Assembly (NCBI GenBank): GCA_028284955.1
Contig: JANQQS010000004.1
Coordinates: 1 to 52,487, forward strand
DNA from: Myxococcota bacterium
GTDB lineage: Bacteria; Myxococcota_A; Polyangia; Polyangiales; Houyiibacteriaceae
Direction of reading: 5' to 3'
Length of the DNA: 52,487 nucleotides
Within the stretch, counting starts at the first letter, position 1; each line of letters begins with the position of its first letter. The position numbers and the translations under genes were made by a program. This document shows, one piece after another, positions 1 through 52,487 of the stretch. The notes beneath the pieces were generated by a model. That model did not search any database. It was not told where the DNA came from and saw only the letters and a list, made by a program, of their open reading frames with translations.

Positions 1-1
1 C

Positions 2-100
2 GAGCGCCCCCACAGCGAACGACTGAGGAAGGCTCCGAGCCTTTCGCAGGGAGAGAGCGAGGAGGTAAGCCGCGCTCAGGCCAAAAGGCCGCTGCTCTAG
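2..100 (-). repeat. Dispersed repeat A, copy 1
   Basis: Read on the minus strand, these 99 bases match 49367-49465 (read on the plus strand) at all but about four positions. The left end starts with CTAGAGCA and the right end finishes with GTGGGGGCGCTC. An internal hairpin has arms AAGGCT and AGCCTT (29-34 and 38-43) with a 3-nt loop. The TAG at 97-99 is both the first bases of the repeat and the stop codon of the minus-strand lipoprotein gene, so the repeat lies directly 3' of that gene and in the same orientation. Function unknown; a 3'-UTR or terminator-like role is inference. Confidence 0.85.
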
Positions 101-840
101 CGAGTGCTGCCGACGGCTATCCTGGTATCACCACCACTCACTCGGTTGTTCGCGTCTTCGTCGCGATACAGCTCAGTGCCACGGGCCAGGTTGGCCTGGA
201 ACGCTTGCAGCAACGCAGGGTTGCTGCGTTCACTGATCAAGACTTCGTTGCCCTCTCGCGACGCTGATTCGATATCAATCCCGTCAAACCATGCTGCTAC
301 GTCGAATGCGATGATCAGCGTTTGCAGCCCGTCGGCAAACCGGCGATCCGAAGGAGCGAAACGAACTCCACTCGCTGAGGGTAGAAGTAATCTAACGGGG
401 GTTCCATCGCGAAGCTCGCCTGTGAGAAAGACCGCTGAGCCGTTGAGCTCATCAGGAAGATCGGCCGGTTCATCCGGGTTTGGTTGAGACGCATAGTCGA
501 ACAATACTTCGCAGTATGAATCACTCGGTACGCTGAGATCCTGCACCAAAGGTTCATCGCCGCCGTGGTTGCCTACGCCGATCCCTGGTCGCATCACGGC
601 GCGGAGATCGTCATCAGAGCATTCAGCCTCCGTCGAACCGAACGAAAACTCGCCCAGGCGCAACCAAATATCGTCCAATCGCAAGGGTGCACCATCGTCG
701 CGAATTCGAATCGCGTCTGCGTTGGACGAGCGAGCATCGTAGGCGATCTGAAGCTCTGCCACAGGATTGCCCGTCTCGGTTCCCGTGCAGCCACCATACG
801 CAACGCATGAAAGCAGCGCAGCGACGAGAAGCTTATTCAT
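97..840 (-). CDS. Putative lipoprotein, partner of TIGR02147 regulator
   Basis: A predicted exported protein of 247 aa; I recognise no enzyme family. The start is the ATG at 840 because translation from there gives a typical lipoprotein signal (MNKLLVAALLSCVAYGGC), with the lipid-anchored Cys probably at residue 18, followed at once by TETGNP, a motif I associate with lipoproteins of this lineage. An open frame continues upstream to 1266 but overlaps the regulator gene and is not needed. The body is acidic and beta-rich in appearance, with a hydrophobic strand-like segment near residues 180-190. The start codon overlaps the stop codon of the upstream regulator (ATGA), so the two are almost certainly co-translated. 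The C-terminus ends exactly where repeat A begins. Confidence 0.75.
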   Translation of the reverse strand: MNKLLVAALLSCVAYGGCTGTETGNPVAELQIAYDARSSNADAIRIRDDGAPLRLDDIWLRLGEFSFGSTEAECSDDDLRAVMRPGIGVGNHGGDEPLVQDLSVPSDSYCEVLFDYASQPNPDEPADLPDELNGSAVFLTGELRDGTPVRLLLPSASGVRFAPSDRRFADGLQTLIIAFDVAAWFDGIDIESASREGNEVLISERSNPALLQAFQANLARGTELYRDEDANNRVSGGDTRIAVGSTR

Positions 841-1733
841 GAGTCTCCCTTGCGGCGCTTGTTCGACGTACGCCGCTGCGACAGCGGAAACAGCTGAAAG
901 TTGATTTGCACGACCTGCTCCGGATCTTGCTCGAGATCCGATATCTCGAGCAGCTCTCGGCGAAAACGTTGAATGCGTTCCTTCATGCGCGCGATTCCAT
1001 CCGGACCAAGGCAGAGGGTCAGCGACGATATATCGCGCTCTGAAGACGCTACGAGTTCCAACGATTGAGTCGCTCGTTCCATCATGGTGCGGTGATACCT
1101 CGCGATGTGGATACTGCGTGCTTCCGCGCCCGTGGTCAAAAGAGACGAGCTTTGCACCAGCCGCCCGTCTTCGTTCCGCTGCAGCAGCCCCAGCTCGGCC
1201 AGAGTCTCTAGCGCATCCGCCGCTTGCTTGGTTGTAATGGAAGGTAAGAGCGCGGTCGCAATCCATGCTGGGTCATCCTGAAAGTCGGAGCGCACCACGA
1301 GTTCGCGGATCGCAGGCAAATACCACTTCGAGTGATACGTAGCCTTCGCCACTTCGACGGTCTGAACTTCTCGGTAGCGACGAAACTGGGTGAGACGCGC
1401 ATAGCTCTTGCTTCGTTCGGCTTCGGTTTTGGCCTGGTTAAACTGAACCAGGTCGAGAAAATAGTTCAGGCTTTGTCCGCGCAAGCCGCACGCTTTGCCG
1501 AACCGTTCGGCCATCTCGGCCGTCAGGTTCCGCTCCCCGTCGATCACCAGCTTTAGATAATTCGGCGAGCGAAGCTGAGCCCGACGCGCAAATGCGCGGT
1601 AGGAAAAACCACGTCCCGCATCTTTCTTCGCCAGATAGTAGTCACGCAGATACGAGCGATAGTTAAGGTACTGAAACACCTCAATATCGTCGCTGGGCGA
1701 CGCGGATTTTTTCGACGAGGAATGCTTCGGCAT
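837..1733 (-). CDS. TIGR02147 family protein (putative regulator)
   Basis: A 298-aa soluble protein of the TIGR02147 (DUF4423-type) family, which is found in Fibrobacter, Bdellovibrio and myxobacteria and is thought to be DNA-binding. Recognisable family features are the N-terminal IEVFQYLNYRSYLRDYY segment, the helix-turn-helix-like FSYRAFARRAQLRSPNYLKL region (roughly residues 38-57), and a C-terminal part with RFRRELLEISD. I chose the ATG at 1733 (MPKHSSSKK) because it precedes the conserved region by about 17 residues; the frame stays open to 1826, where an upstream start would add a hydrophobic stretch not expected in this family. It is translationally coupled (ATGA) to the lipoprotein gene downstream, which suggests a regulator/effector pair. 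Role inferred from family only. Confidence 0.82.
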   Translation of the reverse strand: MPKHSSSKKSASPSDDIEVFQYLNYRSYLRDYYLAKKDAGRGFSYRAFARRAQLRSPNYLKLVIDGERNLTAEMAERFGKACGLRGQSLNYFLDLVQFNQAKTEAERSKSYARLTQFRRYREVQTVEVAKATYHSKWYLPAIRELVVRSDFQDDPAWIATALLPSITTKQAADALETLAELGLLQRNEDGRLVQSSSLLTTGAEARSIHIARYHRTMMERATQSLELVASSERDISSLTLCLGPDGIARMKERIQRFRRELLEISDLEQDPEQVVQINFQLFPLSQRRTSNKRRKGDS

Positions 1734-1806
1734 AGAGCGCTTCGGTTTGCTGTTTTGTCTTCTTCTCACCAGGGTTGCAAGAAAAGGCAAGCCAACAAAG
1801 AAGAGC

Positions 1807-1858
1807 GCCCGTACAGCTGCCGCCAAGAACGGAGGGGAAAAGCAGCAGCTGCACGGGC
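1807..1858. promoter_or_regulatory. Inverted repeat between fasciclin gene and regulator gene
   Basis: Arms GCCCGT-A-CAGCTG (1807-1819) and CAGCTG-C-ACGGGC (1846-1858) pair with a single internal mismatch around a purine-rich loop. The structure is 73 bp upstream of the TIGR02147 start on the minus strand and about 90 bp downstream of the fasciclin stop, so it could be an operator, a 5'-UTR structure or a terminator. On the minus strand it is followed by GCTCTTCTTT, a weak T-rich stretch. Confidence 0.45.
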
Positions 1859-1901
1859 GAAGGGAGACATCGAGTAGTTCTATCTATACGGTTTCATGAA
1901 T

Positions 1902-1928
1902 ATTCGGTCGCTCCTTGAAGAGCCGAAT
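1902..1928. other. Small hairpin downstream of fasciclin gene
   Basis: ATTCGG at 1902-1907 pairs with CCGAAT at 1923-1928, and CTC with GAG inside it, leaving a 2-nt bulge. It lies about 20 bp after the fasciclin stop codon on the minus strand, but the T-run (1931-1936 region) is before rather than after the hairpin, so it is not a classical intrinsic terminator. Confidence 0.35.
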
Positions 1929-1945
1929 CTAAGAAAAAATCGGGC

Positions 1946-2896
1946 TCAGGATAGGGACGGCGGGACCATGACGGCGTCGATAAGGTGAATCACACCGTTG
2001 GTCACCTTGATGTCGGCGCCTACCACAGTAGCGTCTTCCACCTCTACTCCTGAGCTCAGGTCGATGGTCAGCGTCTGGCCGCTCAGCTGCGAGTCCACTT
2101 CGCCATCGGTGAGCGCAGTGGAAAGCACAGCGCCACTCACTACGTGAAAGAGCAAGACATCCCGCAGCTGGTCGTCGCTGAGCGTGGCGGCAACGGCAGC
2201 CGCGTCGTCAAATGCCTGATTGGTGGGCGCGAACACGGTGAACGGCCCGTCACCCGAAAGGACATCGCCGAGATTTCCCGAGGCAGCTCCTACCGCGCCG
2301 GTCAGACCCGTAAGCCCAGCAATAGTGGCCATCTCAACGATGTTGGGTGGCGTCAACACCGCGTCGATGATGTGAATCACGCCATTGCTGGCATCGACGT
2401 CCGCCATGGTCACGGTCGCGTCGTTGACACTGACGGACCCTTCGGTGCTGAAGACCAAAGTCAGGTCGGCCAAGGTATCGGCGGTGTCAGGAATCGCCGA
2501 AGAGGCCACGCGCTCACCCGAGATGACGTGGTATTGCAGAATGGTGGTGAGCTGCTCGTCGGTCAGCGTGGAGAGGTCTACCCCAAGCGCTTCGAACGCT
2601 GCGTCCGTAGGCGCGAACACCGTGAACGGCCCGGCACCAGCCAGCGCGTCGTCTAGGCCCGTCCTCTCGAGCGCCGAGAGCAAGGTGCTGAAGTCGCCCG
2701 CCGCCGTCGCGACCTCGACAATGTTCGAGCTCGTCTGGCTCGCGTCGCCGCTTGTCGACCCGCCGTCCGAGCCGCTCATGGTCCCCCCATCAACCGTGGA
2801 TGAAGCATCGTCGTCACCACATCCGTATACAGATAGTGCTAGCGAGAGAGCTACCAACCCGACACCGCAACGACGCTTATTTTCACCAAAAAACAT
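1946..2896 (-). CDS. Fasciclin (FAS1) two-domain lipoprotein
   Basis: A 316-aa predicted lipoprotein with two FAS1 adhesion domains. The N-terminal signal ends in SVYGC (lipid Cys 26), followed by an Asp/Ser/Gly-rich linker to about residue 57. Domain 1 (about 57-185) and domain 2 (about 186-316) each show the FAS1 hallmarks GPFTVFAPT, an (I/L)xxHV(I/V)SG strand, and the terminal NGVIH(I/L)IDAV motif. FAS1 domains mediate cell-surface adhesion or matrix binding; a surface role here is inferred from the family and the lipoprotein signal. The ATG at 2896 is preceded by AGGAG with a 6-nt spacer, a good ribosome-binding site. It appears monocistronic. Confidence 0.93.
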   Translation of the reverse strand: MFFGENKRRCGVGLVALSLALSVYGCGDDDASSTVDGGTMSGSDGGSTSGDASQTSSNIVEVATAAGDFSTLLSALERTGLDDALAGAGPFTVFAPTDAAFEALGVDLSTLTDEQLTTILQYHVISGERVASSAIPDTADTLADLTLVFSTEGSVSVNDATVTMADVDASNGVIHIIDAVLTPPNIVEMATIAGLTGLTGAVGAASGNLGDVLSGDGPFTVFAPTNQAFDDAAAVAATLSDDQLRDVLLFHVVSGAVLSTALTDGEVDSQLSGQTLTIDLSSGVEVEDATVVGADIKVTNGVIHLIDAVMVPPSLS

Positions 2897-2993
2897 AGTA
2901 ATCTCCTATTAATATTACTCTGATGGCCTCAACGACCTTCGAGCCCAAGGTAGGAGACTCTCGCGCTCTATGCACATGGTCTGGGCGCATTTC

Positions 2994-3012
2994 CGTATAC
3001 GGCTAGTATACG
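2994..3012. promoter_or_regulatory. Perfect palindrome CGTATAC-N5-GTATACG
   Basis: Arms CGTATAC (2994-3000) and GTATACG (3006-3012) flank five bases. It lies 98 bp upstream of the fasciclin start and 44 bp past the stop of the MEKHLA gene, both on the minus strand, so it is placed where an operator for the fasciclin gene would be. No factor can be named. Confidence 0.4.
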
Positions 3013-3055
3013 CTTCAAGGTTTGAATCGACACCACTCGGCGCGATGCAGATCCG

Positions 3056-3508
3056 TTATGGCGAGGCCGACTCGTCGAGAAAGCGGTAGCGCGAGAAGGT
3101 CGCGGCTTGCCCAGTGCGCGCGCCCTCCGAGTTCAAGATATTCCACACCGTGGCTTGCTGAATCTCAAACCTCCGGCCTCGACTGGAGACGCGAATGCCA
3201 GTGTAGTGTTCGCTAAACCCTTGTCGCGCAACGTCGGCCAGCAGTTTTGCTCGAGACGCTCGGCGACCGGGTTCGGCGGTTTGTGTCGAGGGCATCCGAA
3301 CAAAATCGGACCACTTCATATCCCACAAGGCGAGCGCAGCACGGTTTCCGTAGAACAATAGCGGCGAGGCTTCGACACCGTGCGCGAGGACCACAAACGG
3401 AGCGTCAAACAGCTCTCGCGGCGCGCAGAGGGGGCGCCCTAAGAATCGAATATGGCTGCGCAGAAGATCTTCGATGCGCGGATCGGTTCCGGCCATCAAC
3501 GGGTTCAC
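3056..3508 (-). CDS. MEKHLA-domain protein
   Basis: A 150-aa soluble protein that is almost entirely one MEKHLA domain, a PAS-like domain first named from plant HD-ZIP III proteins and also found alone in bacteria. Family landmarks are FDAPFVVLAHGVEASPLLFY, NRAALALWDM, the TAEPGRRASRAKLL helix, and GRRFEIQQATVWN. The start is GTG at 3508 because it overlaps the TGA of the potassium channel gene (GTGA); an ATG four codons further in (3496) is the alternative. The coupling to a KirBac channel suggests that the two act together, for example as a cytosolic sensor of the channel's state or of redox. That is inference from neighbourhood only. Confidence 0.87.
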   Translation of the reverse strand: MNPLMAGTDPRIEDLLRSHIRFLGRPLCAPRELFDAPFVVLAHGVEASPLLFYGNRAALALWDMKWSDFVRMPSTQTAEPGRRASRAKLLADVARQGFSEHYTGIRVSSRGRRFEIQQATVWNILNSEGARTGQAATFSRYRFLDESASP

Positions 3509-4443
3509 GATCTTCCTGATGTTCTCGTCAACTCGGGCACGTCGTTCTTCGAAGAAGACGATTCCGGCCGGACCCGATGAAACTTCCGATAGTCCATGCG
3601 CACATGACCGCCAGGAAGGTTTTCAATCACGTCGACGAATCGATGGTCGAAAAGCACTTCGTCGGACCAGTAGGCATGGCGCGCATGGATGGTCTGCCCA
3701 AACGTCCCGTCGAGCCCGGTGAGCGCAACGATAAATCGCACATCGCCATCTATCAGATCTTGAGCGTTCATTCCGTAGAGAGGGCTAGTCTCCACAATCG
3801 GGTGAAAGAGCTGCCAGCTGAGCACAAAGATCGGAGTGGAACTCCGCTCTAGTGAAAGATCGTAGAATCGACGCATGCGTTGACCTTCTTCGGTATACGT
3901 CGTTTTCAGCATCGAAATTCTGAGAGACGCCTGAACAACATCGTTGGCGCGTTCGTTGGCCACCCGCAAGGACAGCGTGGGCACGCCGTTGCGCATTTCT
4001 ACGACCATGCGTGAAGAAAATAAAACGCGAGCATGGGGCCGAGAAAACTTCGCGAAGACAATCCCGGTGAGTACTGCAAGCGCAAGCAAAGACACGAACG
4101 ATTCGACCACCACGATCGCGTTTCCCCACAATCCCTGGGAATACATATGGCCATAGCCGATCGATCCGAACGTCTGAACGCTAAAGAAAAAAGCTTCGAG
4201 CAGCGAACCATCGCAATGGGCGATCGACCCGGGAACCGCGAAGTAGAGGAGAGCGAAGGCAAGGTTCACCGCGAGATATACCGCCGCGGTCAATAGCACG
4301 ACGGTGATCCACCGCGCGCGCAGCAAGAACGCATACACATCGGTGAACGGTCGACGCTGCTGGCCGATGCGGGAGAGATACGCCTCGAAGGGTTTATGAT
4401 GAAGGCTCGGCTCGGGATCGCGGGGCGTGGGCGTTTCGACCAT
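3505..4443 (-). CDS. Inward-rectifier potassium channel (KirBac family)
   Basis: A 312-aa membrane channel. An amphipathic slide helix precedes TM1 (about residues 46-70). The pore loop carries the selectivity filter SIGYG (94-98) in the context TFGSIGYGHM, and TM2 follows (about 107-131). The rest, from about 135, is the immunoglobulin-like cytoplasmic Kir domain with the typical RVANERAN and LSWQLFHPI segments. It would conduct K+ across the inner membrane. The start ATG at 4443 faces a divergent TPR gene about 115 bp away. The GTGA overlap with the MEKHLA gene implies co-expression. Ser replaces the Thr usual in TIGYG, a minor variant. Confidence 0.93.
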   Translation of the reverse strand: MVETPTPRDPEPSLHHKPFEAYLSRIGQQRRPFTDVYAFLLRARWITVVLLTAAVYLAVNLAFALLYFAVPGSIAHCDGSLLEAFFFSVQTFGSIGYGHMYSQGLWGNAIVVVESFVSLLALAVLTGIVFAKFSRPHARVLFSSRMVVEMRNGVPTLSLRVANERANDVVQASLRISMLKTTYTEEGQRMRRFYDLSLERSSTPIFVLSWQLFHPIVETSPLYGMNAQDLIDGDVRFIVALTGLDGTFGQTIHARHAYWSDEVLFDHRFVDVIENLPGGHVRMDYRKFHRVRPESSSSKNDVPELTRTSGRS

Positions 4444-4558
4444 CCAACCGCCTTAGCACGCCTCCTTCGGGTGGCATCTCCTGTCGTGCGTTCTCGCTGA
4501 TCGCACAAAATGAGCTGTGGTATGATAGCCGAGCTTTGCCTAACGATTGTGGGGTCTG

Positions 4559-5413
4559 GTGAGTAGAGTTCGCACCTTGACGCAAACCTGTGTCGCCTGC
4601 TCGGTAGCGTTTTGTTCAGCGTCGATGACCACCGCCCAGGCCTATGCGCAAGACACCAGCGCAGATACCGAACACGGCACGGTAGAGGTGCCCGCAGAGG
4701 CATCGGGGATCTCCTCGGACGCAGACCGAGAAGCGCGGGCGCTGAGCGAAGCAGGCCTTACCGCCTACCACGCGGGAAGATATGAAAGCGCGCTCGAATA
4801 CTTCGAACGCAGCTACGCGCTCTCCCAGCGCGGCGCGCTCTTGTTTAATATTGGCGCCGCTGCGGAGCGACTGCGGCGCGACGAACGCGCTATCGAGGCC
4901 TACGAGGCGTACCTCGAAGCTGTACCAAACGCCCAAAACCGCGAAGCGGTCCTATCGCGACTCGAGATCCTTCGCCGGCACGTTGCAGCTCGCCAACCCA
5001 AAAAGGATATGCGTGCAATTCGCACAATTCCCGCCCCTCCGCCGATCGATACCGCGGAACGCGAGCCCCGAGGACAAGGTGTCCTCGGGTGGACGCTGGT
5101 GGGAGTGGCAGGCGGCGCGCTGGCGCTTACTGCGGCGGCGATTCCGTGGTGGATCGACCGAAAAGACGCCACGGACATGTGCGCGCTTCCTGATCGAGTG
5201 TGCGAGAATCAATCTACCGTCGACACGCAGCGCAAGGCCGCCCTCGCCACCTGGATTGCCGGCGGATCGATTGCGGCGGCCAGCTTGGCCACAGGGCTAT
5301 TTTTTTTGTTGCGGGATGGACCCAAGAAACAGAAGCAGGCCCGACGCGCAACCTCGACTAGATGGGGCTGTGCGCCCGGGTTGGGTTCCGCCATCTGCGA
5401 GGGAACGTTCTAG
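4559..5413 (+). CDS. TPR protein with C-terminal membrane helices
   Basis: A predicted exported or membrane-anchored protein of 284 aa from GTG 4559; a TTG at 4547 in the same frame is an alternative start, but GTG 4559 has GGGG just upstream. A signal-like segment ends near AYAQD. Residues about 45-130 contain tetratricopeptide repeats (AGLTAYHAGRYESALEYFE and GRxxxAIEAYExYL types). Two hydrophobic segments follow (GWTLVGVAGGALALTAAA and WIAGGSIAAASLATGLFFLL), separated by a Cys-containing loop. It overlaps the next lipoprotein gene by one base. The same arrangement, TPR protein then lipoprotein, recurs at 28.7-27.4 kb. No specific function can be assigned. Confidence 0.78.
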   Translation: MSRVRTLTQTCVACSVAFCSASMTTAQAYAQDTSADTEHGTVEVPAEASGISSDADREARALSEAGLTAYHAGRYESALEYFERSYALSQRGALLFNIGAAAERLRRDERAIEAYEAYLEAVPNAQNREAVLSRLEILRRHVAARQPKKDMRAIRTIPAPPPIDTAEREPRGQGVLGWTLVGVAGGALALTAAAIPWWIDRKDATDMCALPDRVCENQSTVDTQRKAALATWIAGGSIAAASLATGLFFLLRDGPKKQKQARRATSTRWGCAPGLGSAICEGTF

Positions 5414-7002
5414 TGGCGTACCCGAAGAGTCTTGTCGCCATGATGGTGCTCTGCCTTTCATGCACCGATCCCATCGTGCGATTTCTCGACTCGGCAGATG
5501 GCGGCTCCCCTGACGGCAACGTTTCAGACGCTCAGACCGACTCAGGGACTCTTGCGTGTGAGCCCGGGCTTGGCGATTGCGATACGGACCCTAGCAATGG
5601 TTGCGAAACCATACTTGAAAGCAGCTCGGAGCACTGCGGCGCGTGCGGGATCGCTTGCGCGAGCGGCACCTGTGAGAACAACCGCTGCCGCTCCGGAGAA
5701 TGGGTCGACGAGTGGGATTGCAAGGATGGGCTTCTTCAGGTGCTCGACCTCGCCATCGATGATGCCAATCGACTGTTTTCGGCGGGACGCGTTCCGGAGG
5801 CGTGCACGCCGCTGGGCAGACCGCCTCTGGGCCAGCGGGATTGGGGATTGGTGCGGTATCAAGCGCGCGAAGGAACCCGCGAAGCGATGTGGACGACGAG
5901 AGCAGGCTCGTCAGCCCACGACGACGGCAAAGCGGTAAGCGTTCGCGGGTCTCGGGTCGTCGTGGCCGGCAACTGCCACGACGGATTTACATTTGGCTCA
6001 ACCGCATCACCCCCGCTTACCAATCGTGCGGGTTGCGCCGTGGCGACCGATCTCAACGGCAACGTGGCTTCCGCGCTGTTCGCGCACGGTACCGCTGCAG
6101 ACACGATTGATGCGGTATTGCTCACCGAAAATGAAGGGCTCGTGGTCGTGGGAACGACGCGCTCAGAGTCGCTCACGGCGGGGGATGGCTGCGCGCCACT
6201 TCCCAACGAGCAGAGCCTCAACTTTGACCTATTCGCTGCCGCCTACGATGCCACCGGGGCATGCCGATGGGCGCGACGTTTTGATGGAGACGACGACGCG
6301 ACTCCTGGCTCTCGGGTCGTGACTGACGCGGATGGCAACTTCTTTTTCGCAGCGACGTTTGAAGGTTCGATCGAGATTGGCTCCGAAGTCTTCTCGGCTC
6401 AGTCGAAAGACGCGATCATCATTAGCCTCGATGACAATGGGTCACCTCGATGGGCAGAGACAATTGCCGGGCCGGGAGACGAAGAAGGCACCGCGGTGAC
6501 GTTTGGAGACAACCTGTTTGTGGCGCTCACCACGACCGGGTCGTTCGATTTCGGCGGGACCACATATTCGGCCGAGGACGGGAGCGACGCATTTGTGGCC
6601 CGCCTGGAAGCCGAAAACGGCGAGCCGCGCTGGGTCACGCATATTACCGGCGACGGGTTCGAACGCATCAACACCTTGGCGTATGACTCTTTGCGATCAG
6701 AGCTGGTGGCGGCTGGCGCATACGGCGACGAGGTCGCCACCGAAAACAACCAGGCCACAGGCAGCGGCTTTGACGCGATGGCCTTCATCCTCGACGCCGA
6801 GACAGGTCAAGATCAAGAACTGACTACGCTGGTAGGCGCTGGCGCCCAGGAAATCTACGCCGCGGTGACCGACCGGGAAGGCGGCGTGTACCTAAGCGGG
6901 CGCTTTCAACTCAGCACCCTCTTTCCCAATGGCGAAGAACGAGTCGGCCCCGGATCTGGTCAAACCTCGGGCTTCGTTCTCCGCTGGGAACCCGATCGCT
7001 GA
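5413..7002 (+). CDS. SBBP beta-propeller lipoprotein with Cys-rich module
   Basis: A 529-aa predicted lipoprotein. The start is GTG 5413, overlapping the previous stop by one base; from there the signal reaches Cys 14 or 17 (MVLCLSC). Residues about 48-95 hold the myxobacterial Cys-rich pattern DCDTDPSNGCET ... HCGACGIACASGTCENNRC. The remainder is built of repeated blades of the SBBP/DUF5122 type, for example GSIEIGSEVFSAQSKDAIII and GSFDFGGTTYSAEDGSDAFV, each followed by a G(S/E)PRW(A/V) strand and an acidic loop. It is probably a surface-displayed propeller. It ends two bases before the convergent radical SAM gene, with no room for separate terminators. Confidence 0.82.
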   Translation: MAYPKSLVAMMVLCLSCTDPIVRFLDSADGGSPDGNVSDAQTDSGTLACEPGLGDCDTDPSNGCETILESSSEHCGACGIACASGTCENNRCRSGEWVDEWDCKDGLLQVLDLAIDDANRLFSAGRVPEACTPLGRPPLGQRDWGLVRYQAREGTREAMWTTRAGSSAHDDGKAVSVRGSRVVVAGNCHDGFTFGSTASPPLTNRAGCAVATDLNGNVASALFAHGTAADTIDAVLLTENEGLVVVGTTRSESLTAGDGCAPLPNEQSLNFDLFAAAYDATGACRWARRFDGDDDATPGSRVVTDADGNFFFAATFEGSIEIGSEVFSAQSKDAIIISLDDNGSPRWAETIAGPGDEEGTAVTFGDNLFVALTTTGSFDFGGTTYSAEDGSDAFVARLEAENGEPRWVTHITGDGFERINTLAYDSLRSELVAAGAYGDEVATENNQATGSGFDAMAFILDAETGQDQELTTLVGAGAQEIYAAVTDREGGVYLSGRFQLSTLFPNGEERVGPGSGQTSGFVLRWEPDR

Positions 7003-7003
7003 T

Positions 7004-8116
7004 TTACGACCTGGCGCGGAAAAGATTCGCCGGCTTCACCAAGTCGCCTGAGTAGACGGCGTTGGGCAAAACTTCGCATTCTGCCCAGCAGCCGGGGCAG
7101 GCTCGCACCCATTCGCGTTGACGTTCGGTCGACGGATCGCTCCATAAATCCGCGAACGATTTATCGCGCAAGTTGCCAACCGTCGCCGAGTTGAATTGGC
7201 AAGTAGGCACATCGCCGTTGGGATAGAGCCGCAGATGCGAAGAGAGCGCGACGCACGGTGGATTGATGAGCGAATCGGAGAGCTTATCGGTTGATGAATC
7301 GCCGCTGCCCACCAATCGCTCGCGAACGCCTTTGAGATAGTAACGCTTCGAAAGACGCTCAAGCGGCGGAAGCCCAGCCGTATCAGCTTCGACCTCGCTC
7401 AGAAAAGCATCCAGCTCTTCGGTGGAGAAATCGCCATGGGTGTAGAACTCTCCGACGAACTTTGGAGCTACATTGACGTTCTTGGTGAGGCTGTAGGTCG
7501 CGCTTTGGTCGTAGGCCATCACCACTTGATGCCGTACCCCAAGGGGCTTCAAATGTGCGTGGAGCTCTCGATAACCTTTCATCCCTTTGCGATTGACGAT
7601 TGTCTGATTCACGCCAATGCGCATGTTGAGGGATTTTTGATGCGGCGCGAGTGCGCGCAGCGTTTCATTGACTTTTCGCCATGCTGACGAATGACCCCGC
7701 ACTTCGTTGTGTTGTTCCTCAGGTCCATCGATCGATACCAGAAGAAACAGGGGCGCTCGACGATCCCGCTCTTCGCAAAGTTTTACGATGCGATCGGTGA
7801 GGAACCCGTTGGTGGTGATGTGCATGACGTAGGGCCGTAGGCGCTCTACGCCCAGGTCGTAGATCTCTTGGAGATCTTTGCGCACGAAGGGTTCGCCACC
7901 CGTAAGCCGGATCGCGTCAAGTCGACCCACTTGGCGAAAAATACGATCAACTTCTTCGATGGAAAGCTCATCTTCCGGCTCTTTTTTCCAAGAATCACAC
8001 ATCGTACAGCGCGCATTGCAGGTGAACGTCACGATGTACGTCATCATGCGCGGAGCGTCCGTGCGCTTGGTGCGGTTACGCCAGAGCGTGCGTGGAAAAG
8101 ATAGGACGCGTTGCAT
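7004..8116 (-). CDS. Radical SAM protein with C-terminal SPASM-like Cys region
   Basis: A 370-aa radical S-adenosylmethionine enzyme. The [4Fe-4S] motif CNARCTMC gives Cys 33, 37 and 40; the GGEPF segment (RLTGGEPFVRKDL) and the VSIDG strand follow as expected. The C-terminal third has further cysteines (NPPC, DVPTCQF, CPGCWAEC) in the order NG(D)VPxC ... GNL ... W of SPASM or twitch domains, which bind auxiliary clusters. Start ATG 8116 (MQRVLSF) is chosen because the arginine-rich leader before MMTYIVTF is usual in this subfamily; it overlaps the upstream glycosyltransferase by 41 bp, so the two are presumably one transcription unit. Substrate unknown; a sugar or peptide made by the partner enzyme is a guess. 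Confidence 0.88.
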   Translation of the reverse strand: MQRVLSFPRTLWRNRTKRTDAPRMMTYIVTFTCNARCTMCDSWKKEPEDELSIEEVDRIFRQVGRLDAIRLTGGEPFVRKDLQEIYDLGVERLRPYVMHITTNGFLTDRIVKLCEERDRRAPLFLLVSIDGPEEQHNEVRGHSSAWRKVNETLRALAPHQKSLNMRIGVNQTIVNRKGMKGYRELHAHLKPLGVRHQVVMAYDQSATYSLTKNVNVAPKFVGEFYTHGDFSTEELDAFLSEVEADTAGLPPLERLSKRYYLKGVRERLVGSGDSSTDKLSDSLINPPCVALSSHLRLYPNGDVPTCQFNSATVGNLRDKSFADLWSDPSTERQREWVRACPGCWAECEVLPNAVYSGDLVKPANLFRARS

Positions 8117-9296
8117 GATGTTGATCCCGTCGGACGGCGTTTCGGTTTCTCCTGTCGTCGATGACTGCGCCGTTGACCGCAGCACCGTGGATCGCAGTCC
8201 CAGCACGAGCGGTCGCGCCGGACTGCAGGCAACCGGAAAGTTGGTTGTCGATGATCCGCAACGCGACATCGTTTCCGCATCGGCTATGTGCCAGCACATG
8301 CGGCTCGTACGTTGGCAAACTGTCCAGAAACTGACGAATGGAGTGCGATGTGGTGGCGGCGAGCGACGAGGCAACTCCTACCTTCATGTGGCGAACGAAG
8401 TGCGCGTTGATGTGTTGCTCGTGATTCCCAGGCTCCGGAATCGCGTACACCGGCTTTCTGAGGTAGAGCGCCTCCCCTACGAGTTGGTTGCCCGCCGTGG
8501 TAATCAGCGCATCGGCGGAAGCCAAATCGTCCACGAAACGCTGAGGATCGACGTCTCGAAACGTCACCGAGCCTGTGGACTCGTGGGGGCCGAGCCCGTA
8601 CACGTGGACCGGGCGGCCAAGCTCTCGCAACGCGGCAATCATCGCCGCGGCCCCGCGGTGACGAACATAAGCCACCAAGTGCCCTCGAAGTTCGGGAACG
8701 GCGTCTCGCATGCGCCGTCGCAGCATCACGCCTGCCTGCTTGCAAAACGCATAGCGCGGCTTCGCTTTGTACGGAAAAAAAGACGAAACCACCATATCCA
8801 CGTGACCGGAGCCACTAAACAGTCGTACGAACGCAGACATCCAACGCACGTAGACGGCGAGATCCGCAGGCAGGCCCACGGGATCGCACGCGAGCAGCAC
8901 ATGTTGGTGGTCAATACTCATCACCGGTACGTCGAAGCGTTGCGCAGCACGAGAGAGAACTGGCTCAAAATCAGTGACCACCAAGTCTGGCGTGTCGCGC
9001 CGCATGTCACGGGCGACCGGCTCGATGAGCGCTTCAGGATTGCGCATGTGTTCGGCGTTCCGGATCGCGGTTCGAAGGTAGCTGAGCTTTTGGTTGCGAC
9101 CGTAGACGAACTGAAGAGGTCGAAGCTCCCGAATCTCCGCCGAGAGCGCGTCGCAAGCGGAGCGGAGCATTCCCAGCGCCTGGCCTGAGCTGTAGACGAC
9201 CACGCGATGCTGATGCACGAGCTGCTCGATGAGCGCGAGTGCGCGCGCTCCGTGACCACGCCCTTCGCCGGCAACGCCGTAGTAGATGGTGCTCAT
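8076..9296 (-). CDS. Glycosyltransferase of the MJ1255/TIGR00661 type
   Basis: A 406-aa GT-B-fold glycosyltransferase. The N-terminus YYGVAGEGRGHGARALAL is the signature of this MurG/MGT-like family (known as MJ1255 or VC2487 type), and the C-terminal half contains ADALITTAGNQLVGEALYLRKPVYAIPEPGNHEQHINA, the nucleotide-sugar binding region, here described by its key parts AGNQLVGEAL and NHEQHINA. The last 60 residues look poorly conserved and partly overlap the radical SAM gene. ATG 9296 starts the conserved region at residue 4. It is divergent from ccoI with a 242-bp spacer. Acceptor unknown. Confidence 0.83.
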   Translation of the reverse strand: MSTIYYGVAGEGRGHGARALALIEQLVHQHRVVVYSSGQALGMLRSACDALSAEIRELRPLQFVYGRNQKLSYLRTAIRNAEHMRNPEALIEPVARDMRRDTPDLVVTDFEPVLSRAAQRFDVPVMSIDHQHVLLACDPVGLPADLAVYVRWMSAFVRLFSGSGHVDMVVSSFFPYKAKPRYAFCKQAGVMLRRRMRDAVPELRGHLVAYVRHRGAAAMIAALRELGRPVHVYGLGPHESTGSVTFRDVDPQRFVDDLASADALITTAGNQLVGEALYLRKPVYAIPEPGNHEQHINAHFVRHMKVGVASSLAATTSHSIRQFLDSLPTYEPHVLAHSRCGNDVALRIIDNQLSGCLQSGATARAGTAIHGAAVNGAVIDDRRNRNAVRRDQHHATRPIFSTHALA

Positions 9297-9538
9297 GTGT
9301 TCACCACGGCCGGATACTCCCAGGGCTGATCAACACCCCCGCACCGACCAGGTGACAGTACTTCAACTTCGTTTGCCGGCTTGTAACATCCGCATCTCGA
9401 GGGAGCCCAGCGGCTCGTGACCGAGCGCGCGCAAAACATTCGCCAGCGTCACCCGCAAACGAATGATTTGCGCGTGTTTTTCGAATTAAACCCATCAGCG
9501 CAGCGGAGTTTTGGTTGGCACAGAGGTTGCCCACGCGT

Positions 9539-12007
9539 ATGCCAGGCCCCATGAAGGCGCTCGCACACAACGTGGACCACGCGACCGCAAAAGCACCCCT
9601 CGCGGACCGCGGGCGTTCCAAGAGAGCATCGTGCAAACACTGTGGCACCAGCTTCACCACAGACCGCGACGAGGAGTTCTGCTGTCACGGATGTCGGGTG
9701 ATGCACGACTCGCTCAACGCCGAAGGACTATCCGATTTTTACCGCATCCGTTCCGGCCGAGGCTCGCCCGCCGCCAACGTGACCGAGACATCCGCGCAAT
9801 CCCTTCATGCCGCTTTTTTCGAATCACTCGATGAGTCGCTCGAGGAAGGAAAACGAGGTCGCGAACAGCACCTTTCCATTCAGGGGGTCCGTTGCAGCGC
9901 ATGCGCCTGGTTGATCGAGCGTCTGTTCGAACGACACCCTGGCGCGCAAGAGATCGAGGTGTGCACCGGGCGCGGCGAGCTCACGATGTGGGTCGCCCCG
10001 TCGTTTTCATTCGCGCGATTCGCCGAGACCATCTCGCGATTCGGCTACACTCTGGGGCCTCCAGGAACGCAGACCGACCGCAAGCGCGAGAGCGATCTCT
10101 TGCTCCGAATGGGCGTCACCGTCGCCCTCGCGCTCAACAGCATGATGTTCTCGGTGGCCATCTACTTCGGTCTCTCCGAAGAGCCCCTCGCCACGCTATT
10201 TCACCGCCTGCTCTTCGTCATCGCTTCGGTCACCGTGCTCGTCGGCGGCATGCCCTTCTTCCAAAACGCACTCGCAGGGCTTCGCATGCGCGTCGCAACC
10301 CTCGACTTGCCGATTTCCATCGGCATCATCGTGGCATTCGTTGGTTCCTCGGTCTCGCTGGCCCAAGGACGACGTCACGGGCTCTATTTCGATAGCGTTA
10401 CCGTCTTTGTCGCCCTCATGTTGGTCGGCCGCTATCTTCGCGAACGCCTTGTGACGCGTCACCAGGCCTTTCTCCTGGGAGAGCAAGCATTTGAGCGGCT
10501 GTTCACGCGCAAACTCGAAGGTGGGCGCGTACGCTGTGTGCCCGTTCGCGACCTGAAGAAAGACGACAACCTTGTCATCAACCCGGGCGATCTCCTCCCC
10601 GTTCGAGCAGAACTGTTGTCAAACCGCGCCGCCTTTTCTCAAGACTGGATCACGGGAGAGAGTGACCCGCACGTATGCTTGCAAGGCGACCTCGTTCCGG
10701 GAGGAAGCTTTCTCCAAGGCACGACTTCGATTCGCATGCGCGCCGACGAACGTTTTTCGGCGTCGAACATTCGTCGGCTCACGTCCCAAATCCAATCGAA
10801 GGATCTGCCTCTGACGCAGCACACGCGGTGGTGGTCGCTCTTCAGCCGAAGCTACGTCATCGTGGTCATCACATTGGCCGCCGTCTGTTTCACACTATGG
10901 TGGGCGGTCGCCGGCGATGTCTTTCGCGCGATGGATGCCGCAACCGCAATATTGGTGGTCACGTGCCCGTGCGCGGTCGGCATTGCCATTCCGCTCGCCC
11001 ACGACCTCGCGCATTCACGCCTGGCCAGCTCGGGACTTTTCGTGCGCAGCAAGCAAACGCTCGACAAAATTGCCGAAATCCGCCGCGTCGTGTTCGACAA
11101 AACCGGCACGCTGACCACGGGCACCGAGGCCTCGGAACAACCCGTTCAGCCGATGTCCATGCGCGAGCGTTCCGTTCTCTACACCCTCGCCGCCCACAGT
11201 TCGCATCCCAAAGCCACCCTCGCTCTGAGCACACTCAAAGCAAACACTGACCCCACCCGCTTGCCGCTGGATACGAATGAGCAATCAGGCGCAGGCGTGC
11301 GCGCGCATGTTGACGGCGCAGAATATCGGCTAGGGCATTTCGATTTCGCGACACGAATCGATCCACAAACCAAGTTGGATCCTCAGGCGGATGCGGCTCG
11401 CGACACCGCGGATCTTTGCTTCAGCCGCAACGGCCAGCTCCTGTCGACTTTTCGCACCGAAGAAACCTTGCGCCCCGGCATCCGAGAAGACATTGCAGCC
11501 TTGCGCCAGCGCGACTTGTCCGTCTCGATTCTGAGCGGCGATCGCGCTTCGCGGGTGGCTGCGGTGGCGGAAGACCTCGGGCTCTCGAAACGCTCCGCGC
11601 GTGGACATATGACACCCGAAGCCAAGGCTCAAGCCATCGAATCTCTCGGCGGAGCCGGCACTATGTTTGTCGGCGACGGGGCCAATGATTGCCTCGCCGC
11701 AAACCAGGCAACCCTCGTCGGGACTCCCGCGATCGAAAGGCCGCTGCTCGCGTCCCGATCCGACTTCTATCTCACGACCGCAGGACTTAGCCCTGTGCTC
11801 GAACTCTTTCGCGTCGCCGATCGGGTACGAACGCTCGTTCGGTTCAACGTCGGTTTCGCGATCACCTACAACGTATTCGCGGTTGCCGTTGCCGCGGCAG
11901 GCTTCATGCAACCTTGGCTCGCCGCTGTCTTGATGCCGCTTAGCTCTCTGACCGCGGTTGGCGCCACGTCGTTCGCGCTCAGACAATCTTCATTCGGAGC
12001 GGGATGA
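9539..12007 (+). CDS. ccoI: Copper-translocating P1B-type ATPase for cbb3 oxidase assembly
   Basis: An 822-aa heavy-metal P-type ATPase of the CcoI/FixI class, which moves copper towards the cbb3 oxidase. The N-terminus has a Cys-rich metal-binding region (CKHC at 32-35, CCHGC at 48-52) followed by an HMA domain with CSAC (119-122). After paired membrane helices come the actuator TGES (372-375), the membrane CPC motif (476-478), the phosphorylation motif DKTGT (Asp 520) and the hinge GDGAND (712-717). All catalytic motifs are intact. ATG 9539 is preferred; the frame extends to a TTG at 9515, and ATG 9551 is also possible. It is the first gene of the cco cluster and lies 1 bp before ccoS. Confidence 0.95.
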   Translation: MPGPMKALAHNVDHATAKAPLADRGRSKRASCKHCGTSFTTDRDEEFCCHGCRVMHDSLNAEGLSDFYRIRSGRGSPAANVTETSAQSLHAAFFESLDESLEEGKRGREQHLSIQGVRCSACAWLIERLFERHPGAQEIEVCTGRGELTMWVAPSFSFARFAETISRFGYTLGPPGTQTDRKRESDLLLRMGVTVALALNSMMFSVAIYFGLSEEPLATLFHRLLFVIASVTVLVGGMPFFQNALAGLRMRVATLDLPISIGIIVAFVGSSVSLAQGRRHGLYFDSVTVFVALMLVGRYLRERLVTRHQAFLLGEQAFERLFTRKLEGGRVRCVPVRDLKKDDNLVINPGDLLPVRAELLSNRAAFSQDWITGESDPHVCLQGDLVPGGSFLQGTTSIRMRADERFSASNIRRLTSQIQSKDLPLTQHTRWWSLFSRSYVIVVITLAAVCFTLWWAVAGDVFRAMDAATAILVVTCPCAVGIAIPLAHDLAHSRLASSGLFVRSKQTLDKIAEIRRVVFDKTGTLTTGTEASEQPVQPMSMRERSVLYTLAAHSSHPKATLALSTLKANTDPTRLPLDTNEQSGAGVRAHVDGAEYRLGHFDFATRIDPQTKLDPQADAARDTADLCFSRNGQLLSTFRTEETLRPGIREDIAALRQRDLSVSILSGDRASRVAAVAEDLGLSKRSARGHMTPEAKAQAIESLGGAGTMFVGDGANDCLAANQATLVGTPAIERPLLASRSDFYLTTAGLSPVLELFRVADRVRTLVRFNVGFAITYNVFAVAVAAAGFMQPWLAAVLMPLSSLTAVGATSFALRQSSFGAG

Positions 12008-12008
12008 C

Positions 12009-12179
12009 ATGGAAGTCATCATCCTTCTCGTATTCATCAGCGTTGTGTGGGTTGCCGCAGCGCTTCTCTTCTTGGGTTGGCAACTAGCCAAGCGGACCCA
12101 CGACCATACCGACCGAGTCGCCTTACTGCCTCTCGACACACCCACCGACCCTGAGACTACGGATGAACATTACTTATAA
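12009..12179 (+). CDS. ccoS: cbb3 oxidase maturation protein CcoS
   Basis: A 56-aa protein with one N-terminal transmembrane helix (MEVIILLVFISVVWVAAALL) and a short polar tail, matching the size and form of CcoS, which is needed to mature the copper and haem centres of cbb3 oxidase. ATG 12009 directly follows the ccoI stop with a single base between, and the gene overlaps ccoNO by 17 bp. Identification depends on size, topology and position between ccoI and ccoN, the standard neighbourhood. Confidence 0.9.
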   Translation: MEVIILLVFISVVWVAAALLFLGWQLAKRTHDHTDRVALLPLDTPTDPETTDEHYL

Positions 12180-14583
12180 CGATCGCATCTCTCGTCAGTT
12201 TATCGCTGCCTCCGTGATATGGGGCATCGTCGGAATGCTGGTGGGAGCCCTGGTTGCACTTCAGATGGCCCACTGGCAAGCGAACCTCGGCGAGTGGCTG
12301 AGCTTTGGAAGGCTCCGGCCGCTTCATACCAACGCGGTGATCTTCGCGTTCGTTGGCAACATGATTTTTGCCGGCGTTTATTACTCGTCGCAGCGGCTAC
12401 TGAAGGTTCGCATACCGTCCGATCGATTGGCGCAAATCCATTTCTGGGGGTGGCAGCTCATCATCGTAGCAGCTGCGATCACGCTTCCCCTCGGGATGAC
12501 CCAGGGCAAGGAATACGCAGAGCTCGAATGGCCCATCGATATCGCGATCGCAGTTGTCTGGCTTCTCTTCGCGTTCAACTTCTTTTGGATGATCGCGCGA
12601 CGAAACGAAAAGCATATGTACGTCGCGCTCTGGTTTTATATCGCCACCATTGTCGCGATCACGGTTCTGCATGTGGTCAACAGCCTCGCGATTCCTGCCT
12701 CTCTCAGCAAGAGCTACTCGCTCTTCGGCGGCGTTCAGGACGCACTGGTGCAGTGGTGGTACGGCCACAACGCGGTCGCGTTTTTCCTCACCACGCCCAT
12801 CTTGGGAATCATGTATTACTTCTTGCCCAAAGCAGCCGAGCGACCGGTATTTTCATACCGCTTGTCCATCGTGCACTTTTGGGCGCTCGTATTCCTCTAC
12901 ATTTGGGCCGGGCCACATCACCTGCTCTACACCGCACTGCCTGATTGGGCTCAGACCCTCGGCATGGTGTTCAGTCTGATGCTGTGGGCGCCCAGCTGGG
13001 GCGGCATGCTCAACGGTCTGCTGACGTTGCGCGGCGCCTGGGACCGAGTGCGCAAAGATCCTGTGCTCAAGTTTTTCGCGGCGGGCGTTACGTTCTACGG
13101 CATGGCCACCTTTGAAGGCCCTCTCTTGTCGATCAAGAGCGTCAGCGGACTCGCGCACTACACCGATTGGATCATCGGACACGTGCACAGCGGCGCACTC
13201 GGCTGGAACGGGTTCATGGCAGCCGGCATGTTCTACTGGCTTGTCCCACGCCTCTACGGAACCAAGCTTCACTCCACGACGGCTGCAAACTATCACTTCT
13301 ACATCGGTACCATCGGCATCCTGCTGTACGTGGTGGCGATGTGGGTTTCGGGCATTACGCAGGGGCTCATGTGGCGCGCCGAGGCGGAAGGCGGCGGGCT
13401 TCTCTATGCGAACTTCGTTGAAACCCTGATCGCGATCCTCCCGCTCTACTGGATTCGACTCGTGGGAGGCACGCTGTACTTGGTTGGCTTCGTTGGCATG
13501 GCGTGGAACCTCTACAAAACCGCTCGCTCGGGCGAGGCGGTCGACGAGCAAGTGGAAGTCGTCGTCCGCGATCCGAAAAACGAACAAGAGGTACCCTGGC
13601 GCGAACTCGTACTCGGAACGCCCGTCGTGCTCACCGCTATCGTGATGGGCCTGACCATCGCGGTAGGTTTCTTGGATTTCGCAGGCAGCACGGTGTTCAT
13701 GGTGCTCGCGGTGAGCGCGGGCCTTTTTGCCACGCTACTGCTCTGGGGTCGGCGCGATTCAGATGGGCCAAGCTGGCACCGACTCGTCGAAGGGCGCGGA
13801 CTCATCTTCACCGTGCTCACGATCGTGGCGGTGTTGGTTGGCGGCGTCGTCGAAATTGTTCCAGCCATCGTCACCAGCCCCGAAGCGCGAAAAGTCAGCG
13901 AAAACGTCCCCTACCATCCGCTCGAAATCGAAGGACGCGATGTCTATCTGCGCGAGGGTTGCTACACCTGCCATTCGCAAATGATTCGCCCCTTTCTTTG
14001 GGAATCGGCACGGTACGGCGCCGTATCGCGCGACGTCGATTCGGTATTCGACCATCCATTTCAGTGGGGTTCCAAGCGCACGGGCCCAGATCTCGCGCGC
14101 GTAGGCGGCAAGTATTCAAACCTCTGGCACTACGAACATATGCGCGACCCGCGAGCCATCGCCGCCGGGTCCAACATGCCCTCCTACCCGCACTTATTGA
14201 AACGGCGCGTCGATTTCTCAGAAATGCCCTCAAAGCTGCGCGCGCTCAAACGAGCAGGGGTTCCGTATTCGGCAAAACAAATCGCGGCATCCGCGACGAG
14301 CGCGGAGGAAGCCGCGTCCTTGATCGCCGCCGATCTCAAATCCGACGGCGGAGTCAGCGTCGCGGCAGACAGTCATCTCGTCGCCCTCATCGCGTTCTTG
14401 CAGCGCGTCGGCAAGGTTCCTTCCGAACCCGTGGCGCAAGGTTCAGTTTTTCCTCGAGCTCAGGCTGTTCCAGAAGGGGCTGTTCCCGAACCAGCGCCCA
14501 ACCCCGCCACTCCCGAGCAGGCGACTCTCGGGCCCATCCATCTCAAACCCGCCGCGCACTCACCTTCGGAGGACCAACTATGA
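12163..14583 (+). CDS. ccoNO: Fused cbb3 cytochrome oxidase subunits I and II (CcoNO)
   Basis: An 806-aa fusion of the catalytic subunit I (CcoN, about residues 1-475) and the mono-haem cytochrome c subunit II (CcoO, about 500-806). CcoN landmarks include RPLHTNAVIF, WYGHNAVAFF, AGPHHLLYT and the HVHSGALGWNG region that supplies haem and copper histidines. The CcoO part has its own membrane helix and the haem c motif CYTCH (600-604), followed by RYG and the PSYP/MPSYPHL region with the likely Met ligand. Reduction of O2 to water with proton pumping at low oxygen is the family function. Fusion proteins of this kind are known in several phyla, but most proteobacteria encode them separately. It overlaps ccoS by 17 bp and ccoQ by 4 bp. 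Confidence 0.95.
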   Translation: MNITYNDRISRQFIAASVIWGIVGMLVGALVALQMAHWQANLGEWLSFGRLRPLHTNAVIFAFVGNMIFAGVYYSSQRLLKVRIPSDRLAQIHFWGWQLIIVAAAITLPLGMTQGKEYAELEWPIDIAIAVVWLLFAFNFFWMIARRNEKHMYVALWFYIATIVAITVLHVVNSLAIPASLSKSYSLFGGVQDALVQWWYGHNAVAFFLTTPILGIMYYFLPKAAERPVFSYRLSIVHFWALVFLYIWAGPHHLLYTALPDWAQTLGMVFSLMLWAPSWGGMLNGLLTLRGAWDRVRKDPVLKFFAAGVTFYGMATFEGPLLSIKSVSGLAHYTDWIIGHVHSGALGWNGFMAAGMFYWLVPRLYGTKLHSTTAANYHFYIGTIGILLYVVAMWVSGITQGLMWRAEAEGGGLLYANFVETLIAILPLYWIRLVGGTLYLVGFVGMAWNLYKTARSGEAVDEQVEVVVRDPKNEQEVPWRELVLGTPVVLTAIVMGLTIAVGFLDFAGSTVFMVLAVSAGLFATLLLWGRRDSDGPSWHRLVEGRGLIFTVLTIVAVLVGGVVEIVPAIVTSPEARKVSENVPYHPLEIEGRDVYLREGCYTCHSQMIRPFLWESARYGAVSRDVDSVFDHPFQWGSKRTGPDLARVGGKYSNLWHYEHMRDPRAIAAGSNMPSYPHLLKRRVDFSEMPSKLRALKRAGVPYSAKQIAASATSAEEAASLIAADLKSDGGVSVAADSHLVALIAFLQRVGKVPSEPVAQGSVFPRAQAVPEGAVPEPAPNPATPEQATLGPIHLKPAAHSPSEDQL

Positions 14584-14852
14584 TCAGTATGATGGCGAAG
14601 GATTTCTTCGTGAACAGTCCAGTGCTCGCGCTTCCGCTGGTAGGCCTCGGAATATTTGTGCTCGGCTTCGTGGTTGTCGTTTGGCAAGTCGCACGGACCA
14701 GCAAGGAAGACATCGACGCTCTGGCGGCGCTGCCGCTTACGAACAATCCGCCAGAGGAACGGGCCTCAGGAAACACGGCCCCCAGAAACATGGCCTCCAG
14801 AAACACAGCGCGCCTCGACGCATCGCCCAGGAATGAAAGGAACGCATCGTGA
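14580..14852 (+). CDS. ccoQ: cbb3 oxidase subunit CcoQ with repeat-containing tail
   Basis: A 90-aa single-span membrane protein in the CcoQ position. The helix (about residues 12-37, VLALPLVGLGIFVLGFVVVV) is followed by the SKEDIDALAALPL segment typical of CcoQ. The C-terminal tail from residue 61 consists of pentapeptides RASGN, TAPRN, MASRN and a degenerate TARLD, encoded by 15-bp units at 14760-14819. The start ATG overlaps the ccoNO stop (ATGA) and the stop overlaps the GTG of ccoP (GTGA). Identification rests on size, topology and position. Confidence 0.83.
   Translation: MISMMAKDFFVNSPVLALPLVGLGIFVLGFVVVVWQVARTSKEDIDALAALPLTNNPPEERASGNTAPRNMASRNTARLDASPRNERNAS
14760..14819 (+). repeat. 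15-bp tandem repeat, codon-phased, in ccoQ
   Basis: Units of 15 bp (14760-14774, 14775-14789, 14790-14804, plus a degenerate fourth) follow the codon pattern NNN-GCN-NCN-RGA-AAC. The same codon pattern and pentapeptide xA(S/P)(G/R)N recur in ftsQ at 51171-51245. Confidence 0.85.
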
Positions 14853-15466
14853 CGGAACACGCTGTGACAGATCAAGCTGTGACCGAAACTGCATCCTCCT
14901 CCCATCAGAGCTCCAAAGCCGCGCGCACGGACGAGTTTCAAGGCGCGATTGTCCACATATACGGAGATATCGAAGAAGCCGACAATCAGCTCCCTCGCTG
15001 GTGGCTGTGGACATTCTTCGGAAGCGTGTTGTTTGGGATTGGCTACTGGTTTTTTTACCACGGGTGGAGCGTCGGAGCGCTCCCGCCGGAGGAATACGTC
15101 GCGGCACTCGAAGCCGCAGCGGGCGCAGGAGGTGAAGTGAGCGAGGAGCTCCTCGTCGGCCTGAGCCAAGACCGCGACGCTGTCGCCGCAGGAAAAGAAA
15201 TCTTCATCGCGAACTGCAGCGTCTGCCATCTCGACAGCGGCGCCGGCAAAATCGGACCCAATCTCACCGACGCGTACTGGATTCACGGAAACAGCATCAA
15301 AGAAATCCATGAGACCATCAATGCCGGCGTACTCGCGAAGGGCATGCCGGCGTGGGGGCCGACGCTCGGACCGAAAGCGGTGCAGCGCGTCACCGCGTTC
15401 ACGCTCACCCTCCGCAACAAAAATATTCCCGGCAAAGAACCGCAGGGCGAACTGCAATCGCAGTAG
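14849..15466 (+). CDS. ccoP: cbb3 oxidase subunit III, mono-haem CcoP
   Basis: A 205-aa membrane-anchored cytochrome c. An N-terminal cytoplasmic tail leads into DNQLPRWWLWTFFGSVLFGIGY, the transmembrane helix at about residues 46-70 with the family's (N)PLPRWW start. One haem c motif, CSVCH (123-127), is present, with GKIGPNL and a later GMPAWG segment giving the Met ligand. Canonical CcoP is about 300 aa and has two haem motifs; here the second is absent, so the electron entry path is shorter. GTG 14849 overlaps the ccoQ stop. Family identity is firm because of the neighbours. Confidence 0.93.
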   Translation: MTEHAVTDQAVTETASSSHQSSKAARTDEFQGAIVHIYGDIEEADNQLPRWWLWTFFGSVLFGIGYWFFYHGWSVGALPPEEYVAALEAAAGAGGEVSEELLVGLSQDRDAVAAGKEIFIANCSVCHLDSGAGKIGPNLTDAYWIHGNSIKEIHETINAGVLAKGMPAWGPTLGPKAVQRVTAFTLTLRNKNIPGKEPQGELQSQ

Positions 15467-15474
15467 GTCGCACG

Positions 15475-16887
15475 ATGGGCACGAACGTTTCGCTCGAAGA
15501 ACTCTACGCCGATGCGACACGGAGCTCGCTACGCAAAGACGGTTCGCGCGACTACGTGCATCCGGCCGACGTCGACGGCCGATACACCCGCATCCGGCGC
15601 GCTCTATTCCTCGTCCTAGTGGTGGTCTTCGCGGCTTTGCCGTGGATCCACATCGGGGGTCGCCCGGCAGTATTTCTGAACATTCCGCGTCGACAGTTTT
15701 TTCTGTTTGGCCTGACGTTTAACGCACAGGATTTCTGGCTCGCGTTTTTCTTGCTGAGCGCGATTGGCTTTCTCCTCATCACCATGACCGCGCTCCTGGG
15801 ACGCATTTGGTGTGGCTACGCGTGCCCTCAGACCGTCTACCTGGAGGGGGTATTTCGACGGGTCGAGCGATGGCTTGAAGGGCCGCGCAACGCGCGGCTC
15901 AAGCGCAACGCAGGGCCGATGACGTTCGACAAGGCATGGCGCAAGATTCTCAAACACATCGTCTTCGTGATGCTTTGCGCGACGATCGCCCATGTCACGC
16001 TAAGCTATTTTGTATCCGTTCCCAAACTTAGAGCGATGATGACCGGACCTCCTTCCGAGCATCCCGAAGCGTTCGTTTGGGCCACCGCCATCACCGCACT
16101 GCTGTACATCAACTTTGCCTGGTTTCGCGAACAGCTTTGCCTCATTGTATGCCCCTACGGCCGGCTTCAATCGCTACTCACCGATCAGCAATCGCTCGTG
16201 ATCGGCTACGACGCGACCCGAGGAGAGCCACGCGGCCGGCGAGGCAAACGCCAGCTCGAACAACAGGACGCAGAATCTTTCGGAGATTGCATCGATTGCC
16301 ACCGTTGCGTCGTGGTTTGCCCCACGGGGATCGACATCCGCAACGGCCTTCAACTCGACTGCATCGGCTGCTCAAACTGCGTCGACGCGTGCGACGAAAT
16401 CATGACCAAGGTCGGCAAACCCAAAGGATTGGTTCGCTACGATTCCTTGGCTGGGTTCGAAGGAAAGAAGCGCCAATTCCTGAGGCCTCGTCTAGCTTTC
16501 TACGCACTGCTCGGATTGGCCGGGCTTGGCTCTGCAACCGCGGCGCTCGCGTTCTACACCCCATTCGAAGCCAACTTACTTCGCGCCAGCTCCGCGCCCT
16601 ATACCGTCAGCGAAGGCTCGGTGCGCAACACCTTCGTGCTTCACCTCGTCAACAAATCACCCGACGCTCGAGTATTTGAACTCTCGCCCTCTCCCCACCC
16701 CGACCTCGAGTTCGAGCTTCCCACCACACGCATCCGCCTGGCTCCTCTCCAAAGCAAGCGGCTGCCCGTTTCCATCGTCGTCCCCGCCGGCTTCGTTCGC
16801 CCTGCTACCCGGGCGGAGTTTGCGGTGGAAAGCCAAGGCACAAAAAAGCGAACCTCCGCCTCGGTGCTCGGGCCAAGTCGTCGCTAG
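15475..16887 (+). CDS. ccoG: cbb3 oxidase accessory polyferredoxin CcoG
   Basis: A 470-aa membrane protein of the CcoG/RdxA/FixG family, implicated in copper reduction for oxidase assembly. Four or five hydrophobic helices flank the GRIWCGYACPQTVYLEGVFR motif (near residues 112-131). The soluble part has two ferredoxin-type [4Fe-4S] motifs, Cys 272/275/278/282 and Cys 296/299/302/306. The C-terminal domain (about 375-470) has the Ig-like fold sequence of the family (NKSPDARVFEL). ATG 15475 follows ccoP by 8 bp and begins just before the conserved region; the frame is open further upstream into ccoP. No ccoH follows, unlike the usual ccoGHIS order. Confidence 0.95.
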   Translation: MGTNVSLEELYADATRSSLRKDGSRDYVHPADVDGRYTRIRRALFLVLVVVFAALPWIHIGGRPAVFLNIPRRQFFLFGLTFNAQDFWLAFFLLSAIGFLLITMTALLGRIWCGYACPQTVYLEGVFRRVERWLEGPRNARLKRNAGPMTFDKAWRKILKHIVFVMLCATIAHVTLSYFVSVPKLRAMMTGPPSEHPEAFVWATAITALLYINFAWFREQLCLIVCPYGRLQSLLTDQQSLVIGYDATRGEPRGRRGKRQLEQQDAESFGDCIDCHRCVVVCPTGIDIRNGLQLDCIGCSNCVDACDEIMTKVGKPKGLVRYDSLAGFEGKKRQFLRPRLAFYALLGLAGLGSATAALAFYTPFEANLLRASSAPYTVSEGSVRNTFVLHLVNKSPDARVFELSPSPHPDLEFELPTTRIRLAPLQSKRLPVSIVVPAGFVRPATRAEFAVESQGTKKRTSASVLGPSRR

Positions 16888-16981
16888 ACCGCCCACGGCG
16901 TGTCACCCTAAACTCCCTATGATTTCATGTCGCTGCAAGATATGGGGTTATCGCGCTCGACATCCGCGTTAGACTGCGTTC

Positions 16982-17857
16982 GTGAGCGGGCTCCAGGTAG
17001 TGGTCGTAACCGGCATGTCGGGTGCAGGACGTAGCACGGCCCTCAACGTACTCGAAGACCTTGGCTTTTTTTGCGTGGACAATATCCCGCCTTCGCTCGC
17101 CCCGGCTCTGGTTGATCTCGTTCAAAAAGACGGCACCGCGCGCCGCGTCGGGCTCGGCATCGACGTGCGGATGGGTTCCTTTCTCGAGGGGGCCGAATCG
17201 GCATTCGAAACGCTCTCCGGGCGCGGCCACGAGATCGAAGTCTTGTTTTTGGAATGCTCAGACGATGTGTTGGTGCGACGGTTTAGCGAAACCCGGCGCC
17301 CTCACGCACTGGCGCCAGGAGGCGATTTGCTCGCAGCCATTCAGAACGAACGCGAACGTCTCTCGTCGCTGCGCGAGCGTGCGCGGCAGGTGATCGATAC
17401 CACAGAGCTATCGGTGCACGACCTGCGCCGCGCGATGGTCGATCATGTGGCACGAGGCAACGTTCAGCGAACCATGGCTACCAGGATTGTATCGTTCGGC
17501 TTCAAGTATGGGCTGCCCGTCGATGCAGATCTCGTATTCGACCTTCGTTTCCTCCCAAACCCGCATTTCGTACCCGAACTTCGCCCTCTCGCCGGTACAG
17601 ACTCTGCGGTATCTGACTACGTCTTGCGCACACCGGAAGCCGAGGAGCTCGTTCAAGATGTGATGCAGCTACTGCGGCACACGCTTCCGCGCTATGCGCG
17701 AGAAGGAAAAGCTTATTTGACAATCGCCATCGGGTGCACGGGTGGTCGACATCGGTCGGTGGCGGTAACCGAAGAGATTGCCCGACTTCTCCCCGAACAA
17801 GCCAACGTTGTTGTTGTCCATCGAGACGTTCATCGAAGCGATCGGCGTCGGCGTTGA
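16982..17857 (+). CDS. rapZ: RNase adapter / nucleotide-binding protein RapZ
   Basis: A 291-aa P-loop protein of the RapZ (YvcJ) family, which in Escherichia coli links amino-sugar sensing to small-RNA decay and in other bacteria binds nucleotides. The Walker A motif GMSGAGRS is at residues 11-18; FFCVDNIPPSLAP and the C-terminal IGCTGGRHRSVAVTE, which contributes to the ligand-binding site, are intact. The start is GTG 16982. Its overlap with ptsH by 4 bp fits the common rapZ-ptsH neighbourhood of delta- and gammaproteobacteria and points to joint regulation with the phosphotransferase relay. A 94-bp spacer separates it from ccoG, so it may have its own promoter. Confidence 0.94.
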   Translation: MSGLQVVVVTGMSGAGRSTALNVLEDLGFFCVDNIPPSLAPALVDLVQKDGTARRVGLGIDVRMGSFLEGAESAFETLSGRGHEIEVLFLECSDDVLVRRFSETRRPHALAPGGDLLAAIQNERERLSSLRERARQVIDTTELSVHDLRRAMVDHVARGNVQRTMATRIVSFGFKYGLPVDADLVFDLRFLPNPHFVPELRPLAGTDSAVSDYVLRTPEAEELVQDVMQLLRHTLPRYAREGKAYLTIAIGCTGGRHRSVAVTEEIARLLPEQANVVVVHRDVHRSDRRRR

Positions 17858-18144
17858 CCGCGAGCGATCAAGAAACGGCCACTGGAACGTTCGAGATCGT
17901 AAACGAACTGGGAATGCACGCGCGCGCGGCAGCAAAACTTGTGCGGATCGCGGAATCGTTTTCTTGCTCTATCGAGGCGGAAAAAGACGATCAAAAAGCC
18001 GATGCGAAGAGCATTATGGGAGTGCTTTTGCTGTGTGGGCATCCGGGCAGCAAAATCACCATCGTGGCGCGCGGAGACGGCGCCGCCAACGCCGTGCAAG
18101 CGATCGGCGCGCTCATTGAATCTCGTTTCGGAGAACCGAAATGA
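17854..18144 (+). CDS. ptsH: Phosphocarrier protein HPr
   Basis: A 96-aa HPr, the phosphocarrier that takes phosphate from enzyme I. The active-site histidine is His 22 in LGMHARAA, and the regulatory serine is Ser 53 in AKSIMGVLLL. The only suitable start in frame is TTG 17854, overlapping the rapZ stop (TTGA); no ATG or GTG lies between it and the conserved region. The stop overlaps the ATG of ptsI (ATGA). No EII permease genes are nearby, so the relay is more likely regulatory than sugar-transporting. Confidence 0.93.
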   Translation: MTASDQETATGTFEIVNELGMHARAAAKLVRIAESFSCSIEAEKDDQKADAKSIMGVLLLCGHPGSKITIVARGDGAANAVQAIGALIESRFGEPK

Positions 18145-19997
18145 CGCACCACCGGGCAAACGGTTGCCGCCAGGTTGAGCAAGGGACCGCCGTTGGCGGC
18201 GGAGTCGCTTGTGGATACGCGCGCGTGCTCGAACGGCGTGCCCGCCGCGAGCCGCGACGGCGCGTGTCTCCCCAAGACCGCGACCAAGAGAAGAAGCGAC
18301 TCTGCGCTGCCGTGGAGCAATGCAAGAAGCAGCTGCAGGAGACGAAAGAAACGATAGATGCAGGCGAAACGGATGCAGCTAGCATTCTCGACGCACACCT
18401 GCTCATGCTGGACGACCAAGCATTCGCAACCCAAATCAACGCGTGCATCGACGAAGGTCGAAACGCGGAATGGGCCGTCCGACACACCATCGATCAGCTC
18501 AAGGCTCAACTCAGCACCGCGGAAGCCGCCTACCTAAAGCAACGCGCCGAAGACCTAGAGCACATCGCCACACGCGTCATCCACGCTCTATCCGAAACGC
18601 TACAGCCCGAGGAATCGCGGGTTCGCGCGGATCTGCCTAAGCCGACGCCCTCCACGGACATGGCGCCAGGAGAAATACTCGTTGCCTGGGACCTCAGCGC
18701 GGCCGATGCGATCACCGCGCTGTCTCCCGCAGTTCGAGGCCTCGTGCTGGCTCAGGGAAGCAACCAGAGCCACACCGCAATCATCGCACGCGCCCGTCAA
18801 ATCCCTGCCGTGTTCGGTGTGCCAAACATAGTCCACCGAACGAAGAACGGAGCGCCGCTCATCGTGGACGGGCTGACCGGCTCCGTGGTGGTTCACCCGA
18901 CGGATGCGGAGCAATGCGACGCGCAATCAAAAAGCGAACGCTACCGAAGCTTCTCCACGTCGCTCAACTCGAGGCTTCGCTGCACAAACGACGACATCAG
19001 ATCCGTCGATGGAACCACGTTCGAGTTCTCAGCCAATATCGACACACCCGAGGAGGCCAGGCAAGTCGCGGCGATGAACGTTCGCGGAATCGGCCTCTTC
19101 AGAACCGAGTTTCTATATCTATCCAAAAGAAAGAAGCTCGACGAAGATACGCAAACCGCCGCCTACAGCGACGCCGCTGCCGCAATCGCGCCCCACCCCA
19201 TTGTCTTTCGGACCTTTGATCTCGGAGCAGACAAGCTCCCAACGGGCGCTCCGATTTCCGCGGGGTCGAACCCTGCCCTCGGATTGCGCGCCATCCGCTT
19301 GGCGAACGTTGAACCCGAGCTCTTCCGCACCCAACTGCGCGCCATTCTCCGCGCCGCAGTACACGGAAACGCTCGAATCATGTTGCCGCTTGTCACTCGC
19401 CTCGACGAAGTCATCACCGCAAAAACAACCATCGAGTCATGCTGCGCAGAACTTGAGCGAGAGGGTCTTTCCTTCCGCCGAATCCCTATCGGAGCCATGA
19501 TCGAGGTACCATCGGCAGCCTTGCTCTCGAGAGAAATCGCGGCGCAAGTAGACTTTCTCTCCATCGGAACCAACGACCTGGTTCAGTACACACTCGCTGT
19601 CGACCGAAACGACCCGCAAGTCGCCCATCTCGCGACCCTGCTTCATCCAGCCGTACTTCGGCTGCTCGAGATCTGCGCCAAAGCCTCCGAAGATACCGAC
19701 ATCTCGATATGCGGCGATATGGCTGGCGACCCAGTGGCGCTTCCCGTCGCGGTGGGGCTTGGCTTTCAATCTCTGTCCATCGCACCGCGCCTCATCCCGT
19801 TCGCTCAAGAAACGGTTCGTCGTCTCGACGTGGCCGAAGCACAGTCGATCGCCAAAACGGCCCTCGCGATGAGCTCGGCAGCTGAAGTGCGGACACTGGT
19901 GTGGAGGCGACTCCACAATCGGCTCGGAGATCTTTGGCGTGAACAGGGCGTTCGATCTCCGCAGTTCGACAACGGGAACCGGGCGTCGACACAGTAG
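18141..19997 (+). CDS. ptsI: Phosphoenolpyruvate-protein phosphotransferase (enzyme I)
   Basis: A 618-aa enzyme I that transfers phosphate from phosphoenolpyruvate to HPr. The phospho-accepting His 211 lies in NQSHTAIIARARQIPAVFG. The PEP-binding barrel has RGIGLFRTEFL, FRTFDLGADK, MIEVPSA, GTNDLVQYTLAVDRND and the catalytic Cys 524 in ICGDMAGDP, so all steps look intact. The N-terminal domain begins with a short unusual leader (MTHHRANGCRQVEQ) before the GxAVGGGVACGYA motif. The ATG overlaps the ptsH stop. Gene order rapZ-ptsH-ptsI indicates one operon. Confidence 0.95.
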   Translation: MTHHRANGCRQVEQGTAVGGGVACGYARVLERRARREPRRRVSPQDRDQEKKRLCAAVEQCKKQLQETKETIDAGETDAASILDAHLLMLDDQAFATQINACIDEGRNAEWAVRHTIDQLKAQLSTAEAAYLKQRAEDLEHIATRVIHALSETLQPEESRVRADLPKPTPSTDMAPGEILVAWDLSAADAITALSPAVRGLVLAQGSNQSHTAIIARARQIPAVFGVPNIVHRTKNGAPLIVDGLTGSVVVHPTDAEQCDAQSKSERYRSFSTSLNSRLRCTNDDIRSVDGTTFEFSANIDTPEEARQVAAMNVRGIGLFRTEFLYLSKRKKLDEDTQTAAYSDAAAAIAPHPIVFRTFDLGADKLPTGAPISAGSNPALGLRAIRLANVEPELFRTQLRAILRAAVHGNARIMLPLVTRLDEVITAKTTIESCCAELEREGLSFRRIPIGAMIEVPSAALLSREIAAQVDFLSIGTNDLVQYTLAVDRNDPQVAHLATLLHPAVLRLLEICAKASEDTDISICGDMAGDPVALPVAVGLGFQSLSIAPRLIPFAQETVRRLDVAEAQSIAKTALAMSSAAEVRTLVWRRLHNRLGDLWREQGVRSPQFDNGNRASTQ

Positions 19998-20063
19998 GTG
20001 GTGTTCCGACGAGTGGGCAGCGCTTCGAGGATGGAGACCGCGCAACGCTCGGGGACCGTACTG

Positions 20064-21644
20064 TTAGGGGACTGCGCTGGGACCACACAAAAGACTTGTG
20101 AAATACACTTCCCAATTGCGGTCCCGCAAATCTTCGAAGAGCATGCCGACCCCGGTCTCGCCGCGCGCCAATGAAGCGTGGGCGCTATCGGCGTCGCCGG
20201 CCGTAATCTGGAACTCTTCGCTGATGGCGCTCAACTGCGAATCCATATTGGCGACATAGACCTCAAAGAAGCCACTGCGATCGTCGCTGTAGGCCACAAG
20301 AACCTCGCTCCCGTTGCTCAGCAGTTCAGGCCGTCTGCTCCACGCCTCTCCCGTCTGAATCGGCAAGGGTCCATCAACCGTGCCGTCCGGGAGAACTCGA
20401 GCGCCCAGAATATCGTCGTCGCCGCGCGCGCTCCGCTCTTGCCAGGCCACCACGTACGCCTCGCCCGTCCACGCGACGCTGGGCGACCGCACCCCGGAGT
20501 TCCCGGAGGAAAGTCGAACTTCGGGGCGGGTCACGGTGCCGGCAAGGTCGGTCACCAAAAACCAAATTTGTTCCTCGTCCTCGCGGCCATCGACAAACGC
20601 GATCCCGAGCTCCCCATCGCCCACCGCCACGACTGGCCCTTCGCTGGTCGCGACATTGCGGGTGAGCCGGATATCGTCGCCAATCTCGAACCCATTGGCG
20701 TCCATAAACGTCATGTAAATCTCAAAGTTCTCGGGGTTCGCAAGTTGGTGACGCCAATCCTGCCACACCAGCACGAACTCTTCTCCGGTCCACGCGATAT
20801 CCGGGTTGATGCTCCATTCGCGCGTAAAGGTGACTCGAAAGTCGGCGGCAAGCTTTTCGCCATCCGAAGTCAGCCGATTGAAATAGATTTCCCAGACGCC
20901 GTTCCGGCGATCTTGCCACACCACACCGTACTCGCGGCCGTTCCACGCCAGGCCTCCGCCAAACGCGTCAGCCGGGGTTCGAGTCAGAAGTTTGCTCTCG
21001 CCGATGGGCTGCCCCGTCGCATCGAGCTGCCGAAACACGATATTGGCCGTGCCCTCGCTGTAGTCCCAAAACGTGACGCCCCAGGTTCGCGTGGTCGGGT
21101 CAAACGCTGCGTCGCCACGCCCGTTGACGGCGTCGCTATTCGAAAGGCGTACCGCGTTCCCCGCCGGGGTGTAGGTCGCTCCTTCGTCAAAACTATCGTC
21201 GCAGTCGTCGTCGCGACCATTGCAAACTTCGGTCGCCCCGGGGAACGAGCTGGGGTCGTTGTCGTTGCAGTCGTCGCCGCATTCTCCCGCCACGAAGAAA
21301 CCGTCACCATCTTCGTCGGCCACCACCACGGGCGGGTTCAGGCATCCGCCTTCAAAATCTTCACTTGCTTCTTGACACTCGTCGCGGGTGCAAGGGTCTC
21401 CGTCGTCGCAGGTCAATCGCTCCCCGCGCCGACAACGCCCCTCAATACACATTTCGGCGCCATTACAGATTTGACCATCGTCGCACTCTTCGGTCGACTC
21501 GCAGGGCGGCAGTTCGACGACCTTCAGCGTGGTCCGGGAGCCACATCCGCTGATCGCGCCGAACGCCATCGCGCTCGAGACCAAAGCGACACCGAATAGC
21601 GCGACCAGTCTTCGACGCTCGACACGCAGCGCGGCTAAAAGCAT
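20064..21644 (-). CDS. MopE-type metal-binding beta-propeller lipoprotein
   Basis: A 526-aa predicted lipoprotein with a clean lipobox (FGAISGC, Cys 34). Residues about 47-105 are Cys-rich (ECDDGQICNGAEMC type). Residues about 110-155 carry the Asp-rich motif DEDGDGF ... CGDDCNDNDPSSFPGATEVCNGRDDDCD, given here by its key parts DEDGDGF and CNGRDDDCD; this is the putative metal-binding motif of MopE-like proteins. The rest is a repeated propeller with (V/I)VWQDRRNG, VWQDWRHQ and VAWQERSARG blades. The ATG at 21644 lies 10 bp inside the preceding Cys-rich lipoprotein gene, so the two form an operon. Probably surface-exposed. Confidence 0.85.
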   Translation of the reverse strand: MLLAALRVERRRLVALFGVALVSSAMAFGAISGCGSRTTLKVVELPPCESTEECDDGQICNGAEMCIEGRCRRGERLTCDDGDPCTRDECQEASEDFEGGCLNPPVVVADEDGDGFFVAGECGDDCNDNDPSSFPGATEVCNGRDDDCDDSFDEGATYTPAGNAVRLSNSDAVNGRGDAAFDPTTRTWGVTFWDYSEGTANIVFRQLDATGQPIGESKLLTRTPADAFGGGLAWNGREYGVVWQDRRNGVWEIYFNRLTSDGEKLAADFRVTFTREWSINPDIAWTGEEFVLVWQDWRHQLANPENFEIYMTFMDANGFEIGDDIRLTRNVATSEGPVVAVGDGELGIAFVDGREDEEQIWFLVTDLAGTVTRPEVRLSSGNSGVRSPSVAWTGEAYVVAWQERSARGDDDILGARVLPDGTVDGPLPIQTGEAWSRRPELLSNGSEVLVAYSDDRSGFFEVYVANMDSQLSAISEEFQITAGDADSAHASLARGETGVGMLFEDLRDRNWEVYFTSLLCGPSAVP

Positions 21645-22153
21645 GCTCCATATCCTGGTACGTCAGTAGCCTGACAAAGGTTTCCCCGAGGACACGACGG
21701 TTCTCCGCCGCCAAGATCGCAGTTGCGCGCGCATTGAGTGCCTGCCCCGGTTACCACGCAGGAAAATCCAGCCGCGCAGCTCTGCTCGCCCAAACAATCG
21801 TCCCCCTGCTGCCCGCTTCCCGCGCGAGCGCAAAAGGTCACAAACAGCTCTTCCCCGCAGGGTTCGCGAGGCGGAATCGCCGCCGCCTGACACGCTTCAT
21901 CCGGCGCACACGTCGTGTCGTCAAACGGGTCGCACTCCCGCTGGAACATCCCGCTGCCCGTGCTCGCGTCGGCTCCGCACGTGCGGTCGACGAACGCATC
22001 GGTCCCTGCATCAAGCGGCCCTGCCGGTCGCCCAACCCGTGCGCCGCTGTCCATGCCCGCGTCGTCCACCGCGGCGTCGCTCCGCAACGTCGTCGACTCG
22101 GGACAACCGCCAACCAGCAAGAGCAAGACCATCACCAGCGAGATACGAAGCAC
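21635..22153 (-). CDS. Cys-rich lipoprotein
   Basis: A 172-aa predicted lipoprotein: signal LRISLVMVLLLLVGGC (Cys 17), then an Asp/Ala/Gly linker and a C-terminal region with about a dozen cysteines in CxPxxxCQ and CxxxFxC spacings (for example CAPDEACQAA, CLGEQSCAAGFSC, CPRGNLCQA). This pattern is common in myxobacterial lipoproteins but has no assigned function. The start is GTG 22153. It overlaps the MopE-type gene by 10 bp. Confidence 0.77.
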   Translation of the reverse strand: MLRISLVMVLLLLVGGCPESTTLRSDAAVDDAGMDSGARVGRPAGPLDAGTDAFVDRTCGADASTGSGMFQRECDPFDDTTCAPDEACQAAAIPPREPCGEELFVTFCARAGSGQQGDDCLGEQSCAAGFSCVVTGAGTQCARNCDLGGGEPSCPRGNLCQATDVPGYGACF

Positions 22154-22337
22154 AGCTGGAAGGGATCATACCCTGCCGCCGCCTTCCTCGCACGTAGATT
22201 AGAGCAGCGATCATTTGCCCTGATTGCGGCTGCCCCTGCTTATCTACACTGGGGGTCCTTCGGACCCGTCCTGCGTCGAGACCTGTGCAGCTCCACGGAC
22301 TTCGTCCGCTCCGCCTCGCACAGCTCCAGTCGCAACA

Positions 22338-22429
22338 ACCTCCTCGCTCTCTCCCTGCGAGGTACGGGTGTACCTCTCAGTCGTTCGCTGTGGGGGCGCT
22401 CGCGCTCAGGCCAAAATTCCGCCACTCTA
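22338..22429 (+). repeat. Dispersed repeat A, copy 2 (core inverted relative to end module)
   Basis: The core, 22338-22401, matches the other two copies in its flanks (CTCTCTCCCTGCGA and TCAGTCGTTCGCTGTGG ... GCGCTC), but its hairpin is GAGGTAC-GGGT-GTACCTC (22359-22376) instead of AAGGCT/AGCCTT. The 28 bp after it (22402-22429), read on the minus strand, match the left end module of the other copies (TAGAG ... TTTTGGCCTGAGCGC) with four differences. Thus the core is in opposite orientation to the module compared with copies 1 and 3. Confidence 0.8.
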
Positions 22430-22470
22430 ATGGGACGCTCCTTAAGACTCTAATGGGACGCTCCTTAAGA
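22425..22470. repeat. 23-bp direct tandem duplication
   Basis: The unit at 22425-22447 (core TAATGGGACGCTCCTTAAGA) is repeated exactly at 22448-22470. Its first bases overlap the end of repeat A copy 2. No function seen. Confidence 0.9.
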
Positions 22471-22499
22471 CCGCGGCTGATTTGGCCGACCACGTGTTG

Positions 22500-22611
22500 G
22501 AGCCTGATTCCGATCCTGCACCTGATGCCGAACCTGCGCCTGGTCCTGATCCTGATTCCGATCCTGGTACGGATGCTGAACCTGAGTCGGTGTCTGCGTC
22601 TGCGTCTGTTT
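22500..22611 (+). repeat. Degenerate GAN-NCN hexamer tract 1
   Basis: A run of codon-like pairs such as CCTGAT, TCCGAT, CCTGCA and GCCGAA that would encode Pro/Asp/Ser/Ala-rich peptide (PDSDPAPDAEPAPG and on) and ends with TCTGCG repeats and a TAA at 22612-22614. No start codon with a ribosome-binding site precedes it, so I treat it as a repeat. Similar tracts are at 32168-32294 and 49501-49593. Confidence 0.65.
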
Positions 22612-22646
22612 AAGGCTCTACGTCGGTTTCGGAGTCGGCGAGGGGG

Positions 22647-23363
22647 TTATTTGCGTCCGTAGGAGAGGTATTCTTGGCGCTTTTTCGGGGGCATTTTCTC
22701 GATTGCGTAGCGCAGCATGGTACGCGGCATCGTTGCCGCGTGGCGGGTAAGGAATTGTTCCTCGACGTCTAGGTCGCGCTTTCCTACTTCGCGGAGCATC
22801 CAGCCTACCGCTTTGTGGATCAGGTCGTGGTCGTCGCGAAGCAGCGTTTTGGCCAGTCGCATGGTTGGTGAAAACTGGTTCTGACGAATGAATGCCAGGG
22901 TGCACATCATGGCCCAGCGGCGCGTCCACATTCGTGAGGACTGCGCCCATTCGTCGAGTTTCTTGCGGTGTTCGCGATGGGCGACGAGATGAGGTCCGCC
23001 GATCTTGGGCGCGGCGGCATCGACCAGGTCCCAGTTGTTGACGTGCTGGAGATGCGCCACGAGCAGCTGAAAGATGGATTCTCGTTCGTCTTCGGCGCCC
23101 GCCTCGTATCTCAGTATAAGAATGAAAATCGCGGTCAATCGGTGCTCGTGAAACTCGCTCCGGAGGAGACGAATGGCATCCTCAAGCGGAAGCGACCGAT
23201 GCTTCTTCGCGACCTTTCGTTGCTCTGGTACCACCACCCCCAAAAACCGGTCGCCTTCGGCGTACTCCCCTTTGCCTGTCTTGAAGAAGCGGCCGAGCAC
23301 CTCGGCCTTTTCGGCGTTGGCCATCCGTTTCAAATCGGCTCGCACCGCGCGTTCGGTATCCAT
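22647..23363 (-). CDS. AlkD-like DNA alkylation repair protein
   Basis: A 238-aa HEAT-repeat DNA glycosylase of the AlkD family, which removes bulky or positively charged alkylated purines. The N-terminal FFKTGKGEYAEGDRFLGVVVPEQR, described by its parts FFKTGKGEYAEGD and GVVVPEQR, is diagnostic. The catalytic-site segments NWDLVDAAAPKIGG (Trp and Asp), RRWAMMCTLAFI and GWMLREVGKRD (Trp, Arg) are all present. ATG 23363 is the natural start; the gene is 21 bp downstream of the histidine kinase gene stop on the same strand and may be the last gene of the GTPase-kinase operon. The 3' side runs into the repeat-bearing stretch. Confidence 0.93.
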   Translation of the reverse strand: MDTERAVRADLKRMANAEKAEVLGRFFKTGKGEYAEGDRFLGVVVPEQRKVAKKHRSLPLEDAIRLLRSEFHEHRLTAIFILILRYEAGAEDERESIFQLLVAHLQHVNNWDLVDAAAPKIGGPHLVAHREHRKKLDEWAQSSRMWTRRWAMMCTLAFIRQNQFSPTMRLAKTLLRDDHDLIHKAVGWMLREVGKRDLDVEEQFLTRHAATMPRTMLRYAIEKMPPKKRQEYLSYGRK

Positions 23364-23384
23364 ACGCTCTCCTTCGACGTCCGG

Positions 23385-24785
23385 CTAAGACGCGGGCAGC
23401 GTGACCATAAACGAGGTCCCCGACCCAACCTCGCTTTCCACGCGAACCGTACCATCATGCGCATCCACTAGGCGCTTCACGATGGAAAGCCCCAACCCGG
23501 CGCCTCCGTGTTCACGGGTAGAGCTCCCATCGACCTGATAGAACGCATCAAAGATCTTTGAGAGTTCTGATTTCGGCATGCCCATTCCTGTATCGCGCAC
23601 GGTGAACTTCACGGCTTGTTCTGGCGCCGCCATCAATACCGCGCCCAACATGTCGCCCTCCGATTCGAGTACCGAAGGCTCCACCGAGAGGTGCACGATA
23701 CCACCCTCGGGAGTAAATTTCAGCGCGTTCTCCGTGAGATTGAACAAGACCTGACGCAGCCGCATTGGGTCGCCCTGAAGCCCGGGCACGCCCTCGGCGA
23801 CGTCGACGTCGAAACGAATGTTTTTCTTATGCGCATGCGGTCGCATGGTTTTTTCGATATCCGAAAGCAGCGCGGCCGGATCGACTGACTCGGGCTTTAC
23901 GGTGAGTGCGCCTTGTTCGAGTTTGGATAGATCGAGCAGGCTCGTGATCAGAGCGAGCAGATGCTCTCCTTTTTCGTGAATCGTTCGCACGAACTCTTGT
24001 TGTTCGGAGTTGAGGTCGCCGGCCATGCCGCTTTCGAGCATCTCCGCGTATCCGATGACCGAAGTGAGCGGGGTGCGCAGCTCATGGCTTACCGTGGCCA
24101 AGAAATTTGATTTGAGACGGTCGAGATCTTTGAGGCGGTCGTATGCGGTTTGCAGCTTGGCGGTTTTTTCTGCGAGCTCGCGATAGCTCTCTCGAACGCT
24201 CGCAATGTGCATCTCGCTGGTTAAATGCGCGCGGTGACCCGAGAACAGAAGCAGGCCGGTAATTCCTCGTAAGTGGGTGACGATGCGCTGAGCAGTATCT
24301 TCTCGCACCTTGGGCATATCCGCCATTCGCTGTGCGACTTCTTCAGCGTTAATGCCGGGGTCAACGTTCAGCAGCGTCGGCGCGATCTCTTGCTGTTCTG
24401 CCGGCATATAGGGGCCCACCACAAAGCGACCAACACGGCGACCGTGATATACGATGGGTACGATTCGGTATTGCGCGCCGGTGAAGCATGGATGAACTAC
24501 CGTCTCTTCGTCTGGCACGGTTTCGCGCACCGCGCTCACGATATTTCGACACGCTGCTTTGCCGCCGAGGAAGCCGTTGACGTACCGGCAAATGCTCCGT
24601 TGTTCGTGCATATCCGCGAGCAGCGTGCCCGACGCGGAGACCACCCGAATAGACAGACCGAAGAGATCAAAGAAGGATCGGCACACCTCCATCAATGCTT
24701 CTCGATCAACAACATCCTCGAGCTTCGCTACGTCTTTGATGCCGTCGCTAGCCACCACATCGAGCTCGCTCGGAAGAGTCGCCAC
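23385..24785 (-). CDS. PocR-domain sensor histidine kinase
   Basis: A 466-aa soluble histidine kinase. Residues about 25-135 form a PocR ligand-binding domain (SIRVVSASGTLLAD, CRYVNGF, CFTGAQYRIVPIVYHGRRVGRFVVGPY), which in PocR senses small metabolites such as propanediol derivatives. A coiled coil (about 190-225) leads to the HisKA domain with phospho-acceptor His 234 in SHELRTPLTSV, and to the HATPase domain with NLTENALKFTP, DTGMGMP and GGAGLGLSIVKRLVDAH. No transmembrane helix, so it senses a cytoplasmic signal. GTG 24785 overlaps the stop of the MglA-like gene by one base. No response regulator is adjacent. Confidence 0.92.
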   Translation of the reverse strand: MATLPSELDVVASDGIKDVAKLEDVVDREALMEVCRSFFDLFGLSIRVVSASGTLLADMHEQRSICRYVNGFLGGKAACRNIVSAVRETVPDEETVVHPCFTGAQYRIVPIVYHGRRVGRFVVGPYMPAEQQEIAPTLLNVDPGINAEEVAQRMADMPKVREDTAQRIVTHLRGITGLLLFSGHRAHLTSEMHIASVRESYRELAEKTAKLQTAYDRLKDLDRLKSNFLATVSHELRTPLTSVIGYAEMLESGMAGDLNSEQQEFVRTIHEKGEHLLALITSLLDLSKLEQGALTVKPESVDPAALLSDIEKTMRPHAHKKNIRFDVDVAEGVPGLQGDPMRLRQVLFNLTENALKFTPEGGIVHLSVEPSVLESEGDMLGAVLMAAPEQAVKFTVRDTGMGMPKSELSKIFDAFYQVDGSSTREHGGAGLGLSIVKRLVDAHDGTVRVESEVGSGTSFMVTLPAS

Positions 24786-25453
24786 TACTCCGCCGCCTCT
24801 CCGACACCCAACCGCTCCCGGACATCCAGCAAGAAGCGCTCGGGTTCGATGCCGAACTTTTTCTGCAGTTGATGCTCTGACTCCAATCGCGCCCACGTAA
24901 GCTCCATCAGCCCCAACAGTGTTTCGATCACCCCAGTGCCGCGTGTTGCCACTGCTTTGAACACAGGTTCTTTGCCGCGCTTGGCGAGCGTATCGATTTC
25001 CTCGTCTGTGCGGATATCTTGGAGGTCGCGCTTGTTGAATTGAATCACCAAAGGATGAGACTGCGGGTTGAACCCGTTCTCTTTTAGGTTCTCTCGCATG
25101 TTCAGAAACGCGACTTGATTGGCCTTGGTCTCGCGATGCTGTGAGTCAGCAATGAACGCTACGCCGTCAGCACCCTGAAGGACCAAACGACGCGTCGCGT
25201 TGTGGATGACCTGGCCAGGAACAGTGAAGAGCTTAATTCGAACTTGAATACCGCTTCCAGCTTTAAAGCTAAGCGGCAACAAATCAAAAAACAGCGTTCG
25301 GTCATCGCGTGTTTCGAGTGTCATCAACCGTCCAGATGTCGCTGGTGAAACCAGACGATGAATGGCCTGGAGATTGGTCGTTTTCCCGCTTAGCGCTGGC
25401 CCGTAGTATACCAACTTGACAGTGAGTTCTCGGGCTTTGAAATCGAGCTGCAT
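24785..25453 (-). CDS. MglA-like Ras-family GTPase
   Basis: A 222-aa small GTPase of the bacterial MglA family, known for controlling cell polarity and motility in Myxococcus. The P-loop GPALSGKTTN lies at 18-27, the switch region FFDLLPLSF is near residues 54-62, LFTVPGQVIHNATRRLVLQGADGVAFI contains the PGQ motif typical of MglA in place of Ras DxxGQ, and the guanine-recognition motif NKRD is near residue 140. A C-terminal extension beyond about residue 195 is charged. It is co-transcribed with a PocR histidine kinase, which suggests that GTPase state and kinase activity are linked. Whether it acts in motility cannot be decided; no mglB is adjacent. Confidence 0.9.
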   Translation of the reverse strand: MQLDFKARELTVKLVYYGPALSGKTTNLQAIHRLVSPATSGRLMTLETRDDRTLFFDLLPLSFKAGSGIQVRIKLFTVPGQVIHNATRRLVLQGADGVAFIADSQHRETKANQVAFLNMRENLKENGFNPQSHPLVIQFNKRDLQDIRTDEEIDTLAKRGKEPVFKAVATRGTGVIETLLGLMELTWARLESEHQLQKKFGIEPERFLLDVRERLGVGEAAE

Positions 25454-25622
25454 CGTACGAACTTATGCGATCGTACCGTTTTCAGATTTGCCTATGCAAC
25501 AGTGAATCGGCGCAGCGGTGAATCGGGACGACCCCAAAACAGTGCGAACAAATCCCACAACCGCGTACCTCTCGAGGATATCCGCCATGGGTTCGCTTGG
25601 TGGTGAGTACGCTCAATATGTG

Positions 25623-25636
25623 TATACTATTACAGT
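25623..25636 (+). promoter_or_regulatory. -10 element placing transcription start at the kinase ATG
   Basis: TATACT at 25623-25628 matches the sigma-70 -10 consensus at five of six positions. The kinase ATG begins at 25637, so a start site about 7 nt after the element would give a leaderless or near-leaderless mRNA. I see no good -35 at 16-18 bp. Confidence 0.4.
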
Positions 25637-27385
25637 ATGGATGCGCATGCTGCGCACACCCCTGTGCGTTACGGGCGATACGAAATTCTCTTCCCATTGG
25701 CCAAAGGGGGCATGGGAAGCGTGTATGTCGCGCAAGCGGTGGGCGCAGCCGAGTTTCGCAAAACGGTCGCGCTCAAGCTCATTCGACCAGAGTACGTTCA
25801 AAATCCGCGTTTCGTCGATCGATTCCTGAACGAAGGTCGCGTTGCAGCGAACATCTCGAGCCCCTACGTGGCCGGCACACTGGATCTCGACCAGGCGGAG
25901 GATGGGAGTCTCTATCTCGTCAGCGAGTTTATTCTCGGAGAAAACCTCCGACAGCTCTTGGTGGAAAGCCGCAAGCACCAAGATTATGCGAGTCTCTCTA
26001 TCCGTCTTCGAATTCTGACCCAAGCGGCGCAAGGGCTTCGGGACATTCACGAAGCCAAAAACCAAAAAGGCGACCCGCTTGGCCTCGTCCATCGAGATTT
26101 GTCGCCCCACAACATCATGGTGGGCGCCGACGGGCGTGCGCGCATCGTAGATTTCGGCGTGGCCCGTGGAGGACGAAACGCACAACTCACAGAAACCGGC
26201 GAGGTGGTGGGAAAGCTTGGCTATATGTCCCCGGAGCAAGTCGTTGGCGAAGGGGTGGATCAGCGCAGCGACCTGTTTTCGTTTGGGGTGTTGGCCTGGG
26301 AAACGTTGACCGGAAAGCGACTTTTTCGTGGCAAGACGGAGTGGGAGTCGCTCAAACGTATTATCGAACTGCCGATTCCTGAACTGAGCTCGGTCGTGCC
26401 GGATGTACCGATTGAAATCGGAGCATTGATCCGCGCGGCGCTGACCCGAGAACCAAATAAGCGCTTGCAGTCGGCCGCTGCGCTTCACCAAGGCATCGAA
26501 AAAGCTGCGCTCAAAACCATCGGCTTGGCCGAAGAATCAGAAGTCGCAGCGTGGGTCCGCCGCAATGCTCGCCATCGCATTCAGCAGATCGAGGAGGCGC
26601 TTCGCGAGGGGCACAGCGTTGCCGTTCCCAAGATGCCACCTACGGTGGATGGGAACACTCCGCGACAGGAGGAGAGCGGAAATCCATATAGCGAAAGCCA
26701 GTCCGTCCGCGATAAGAACAGCGACGCGCCCACGGTTACCGGAACTCCTGCTCGAGCTCGGGATAGGGCCCGAGGGCACGGCGATGTGTACACGCAGACG
26801 GACGCTCAGACCGCAGGGGGCACTCGGTCGCGGCTGACCCGATATTGGGAGCGCACCCTTCGCGTATACGCAAAACGTCGATGGCTCGCGGTCAAGATTG
26901 TCGCGGCGACCGCGGCGCTGGTTTTCCTTTGGGCACTATTTGGTTCCGAGCCCACTATCCGAAGCTCAGAAAGAAACGCCCGCTCTGCTCAGCCTCGAAC
27001 TTCAGCGTTGGCCTCGAGCCCTCCGCCCACGAGTTCGGTTCCGACAAAACCCACGCCGACCCGCGAGCCGGCGGCCACGGAAGTCCCGGGTATCGTCTCG
27101 GACGAACCTTCTCTCGCGCCCGACCCCTCGGTTGCGTCGTCATCTTCTGGCGCAAAAAAAGCAGTGCCGCCGCGGCGGAGTAGTCGCCGAAAAAAGAAGC
27201 GTTCACTACAGAACAACACGTCCGTAGCCACCGGCCGTCCTCCGGCGGTGGACCCGGTCGCTCCGGTCCCCCCCGTGCAGGAGCCCTCTCCGCCGCCATC
27301 AAAAACCGCGGTCGAGCAACCGGCTCGCCACCATCGATGGCTTCAAGACATCGATGCGTTCGAACGAGAAGCTCGTGTGCGATAA
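25637..27385 (+). CDS. Transmembrane Ser/Thr protein kinase
   Basis: A 582-aa Hanks-type kinase. The N-terminal kinase domain (about residues 15-285) has the glycine loop KGGMGSVY, the ATP lysine Lys 47 in VALKLIR, the catalytic loop HRDLSPHN (His 152 to Asn 159), DFG at 172-174 and the SPEQ substrate motif in GYMSPEQVVG; all are intact. An acidic/polar linker leads to one transmembrane helix (about 419-437), and the periplasmic part is short and Pro/Ser/Arg-rich without recognised domains. The LSPHN form of the loop is typical of myxobacterial kinases. Start ATG 25637, with little room for a ribosome-binding site; convergent with the next gene 42 bp away. Confidence 0.94.
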   Translation: MDAHAAHTPVRYGRYEILFPLAKGGMGSVYVAQAVGAAEFRKTVALKLIRPEYVQNPRFVDRFLNEGRVAANISSPYVAGTLDLDQAEDGSLYLVSEFILGENLRQLLVESRKHQDYASLSIRLRILTQAAQGLRDIHEAKNQKGDPLGLVHRDLSPHNIMVGADGRARIVDFGVARGGRNAQLTETGEVVGKLGYMSPEQVVGEGVDQRSDLFSFGVLAWETLTGKRLFRGKTEWESLKRIIELPIPELSSVVPDVPIEIGALIRAALTREPNKRLQSAAALHQGIEKAALKTIGLAEESEVAAWVRRNARHRIQQIEEALREGHSVAVPKMPPTVDGNTPRQEESGNPYSESQSVRDKNSDAPTVTGTPARARDRARGHGDVYTQTDAQTAGGTRSRLTRYWERTLRVYAKRRWLAVKIVAATAALVFLWALFGSEPTIRSSERNARSAQPRTSALASSPPPTSSVPTKPTPTREPAATEVPGIVSDEPSLAPDPSVASSSSGAKKAVPPRRSSRRKKKRSLQNNTSVATGRPPAVDPVAPVPPVQEPSPPPSKTAVEQPARHHRWLQDIDAFEREARVR

Positions 27386-27427
27386 GTTTTGTCTGCCGGG
27401 CCAACGGTGTACGAACGAGGCTCGCGA

Positions 27428-28003
27428 CTACTCACAGAAATGGCGGCCATCGAGCCGGCAGTAGCTCGTTGGCGCGTCGCCGGTCAAACATCCCTCGATG
27501 GAACAGCGGTCGACTTGTATCGCTTCGGTTGGAAGGCCGCGAGGGGGAAACTCGGTGGACGAATCGGGGCCCCAGAACGTGCGCTCGCCCAGGTACATAG
27601 GACGCTCCAGAGCGAACCATAACTCTCCTGCGATCTCTGCGCCTCCCGTGACGCTGCAGCTCTCATTGGCGCAGAAACGTAGCTTGATGTGCACGAGCTC
27701 GGAGAGCGCACTGGCCACCACGCTGAGCTGAATCTGGTTCGTGCCTTCAGCCAGCTCGAAGCTTGGATCGCTGCCTACCCATACATTGGGAAACGGAAAC
27801 TCTTCGCCTCGGCGAACTTGCACTTGGAGAAATTGCGCCTCGCTCGATGTGGCACGGGGCACTTCAAAATCGATTTCCAAGACGGCATTGTCTTCCGCGC
27901 ATCCTTGCATGCCACCTGCCACCATCCACAGCATGGCTCCTCCGAGGGAGGCGGTGATGCGTCTACGCCATCGCGCGCGGGTTACGATCTCGCGAACGCT
28001 CAT
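27428..28003 (-). CDS. Putative lipoprotein coupled to TPR protein
   Basis: A 191-aa predicted lipoprotein. ATG 28003 gives a signal with a twin-Arg-like WRRRI start, a hydrophobic stretch and a lipobox GMQGC (Cys 35). The mature part is acidic and beta-rich with four Cys near the C-terminus (CANESC, CSIEGC). It overlaps the TPR gene by 4 bp (ATGA). I do not recognise the family. The pair resembles the TPR/lipoprotein pair at 4.6-7.0 kb in organisation though the lipoproteins differ. Confidence 0.72.
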   Translation of the reverse strand: MSVREIVTRARWRRRITASLGGAMLWMVAGGMQGCAEDNAVLEIDFEVPRATSSEAQFLQVQVRRGEEFPFPNVWVGSDPSFELAEGTNQIQLSVVASALSELVHIKLRFCANESCSVTGGAEIAGELWFALERPMYLGERTFWGPDSSTEFPPRGLPTEAIQVDRCSIEGCLTGDAPTSYCRLDGRHFCE

Positions 28004-28713
28004 AGATCGACCCGAATGTCGCTCTGGGGCTCTAGGCCACCCGAGTCGCGCAACAGCACCCCTGCGGCCACAGCTCCTCCCACCACCACCAACGAAACGC
28101 TGACCCACAACCACGGATTGCGACGCAGCGGACGGGAGCGAAGCTTCTCAAACTTTGGCGTGAGGTCGAATACCTGACCTGCTTCTAGCGCTCCGTTCCA
28201 GGTAAAACGTTCGTGTCCTTCGAAGTCGATCCACAGGGCATGGTTTCCTGGGTCTGTCTCAATCACCCACGGGCGAGAACCAAAGTCCTTTCTGCGTTGC
28301 CCATCGAGCGTAAGACGATAGCGTTGTCGAGGCTTGAGGCGGCCAATACGAAGTTCGGCCACCTTCGCGTCTGCTTCATCGCGCAACTGCCGAATTCGAT
28401 CTCGGTCCATTCCTTGAGGAAGCAAAGGTTTTTCCAGAAGCTCGTGAAACACTTGGCGAGCTTCCAAATGTCGGCCCAGCGCGCGCAGCGAGAGCCCTAC
28501 GTTCATCAGCGCCGACGCAGCGCCGGAAAGTTCGTACGCACGTCGAAAATGCCGTTCCGCATCATCCCAGCGGAGTTCCTCGGTGGCTTGCGTGCCCCGA
28601 ATAAAGTAGTCCCGCGCTAGAGCTACTTCGCCCTCGGGGGCCTCATTGGTCTGCGCCGCTACGCCATACGGCTTCAGAATCGCAACCGAGAAGGCCGCAA
28701 CCGACGCGAACAA
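28000..28713 (-). CDS. TPR protein with C-terminal membrane helix
   Basis: A 237-aa predicted exported protein. An N-terminal signal (LFASVAAFSVAILKPYGVAAQ) is followed by two or three TPR units (GTQATEELRWDDAERHFRRAY, ALMNVGLSLRALGRHLEARQVF), a PEGA-like beta segment (about 125-180, with RYRLTLDGQ and NHALWIDFEGHE) and one transmembrane helix (WLWVSVSLVVVGGAVAAGVLL). The start is TTG 28713, supported by a strong AGGGGAGG ribosome-binding site 6 nt upstream. It is paralogous in layout to the gene at 4559. Likely an envelope scaffold; function unknown. Confidence 0.75.
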   Translation of the reverse strand: MFASVAAFSVAILKPYGVAAQTNEAPEGEVALARDYFIRGTQATEELRWDDAERHFRRAYELSGAASALMNVGLSLRALGRHLEARQVFHELLEKPLLPQGMDRDRIRQLRDEADAKVAELRIGRLKPRQRYRLTLDGQRRKDFGSRPWVIETDPGNHALWIDFEGHERFTWNGALEAGQVFDLTPKFEKLRSRPLRRNPWLWVSVSLVVVGGAVAAGVLLRDSGGLEPQSDIRVDL

Positions 28714-28802
28714 AACGAGCCTCCCCTTGGAATGCCTGGAAATCTGCGCCCCCTCCGCCAGGACACAAGAATGATAAACAATGACCGACGGCGTGGTCCA
28801 GG

Positions 28803-31169
28803 CTACCTAGTCTGTTTCGGGGACGGGTGGCGTTTCCAGCCTTGCCAAAATTTGGCCGGATGTCCCAGCGTCTCATCTTCCAGACCCTGCATCGTTTCGG
28901 CGAGCGGCATGCGGGCCCATACTTCGATGATGGCTTCCAGCCCGCGCACACGCTCCTTCAAGACCTCCGTTTGCAGCCTATCCGAAAGCCCTCGCGCCAG
29001 TGTACGCAAGTGGATCAGACGTTCTCGGTAGGCATCTTGAACGATGAATGCGATCTGCTTGCCCAGTTCATAGATCTGGCTGCGCGCGGACCGAAGGCTG
29101 AGATCGACCCGGCCGGATGATTCTTTGGTCAGCGTGTAGTTGGGTAGATCCCACCAGAACGTCAGCGATCCGGCGTAGTTGGTTTGTCGATCGCGTTCGA
29201 GTATCGAAGCAGGCTGGTAAATCGCAATGTCTTCTCGTCGGTTCGGGCGTGGCGCGCGCAGCGAGAAACGCAGATGCATCGAAGGCACCAGGTAACTTCG
29301 CTTCTGAACGTTGCGGTCTCGCGCCAAAAACGATTCGTGAAGCTGAGTGGCGAGCAGCACGCGTTCCGATACGGTGCGGAGCGGCGGCGTCGCCGCGATT
29401 CGGAGCCGCGCCCATCGTTGGCTCTTGATGTCGACATCGTTGCCTCGCTCGGGAAGCGGCGCGGTCGTCCAGATGGCGCCACCACCGATCGCCCACCAGC
29501 GCGGCGGATGCCCAGACTCTGCGCGGGTTGCTTTTACGCGCTGAATAAGCCGCTCCGAAGCGCCGTTGAAAAATGGAGTCCACGTTTCGCCGTCATCGTC
29601 TGAGGCGTAGAGCGTGGTGTGATTCTTAACGATTCGCCCAACCCGCTCAATTCCGCTCGCGATTCGCGCATCGGAAGCCACCGGCAAGTTGAAGTTCGGT
29701 AGCTTGAACGGCTTGCCATATCGGGCCGCGGCCACGATTCGTTTGCCGCCCGACTCCGTTTGACCGATGGTCACAGAGACCGACGTATGACGACCAAATA
29801 GATTGGGGGCGATCATCTGCCAGTTCGTGCCCCCGTCGGGCGAGCGACGAATACCATCGTCAGTGGCCAACCAGATATCGTCGCCGTCGACCTCGATCCA
29901 GTTGATCTGAGTCCATGGCGCAGTGGTCGCGTTATTGAAGTCCGGGTAGCACATTTCGAGACCCTGATTCGACGTGGGGTCTCCTCGAAACAATACGTGG
30001 TCGGTGGCCACGAACACGGTTTTCGGATCTTCGGTGTGAAACGCCGCGCCGTTGGAAATGCGACCCGGCCATCCGCTCAAGTCTTGGTCGAAGGTGATGC
30101 CGCCGTCGGTCGAAATGAACGGCCCAAACGTCGTGGTCACATAGATCCGATTCGGATCGAGCGGTGAACACGCGAGGTGGTACAGTTGCACTCGGCCAGG
30201 GAGTCGCAAGAGGCGCACGAACGTCAGCCCGCCGTCGGTCGAACCGAGCAGCTCGTCGCGAGTGGCCGCGAGTACTTCGAACTCGCCACCGGGGCAGATT
30301 TCTACTCGACGAACGTAGTTCACCGGTTGGTGGGCGATCGAGTCGCGGAGGATGAACTCGGAAAACCCGCTTGCGTTGTTGGATGCGCGAACCGACATGA
30401 ACTCCGGCCCGAACGCGAAGAAGAGTGTGCGAAACGGCGCGGATACCCGTTGGGCGGGCTCTTGGGCGAAGGGTGGATCGGTAAAAATAGTAAGCCCCGG
30501 CGGGGTCACGTCGCCCAAACTGGGCAGACTCGGGGGACGCATGATCCCCGACCTCCGATCAATGATGTACGGATCGAGTTCGATTTCTCGCCACGTCACG
30601 CCGCCATCCTCGCTGCGCAAAATGGTGGATTCCTGAGTGCCCACGATGATCAGGTCGGGATTGTTCGGATGCATCGCGAAATCGGTGAGCTGCCCCGCCA
30701 CACGCGGGGGCAACACCAATCGCCGCCAGAGCCATTTCGGTGGCGGGGGAGGGCCATCGTCGGCTTCGCCTTCCGTGCCATCGCCGGGGATTTCTTCACC
30801 CGGCGCGAAGAACTCTACGCTGGGGGCAGGGTCGGCACCGGGAGCAGGAGTGGCACCGGGAGCAGGAGCGGCACTGGGCGCGGGAGTGGCACTGGGAGTC
30901 GGGTTGGCGGTCGGCGCAGGGTCGGCACCGGGATTGGGACGGGCAGCAGGGCCGGGTTCGGCACCAAGGCTGGGATTGGCACCGGGATCGGGACTGGGGC
31001 CGGCATTGGGACCAAGGCCGGGCGCTGGCTTCGGGGGTTCCTGAGCCGTCGCGGAGGGTCCCAAGAAGGTGGGTTGAGCCGCGGGAAGCAGCAGGCACGC
31101 GGCAGCCGTGACGATTCCGCGAATTGAGATGAGGTAATGTGGATACGTCCCCAAGTTGGTGTACACCAA
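28803..31169 (-). CDS. Exported BNR/sortilin-like beta-propeller protein with Pro/Gly/Ala linker
   Basis: A protein of up to 788 aa. The N-terminus contains a secretion signal (AAACLLLPAA region); the exact start is uncertain (TTG 31169, GTG 31166 or a later codon). Residues about 45-120 are a low-complexity (P/A)xPxPGA tract encoded by 6- and 18-bp repeats. The propeller (about 145-640) has Asp-box strands SEDGGVTW, STDGGLTF, STDGGITF, SPDGGTNW and SDDDGETW, as in sortilin/VPS10 and BNR glycosyl hydrolases. The C-terminal 150 aa is helical with a YELGKQIAFIVQDAYRERL segment. It likely acts outside the cytoplasm. Stands alone, upstream of the TPR gene by 89 bp. Confidence 0.82.
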   Translation of the reverse strand: MVYTNLGTYPHYLISIRGIVTAAACLLLPAAQPTFLGPSATAQEPPKPAPGLGPNAGPSPDPGANPSLGAEPGPAARPNPGADPAPTANPTPSATPAPSAAPAPGATPAPGADPAPSVEFFAPGEEIPGDGTEGEADDGPPPPPKWLWRRLVLPPRVAGQLTDFAMHPNNPDLIIVGTQESTILRSEDGGVTWREIELDPYIIDRRSGIMRPPSLPSLGDVTPPGLTIFTDPPFAQEPAQRVSAPFRTLFFAFGPEFMSVRASNNASGFSEFILRDSIAHQPVNYVRRVEICPGGEFEVLAATRDELLGSTDGGLTFVRLLRLPGRVQLYHLACSPLDPNRIYVTTTFGPFISTDGGITFDQDLSGWPGRISNGAAFHTEDPKTVFVATDHVLFRGDPTSNQGLEMCYPDFNNATTAPWTQINWIEVDGDDIWLATDDGIRRSPDGGTNWQMIAPNLFGRHTSVSVTIGQTESGGKRIVAAARYGKPFKLPNFNLPVASDARIASGIERVGRIVKNHTTLYASDDDGETWTPFFNGASERLIQRVKATRAESGHPPRWWAIGGGAIWTTAPLPERGNDVDIKSQRWARLRIAATPPLRTVSERVLLATQLHESFLARDRNVQKRSYLVPSMHLRFSLRAPRPNRREDIAIYQPASILERDRQTNYAGSLTFWWDLPNYTLTKESSGRVDLSLRSARSQIYELGKQIAFIVQDAYRERLIHLRTLARGLSDRLQTEVLKERVRGLEAIIEVWARMPLAETMQGLEDETLGHPAKFWQGWKRHPSPKQTR
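30823..31028 (-). repeat. Low-complexity repeat inside the BNR-propeller gene
   Basis: Repeated GGCACCGGGAGCAGGAG-like units (plus strand) of 6 and 18 bp encode the Pro/Gly/Ala linker of the propeller protein. The unit length is a multiple of 3, so copy-number change would keep the frame. Confidence 0.7.
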
Positions 31170-31464
31170 AACTGGGACGGATCTCCGTTAAAGTCAAACA
31201 GATTCAATAGATAGCGCTTCACGTTCTCCGTTGACGCAAACGCTATTGTCCGCTCTCGACGCGATAGGGCTGAGCAGCAAATTGAGGTCCTCGAGCTGCG
31301 CAACGGCTGCGTTTTTCTTCCCTGCGGGAGCAGAACGGAGCGCGCCAACCGTGCTCCTGTCTGCTTTCGCAGTATTTTGGTTCGACTTCGACTGACCCGA
31401 ACGAAGGAGTGCGCTCTGGCACGCTCATTGCTGAGCTGTCCGGACCGAAGAAAGGTCAACTGCC

Positions 31465-32109
31465 ATGAATAAGCTCACTGTTTTCGCCGCCGCGTGGGGT
31501 CTTCTGGCCGTGGGCAGCGGCTGCGTCGCCGACACCGCGGCGGATGATGAATCGACGCTCAAGCACATAGACGGCACGTTCTGGGTCACCGGCAAATGTG
31601 CAGAGAAGGACAACTGGGGTCTGACTTCAAAGGACGGCAAGCTTCTACTGTCGTTTGATCTTTCTCTCGCGCCCGCCGACCAACCGCGTCGCCACTACAA
31701 GGGTGGTTTCGAGTCGACACAATCGCCGACGTACGGCGCAGCGATTGCAGCAGAAGGAATCGGCAAACTCACCAGCCGCGCGTACGCGCCCATAGTGGAG
31801 CTGCCGAGCGGGCTGGTGCAGCGAACCACGACGGCCCGCGGGACGATCAACAAAGTCACGTTCTCCGATCCGAACAAACTGGACGCTCTGAGCACCGCGG
31901 GCGACGAGATGCTGGTCGACATTGAGCTGACCCTCGCATACTCAGAGCTCGACACTACTGCGCATCAATACAATATCGATCGTACAACGAGCAAGCTTTT
32001 CGGCTATGAGAACTCGCACATGATTGAGAGCACGGAGACGGTGAAGTTCCATGGCTGCTCCTACGAATATCGCTACCCGCCCGATGCCCAGGACGCCCCG
32101 ACGCCTTGA
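31465..32109 (+). CDS. Putative lipoprotein, unknown family
   Basis: A 214-aa predicted lipoprotein with signal MNKLTVFAAAWGLLAVGSGC (Cys 20). The mature protein is beta-rich without recognised domains, has only two further cysteines (TGKCAE and FHGCSYEY) and ends PPDAQDAPTP. ATG 31465 starts the signal. Upstream (31170-31464) there is a 295-bp gene-free spacer between divergent genes in which I see no clear promoter. Downstream lies the hexamer tract and repeat B. Confidence 0.75.
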   Translation: MNKLTVFAAAWGLLAVGSGCVADTAADDESTLKHIDGTFWVTGKCAEKDNWGLTSKDGKLLLSFDLSLAPADQPRRHYKGGFESTQSPTYGAAIAAEGIGKLTSRAYAPIVELPSGLVQRTTTARGTINKVTFSDPNKLDALSTAGDEMLVDIELTLAYSELDTTAHQYNIDRTTSKLFGYENSHMIESTETVKFHGCSYEYRYPPDAQDAPTP

Positions 32110-32488
32110 TGCTACCAGCACATCCGTGCCTCCGATCGAGCCGCGAATCGTCCACCGTTCGGTGGAGCCGGATGCCGATGCAGAATCAGACGCAGACACC
32201 GACACCCGACGCTGAATCAGAATCAGATGCCGAGGTAGATCCCGATTCCGATGCCGATACGGTCGCAGAATCAGAGTCTGATTCGAATGCCGACCACGCG
32301 GGGCCCCTCACCGACTCCGGCCCCGGTTGCGTTGGGCTTCAGCGGTGGGACAAGACTGCAAGCGACGACGACGCCTCGAATCGCCTCGGCAGTCTACTCG
32401 ACGAAACCACCGAGCGTGCCTCCTGGCGGGGGAGCTTGGGTGAATCGGCGGGGTCGTACCCCGACGAGAGGGTTTGGGTGCCAAACCC
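32110..32488. other. Gene-free stretch with hexamer tract and repeat B
   Basis: A frame stays open through most of this stretch, but its predicted peptide is only a translation of the GAN-NCN tract followed by repeat B, with no ribosome-binding site or recognised domain. I see no gene. It separates the convergent lipoprotein and aldo/keto reductase genes. Confidence 0.7.
32168..32294 (+). repeat. Degenerate GAN-NCN hexamer tract 2
   Basis: Units such as GCCGAT, GCAGAA, TCAGAC, TCAGAT and TCCGAT alternate an acidic codon with Ser/Ala/Thr/Pro codons. One plus-strand frame reads DAESESDAEVDPDSDADTV. It begins 58 bp after the stop of the lipoprotein gene. Confidence 0.7.
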
Positions 32489-32490
32489 TC
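32415..32490. repeat. Dispersed repeat B, copy 1
   Basis: Identical to 52393-52468 at 73 of 76 positions. It contains two adjacent hairpins with 3-nt loops: CGGGGT/ACCCCG (32449-32463) and GAGGGTTTGG/CCAAACCCTC (32468-32490). Two of the three differences between copies fall on the same base pair of the second hairpin and preserve pairing (T-A here, C-G in the other copy). The TGA stop of the minus-strand aldo/keto reductase (32489-32491) overlaps the foot of this hairpin. Confidence 0.88.
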
Positions 32491-33331
32491 AGACAAAGAG
32501 TGCTTCGATGGCCGCGAGCTCTGGCGGCGCGAGCGTGAACATGAAGATGGCGAGGTCCTCGTCCATGTGCTGCCGCGAGGTCGTTCCGATGAGCGGGACC
32601 GCTCCGAGTTGGGTCAGCGCTCGGTAGAGCACCTGTGCCGGCGTCTTGTCGTGGTGTGCGCACGCTGCCTGCACCGCGGCGCTTTCGAGGAGGTGAGGGT
32701 TCGCGGTGAGGGTCCAGAAGCTCTGGTAGGCCACGCCGTGGCCCGCGCAAAACGCGCGGAGCCGAACGTCGTAACCACTGTCTTGATAGAAACGGTTCTG
32801 GAGCACCGCCGGCGGGATTCGCGCCTCCGCGACGAGACGCTCGAAGAGTGCCGGATCGTAGCAATTAGAGATGCCCAACTGACGCACCTGCCCCGCGTCC
32901 ACCGCGGCCTCGAGCGCACGCCAGACGAGCATCGTGTCCGCGAAGGTCCGAAGCGGCGAGTGCAGCACCACGGCATCCAAGCGGTCGACGTGCAGATTCG
33001 CGTGGGAGCGCTGAATGGATTGGGCGACCTGTTCCGGAAGCGGAGCCTCTGGGTCGTAGGGAACACGCGCCGGGTCCTGACCGGACAGCGGCGTGAACTT
33101 GGTCTGAACGTAAAGGCTATCTCGGGGCACGCCCGCATCCAGCGCCGCCATCAACCCACGACCCACGCCCGCCTCATCGTAGTGCTTCGGCTGGCACGCA
33201 GTATCGACGCCCCGGAAGCCCGCCATCAACGCCTCCTCAACGAGAGCCGCGGTGCGCTCCTTCTTCCAGGCCGTGCCGTAAACGATGGACGGCATGGTGA
33301 CGCCCGCGTGCGTTGTGACCTCTTCGCTCAT
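32489..33331 (-). CDS. Aldo/keto reductase
   Basis: A 280-aa NADPH-dependent oxidoreductase of the aldo/keto reductase superfamily (TIM barrel). The catalytic tetrad is present: Asp 43 (GVDTA), Tyr 51 (HYDEAGVG), Lys 78 (VQTKF) and His 124 (VVLHSP). Substrate is unknown; this short form lacks the long C-terminal loop of specific sub-families. The C-terminal IGTTSRQHMDEDL is the usual cofactor phosphate-binding segment. ATG 33331. The gene stands alone, with repeat B at its stop codon and a palindrome-rich stretch upstream. Confidence 0.93.
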   Translation of the reverse strand: MSEEVTTHAGVTMPSIVYGTAWKKERTAALVEEALMAGFRGVDTACQPKHYDEAGVGRGLMAALDAGVPRDSLYVQTKFTPLSGQDPARVPYDPEAPLPEQVAQSIQRSHANLHVDRLDAVVLHSPLRTFADTMLVWRALEAAVDAGQVRQLGISNCYDPALFERLVAEARIPPAVLQNRFYQDSGYDVRLRAFCAGHGVAYQSFWTLTANPHLLESAAVQAACAHHDKTPAQVLYRALTQLGAVPLIGTTSRQHMDEDLAIFMFTLAPPELAAIEALFV

Positions 33332-33512
33332 GATGAGGACCCTAGCCCGGATATTTCATCGGGGCGGTCTGCGGTCGTGGGCCGACCCGGCGAGACCACA
33401 AGGCGCCGCACCTTTTGATGCGACGTCCTGTCTAGAACGCTAGTGCGTAGATCAAAGCAGGGGGAGGACCCCCTCGGCGTCCTCGAAGTCCGAAGGGGTC
33501 GAGGGGCCCACC

Positions 33513-33536
33513 TCGCCGGCAGCGTTACGCCGGCGA
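33513..33536. repeat. Hairpin TCGCCGGC / GCCGGCGA
   Basis: Perfect 8-bp arms (33513-33520 and 33529-33536) with an 8-nt loop, 18 bp before the first REP-like palindrome. Confidence 0.7.
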
Positions 33537-33553
33537 AGTTCTTTCATCCGCCC

Positions 33554-33595
33554 AAGATTGGGGACGGGGAAATTTCTTTCCCCGTCCCCAATCTT
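33554..33595. repeat. REP-like palindrome, copy 1
   Basis: Arms of 19 bp (33554-33572 and 33577-33595; core GATTGGGGACGGGGAAA) pair perfectly around a 4-nt spacer TTTC. The second copy at 33752-33793 has the same arms and spacer TCTC. Such GGGGACGGGG palindromes resemble REP/MITE elements of other genomes. Confidence 0.9.
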
Positions 33596-33751
33596 TCGAA
33601 GTTAGAGGGTTGGGCGGAGGCCCGATTCTCGAGATCCTCAGAAGTGGTCATGGTTGCCTCTGACAACCAGTATGCATCGAACCGTCAAAACGGTCAGCGC
33701 TCAAGCCGTCAACGCCATCAGAACGGTTAAAGTTGTCCTGTTCAAGATTGC

Positions 33752-33793
33752 AAGATTGGGGACGGGGAAATCTCTTTCCCCGTCCCCAATCTT
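33752..33793. repeat. REP-like palindrome, copy 2
   Basis: Same 19-bp arms as copy 1 (33752-33770 and 33775-33793), spacer TCTC. It is flanked by an imperfect direct repeat beginning CATCAGAAC, which would fit insertion into or duplication of a short sequence. Confidence 0.9.
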
Positions 33794-33849
33794 TTCATCA
33801 GAACCGTCAAAGCTGCCCTGAGCGGGAAGCTCAGAGACACATCCCAGTA

Positions 33850-34033
33850 GGCCCGCAGAAGGCCTTGGGGTCTGTGGGGCGTCGCCCGTGCCAACCGGCC
33901 ATCAGGCCGAGACCCCGGTTGGCGCGGGCGCCGAGGGGGGCTTGCGCGGCGCAAGGAAGCCGTGGCCAGTCTTGAGACGGCGCCGCATCTGCAAGCCCCC
34001 CGTCCCCACAGGCCCCAAGGCCTTCTGCGGGCC
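33850..34033 (+). ncRNA. Candidate structured RNA or mobile hairpin element (three-way junction)
   Basis: A 30-bp outer stem (33850-33879 with 34004-34033) encloses hairpin 1 (16 bp, 33883-33898 with 33915-33930, 16-nt loop) and hairpin 2 (11 bp, 33935-33945 with 33991-34001, continued by 7 bp, 33946-33952 with 33980-33986, after a 4-nt bulge). Unpaired junction segments are 2-4 nt. Of 64 pairs only two are not Watson-Crick, and both are U-G wobbles when read from the plus strand. No family is recognised; transcription is not shown. It could also be a transposon-derived inverted repeat. Confidence 0.45.
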
Positions 34034-34047
34034 GGACTCAAACATCA

Positions 34048-35514
34048 TCACGCAGCGAGTTTGACGTTGTTGCGGCCGGCTCGCTTGGCTTCGTAGAGCG
34101 CGGCGTCGGCGCGCTCGAAGAGTTCTTGTTGCTTTTTTCCGCAGCCTGGGCCTTGGACGCTCGCTACGCCGAAGCTTGCGGTGACGCGAAGTGCGCCGCT
34201 CGGGCCGGGCACTTCGAGCTGCTCGAGGCGCGTTCGCATGCGTTCGGCGACTATTTTCGCGCCTGCCGGGTCGGTGTTGGGCAATACCACGACGAATTCT
34301 TCGCCGCCGAAGCGCGCCGGAACATCACCCGCGCGCACGCAGTCTCTGAGCATTTTGCCGACGCTCTCAAGCACGACATCGCCGGTCGCGTGGCCGTAGG
34401 TGTCGTTGAATTTCTTGAAGTGGTCGACGTCGACGACCACTAGGCTCAAGTGTTGGCTCTCGCGATCCGCCCGCGAGAGATCGCGGGTTAGCGCCTCGCC
34501 GAGCGCTCGCTTGTTGGGCAAGCCGGTGAGCGAGTCGGTGAGCGAATCGGCTTCGAGTTGCGCGTTTGCTTGGCGGAGCTGTTGTTCGAGCTGCTCCTTT
34601 TCGGCAATCACTGTTTCGAGCTTGCGGATCAACGCTTCGTATTGGCCATTGAGATCCACGAGCGTTCGATTGGCGTCCAGGATCAATGAGTCGAGGTCGG
34701 CTTGCTCGCCGACGTCTCGATCGAACGCTCCCGCCGCATCGGAAACCTCGGCGGGGAGCTCTTTCAGAATTGTCTCGACCTGCGCTTCGGCGACACCAAG
34801 CTGCCCAGCCGCGGATATCGCCGCCTCTTTGGCTGCCGAAGTCGCTCCTCCTTCGAACACAGCGGCCACTCGTTCGGCGACCCAAGCTACTTTAGCCGCC
34901 GGAGCATCGGGCATCTCCGCATCGTGGTGATGTTTGATCGCCTCGATGGTTTCAGGCGGAAGCATGTACTCCTCGGCGAGCTTGGCGCCCGCTACGGGAT
35001 GCGGCACGTGTCCATCGGCGCGCTCTCGAACCACGCGATGGGCAGCGGGGCTCATCGCAACTTCTGCCGCGCCTGCGGCGTCATCCCGCGCGCGAGCGAG
35101 AAGGCCGGATTCGAGAAATAGCCCCGTCGTAAAGTGTCCATCGGCGCGTCGTTCGCCGAGCGCGATTCCCAATGCGCGTGCCGCGAGCGCCCGACGAAGC
35201 GAATTCCCGAGCAGCACCCGACCCGCTTCACCCATCGGCACCATGTCCGAGACCACGAGCGAGAGCGCCAAGTTGCGAAGCCCTCGAACACCGATCAGCG
35301 ACACCGCTTGCCGAACGTCGTCGACCTTACGCGACAACGAGAACGCCGGACTGTTCACCACCGACAATACGCGCAGGGCAAACGCCGGGTCCGATTGCGC
35401 CAGTTCACCAAGCTCCGCGGCAGAGCAATCCGGTCGGACGGCGGCTTGGATGATTTTCGTCGCGGCAGCGGACGCTGGCTGGTCACTCTTCCTCCGCTTT
35501 TGCCCCCTGTTCAC
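34048..35514 (-). CDS. HDOD domain diguanylate cyclase
   Basis: A 488-aa cytoplasmic signalling protein. An HDOD domain occupies about residues 20-215 (ALRVLSVVNSPAFSLSRKV, AVSLIGVRGLRNLAL, KHHHDAE). A coiled coil (about 285-330) leads to a GGDEF domain ending near 488. The active site is GGEEF (403-407), preceded at the right distance by the inhibitory-site motif RAGD, so it should make c-di-GMP and be product-inhibited. GTG 35514 has GGGG 6-9 nt upstream. It follows a second HDOD gene by 62 bp, so both are probably one operon. Input signal unknown. Confidence 0.93.
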   Translation of the reverse strand: MNRGQKRRKSDQPASAAATKIIQAAVRPDCSAAELGELAQSDPAFALRVLSVVNSPAFSLSRKVDDVRQAVSLIGVRGLRNLALSLVVSDMVPMGEAGRVLLGNSLRRALAARALGIALGERRADGHFTTGLFLESGLLARARDDAAGAAEVAMSPAAHRVVRERADGHVPHPVAGAKLAEEYMLPPETIEAIKHHHDAEMPDAPAAKVAWVAERVAAVFEGGATSAAKEAAISAAGQLGVAEAQVETILKELPAEVSDAAGAFDRDVGEQADLDSLILDANRTLVDLNGQYEALIRKLETVIAEKEQLEQQLRQANAQLEADSLTDSLTGLPNKRALGEALTRDLSRADRESQHLSLVVVDVDHFKKFNDTYGHATGDVVLESVGKMLRDCVRAGDVPARFGGEEFVVVLPNTDPAGAKIVAERMRTRLEQLEVPGPSGALRVTASFGVASVQGPGCGKKQQELFERADAALYEAKRAGRNNVKLAA

Positions 35515-35576
35515 GCGTTCCCCTTTTTCGCGCTCCCGCGCGTTCCTTCCCTACACAGACATCGCGTCTGTGAGGC

Positions 35577-36551
35577 CTATCCGCAGAGCGCCTGGATCAC
35601 TTCCTCGTGCGCATTGGTGAGCTTCGGCCACATTGCGGCAAGCACGTCGCGAGACACATCGACGTAAGACCACGCGCTGTCTCGGATAAGGTCCTCGTAG
35701 ACTTCGTCGTCCCATTCGGTCGATTGGCGAATGCGGTATTCGAGACGATCGGCGACGCGGAGCAGCGCGACCAGCGTAGCTACATCGCCGCCTTCATCGT
35801 AGGCGCGTACCGGCTGATGGTGCCATCCCACCACGCGAACAATAAGGTCAGGAAGATTCCATTTGGCGAGCACGTGCGCGCCGAGCACGGCATGGTCGTA
35901 GCCGGTGGCGCTGCGTTCTCTAAGATGGACATCGTCGGGAGTTTCAAGCGCCATCGGATCCATCGTCTCGTAGGAAATCTCGCCCACCTGCAGCGATAGA
36001 AGCTTGCCTACGTCGTGCAGAAGTCCACAAAGGAACAGGTCGCTCGCGACATGGCTTTTGCATTCCACGGCGAGTACGCGGGCGACTGCCGCGACGCCTG
36101 CGCAATGGTCGCGAAACGAAGCGCCGATTCCGCTTATGTCATCGAACATGCCCATCGTAGCGATGCCTGCCACCGCGTCGCGCACGGTATTTTGACCGAG
36201 CCTAAGCACCGCATCGTCGATCGTTCCACAAGGCAAACGCGTCGCGTAGATCGGCGAGTTGGCGAGTCGCAACAGGCGCGCGGCGATGGCGGCGTCTTGT
36301 TCGATGGCTTCGCGGACGCTGCCGATGGTGGAGTTTGGATCGTTCAGCAAATTCATCACCCGCATGGCGACTGCGGGAAACGGCTTGAGCCCCACCGCTT
36401 CACCGACCGCCGCGGCCATCGTCCGAGACGCTTCTTCGCGCGTTCGCTGCGGATCGTCGTCACCGAACCAGAGGTCTTCGAGCACAGATTCAGCGAGAAC
36501 TTCGGAATCTCGATGTCGCGGAAGGGGAGGCGGGGCGTGCACCTGGGTCAT
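35577..36551 (-). CDS. HDOD domain protein
   Basis: A 324-aa HDOD protein. The conserved region runs from about residue 50 (LKPFPAVAMRVMNLLNDPNSTI, given in parts LKPFPAVAMRVMNL and NDPNSTI) through LLRLANSPIYAT and a HD-like CGLLHDVGKLLSL motif to a GWHHQP segment. Unlike many HDOD domains it keeps an HD pair, so residual phosphohydrolase activity cannot be excluded, but HDOD proteins usually act as non-catalytic signalling adaptors. It is upstream of the HDOD-GGDEF gene on the same strand. ATG 36551. Confidence 0.9.
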   Translation of the reverse strand: MTQVHAPPPLPRHRDSEVLAESVLEDLWFGDDDPQRTREEASRTMAAAVGEAVGLKPFPAVAMRVMNLLNDPNSTIGSVREAIEQDAAIAARLLRLANSPIYATRLPCGTIDDAVLRLGQNTVRDAVAGIATMGMFDDISGIGASFRDHCAGVAAVARVLAVECKSHVASDLFLCGLLHDVGKLLSLQVGEISYETMDPMALETPDDVHLRERSATGYDHAVLGAHVLAKWNLPDLIVRVVGWHHQPVRAYDEGGDVATLVALLRVADRLEYRIRQSTEWDDEVYEDLIRDSAWSYVDVSRDVLAAMWPKLTNAHEEVIQALCG

Positions 36552-36654
36552 ACCTCGTGAGAACGGCGGGGGGTCCTTCCCCTGAAGCCCCTCTTTGGCT
36601 CCTGCCGACGGCTCGGTGAAGCCTCACGAATCGGCTAGTGGTTGGGACTGAGCG

Positions 36655-36993
36655 CTAACGAAACCCTCCGAGGCTCATGTACACATACACCACCATGGCG
36701 AGTGCGACGCCCACCGCCATATAGAGAACGCGTCGATTCTTACGGGGTCGGGCAACTGTTTTGGTGACATCGAGCTTGGCCATGGCCACCGCGAGAACGC
36801 TGTCGATTTGTTTCGCCGCCGTCTCGGCCCGCTGGGGATCGTTGTCGCGTACCGACCGATAGCGCGTTCCGGCATCGGCGAGCCGGTCAAGCTCCGCGCA
36901 TAGCCCCAAGAATCGACGATGGGCTTCGGGGCTGTCCCAGTCTTCTTCCACCCGCGACCAGCCGGTGGCTACGGGATCCACCTCGTTCGCCAT
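36655..36993 (-). CDS. Small tail-anchored hypothetical protein
   Basis: A 112-aa protein without a recognised family. ATG 36993 (MANEVDPVATGWSRVEEDW) is preferred to an upstream in-frame codon at 37008. The first 85 residues are charged and helical; a single hydrophobic helix (RVLYMAVGVALAMVVYVYMS) ends the protein, giving a cytoplasmic domain anchored by its C-terminus. It is on the minus strand, 103 bp upstream of the HDOD gene and divergent from the dcw cluster. Confidence 0.68.
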   Translation of the reverse strand: MANEVDPVATGWSRVEEDWDSPEAHRRFLGLCAELDRLADAGTRYRSVRDNDPQRAETAAKQIDSVLAVAMAKLDVTKTVARPRKNRRVLYMAVGVALAMVVYVYMSLGGFR

Positions 36994-37240
36994 TCCGCAC
37001 AATAGCAATTCTCAAGCAACGAAGTCGAATGCCACATGACGGTCACTTTTTTCGTCATATACATGACTATAGTGGCATTAGTTAGATGTTATAAATGACA
37101 CTTATGCGCTAGCGGCTAAGTATGGGGCGGTTACATTTATATCGTCAAAGTACATGTCAGATGCGTGGCGAGAACGAAATCGAGAGCATCTTCGAGCGCC
37201 ATGAAAGCCTTTGGAATCATGGACTTGGCCGCCGATTTCC
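36994..37240. other. AT-rich divergent regulatory region before the dcw cluster
   Basis: About 250 bp without a gene, clearly more AT-rich than its surroundings between about 37010 and 37160. It contains a palindrome GTCAT-ATAC-ATGAC (37054-37067) and repeated ATGAC/GTCA words. It probably holds the promoter of the small tail-anchored gene and may contribute upstream elements to the mraZ promoter. Confidence 0.5.
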
Positions 37241-37270
37241 TTGACACCATCCGTCATTTCACCTTAGCGT
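37241..37270 (+). promoter_or_regulatory. Sigma-70-type promoter of the dcw cluster
   Basis: A perfect -35 TTGACA (37241-37246) is followed after 18 bp by TAGCGT (37265-37270), a moderate -10. The spacing, and the MraZ boxes starting at 37271, support this as the main dcw promoter. Strength of the -10 is uncertain. Confidence 0.5.
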
Positions 37271-37305
37271 TGGGCATCGGTGGTAAGAAGTGGTAAGAAG
37301 TGCTT
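37271..37305 (+). promoter_or_regulatory. MraZ operator: four TGGNN-like boxes at 10-bp spacing
   Basis: TGGGC (37271), TGGTA (37281), TGGTA (37291) and TGCTT (37301) each begin exactly 10 bp apart, the geometry known for MraZ sites (TGGG boxes separated by 5 nt, between the mra promoter and mraZ). They lie directly after the -10 element and 43 bp before the mraZ start, so autoregulation is expected. The third base after TG(G) departs from the E. coli consensus. Confidence 0.6.
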
Positions 37306-37347
37306 CGATCGCGGCGTCGGGGTGATCACCAAGATGGGAAACGCGGG

Positions 37348-37800
37348 GTGTTTCGAGGGCGTTACGAACATGCGATCGATACGAAAGGGCGAACGTCGTT
37401 TCCGGCGCGCTTTCGTGAGGTTCTGAGCGCGCAGGGAGATTCCCGGCTCATCGTCACCACCGGTCTCGAGTCGTGCCTCGTGACCTACCCGATGAGCGAA
37501 TGGCTTGCGTTTGAAGAACGACTCTCGTCGCTGCCGCAGTTCGACCCCACCGTCGCCATGCTGCGACGCATCTACGTTTCGGGCGCCATCGAATGCGAGC
37601 TCGACAAGCTTGGGCGCGTGCTCATCCCGTCTGGTCTGCGCCAACACGCTGGCCTCAAGCGAGATCTTTTGTGGGCCGGAATGGGTCGTCATATCGAGCT
37701 TTGGTCCAAAGATCTATTTGAACAGATGCGTACTGAAGTGCTCGACGACCAAGGCCGGCGGATGGAGATGGCGGAGCGACTTGCGGAGCTCGGCTTATGA
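37348..37800 (+). CDS. mraZ: Transcriptional regulator MraZ
   Basis: A 150-aa MraZ, a ring-forming DNA-binding protein that represses the dcw operon. Two AbrB-like repeats are seen, each with the DxxGR signature: FRGRYEHAIDTKGRTSFPA near the N-terminus and ECELDKLGRVLIPSGLR near residue 85. GTG 37348 is chosen because the family begins MFRGRYEHA; the upstream frame would add 16 unconserved residues and overlap the operator. The stop TGA lies in the first copy of a 17-bp duplication shared with the rsmH start. Confidence 0.95.
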   Translation: MFRGRYEHAIDTKGRTSFPARFREVLSAQGDSRLIVTTGLESCLVTYPMSEWLAFEERLSSLPQFDPTVAMLRRIYVSGAIECELDKLGRVLIPSGLRQHAGLKRDLLWAGMGRHIELWSKDLFEQMRTEVLDDQGRRMEMAERLAELGL

Positions 37801-37821
37801 CAGGGCTCGGCTTATGACAGC
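37788..37821 (+). repeat. 17-bp tandem duplication at the mraZ/rsmH junction
   Basis: GCTCGGCTTATGACAG occurs at 37788-37803 and again at 37805-37820, a period of 17. Each copy contains ATGA; the first supplies the mraZ stop (37798-37800), the second the rsmH start (37814). The first ATG is out of frame with rsmH. Confidence 0.9.
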
Positions 37822-38764
37822 GTCGAACAGCGGAGAGGGCATGTTCCCCGCCCATCAGCCCGTGCTCGTCGAGGAAGCCATGGCGATGCTCAATCCTCGC
37901 GCGGAAGGGTGCTACGCCGACCTCACGCTCGGTCGCGGCGGCCACGCGGAGCAGTTGCTTGCCCAAAGCGCTCCCAGCGGCCGTCTTATCGCATTGGATC
38001 GCGACGCCGAAGCGCTGGATACGTCGCGGGCGCGCCTCGGTCGGTTCGGCGATCGAGCGACCTATGTGCACGCCGATTTTGCGTCCCTGCAGTCTGTTCT
38101 CGAAACGCTCGAGGTGTCAGCGGTCGATGGGTTGATTGCCGATTTGGGCGTCAGCTCGCCGCAGCTGGACCAGCCGGAGCGAGGTTTTTCGTTTCGTCAT
38201 GAAGGGCCTCTCGATATGCGGATGGATCCGTCAAAAGGGGAGACCGCGCTCGAACTGATCGGTCGATTGAGCGAACCACAACTCGCCGATATTCTTTTTT
38301 CGCTTGGCGAAGAGCGTCGATCGCGCCGTATCGCGAAATCGATTCGTCGTGCGTACGATGCGGGCGAGCTGCATACCACGCGCGATCTTCAGCGCGCAGT
38401 GCGGCGCGCGGTGGGTGGCTCCCGCCATCATCGGATCGACCCTTCGACCCGCACGTTTCAAGCGCTTCGCATCGCCGTCAACCAAGAGCTCGAGCAACTC
38501 AGCGCGCTGCTCGACATGCTCGCCGATGTACTCGCGGACGATGGTGTAGCTGCGATCATCTCCTTCCATTCTCTCGAGGACCGATTGGTGAAGCGGTTTT
38601 TCCGAGACAGCGAGCATCTTGTGCCGCTCACCAAGAAACCGATTGTCGCTTCCGAAACCGAGCGCCAACGAAACCCTCGCTCGCGGTCAGCGAAACTTCG
38701 CGCTTCACGCCGTCTTCGCCGCGATCGAGCGACCTCGGACCGAGGAGCGACCCATGAAAGGTAG
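37814..38764 (+). CDS. rsmH: 16S rRNA m4C1402 methyltransferase RsmH
   Basis: A 316-aa S-adenosylmethionine-dependent methyltransferase (RsmH/MraW) that N4-methylates C1402 of 16S rRNA. Motifs: HQPVLVEEAM, YADLTLGRGGHAEQLL (SAM-binding), GLIADLGVSSPQLD, GFSFRHEGPLDMRMD, TFQALRIAVNQEL and SFHSLEDRLVKRFF. ATG 37814 lies in the second copy of the 17-bp duplication and 13 bp after the mraZ stop. Its 3' end overlaps ftsL by 11 bp. Full family length. Confidence 0.96.
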   Translation: MTASNSGEGMFPAHQPVLVEEAMAMLNPRAEGCYADLTLGRGGHAEQLLAQSAPSGRLIALDRDAEALDTSRARLGRFGDRATYVHADFASLQSVLETLEVSAVDGLIADLGVSSPQLDQPERGFSFRHEGPLDMRMDPSKGETALELIGRLSEPQLADILFSLGEERRSRRIAKSIRRAYDAGELHTTRDLQRAVRRAVGGSRHHRIDPSTRTFQALRIAVNQELEQLSALLDMLADVLADDGVAAIISFHSLEDRLVKRFFRDSEHLVPLTKKPIVASETERQRNPRSRSAKLRASRRLRRDRATSDRGATHER

Positions 38765-39062
38765 AATCGTCGCTCTCTGGACGGCCGCGGTCATCGCCGC
38801 GGCAGCGGCGTTTATTGTTCATTTGGCGCTTCGGTTCGAAACCGTGCGGCTCGGCTATGAAGTCAGCGACGCGCGGAAAAAGCAGCGTGCTCTAATCGAG
38901 CAACGCCGCTTGCTTGCGATCGAAGCCGCGACGCTTCGTTTGGCGCCGCGGGTCGAAACGGTCGCGCGTCGGTCGCTGGGCATGGATGCGCCCAAGCCCA
39001 CGCAAGTTGTCCCCATCCGCCGACGTGGTCGCCGGCGGAGAATGGCGGGACGATTTCGATGA
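38754..39062 (+). CDS. ftsL: Cell division protein FtsL
   Basis: A 102-aa bitopic protein in the FtsL position. One transmembrane helix (about residues 6-25, VALWTAAVIAAAAAFIVHLA) is followed by a short coiled coil (SDARKKQRALIEQRRLLAIEAATLRL) described by its span, about 39-64, and the LxxxVExVARxSLGM segment typical of FtsL/DivIC-like proteins. The C-terminus is very Arg-rich. It overlaps rsmH by 11 bp and ftsI by 4 bp. Sequence conservation in FtsL is low, so context carries much weight. Confidence 0.88.
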   Translation: MKGRIVALWTAAVIAAAAAFIVHLALRFETVRLGYEVSDARKKQRALIEQRRLLAIEAATLRLAPRVETVARRSLGMDAPKPTQVVPIRRRGRRRRMAGRFR

Positions 39063-41194
39063 CCGATGACGCAAGTCGCCTTCGGTGGCGTCGCGCGCGC
39101 ATCGTGCTGCTTGGCGCGGTGCTCTTGGCCGGAGCGGCGCTGGTAGGAAAGCGTGCCCACGAGCTGCAGGTCAAAGAAGGGTCCACGCTCAAACAAATGG
39201 CGGAGGCCCAATATCTCCGCAACTTACGTTTGTCCCCCAAGCGAGGCACCATCTACGATCGACACGGCGCCGAGCTCGCCGTCAGCGTGGAGCTCGACAG
39301 CGTCTGGGCAGACCCCTTGGAGTTTCAAAAAGCGGGCATGCCCCCAGCGGCGGCGGCCGCTCAGCTTTCCCGCGTTCTCCGAATCGATGCCCAAAAAATA
39401 GCCCGTCGGCTTGCTTCGAAGCGGCGCTTCGCCTGGATCAAACGCCGGATCACGCCCACCAAAGCGGCCCGCGTGCGCCAACTAAAAGTGCCCGGAATCC
39501 ATATGGAGCGCGAAGCGCGACGATTTTATCCCAATCGCGCGCTGCTCGCCCACGTGCTCGGCTTTTCCGATATCGACGGCAAGGGCATCGAGGGGCTCGA
39601 ACTCGCGCTCGACGAACGCCTCCGAGGTTCTGAGCGCGTGGCGCCTGCCATTCGCGACCGTCGCGGGCAGATTGTGTTCTCTGAGCAACTGCTCGATGAT
39701 CGGTCCCAGCGCGGCGACGATCTGATCCTGACGATCGACAAAACGATTCAACATATCGCCGAACGTGAGCTTCAGCTTGCTGCCAAAACGTTCGAAGCGC
39801 GCGCCGGGCACGTTGTCGTGATGGACCCACGAACCGGGGAGTTGCTCGCGGTTGCGAACTATCCGAGTTACGACCCGAATCGGCCAGGGAAGTTTCCTGC
39901 CTCGCACCGACGCAACCGAGCCGTTACCGATCGTTTCGAGCCTGGCTCGACGGTTAAGCCGTTCACCGTCGCCGCCGCGCTGGGCGCGGGCACGATTCGA
40001 CCCACCCAGGTCATTGACTGCGAAGACGGCGCGCTCGAAGTGGCGGAATATACGATTCACGACTCGAAGCGCTTTGAAACGCTCACCCCGGCTCAAATCC
40101 TCGCATTTTCGAGCAATATCGGCACCGCGAAAATCGGCGCCACGTTGTCGCGCAAGGGTCTGTTTCGGGCATTTCGCCGATTTGGGTTCGGGGTTCCTAC
40201 GGGGCTGCCCGTTCCCGGAGAAACAGGAGGCATTCTTCGTCACTACAAGAAGTGGTACGACATGGATGCAGCCACCATTTCGTTCGGCCAGGGTGTCAGC
40301 GTTACCTCAGTGCAAATGGCGACGGCGATGAGCGTGATCGCCAACCGCGGTCGACTGATGCGCCCGATTCTCGTTCGTCGAGTGCAGCATAGCTCTGGCG
40401 AGATCGCCGACGAAACGTTGCCGCTGGTGCGAAGGCAGGTCGTGCCCGAGCGCACAGCTCGCTTGGTGGCGGACATGCTTACGGCGGTGACGGGGCCCGG
40501 AGGTACCGGGAGCGAGGCGAGCATCCCTGGGTTTTTGGTGGCGGGAAAAACGGGGACCGCGCAGAAAGCCGACTATGTGACCGGCGGATATGCGAGCGAC
40601 CGCTGGCTCGCGTCGTTCGTGGGGTTCGTTCCTGCGCGTTCGCCGCGCGTGGTGATTTCCGTGGTGCTCGACGAGCCTTTGATCGCGCACACCGGAGGCA
40701 CGGTGGCCGCGCCCGTTTTTCGCCGTGTCGGACGGGAGACGCTTCGCCATCTCGGAGTCCCCGGAGAAGATGAATCTGCCGGCACGATGCAGCTCGCGCG
40801 GTCGACCAAGCGCGCTGGTTCGACGGAACGTTCTAAGCGTGCAGGCGTCGTGGGCAAGCGCGTCACGCCGCCCGGTCGGCTCCCAAAGAATGCAGCCAGA
40901 GGAGAGGCCGCCCAGAAAGTGGTCGTTCCTGATTTTGCCGGGGCAAGTGCGCGTGTCGCCATTCATGAGGCGATCGAGCAGGGCCTTTGGCCGCGCCTCG
41001 CGGGTTCGGGCATCGTGGTGAATCAACATCCTGCTCCGGAGGCAGTCGTTCGGCGCGGGACCTCGATTCGGCTTTCGCTATCTCCGCGTCCGCGATCGAA
41101 GCAGGGCGCGCCATCTGCGCCCGTCGAACAACTCGCGCACACCGCAGCACCTTCGCAAACCCAGGGCGCCCGTGGACGCGGAGAGCTGCCATGA
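39059..41194 (+). CDS. ftsI: Division transpeptidase FtsI (PBP3) with C-terminal PASTA domain
   Basis: A 711-aa class B penicillin-binding protein that cross-links septal peptidoglycan. An N-terminal membrane helix (about 12-30) is followed by the dimerisation domain with RGTIYDRHGAELA, and the transpeptidase domain with the SxxK motif S297-K300 (PGSTVKPF), SSN (351-353) and KTGT (497-500). A linker rich in Lys/Arg leads to a PASTA domain (about 620-680, VVVPDFAGASARVAI), which is common in Gram-positive and deltaproteobacterial FtsI but absent from the E. coli protein. The ATG overlaps ftsL (ATGA) and the stop overlaps murE. Confidence 0.96.
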   Translation: MTDDASRLRWRRARIVLLGAVLLAGAALVGKRAHELQVKEGSTLKQMAEAQYLRNLRLSPKRGTIYDRHGAELAVSVELDSVWADPLEFQKAGMPPAAAAAQLSRVLRIDAQKIARRLASKRRFAWIKRRITPTKAARVRQLKVPGIHMEREARRFYPNRALLAHVLGFSDIDGKGIEGLELALDERLRGSERVAPAIRDRRGQIVFSEQLLDDRSQRGDDLILTIDKTIQHIAERELQLAAKTFEARAGHVVVMDPRTGELLAVANYPSYDPNRPGKFPASHRRNRAVTDRFEPGSTVKPFTVAAALGAGTIRPTQVIDCEDGALEVAEYTIHDSKRFETLTPAQILAFSSNIGTAKIGATLSRKGLFRAFRRFGFGVPTGLPVPGETGGILRHYKKWYDMDAATISFGQGVSVTSVQMATAMSVIANRGRLMRPILVRRVQHSSGEIADETLPLVRRQVVPERTARLVADMLTAVTGPGGTGSEASIPGFLVAGKTGTAQKADYVTGGYASDRWLASFVGFVPARSPRVVISVVLDEPLIAHTGGTVAAPVFRRVGRETLRHLGVPGEDESAGTMQLARSTKRAGSTERSKRAGVVGKRVTPPGRLPKNAARGEAAQKVVVPDFAGASARVAIHEAIEQGLWPRLAGSGIVVNQHPAPEAVVRRGTSIRLSLSPRPRSKQGAPSAPVEQLAHTAAPSQTQGARGRGELP

Positions 41195-42780
41195 GTCGTG
41201 CATCTACGCCGCCTTCGGAACCGTTGCAGGCCGTGTCGCTGCGCGAACTGGAGGCACAAGGCGTCGGCAGGCTATGTGGCGGCGATGCGTTGATCTCCGG
41301 GGTGCATCACGATTCGCGTCGCGTCGCGCCCGGAGACCTCTTTGTCGCGATTCGCGGCGCGCAGGCGGATGGCGCGTCATTCGCGTCTGCAGCGGTCGAA
41401 CGGGGCGCGGTGGCGGTGCTGGCCGAACGTGAGTTGACCGGTGATGAGTTGCCGGCGTTGCCGCAGATGATTGCCGCAGACCCACGGGCAGCGCTCGGGT
41501 TGGCCGCAGAAATTGTCTACGGGCGCCCGACTTCGGCGCTTTCGGTGATCGGAATCACAGGAACCAACGGAAAAACCACCACCGCCTGGATGGTCGAACA
41601 CGCGCTGCGGGCTACGGGGCGTACCCCTGCCCTTAGCGGTACGGTTGAATCTCGATTTCCAGGGTTTTCCCAACCCACCGCGCACACGACGCCCGAAGGC
41701 GACGAGATCGCGCGGTTTGCTCGGGGCGCCGTCGCGGCGGGGGCCGATTCCTTGGTGATGGAGGTTTCGAGCCATGCGCTCGCCATGCATCGCGTCGACG
41801 CAGTGAACTTTCGCGTCGCTGCGTTCACCAACCTTTCGCACGACCATCTCGATTTTCACCCAAGCTTTGAGGCCTATGGCGAAGCCAAGGCTCGACTGTG
41901 TACTGAGCTTCGTCCGGACGCCGTGGTGGTGAACGTCGACGATGATTTTGGCGCGCAGCTCGCTGAGCGTGTGCGGTGCATGCCCGATTCACCCGTCCTC
42001 TGGCGCTGCTCTATAGAAACAGAAGAACGTCACGAACATCCTGATGCAGAAATTCGCGCGCGTGATGTCCACATCGGAGCGCACGGAATTCGCGCCCAGG
42101 TCGTCACCCCTAGTGGCGAAGTCGCGCTGCGAAGTTCTCTCTTTGGCCGGCACAATTTGGAAAACCTTCTCGTGGCAGTGGGCATCTGCGCGGCGCTCGA
42201 GCTGCCTCTCGATGCCGCCGTCGCGGGGCTTGCTCAGATGCATGCAACTCCTGGTCGACTCGAGCGCGTGGACGACCCGAGAGGAGTTACGGTGCTGGTC
42301 GACTATGCCCATACCCCCGATGCACTGGAGCGCGCGCTTCACGCGGTGCGTCAGCTGGTCGAGGGCCGGATCGTGGTCGTGTTCGGATGCGGAGGCGATC
42401 GAGATCATGCCAAGCGATTTGTGATGGGGCGTGTCGCCGGCCTCCATGCGGATGTGTGTGTCGCAACCAGCGACAACCCGCGGACCGAGGAGCCGGGAGC
42501 GATTCTTCGCGAAGTGGTCAGAGGTTTGCGAGACGCCGGTCAAGACGAGCGCTCGGTCTCAGACGATGCGATGGACCTCGCGAACGGGTATGTGGTCATC
42601 GAAGATCGCGCCGCGGCGATCCTCGTTGCGCTTGGCGCCGCGCAGCCTGGTGACGCGGTGTTGATCGCGGGCAAAGGGCACGAAACCTACCAAATTGTGG
42701 GTACGCAGCGGCGCCATTTCGACGACCGCGAGGAAGCGCGCAAAGCGATCGCGGCGTTGGCGAAGAGGGGGCGCGCATGA
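41191..42780 (+). CDS. murE: UDP-MurNAc-tripeptide ligase MurE (meso-diaminopimelate type)
   Basis: A 529-aa Mur ligase that adds the third amino acid to UDP-MurNAc-dipeptide. ATP-binding TNGKTT is at 125-130; the central domain has MEVSSHAL and NLSHDHLDFH. The DNPR motif (428-431) in TSDNPRTEEP is the diagnostic for meso-diaminopimelate rather than lysine as substrate. ATG 41191 overlaps the ftsI stop (ATGA); the longer open frame upstream is inside ftsI and is not used. The stop overlaps the murF start (ATGA). Confidence 0.97.
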   Translation: MSRASTPPSEPLQAVSLRELEAQGVGRLCGGDALISGVHHDSRRVAPGDLFVAIRGAQADGASFASAAVERGAVAVLAERELTGDELPALPQMIAADPRAALGLAAEIVYGRPTSALSVIGITGTNGKTTTAWMVEHALRATGRTPALSGTVESRFPGFSQPTAHTTPEGDEIARFARGAVAAGADSLVMEVSSHALAMHRVDAVNFRVAAFTNLSHDHLDFHPSFEAYGEAKARLCTELRPDAVVVNVDDDFGAQLAERVRCMPDSPVLWRCSIETEERHEHPDAEIRARDVHIGAHGIRAQVVTPSGEVALRSSLFGRHNLENLLVAVGICAALELPLDAAVAGLAQMHATPGRLERVDDPRGVTVLVDYAHTPDALERALHAVRQLVEGRIVVVFGCGGDRDHAKRFVMGRVAGLHADVCVATSDNPRTEEPGAILREVVRGLRDAGQDERSVSDDAMDLANGYVVIEDRAAAILVALGAAQPGDAVLIAGKGHETYQIVGTQRRHFDDREEARKAIAALAKRGRA

Positions 42781-44285
42781 GCACTCCGATTCCCTCCAAC
42801 GAAGCCCGATTCGATCTGTCAGAAATCGCTCATGCAACTGGCGGTACGATCCGGCAGGGTGGCAAGCAGAGCGGCGGTGTGGGTGGCGGTGAGGTTCGCG
42901 GCGGTTGCGTGGTCGTCGGAATCAGCACGGACTCGCGATCCATTCGGCGCGGGGAGCTTTTTGTTGCGCTCCGCGGAGAGCAGTTCGATGGACACGAGCA
43001 TGTCGCATCGGCCGTGCGGGCGGGAGCCGGCGCAGTGCTTATCGAGCATGGTTGCTCGGCGTCCGATGACGTGCCCAGCGTGCGCGTTCCCGATACGCTT
43101 CGCGCGCTCGGGGACCTTGGCCAAGCGTACCAGCGGCGCTGGCGAGAGTGCGGGAAGGGCGCGAACACGCTCGTCTGCGTGACTGGCTCGGTGGGTAAAA
43201 CGTCGACGCGGCGGCTCATCGAAGCGGGTTTTCAGCGCACGGGGCACGAACCGCTCGCCACGCGCGGCAATCTCAACAACTTGATCGGTGTGCCGATGAC
43301 TCTCTTTGGCCTCCAGCGGCAGCGCGTGGCGGTGGTGGAGATCGGCACCAGCAAACCTGGGGAAATCGCTCGGCTTACGGAGATCGCCGAACCGAACGTC
43401 GGCGTCATCACTGCGATTGGGCTCGCCCACGCGCAAGACCTTGGCGATACGCACGCGATCGCGGAAGAAAAAGGTGCTTTGGTGGCCGGGCTTCCGTCTT
43501 CCGGAACGGCGCTTATTCCAGGCGACCATCCGCTCGCCGAGAGCCTTGCCGACCGCACACGAGCGCGGCGGCTTCGTTTTGGCGCCGGCGAAGCGAGCGA
43601 CGTTCGTCTCCACGGCGCATCGATTCGCGGGCTTCGTACACAGGCGGAAACGACTCTGGGCTATCGCTCGGAAGGCGCTCGCCGCATGGACGTCAGCCTG
43701 CAGCTTCTCGGCGTTCATTCGGCGATGAACGCGACTGCAGCGATGGGCGTAGCCTACGCCTTGGGTCTCGACCTCGAGTTGTTTGCGGAAGGCCTTGAAT
43801 CGGTTTTGCCCGTTCCGGGTCGGTTGTGTCCAGTAGCCGGAGTCAACGACCTATTCATCCTCGACGACTCCTACAACGCGAGCCCGACCAGCGTCACCGC
43901 CGCGCTCAAGGCCGGGAAGGCGATCGCGCGCGAACGCGGCGTGCGTTTTTTGGCTGCGCTGGGGGCGATGAAGGAGCTCGGAGCGCACAGCCGCTCTGCC
44001 CACCGGGAGATTGCAGATCTCGCGGATCAAGAAACAGATGCAGCAGTGTTGGCCGGAGCAGAGTTTGGTTTCGTTGCGGAGCTCGGTGCGAGCGGAAGCA
44101 CGACCAAGCATGCGAATTCGGCCGACCGAGCCATCGAGCTGCTTCGCGATATCGTGCAGGCTGGTGATGTGCTGCTCGTCAAGGGATCTCGCTCGGCGCG
44201 CATGGAGCAGGTGGTCGAAGCGTTTCGCGACGACGGGCACAGTGGCAGCGAGAAACCCCTTCCACGCGAAGGGGGAACATCGTGA
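42777..44285 (+). CDS. murF: UDP-MurNAc-tripeptide D-Ala-D-Ala ligase MurF
   Basis: A 502-aa Mur ligase that adds D-alanyl-D-alanine to the UDP-MurNAc-tripeptide. The ATP-binding loop is GSVGKTS (137-143), followed by GNLNNLIGVP and VVEIGTSKPGEI, and DDSYNASPTSV in the C-terminal domain. A Gly-rich insertion (about 26-42, GGKQSGGVGGGEVRGG) sits in the N-terminal domain and looks lineage-specific. Starts by ATGA overlap with murE; ends in GTGA overlap with mraY. Confidence 0.96.
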   Translation: MSTPIPSNEARFDLSEIAHATGGTIRQGGKQSGGVGGGEVRGGCVVVGISTDSRSIRRGELFVALRGEQFDGHEHVASAVRAGAGAVLIEHGCSASDDVPSVRVPDTLRALGDLGQAYQRRWRECGKGANTLVCVTGSVGKTSTRRLIEAGFQRTGHEPLATRGNLNNLIGVPMTLFGLQRQRVAVVEIGTSKPGEIARLTEIAEPNVGVITAIGLAHAQDLGDTHAIAEEKGALVAGLPSSGTALIPGDHPLAESLADRTRARRLRFGAGEASDVRLHGASIRGLRTQAETTLGYRSEGARRMDVSLQLLGVHSAMNATAAMGVAYALGLDLELFAEGLESVLPVPGRLCPVAGVNDLFILDDSYNASPTSVTAALKAGKAIARERGVRFLAALGAMKELGAHSRSAHREIADLADQETDAAVLAGAEFGFVAELGASGSTTKHANSADRAIELLRDIVQAGDVLLVKGSRSARMEQVVEAFRDDGHSGSEKPLPREGGTS

Positions 44286-45409
44286 TTTATTATTGGCTCT
44301 ATCCGCTGCACGAGTACGAGTCGCTCTCCTTCCTGAACGTGCTCCGATACGTCCCGTTTCGTGTTCTCTGCGCGACGATGACGTCGATGCTGCTCACGTT
44401 CGGGCTCTACCCGTGGTTCATTCGTCGGTTGCAGCTCAAACAGATCGGTCAAGTGATTCGCGAGGACGGGCCTCAATCACATCTCAAAAAAGCTGGTACT
44501 CCGACGATGGGTGGCGCCCTCATGCTGCTTGCGCTGGTGATGTCCACCGTACTCTGGGCCAGCCCCACCAACGCGATGGTGTGGGTGGTGACCGCAATTA
44601 CGGTGTGTTTTGGCGTGATTGGCTACGTCGATGACGCTGCGAAGATCAGAAGAAAGCACTCGGGAGGCTTGTCCGGTCGCTACAAGTTGTTGTTTCAGTT
44701 TCTGTGCGCGCTGCTCATCGGCGGCTGGCTCTTTTATGGCCATGCGGGGCTTCCTGAAGACTGGATTTCGCTTCGCGAGCGTCTCTCGCTGCCTTTTCTC
44801 GCTTTTTCGAAACACCAGATCTCGCTACCCCCTTGGGCCTACGTAGGATTTTCCGCGGTGGTGATTGTGGGCACGTCGAACGCGGTGAACCTTACCGATG
44901 GGCTCGATGGGCTGGCTATCGGACCGGTGATGACCAGCGCTGGCACCTACGCGATCCTCGCCTACGTCGCCGGCCTCACGGTGTTTGGCTATGAGGTCGC
45001 GACATATCTCGACATCCCGCACATCGAGAGCGCCAGCGAGCTCAGCATCTACTGCGCATCGGTGATTGGCGTGGGCTTTGGGTTTCTTTGGTACAACACC
45101 TATCCCGCACAGGTATTTATGGGCGACGTAGGTTCGCTTGCGCTTGGTGGCGGGCTTGGAGCGCTTGCTGTCGTAACCAAGAACGAACTGCTCTCGATCT
45201 TGCTGGGGGGCATTTTCGTTGTGGAGACGATCAGCGTGATCGCTCAAGTCGCATCGTTCCGTTTCACCGGGAAGCGCATCTTTCTGATGGCTCCGATTCA
45301 CCATCACTACGAGAAGAAGGGATGGCCAGAGCCCAGAGTCATTGTTCGCTTCTGGATCATTTCCATCATGCTCGCCATCGCGAGTCTCGCCACGTTGAAA
45401 CTACGATGA
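44282..45409 (+). CDS. mraY: Phospho-MurNAc-pentapeptide translocase MraY
   Basis: A 375-aa polytopic membrane enzyme that makes lipid I from undecaprenyl phosphate and UDP-MurNAc-pentapeptide. Ten hydrophobic segments are visible. Motifs: GTPTMGGAL, the catalytic GYVDDAAK, NLTDGLDGLA, YPAQVFMGDVGSLALGG and the terminal APIHHHYEKKGWPE with its three histidines. GTG 44282 overlaps the murF stop, and the stop overlaps murD. Length and motif set are complete. Confidence 0.97.
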   Translation: MIYYWLYPLHEYESLSFLNVLRYVPFRVLCATMTSMLLTFGLYPWFIRRLQLKQIGQVIREDGPQSHLKKAGTPTMGGALMLLALVMSTVLWASPTNAMVWVVTAITVCFGVIGYVDDAAKIRRKHSGGLSGRYKLLFQFLCALLIGGWLFYGHAGLPEDWISLRERLSLPFLAFSKHQISLPPWAYVGFSAVVIVGTSNAVNLTDGLDGLAIGPVMTSAGTYAILAYVAGLTVFGYEVATYLDIPHIESASELSIYCASVIGVGFGFLWYNTYPAQVFMGDVGSLALGGGLGALAVVTKNELLSILLGGIFVVETISVIAQVASFRFTGKRIFLMAPIHHHYEKKGWPEPRVIVRFWIISIMLAIASLATLKLR

Positions 45410-46764
45410 CCGAACTCGAGGGCAAGACAGTGCTCGTCGTGGGGCTAGGAGAAAGCGGGCTTTCCGCAACGGAACTCCTGCGCCAAAAACAGGCTCGAGT
45501 GGTCGTGACCGACACGCGCACGGAAGACGTGCTTGGCTCTCGAGCAAAACGAGCGAGAGAGCTGGGCGCCGAGATTGTTCTCGGCGAACATCCCATCGAG
45601 GCGTTTACGTCGGTCGATCACATTGTGGTTTCCCCCGGGGTTCCTCCGCTTCCTCAGCTGACAAAAGCCGAGAACGCGGGCATTCCTGTGTCGAGCGAGG
45701 TTGAACTCGCTTCTTGGTTTCTCCGCGGGACGCTTGTCGCGATTACCGGCACCAATGGGAAAAGCACGGTGACAAGCTTGGTGGGAGACATGTGCGCCCG
45801 TTCCGGTCGTGCGACCTTTGTGGGAGGAAACCTTGGTCAGCCGGTCACCCGAGCGGTGGGCACTGCGGCGGCCGAAGAAGATGGAATCGTCGTCGCCGAG
45901 GTATCGAGCTTTCAACTCGAGCGCGTGCGCCGGATGCGTCCTCACGTCGCGGTGTTGCTCAATCTGAGTGACGACCATTTGGATCGATACCCGTCATTCG
46001 CTGCCTATGCGGAAGCAAAAGGGCGCATTTTTCTGGCCCAAGCCGATTGCGACGCGGCGATTGTCCCGGCGGGCGATGAGCCCTGCCAGCAGCTCGCGAA
46101 ACAAGGGCGCGCGCGGATTCATCCGTTTGGTCCGGGAGGAGAGGTGTCGGTCCGAGGCAACCAAATCAAAAACGGATCGAGTGATTTTTCGTTTCCGCTC
46201 TCGCGCCTGCAAATTCACGGGCGCCACAATGTGCAGAATGCTTGTGCGGCTGCGCTCACCGCGCGCCTCGTGGGCATCAACTCGAACGATATTGTCGAAG
46301 CGCTCGCTGAGTTTCGCGGTCTTCCTCATCGAATGGAGCATGTGCGCACCCTCGATGGAGTCGACTGGGTTGACGACTCGAAAGCGACGAACGTGGGGGC
46401 CGCGACGGCGGCGATTCACGGCGTTGAGCATTCCCATGGTCGCATCGTGCTGATCGCTGGAGGTCGTCATAAAGGCAGCAGCTACGAGCCAATGCGCGAG
46501 CTTTTGATGCGGTCAGGACGCGCGGTAGTGACCTTGGGCGAAGCAGCACCGTTGCTGGAAGAGGCGTTCGCGGAAAGCGGTGTCGTGCTTGCGCGCGCTC
46601 AGACCATCGAAGACGCGGTGCGTCTCTCGCGCTCGCTCTCCGTTCCTGGTGATGTCGTGCTGCTTGCGCCCGCATGTTCGAGCTACGATATGTTCCCTTC
46701 CTATGTGGCACGCGGCCAAGCGTTTCAGAAAGCCGTCCGCGATCTTCCGGAGCAATCATCATGA
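45406..46764 (+). CDS. murD: UDP-MurNAc-L-alanine D-glutamate ligase MurD
   Basis: A 452-aa Mur ligase that adds D-glutamate. The N-terminal Rossmann-like domain starts VLVVGLGESGLS; the ATP loop is GTNGKST (115-121); later motifs are EVSSFQLE, NLSDDHLDRY, GRHNVQNACAA and DDSKATN. ATG 45406 overlaps the mraY stop (ATGA); a longer open frame upstream lies inside mraY and is discounted. The stop overlaps ftsW (ATGA). Confidence 0.97.
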   Translation: MTELEGKTVLVVGLGESGLSATELLRQKQARVVVTDTRTEDVLGSRAKRARELGAEIVLGEHPIEAFTSVDHIVVSPGVPPLPQLTKAENAGIPVSSEVELASWFLRGTLVAITGTNGKSTVTSLVGDMCARSGRATFVGGNLGQPVTRAVGTAAAEEDGIVVAEVSSFQLERVRRMRPHVAVLLNLSDDHLDRYPSFAAYAEAKGRIFLAQADCDAAIVPAGDEPCQQLAKQGRARIHPFGPGGEVSVRGNQIKNGSSDFSFPLSRLQIHGRHNVQNACAAALTARLVGINSNDIVEALAEFRGLPHRMEHVRTLDGVDWVDDSKATNVGAATAAIHGVEHSHGRIVLIAGGRHKGSSYEPMRELLMRSGRAVVTLGEAAPLLEEAFAESGVVLARAQTIEDAVRLSRSLSVPGDVVLLAPACSSYDMFPSYVARGQAFQKAVRDLPEQSS

Positions 46765-48059
46765 ATGCTCTGGCGAAACGGTTGACCAAGAGTGCCGCCG
46801 ATCCAACGAACGACTTTGTCAGCAAGCGGACCGCTGATTCCAAAACTACGAACGCGTCGATCGATTCCATGATCGTCATGGTGGTGCTCGGGCTCGTCGT
46901 GTTTGGAGTGGTCATGGTGTTCAGCGCGAGCGCAGTCTACGCCGATCAACGATTTGGAAGCGGCACCCACTACTTGGTTCGGCAGGCGATCTTTGCGACG
47001 GCTGGGCTCCTGTGGATGGTCGCGATCGCGCGTGTCGACTACCGACGCTATCGTCCCTTCACCTATCCGATTCTGGTCGGCACACTGGTGTTGCTCATCG
47101 GGGTGATTTTCGGCCTAGGACACCGCGCCGGTGGAGCCGCGCGCTGGATCCAAGTTGGTCCCATCAACATACAGCCAGCCGAGATCGCGAAACTCGCGCT
47201 GATTCTCTGGCTCGCGCATTCCCTTTCCAAGAAGCGAGACAAGATTCGTTCATTCTCGGTAGGCTTTTTGCCGCATGCGTTGATGGCAGGCTTCTTGATG
47301 CTCTTGTGTCTGAAGCAGCCCGACTTTGGCAGCGCGGTGATGATCGCGTTTCTTACATTTGTTTTGCTGTTCACCGCAGGAGCCAAACTCGGCTATTTGC
47401 TCGGAGCGGGGCTCGTTGCGACTCCTATTGTCTACGCGCTCATTGCTCTATCGCCGTATCGAATGCGCCGCATTTCAGCGTTTCTCCAGCCTTTCGAACA
47501 CCGCTACGGAGCCGGTTATCAGATCGCGGAGTCGCTCATGAGTTTCGGATCTGGCGGGGTGGCTGGTTCGGGACTGGGCGATAGTCGTCAGAAGCTTTTC
47601 TTCCTTCCCGAGGCGCATACCGATTTCATCAGCGCGATCATCGGTGAGGAGCTTGGTTTCGTGGGCGTACTCGCAGTGCTCTTCGCTTTTGCGTTGCTCG
47701 TTGTTCGTGGGCTGCGTGCTGCGTTCCGCAGCGCCGACGATTATGGAGCCTACCTAGCGACGGGAATCACTATGTTCGTTGGGCTTCAGGCATTTACGAA
47801 CCTCGCTGTCGCGATGGGCATGGTGCCGACCAAAGGGCTTGTTCTCCCGTTCGTCAGCTATGGAGGCTCTTCGCTCATGGTGAATTGCACCGCCATGGGC
47901 ATTCTTCTGAACGTCTCGCGCGGCGCCCGCGCGTCAACCCAGCTCGAGAGCACGGCGACTCGCGACCAAAACTGGAAACCTTCGCCGAACCCAACGGCAC
48001 GCAACCGAGCTCGCGCAACCGGCCGAAGACTCGCAGGCCACTCAAGGGGGACAACATGA
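46761..48059 (+). CDS. ftsW: Septal peptidoglycan polymerase FtsW
   Basis: A 432-aa SEDS-family glycosyltransferase that polymerises septal peptidoglycan with FtsI. About ten transmembrane segments. Family motifs are VMVFSASAVYA, GGAARWIQVGPINIQPAEIAKLAL (parts GGAARWI and QPAEIAKLAL), KQPDFGSA, the LPEAHTDFISAIIGEELGF loop and LVLPFVSYGGSSLM. The hydrophilic 45-residue C-terminal tail (ESTATRDQNWKPS and on) is longer than usual. ATG 46761 overlaps murD; the stop overlaps murG. Confidence 0.96.
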   Translation: MNALAKRLTKSAADPTNDFVSKRTADSKTTNASIDSMIVMVVLGLVVFGVVMVFSASAVYADQRFGSGTHYLVRQAIFATAGLLWMVAIARVDYRRYRPFTYPILVGTLVLLIGVIFGLGHRAGGAARWIQVGPINIQPAEIAKLALILWLAHSLSKKRDKIRSFSVGFLPHALMAGFLMLLCLKQPDFGSAVMIAFLTFVLLFTAGAKLGYLLGAGLVATPIVYALIALSPYRMRRISAFLQPFEHRYGAGYQIAESLMSFGSGGVAGSGLGDSRQKLFFLPEAHTDFISAIIGEELGFVGVLAVLFAFALLVVRGLRAAFRSADDYGAYLATGITMFVGLQAFTNLAVAMGMVPTKGLVLPFVSYGGSSLMVNCTAMGILLNVSRGARASTQLESTATRDQNWKPSPNPTARNRARATGRRLAGHSRGTT

Positions 48060-49366
48060 TACGTAGAATCATCGTTGCAGGGGGCGGCACCGGAGGACAC
48101 CTTTTTCCTGGAATCGCGGTGATCGAGGAACTCCGTCGGCGCCTTCCCGGCGTGGAAGTTCTGTTTGTCGGAACCGAGCGCGGCATCGAGCATCGCTTGC
48201 TTCCGAAGATGGGCGAACAGCTCGCGCTCCTCGATGTCGCTCCGCTGAAAGGAAGAGATACCAAGGAGCTCCTGAGGAACGTAATCAAGCTTCCGCGCGC
48301 AGGGGCTCAGGCGCTTGGTATCGTACGCCGATTTCGCCCCGACGTCGTGGTGGGCGTCGGGGGATATGCGTCCGGCCCCATGGTCGCTGCGGCTTCCATG
48401 CTGCACGTTCCGACCGCTCTGCTTGAACAAAATGCACGGGTGGGCCTTACCAACCGGATGCTCGCGCCGATGGTGGGGCGCGCGTACCTCACCTTTCCCG
48501 AAACGTCGCAAAGCTTTGCCCCACATCGCGTGCGGGTATGCGGAAATCCAGTTCGACGAGGTTTTGTGGAAGCGGGGCGTCGCGCGATGACGGATCCGGA
48601 GGGCTTTGAGGCGCGCGCCGACACGCTGCTGGTGCTTGGTGGTTCGCAAGGGGCTCGCTCCATCAATACGTTCGTGCCCGAGGCGCTTGGCTTAGTCGAT
48701 GTACGAGCCCGCGGGTTTCGAGTCGTGCATCAGGCCGGTCTGGCCAATCAAGAGAGCATCGAGGCCCGGTACCGAGAGCTCGGGGTTCCGGCTCGGGTGG
48801 TTCCCTTCATTGACGATATGGCGCAGGCCTACTCGAACGCCGCCATGGTGATTGCGCGCGCGGGAGCCACGACCCTCGCTGAGCTTTGCGCCATTGGACG
48901 ACCATCGATTCTTATCCCGTTTCCGCATGCTGCAGATGACCATCAACGAACCAATGCCGAAGCGCTTGAAGCGAGAGGCGCGAGCATTTGCCTGCCCGAA
49001 ACCGAACTCAGCGCAGAGTCGCTCCGAGAACGCGTGGTTGCGGTACTTGATCGACCGGAACATCGGCGTGCGATGGCCGATGCAGCAAGAAACGCGGGGC
49101 GACCCGAAGCAGCCGCAGCCATCGTTGACGACCTCTTTCGCTGGCTTCATCGTGGCGAAGATTCTGGATCCGAAGAGCGGCGGGCATCAGAAACCCAAGA
49201 CCCGAACATCGAACCGAACAACCTGTTCGCGTCGACGTCCCTCGGTGGCGCGGAACTATCGCCTGCGCTTCGGGGAGGGCGCTCCTATCGACCCCCGCGA
49301 AACGCCTGCCGTCCCCTCGCGCAACGAAGGCCGTTGGTGGTCAATGGGGCTCTCTTCGAGATCTAG
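48056..49366 (+). CDS. murG: UDP-GlcNAc:lipid I N-acetylglucosamine transferase MurG, C-terminally extended
   Basis: A 436-aa GT-B glycosyltransferase that makes lipid II. The Gly-rich loops GGGTGGHLFPG (near 9-19) and GVGGYASGP, and the donor-binding LGGSQGARSIN and IARAGATTLAEL ... HQRTNAEALE, are all present. The family normally ends near residue 360-365; here about 70 residues follow (EERRASETQDPN to GALFEI) with no hydrophobic or domain signature, and the stop TAG (49364-49366) immediately precedes repeat A copy 3. The tail may be a readthrough extension into former intergenic sequence. ATG 48056 overlaps ftsW. Confidence 0.95.
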   Translation: MIRRIIVAGGGTGGHLFPGIAVIEELRRRLPGVEVLFVGTERGIEHRLLPKMGEQLALLDVAPLKGRDTKELLRNVIKLPRAGAQALGIVRRFRPDVVVGVGGYASGPMVAAASMLHVPTALLEQNARVGLTNRMLAPMVGRAYLTFPETSQSFAPHRVRVCGNPVRRGFVEAGRRAMTDPEGFEARADTLLVLGGSQGARSINTFVPEALGLVDVRARGFRVVHQAGLANQESIEARYRELGVPARVVPFIDDMAQAYSNAAMVIARAGATTLAELCAIGRPSILIPFPHAADDHQRTNAEALEARGASICLPETELSAESLRERVVAVLDRPEHRRAMADAARNAGRPEAAAAIVDDLFRWLHRGEDSGSEERRASETQDPNIEPNNLFASTSLGGAELSPALRGGRSYRPPRNACRPLAQRRPLVVNGALFEI

Positions 49367-49465
49367 CTAGAGCAATGGCCTTTTGGCCTGAGCACGGCTT
49401 ACCTCCTCGCTCCCTCCCTGCGAAAGGCTCGGAGCCTTCCTCAGTCGTTCGCTGTGGGGGCGCTC
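49367..49465 (+). repeat. Dispersed repeat A, copy 3
   Basis: About 95 of 99 positions match 2-100 in reverse complement. It begins at the base after the murG stop codon and has the hairpin AAGGCT/AGCCTT at 49424-49438. With the hexamer tract that follows it fills the murG-murC gap. Confidence 0.88.
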
Positions 49466-49668
49466 TATGGCAGTGATCAGATTGGTTGATGGTTGTTCGG
49501 GTGCCGAAGCGGAGCCGGACGCCGACACTGATACCGAATCTGAATCGGGGTCTGCTTCGGCGTCTGAATCAAATTCAGTATCTGCATCCATTCCTGATGA
49601 TTCGGGTCGGAGACTCTGAATAACGAAGGAATATTGAGATCTCTGTTGATTCGCGATAAGGCAAGTCG
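49466..49668. other. Rest of the murG-murC gap, with hexamer tract
   Basis: No gene. The hexamer tract at 49501-49593 occupies most of it. Just before murC, TTGAGA (49634-49639) and TAAGGC 17 bp later could be a weak promoter, which murC would need because the gap breaks the chain of overlapping genes. Confidence 0.4.
49501..49593 (+). repeat. Degenerate GAN-NCN hexamer tract 3
   Basis: Units such as GCCGAA, GCGGAG, CCGGAC, ACTGAT, TCTGAA and TCAGTA; one plus-strand frame reads AEAEPDADTDTESESG. It starts 36 bp after repeat A copy 3. Confidence 0.68.
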
Positions 49669-51048
49669 GTGTTTCGCGGACGAATTCGGACGATTCATTT
49701 TGTTGGTATCGGTGGTGTCGGAATGAGCGGTATCGCGGAGGTGCTGCTCGACTACGGGTACACCGTGACCGGATCGGATCGCCGCGAAAACGACTACACT
49801 CGACGTTTGCTGAAAAAAGGCGCGACCATCCACGTGGGTCATGCCGGGGCGCATGTCGAAACGGCAGACGTTGTGGTGTTTTCGTCGGCTGTACCAGCGA
49901 ACAATCCGGAGCTCCTCGAAGCCCGCAAGCGCGCCATTCCGGTGATTCCCCGTGCGGAGATGCTTGGCGAGTTGATGCGCCTCAAGGATGGGATCGGAAT
50001 CGCGGGTTCGCACGGGAAAACCACCACGACATCGCTGGTGGCTACCGTTCTGCGCGACGCAGGCCTCGACCCCACCGTGGTGATCGGCGGGAAGTTGAAC
50101 GCGCTGGGGTCCGGTGCGACCCGCGGTGCGGGCGATCTACTCGTCGCCGAGGCAGACGAATCTGATGGATCGTTTCTCCATCTGACTCCTGTGATTGCGG
50201 TGATCACGAACATCGATCCGGAACATTTGGACTACTACGGAGCCCTTGAGGACGTGAAGGAGGCATTCGTTCGTTTTGCCAATCGCGTTCCGTTTTATGG
50301 CTTGGTGGTGGGCTGTCTGGACCACCCCAACGTTCAAGCGATTCTGCCTCGCGTGGATAAGCGCATTGCGACCTACGGCCTCGCCGCACAGGCCGACTAC
50401 CGAGCCAGAAACCCTCGCGTCACCGGTCTTACGAGCAGTTTCGAAGTCGTACGCAGAGGCGAATCGCTGGGCGAGTTTAAGGTGAATATGCCGGGCATTC
50501 ACAATGTGCTCAACGCGATGGCCACGATCGCCGTAGCGGACGAGCTTGGGGTACCCCACAAGGAGCTTCGTGAGGCGCTGCGCACGTTCGGAGGAGTACA
50601 ACGAAGGTTTACCGTCCTCGGAGAAGTCGAAGGAATCACGGTGGTGGACGACTATGGTCACCACCCTGCCGAAGTACAAGTGACCTTGGAAGCTGCGCAA
50701 CGAGCCTATGGTGGGCGCATCGTGGTCATCTTCCAGCCGCACCGATATACGCGTACCCACCACCTTTTCGCGGAGCTTACCCGCGCATTCAATCGCGCCG
50801 ATATGCTTTACCTGAGCGACGTCTACGCGGCTGGAGAAGAGCCCATTGCCGGAGCCGATTCAGCGGCATTGGCAGAAGCTATTCGCGCGCACGGCCACCG
50901 CGACGTGAACTACGTTCCCCACCTCGACGATATTGTCGAATCGGTTCACCACAGACTGCAAGAAGGTGACGTGGTGATTACTCTGGGAGCCGGAGACATC
51001 ACGCGGACGGGGCCATCGTTACTCGCCCGGCTATCTGGGGCAACGTAG
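49669..51048 (+). CDS. murC: UDP-MurNAc-L-alanine ligase MurC
   Basis: A 459-aa Mur ligase that adds L-alanine to UDP-MurNAc. Motifs: [18 protein letters not shown] near the N-terminus, ATP loop GSHGKTT (113-119), [30 protein letters not shown] and [13 protein letters not shown] 49669 begins the conserved [11 protein letters not shown] segment. It is separated from murG by a 302-bp repeat-bearing gap, unlike all upstream junctions. No murB or ddl follows; ftsQ begins about 50 bp after the stop. Confidence 0.97.
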
Positions 51049-51098
51049 CGCGTTCTTTGACCAAACCGGCCTCGGCAGGCGACAACTATGACGGCGGA

Positions 51099-52091
51099 AT
51101 GCCGATGTCTCGAAACAACACCCGTTCGGCGCGGGCGAAGCACAAAACCTCGCCTCGCACGCCCCGAAACCGAGCGTCTGGAAACCGAGCGTCCGGAAAC
51201 CCAGCGCCCGGAAACCCAGCGCCCGGAAACCCAGCGCGGCGGAATCGTCGGCGACCGGCTCCATCCACGGAGCCCGAATCATCTCTCCCGGACGACGTTT
51301 CGCGCTCGCGGACGAACTTTTGGCAACGCGTCAAACGACCACTGCTTCTCGCGTTTAAGATCGCCGCGGTTGGGCTCGTCGCAGCAGGAGCCTGGGGGGG
51401 CTACCGGCTCCTTGAACGCTACGTCACGACTGCGCCCGCATTTGCTATCAAACTCATTGAGATTTCCGGAGATGACCGGGTCTCTCAGGCGATGGTCCGC
51501 CGGACGGCGGGCATTGAAGTTGGTCACAACGTGTTCGTCGCGTCGGAACATGTCTTACGCCGTCGACTTCTTCGTCATCCGTGGATAGCCGAGGCGCGCG
51601 TATACCGACGGCTTCCTGACAAGATTTCGATCGAAATCGAGGAGCATCGAGCCGTCGCCATGCTCGCCATGGAAGGGTTGTACCTGGTCGGCTCCGAAGC
51701 GACCGTGTTCAAACCGGTCGAAGCCGAGGACCCCCACGACCTTCCGGTGGTCACGGGAGTAGACCGGGCTCGGTTTACCCGAAATCGAGCATATCGGACA
51801 TCTATGCTGCTCAAGATCGTGGCACTGATGCATGACTATCGCAGCGCAGGCCTTTGGCGCCGCGAACCAATTTCGGAAATTCACGTGGAGGACGACAAAT
51901 CGCTTACCCTCTACGTCAATGAAGACGCCATGCGTGTGGGGCTCGGAAAGGGACCGTACCTAGCGAAGCTACGCAAGCTTCGCCGAGTTCTTGACCGGCT
52001 CAAAGAAGACCACGCACGCGCGGAGTACGTTCACCTCGACAACCTCCGCCGTCCTGACCGAGTGACCGTCCGACTCAAACACGACGAATAG
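51099..52091 (+). CDS. ftsQ: Cell division protein FtsQ
   Basis: A 330-aa bitopic division protein. The basic cytoplasmic tail contains five pentapeptides RASGN, RASGN, PAPGN, PAPGN, PARRN (residues 25-49). One transmembrane helix (about 81-100) is followed by a POTRA domain (about 115-180, IKLIEISGDDRVS, HPWIAEARVYRRLPDKISIEIEE) and the FtsQ-type beta domain. It links early and late division proteins. ATG 51099 is preferred; ATG 51105 and TTG 51057 share the frame. FtsA does not follow within the window. Confidence 0.92.
   Translation: MPMSRNNTRSARAKHKTSPRTPRNRASGNRASGNPAPGNPAPGNPARRNRRRPAPSTEPESSLPDDVSRSRTNFWQRVKRPLLLAFKIAAVGLVAAGAWGGYRLLERYVTTAPAFAIKLIEISGDDRVSQAMVRRTAGIEVGHNVFVASEHVLRRRLLRHPWIAEARVYRRLPDKISIEIEEHRAVAMLAMEGLYLVGSEATVFKPVEAEDPHDLPVVTGVDRARFTRNRAYRTSMLLKIVALMHDYRSAGLWRREPISEIHVEDDKSLTLYVNEDAMRVGLGKGPYLAKLRKLRRVLDRLKEDHARAEYVHLDNLRRPDRVTVRLKHDE
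51171..51245 (+). repeat. 15-bp tandem repeat, codon-phased, in ftsQ
   Basis: Five 15-bp units with codon pattern NNN-GCG-NCN-GGA-AAC (last one degenerate), two of them identical. They match the ccoQ repeat in phase, length and peptide (RASGN in both). Confidence 0.88.
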
Positions 52092-52392
52092 GCTGTGCAT
52101 TTCTTTTCTGGAGGGTCTGGCCGCAGCCCCTCCCCCCACGGAATACGATTCCGCGGGGCCCCCCTCCCGACGCCGCTTCGCGCTGCGCGGGGGCCCCTAC
52201 GCCCCCTTGCTCTCTTTCTGCGGTGTTGTGGTGAACTGCTTTCTTTGTGCGGTGTTCGTGGTGAACTGTGGTCGGGCAAGCTGGTCCAACTGTGTCCGGA
52301 AGGTGCATCTTTGTCCTAAGTCCGGCCGCTTCGCGTCCGCCCCACCGCGAAGCGGCGGGGCCCCGGCAGTTTCCCCTTACGCAACCAGGTCA
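52092..52392. other. Hairpin-rich gene-free stretch after ftsQ
   Basis: No gene seen. GC-rich hairpins follow the ftsQ stop: GGAGGG/CCCTCC (52110-52133); CGGAAT-ACG-ATTCCG extended by CCCC/GGGG (52134-52158); GGGGCCCCC/GGGGGCCCC (52155-52197). A direct repeat of TGCGGTGTT ... GTGGTGAACTG occurs twice (52218-52267 region), and an 11-bp perfect hairpin GCCGCTTCGCG/CGCGAAGCGGC lies at 52325-52356. No T-run, so not classical terminators, but transcription may end here. Confidence 0.6.
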
Positions 52393-52468
52393 CGTGCGTC
52401 CTGGCGGGGGAGCTTGGGTGAATCGGCGGGGTCGTACCCCGACGAGAGGGTCTGGGTGCCAGACCCTC
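52393..52468. repeat. Dispersed repeat B, copy 2
   Basis: Matches 32415-32490 at 73 of 76 positions. Hairpin arms are GAGGGTCTGG (52446-52455) and CCAGACCCTC (52459-52468). A TGA on the minus strand lies at 52467-52469, the same place as the stop of the aldo/keto reductase in copy 1, which suggests that a minus-strand gene enters from beyond the right edge and ends here. Confidence 0.88.
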
Positions 52469-52487
52469 AAACAACAGAGCCCAGACC

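What the first reader, a model, noticed from the sequence alone, without database searches (positions are those of the whole stretch)
33850..34033. 184-nt three-way-junction element, strand-polarised by G-U wobbles
A 30-bp closing stem and two long hairpins account for nearly all bases. Only two pairs deviate from Watson-Crick, and both are U-G wobbles if the plus strand is RNA but A-C mismatches if the minus strand is. That asymmetry would fit a functional plus-strand RNA, antisense in direction to both neighbouring genes. I know of no described RNA with this layout.
Basis: partly seen in the sequence, partly recalled or inferred. Interest (0 to 1): 0.75.

Follow-up and report, generated by a model that had tools for sequence, protein, structure and literature searches.

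The report
Giant mobile three-way-junction repeat family
The 184-base folded element is one copy of an apparently undescribed family of mobile non-coding repeats in Polyangiales (Myxococcota) that keeps its three-armed shape while its sequence drifts; it behaves like the small REP palindromes of other bacteria but is about five times larger.

Summary
The fold at 33850-34033 is real: 30-bp closing stem, two hairpins, RNA z = -12, 0 of 200 shuffles as good. It is not a single RNA locus. Stems covary strongly: 759 doubly changed pair cells against 219 in shuffles. Wobbles favour the plus strand: 255 G.T against 22 A.C in the closing stem over 117 copies, mostly from one genus. They carry an NNAG foot (GTAG here), sit mainly between convergent genes and abut stop codons, as REPs do, but are about five times larger, and no RAYT partner was found. 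In two genomes every detected copy lies beside an ISAs1-type transposase gene. Best reading: a giant REP-like mobile repeat whose folded plus strand is the recognised form.

The parts
33847..33850 (+). GTAG tag at the 5' foot of the closing stem; last G is the first base of P1
   Evidence: A precedes the first G of P1 in 80 of 86 clean copies
33850..33879 (+). P1 closing stem, 5' arm
   Evidence: sequence free, pairing kept
33880..33933 (+). P2 hairpin with the conserved U33889.G33924 wobble; 1x1 loop near its base
33935..34001 (+). P3 hairpin: CTTGCG/TGCAAG core and 4-nt ATCT bulge at 33987-33990
34004..34033 (+). P1 closing stem, 3' arm; ends 14 nt from the stop codon of the minus-strand HDOD-GGDEF gene

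Best explanation
This is one copy of a mobile, non-autonomous, intergenic repeat family of Polyangiales that works like an outsized REP. The plus strand, when single-stranded, folds into a three-way junction: a closing stem free in sequence but kept paired, a P2 hairpin with a fixed U.G/U-A wobble, and a P3 hairpin with a 4-nt bulge and conserved core. A mobility enzyme supplied in trans is proposed to recognise the junction plus the NNAG foot on that strand and to insert copies into gene-free gaps, mostly between convergent genes. Shown: fold, covariation, multiple copies, insertion polymorphism, context, foot motif. Supported statistically, mostly from one genus: plus-strand polarity. Inferred: a folded single strand is the recognised form, and ssDNA rather than RNA. 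Unknown: the enzyme.
For: 7 copies in G000 and 28/184 genomes of the order. Covariation: 90.9% cells paired against 70.0 shuffled, 759 doubly changed cells against 219, collapse when slid. P1 G.T 255 against A.C 22. Empty sites of 34, 12 and 19 bp in G001, G025, G032 where G029 has a ~490-bp insertion holding the element. NNAG foot, A in 80/86 against background 0.17. 44/72 between convergent genes; a stop codon faces the 3' end in 56, within 14 nt in 21. Head-to-head pairs in G047 and G069. REPs share the foot tag, convergent context within 20 bp of ORF ends, dimers and strand-specific ssDNA recognition (PMC3733652, PMC8266576).
Against: 184 nt against 20-40 bp for REPs. No partner transposase: PF01797 in 17/28 element-bearing and 69/156 other genomes (p 0.15); no element flanks the Y1 genes examined; G047 has at least 16 copies and no Y1 match. 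Polarity is weak outside genus g2, 19 against 5. G.T against A.C cannot separate ssDNA from RNA.
Confidence: 0.55

Rival explanations
1. A functional plus-strand structured RNA: an ncRNA carried by mobile DNA, including an ISAs1-family transposon, whose RNA fold is recognised by a protein.
For: Plus-strand wobble excess; family-wide U.G/U-A pair, never C-G; strong covariation in all helices; in G006 the core is more conserved (92-94%) than the transposase gene (75-88%).
Against: No transcript data; no promoter shown; no Rfam family fits; solo copies are mobile and intergenic like REPs.
Confidence: 0.27
2. A host-used 3' end or terminator element between convergent genes, kept where it happens to land.
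For: 44/72 copies between convergent genes and stop codons within 14 nt of the 3' end in 21; several lineages have a T5 run in the 3' arm of P1.
Against: The T run is missing in G000 and in other lineages; the wobble strand is opposite to the mRNA of the abutting gene; context is also what purifying selection on insertions would leave.
Confidence: 0.09
3. A MITE of an ISAs1-type DDE transposon, with P1 as its terminal inverted repeats and the fold a by-product.
For: All detected copies in G006 and G072 lie beside an ISAs1-type transposase gene.
Against: There the transposon's end repeat CCAATCAGGYCTG lies outside the element and P1 sequence is free; that end repeat is absent around G000 copies and G000 and g2 genomes show no such transposase; P2/P3 covariation and polarity are unexplained.
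Confidence: 0.07
4. A retron or group II intron-derived element.
For: Superficial layout; myxobacteria are known for retrons (own knowledge).
Against: No reverse transcriptase match (PF00078) in G000, G017, G020, G022, G006 or G032, which have 3 to at least 16 copies; no element near the six RT loci examined.
Confidence: 0.02

Closest known systems
REP / REPIN / BIME elements (GTAG-tagged repetitive extragenic palindromes) and their RAYT/TnpA_REP transposases (PMC3733652, PMC2817692, PMC8266576)
   Same: GTAG-like tag at the 5' foot, palindromic fold, many copies, intergenic and mainly convergent context close to ORF ends, inverted pairs, strand asymmetry
   Different: 184 nt with a three-way junction instead of a 20-40 bp hairpin; no RAYT flanked by the element found; tag is NNAG rather than strict GTAG outside G000
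TIRYT-associated TIR repeats with GGGGWSAS motif (PMC3733652)
   Same: Repeats in the same intergenic region of the window (33554-33595, 33752-33793) and around the g2 Y1 gene look like these
   Different: Unrelated in sequence to the three-way-junction element
Transposon-associated structured RNAs (IS200/IS605 omega RNA, IS110 bridge RNA; own knowledge)
   Same: Structured non-coding element beside a transposase gene in G006 and G072
   Different: Partner is an ISAs1-family DDE transposase (NF033564); most copies are solo; no guide function shown; no Rfam match

Membership tests
REP (GTAG superfamily) | Small palindrome of 20-40 bp | tested here: not met
   184 nt, 25-37 bp closing stem plus two hairpins
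REP (GTAG superfamily) | GTAG tag at the 5' foot | tested here: inconclusive
   GTAG in the G000 copies; GGAG 36, TGAG 11, CGAG 7, GTAG 6 among 86 clean copies, A before the first G in 80
REP (GTAG superfamily) | RAYT gene flanked by the repeat | tested here: not met
   No model hit flanks the Y1 genes of eight genomes; nearest is over 4 kb away; no co-occurrence, p 0.15
REP (GTAG superfamily) | Extragenic, multicopy, near ORF 3' ends | tested here: met
REP (GTAG superfamily) | Inverted dimers | tested here: met
   Head-to-head pairs in G047 and G069; not seen for G000 copies
REP (GTAG superfamily) | Folded ssDNA bound and cut strand-specifically by TnpA_REP | not testable with these tools
   needs biochemistry
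Rfam RNA families | Match at the curated score | tested here: not met
Retron / group II intron | Reverse transcriptase in genomes with active copies | tested here: not met
ISAs1-family transposon component | ISAs1 transposase and terminal inverted repeats around the element | tested here: inconclusive
   Transposase NF033564 beside the detected elements of G006 and G072 (two are fragments); right ends CCAATCAGGYCTG at four copies, a left end at one only. Absent around G000 copies

The most novel reading that the evidence does not exclude
The three-way junction is the RNA (or folded-DNA) component of an ISAs1-type DDE transposition system, and the solo copies in this and other genomes are its independently mobile offspring: a structured nucleic-acid cofactor for a DDE transposase family not known to use one.
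Probability: 0.1. Interest if true: 0.88.

Novelty: new variant of a known kind. Interest (0 to 1): 0.6.

Why it matters
It extends REP-like repeats from tiny hairpins to a three-way junction with strongly covarying arms and strand polarity. It gives a searchable covariance model for a repeat that, in the assemblies examined, often lies at contig ends of Polyangiales MAGs, and poses a testable question: which enzyme moves it, and does it read the folded strand as DNA or RNA. The ISAs1 association offers a concrete candidate system.

Tried and rejected
Retron / group II origin: rejected, no RT in several multicopy genomes. RAYT partner: searched, not supported. Rfam families: none. Viral carriage: 17 pattern hits in viral contigs, none a model match. 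ISAs1 relatives in plasmids only below 60% identity, upstream regions not inspected; none in viral contigs. Target-site duplications: none noticed by eye in the flanks; no statistical scan was made, and composite or nested units blur the ends. Literature: no paper found linking myxobacteria to REPs or ISAs1 to such a structured RNA.

Full report
Observation. The sequence at 33850-34033 folds exactly as described: a 30-bp P1, a P2 hairpin and a P3 hairpin with an ATCT bulge. As RNA the plus strand has z = -12.2 with no shuffle as good; the minus strand and both DNA strands also fold strongly, so the fold alone says nothing about strand or molecule. The two wobbles are U33871.G34012 and U33889.G33924.

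It is a family. Homology search finds further copies in the genome, some partial and two broken at contig ends. The closing stem of L004/L008 is largely a different sequence from L001; in L004, which is complete, it is fully paired. A covariance model from 11 copies finds 7 copies in G000 (E 2e-25 to 8e-12), 28 of 184 genomes of the order, several at the 16-per-genome scoring cap, 29 of 318 in the class and 12 of 379 sampled across the phylum. Apart from one weak hit elsewhere in the class (G210), hits stay in this order. Database titles for matching contigs include many Myxococcales, Polyangiaceae and Deltaproteobacteria MAGs beside chance pattern hits; that the order is Polyangiales is my reading of these.

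The fold is under selection. On 91 aligned copies 90.9% of pair cells form standard pairs against 70.0% shuffled; 37 of 46 pairs show changes on both sides, 759 doubly changed cells against 219, and sliding the 3' strand by 1-3 columns destroys the signal. Arm-to-arm copying could produce some of this in P1.

Strand polarity. In an alignment that rewards only Watson-Crick pairs, and so is blind to strand, P1 holds 166 G.T and 20 A.C; on 117 distinct copies 255 and 22, with 79 copies favouring G.T and 3 A.C. Most of this comes from genus g2; among copies assigned to other genera it is 19 against 5 (p 0.007), and G000's own P1 stems give 1 against 1. The P2 pair at columns 26-79 is U.G in 75 copies, U-A in 16, never C-G. 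Copies are related, so p-values overstate independence. The plus strand is the likely folding strand; G.T is also tolerated in DNA, so this does not prove RNA.

Mobility and context. Between the same two convergent genes G029 carries a ~490-bp insertion with the element, while G001, G025 and G032 have 34, 12 and 19 bp there; other relatives carry other insertions. In G017 the element is embedded in a longer composite repeat, and in G029 one copy looks nested in another. Of 72 copies with genes called on both sides, 44 lie between convergent genes and 5 between divergent ones; the 3' end faces a stop codon in 56, within 14 nt in 21 (my own GC-frame gene caller). The first base of P1 is preceded by A in 80 of 86 clean copies, giving GGAG, TGAG, CGAG, GTAG and similar feet. 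In G047 and G069 copies form head-to-head pairs.

Relation to REPs. These are REP habits (PMC3733652, PMC2817692, PMC8266576). But size fails the REP definition and no RAYT partner emerges. It works like a REP but is not filed as one.

ISAs1 link. In G006 all three detected copies lie beside an ISAs1-family transposase gene (NF033564), the core 184-189 nt from the transposase start and divergent; a terminal repeat CCAATCAGGTCTG lies beyond the element in two copies and its left counterpart is seen in one. In G072, a different family, both detected copies have the same arrangement beside transposase fragments related at about 45% identity to those of G006. In G006 the core (92-94%) is more conserved than the transposase gene (75-88%). 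A related transposase fragment in G042 has no model hit beside it, and G000 has no such transposase, so the element may be captured cargo rather than an integral part.

Conclusion. Selection on the fold, multiple copies and mobility are well supported; plus-strand polarity is supported less evenly; the recognised molecule and the enzyme are open. I favour REP-like ssDNA recognition (0.55) over an RNA function (0.27).

Noticed in passing
window 33554-33595 and 33752-33793: Two copies of a separate palindrome GATTGGGGACGGGGAAA..TTTCCCCGTCCCCAATC, repeated elsewhere in the genome; resembles the GGGGWSAS TIR repeats of TIRYT transposases (PMC3733652).
   Followed up: partly
L006 (G000:C200) and L008 (G000:C39): Element copies broken in the P2 loop by a sequence starting CTAGGAGRCTGGTGTCA at a contig end; looks like an insertion sequence with CTAG target duplication.
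   Followed up: partly
L142, L143, L144, L146 (Y1 loci of g2 genomes): A single Y1 transposase gene at a conserved place in g2 genomes; in L289 it is flanked by GGGGACAGG / CCTGTCCCC repeats, not by the three-way-junction element.
   Followed up: partly
L277 (G030), gap at the site orthologous to L257: A different inverted-repeat insertion (GGGACACGCTCACCCCCCAAAACC...) of about 180 bp occupies the same convergent gap.
   Followed up: no
L052/L053 (G017) and L257 (G029): Elements at the same orthologous intergenic site appear to lie in opposite orientation in the two species.
   Followed up: no
window 37300-41194: Cell-division (dcw-like) cluster by my reading of the ORFs: MraZ, MraW/RsmH, FtsL-like, FtsI-like; not tested against a family library.
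   Followed up: no
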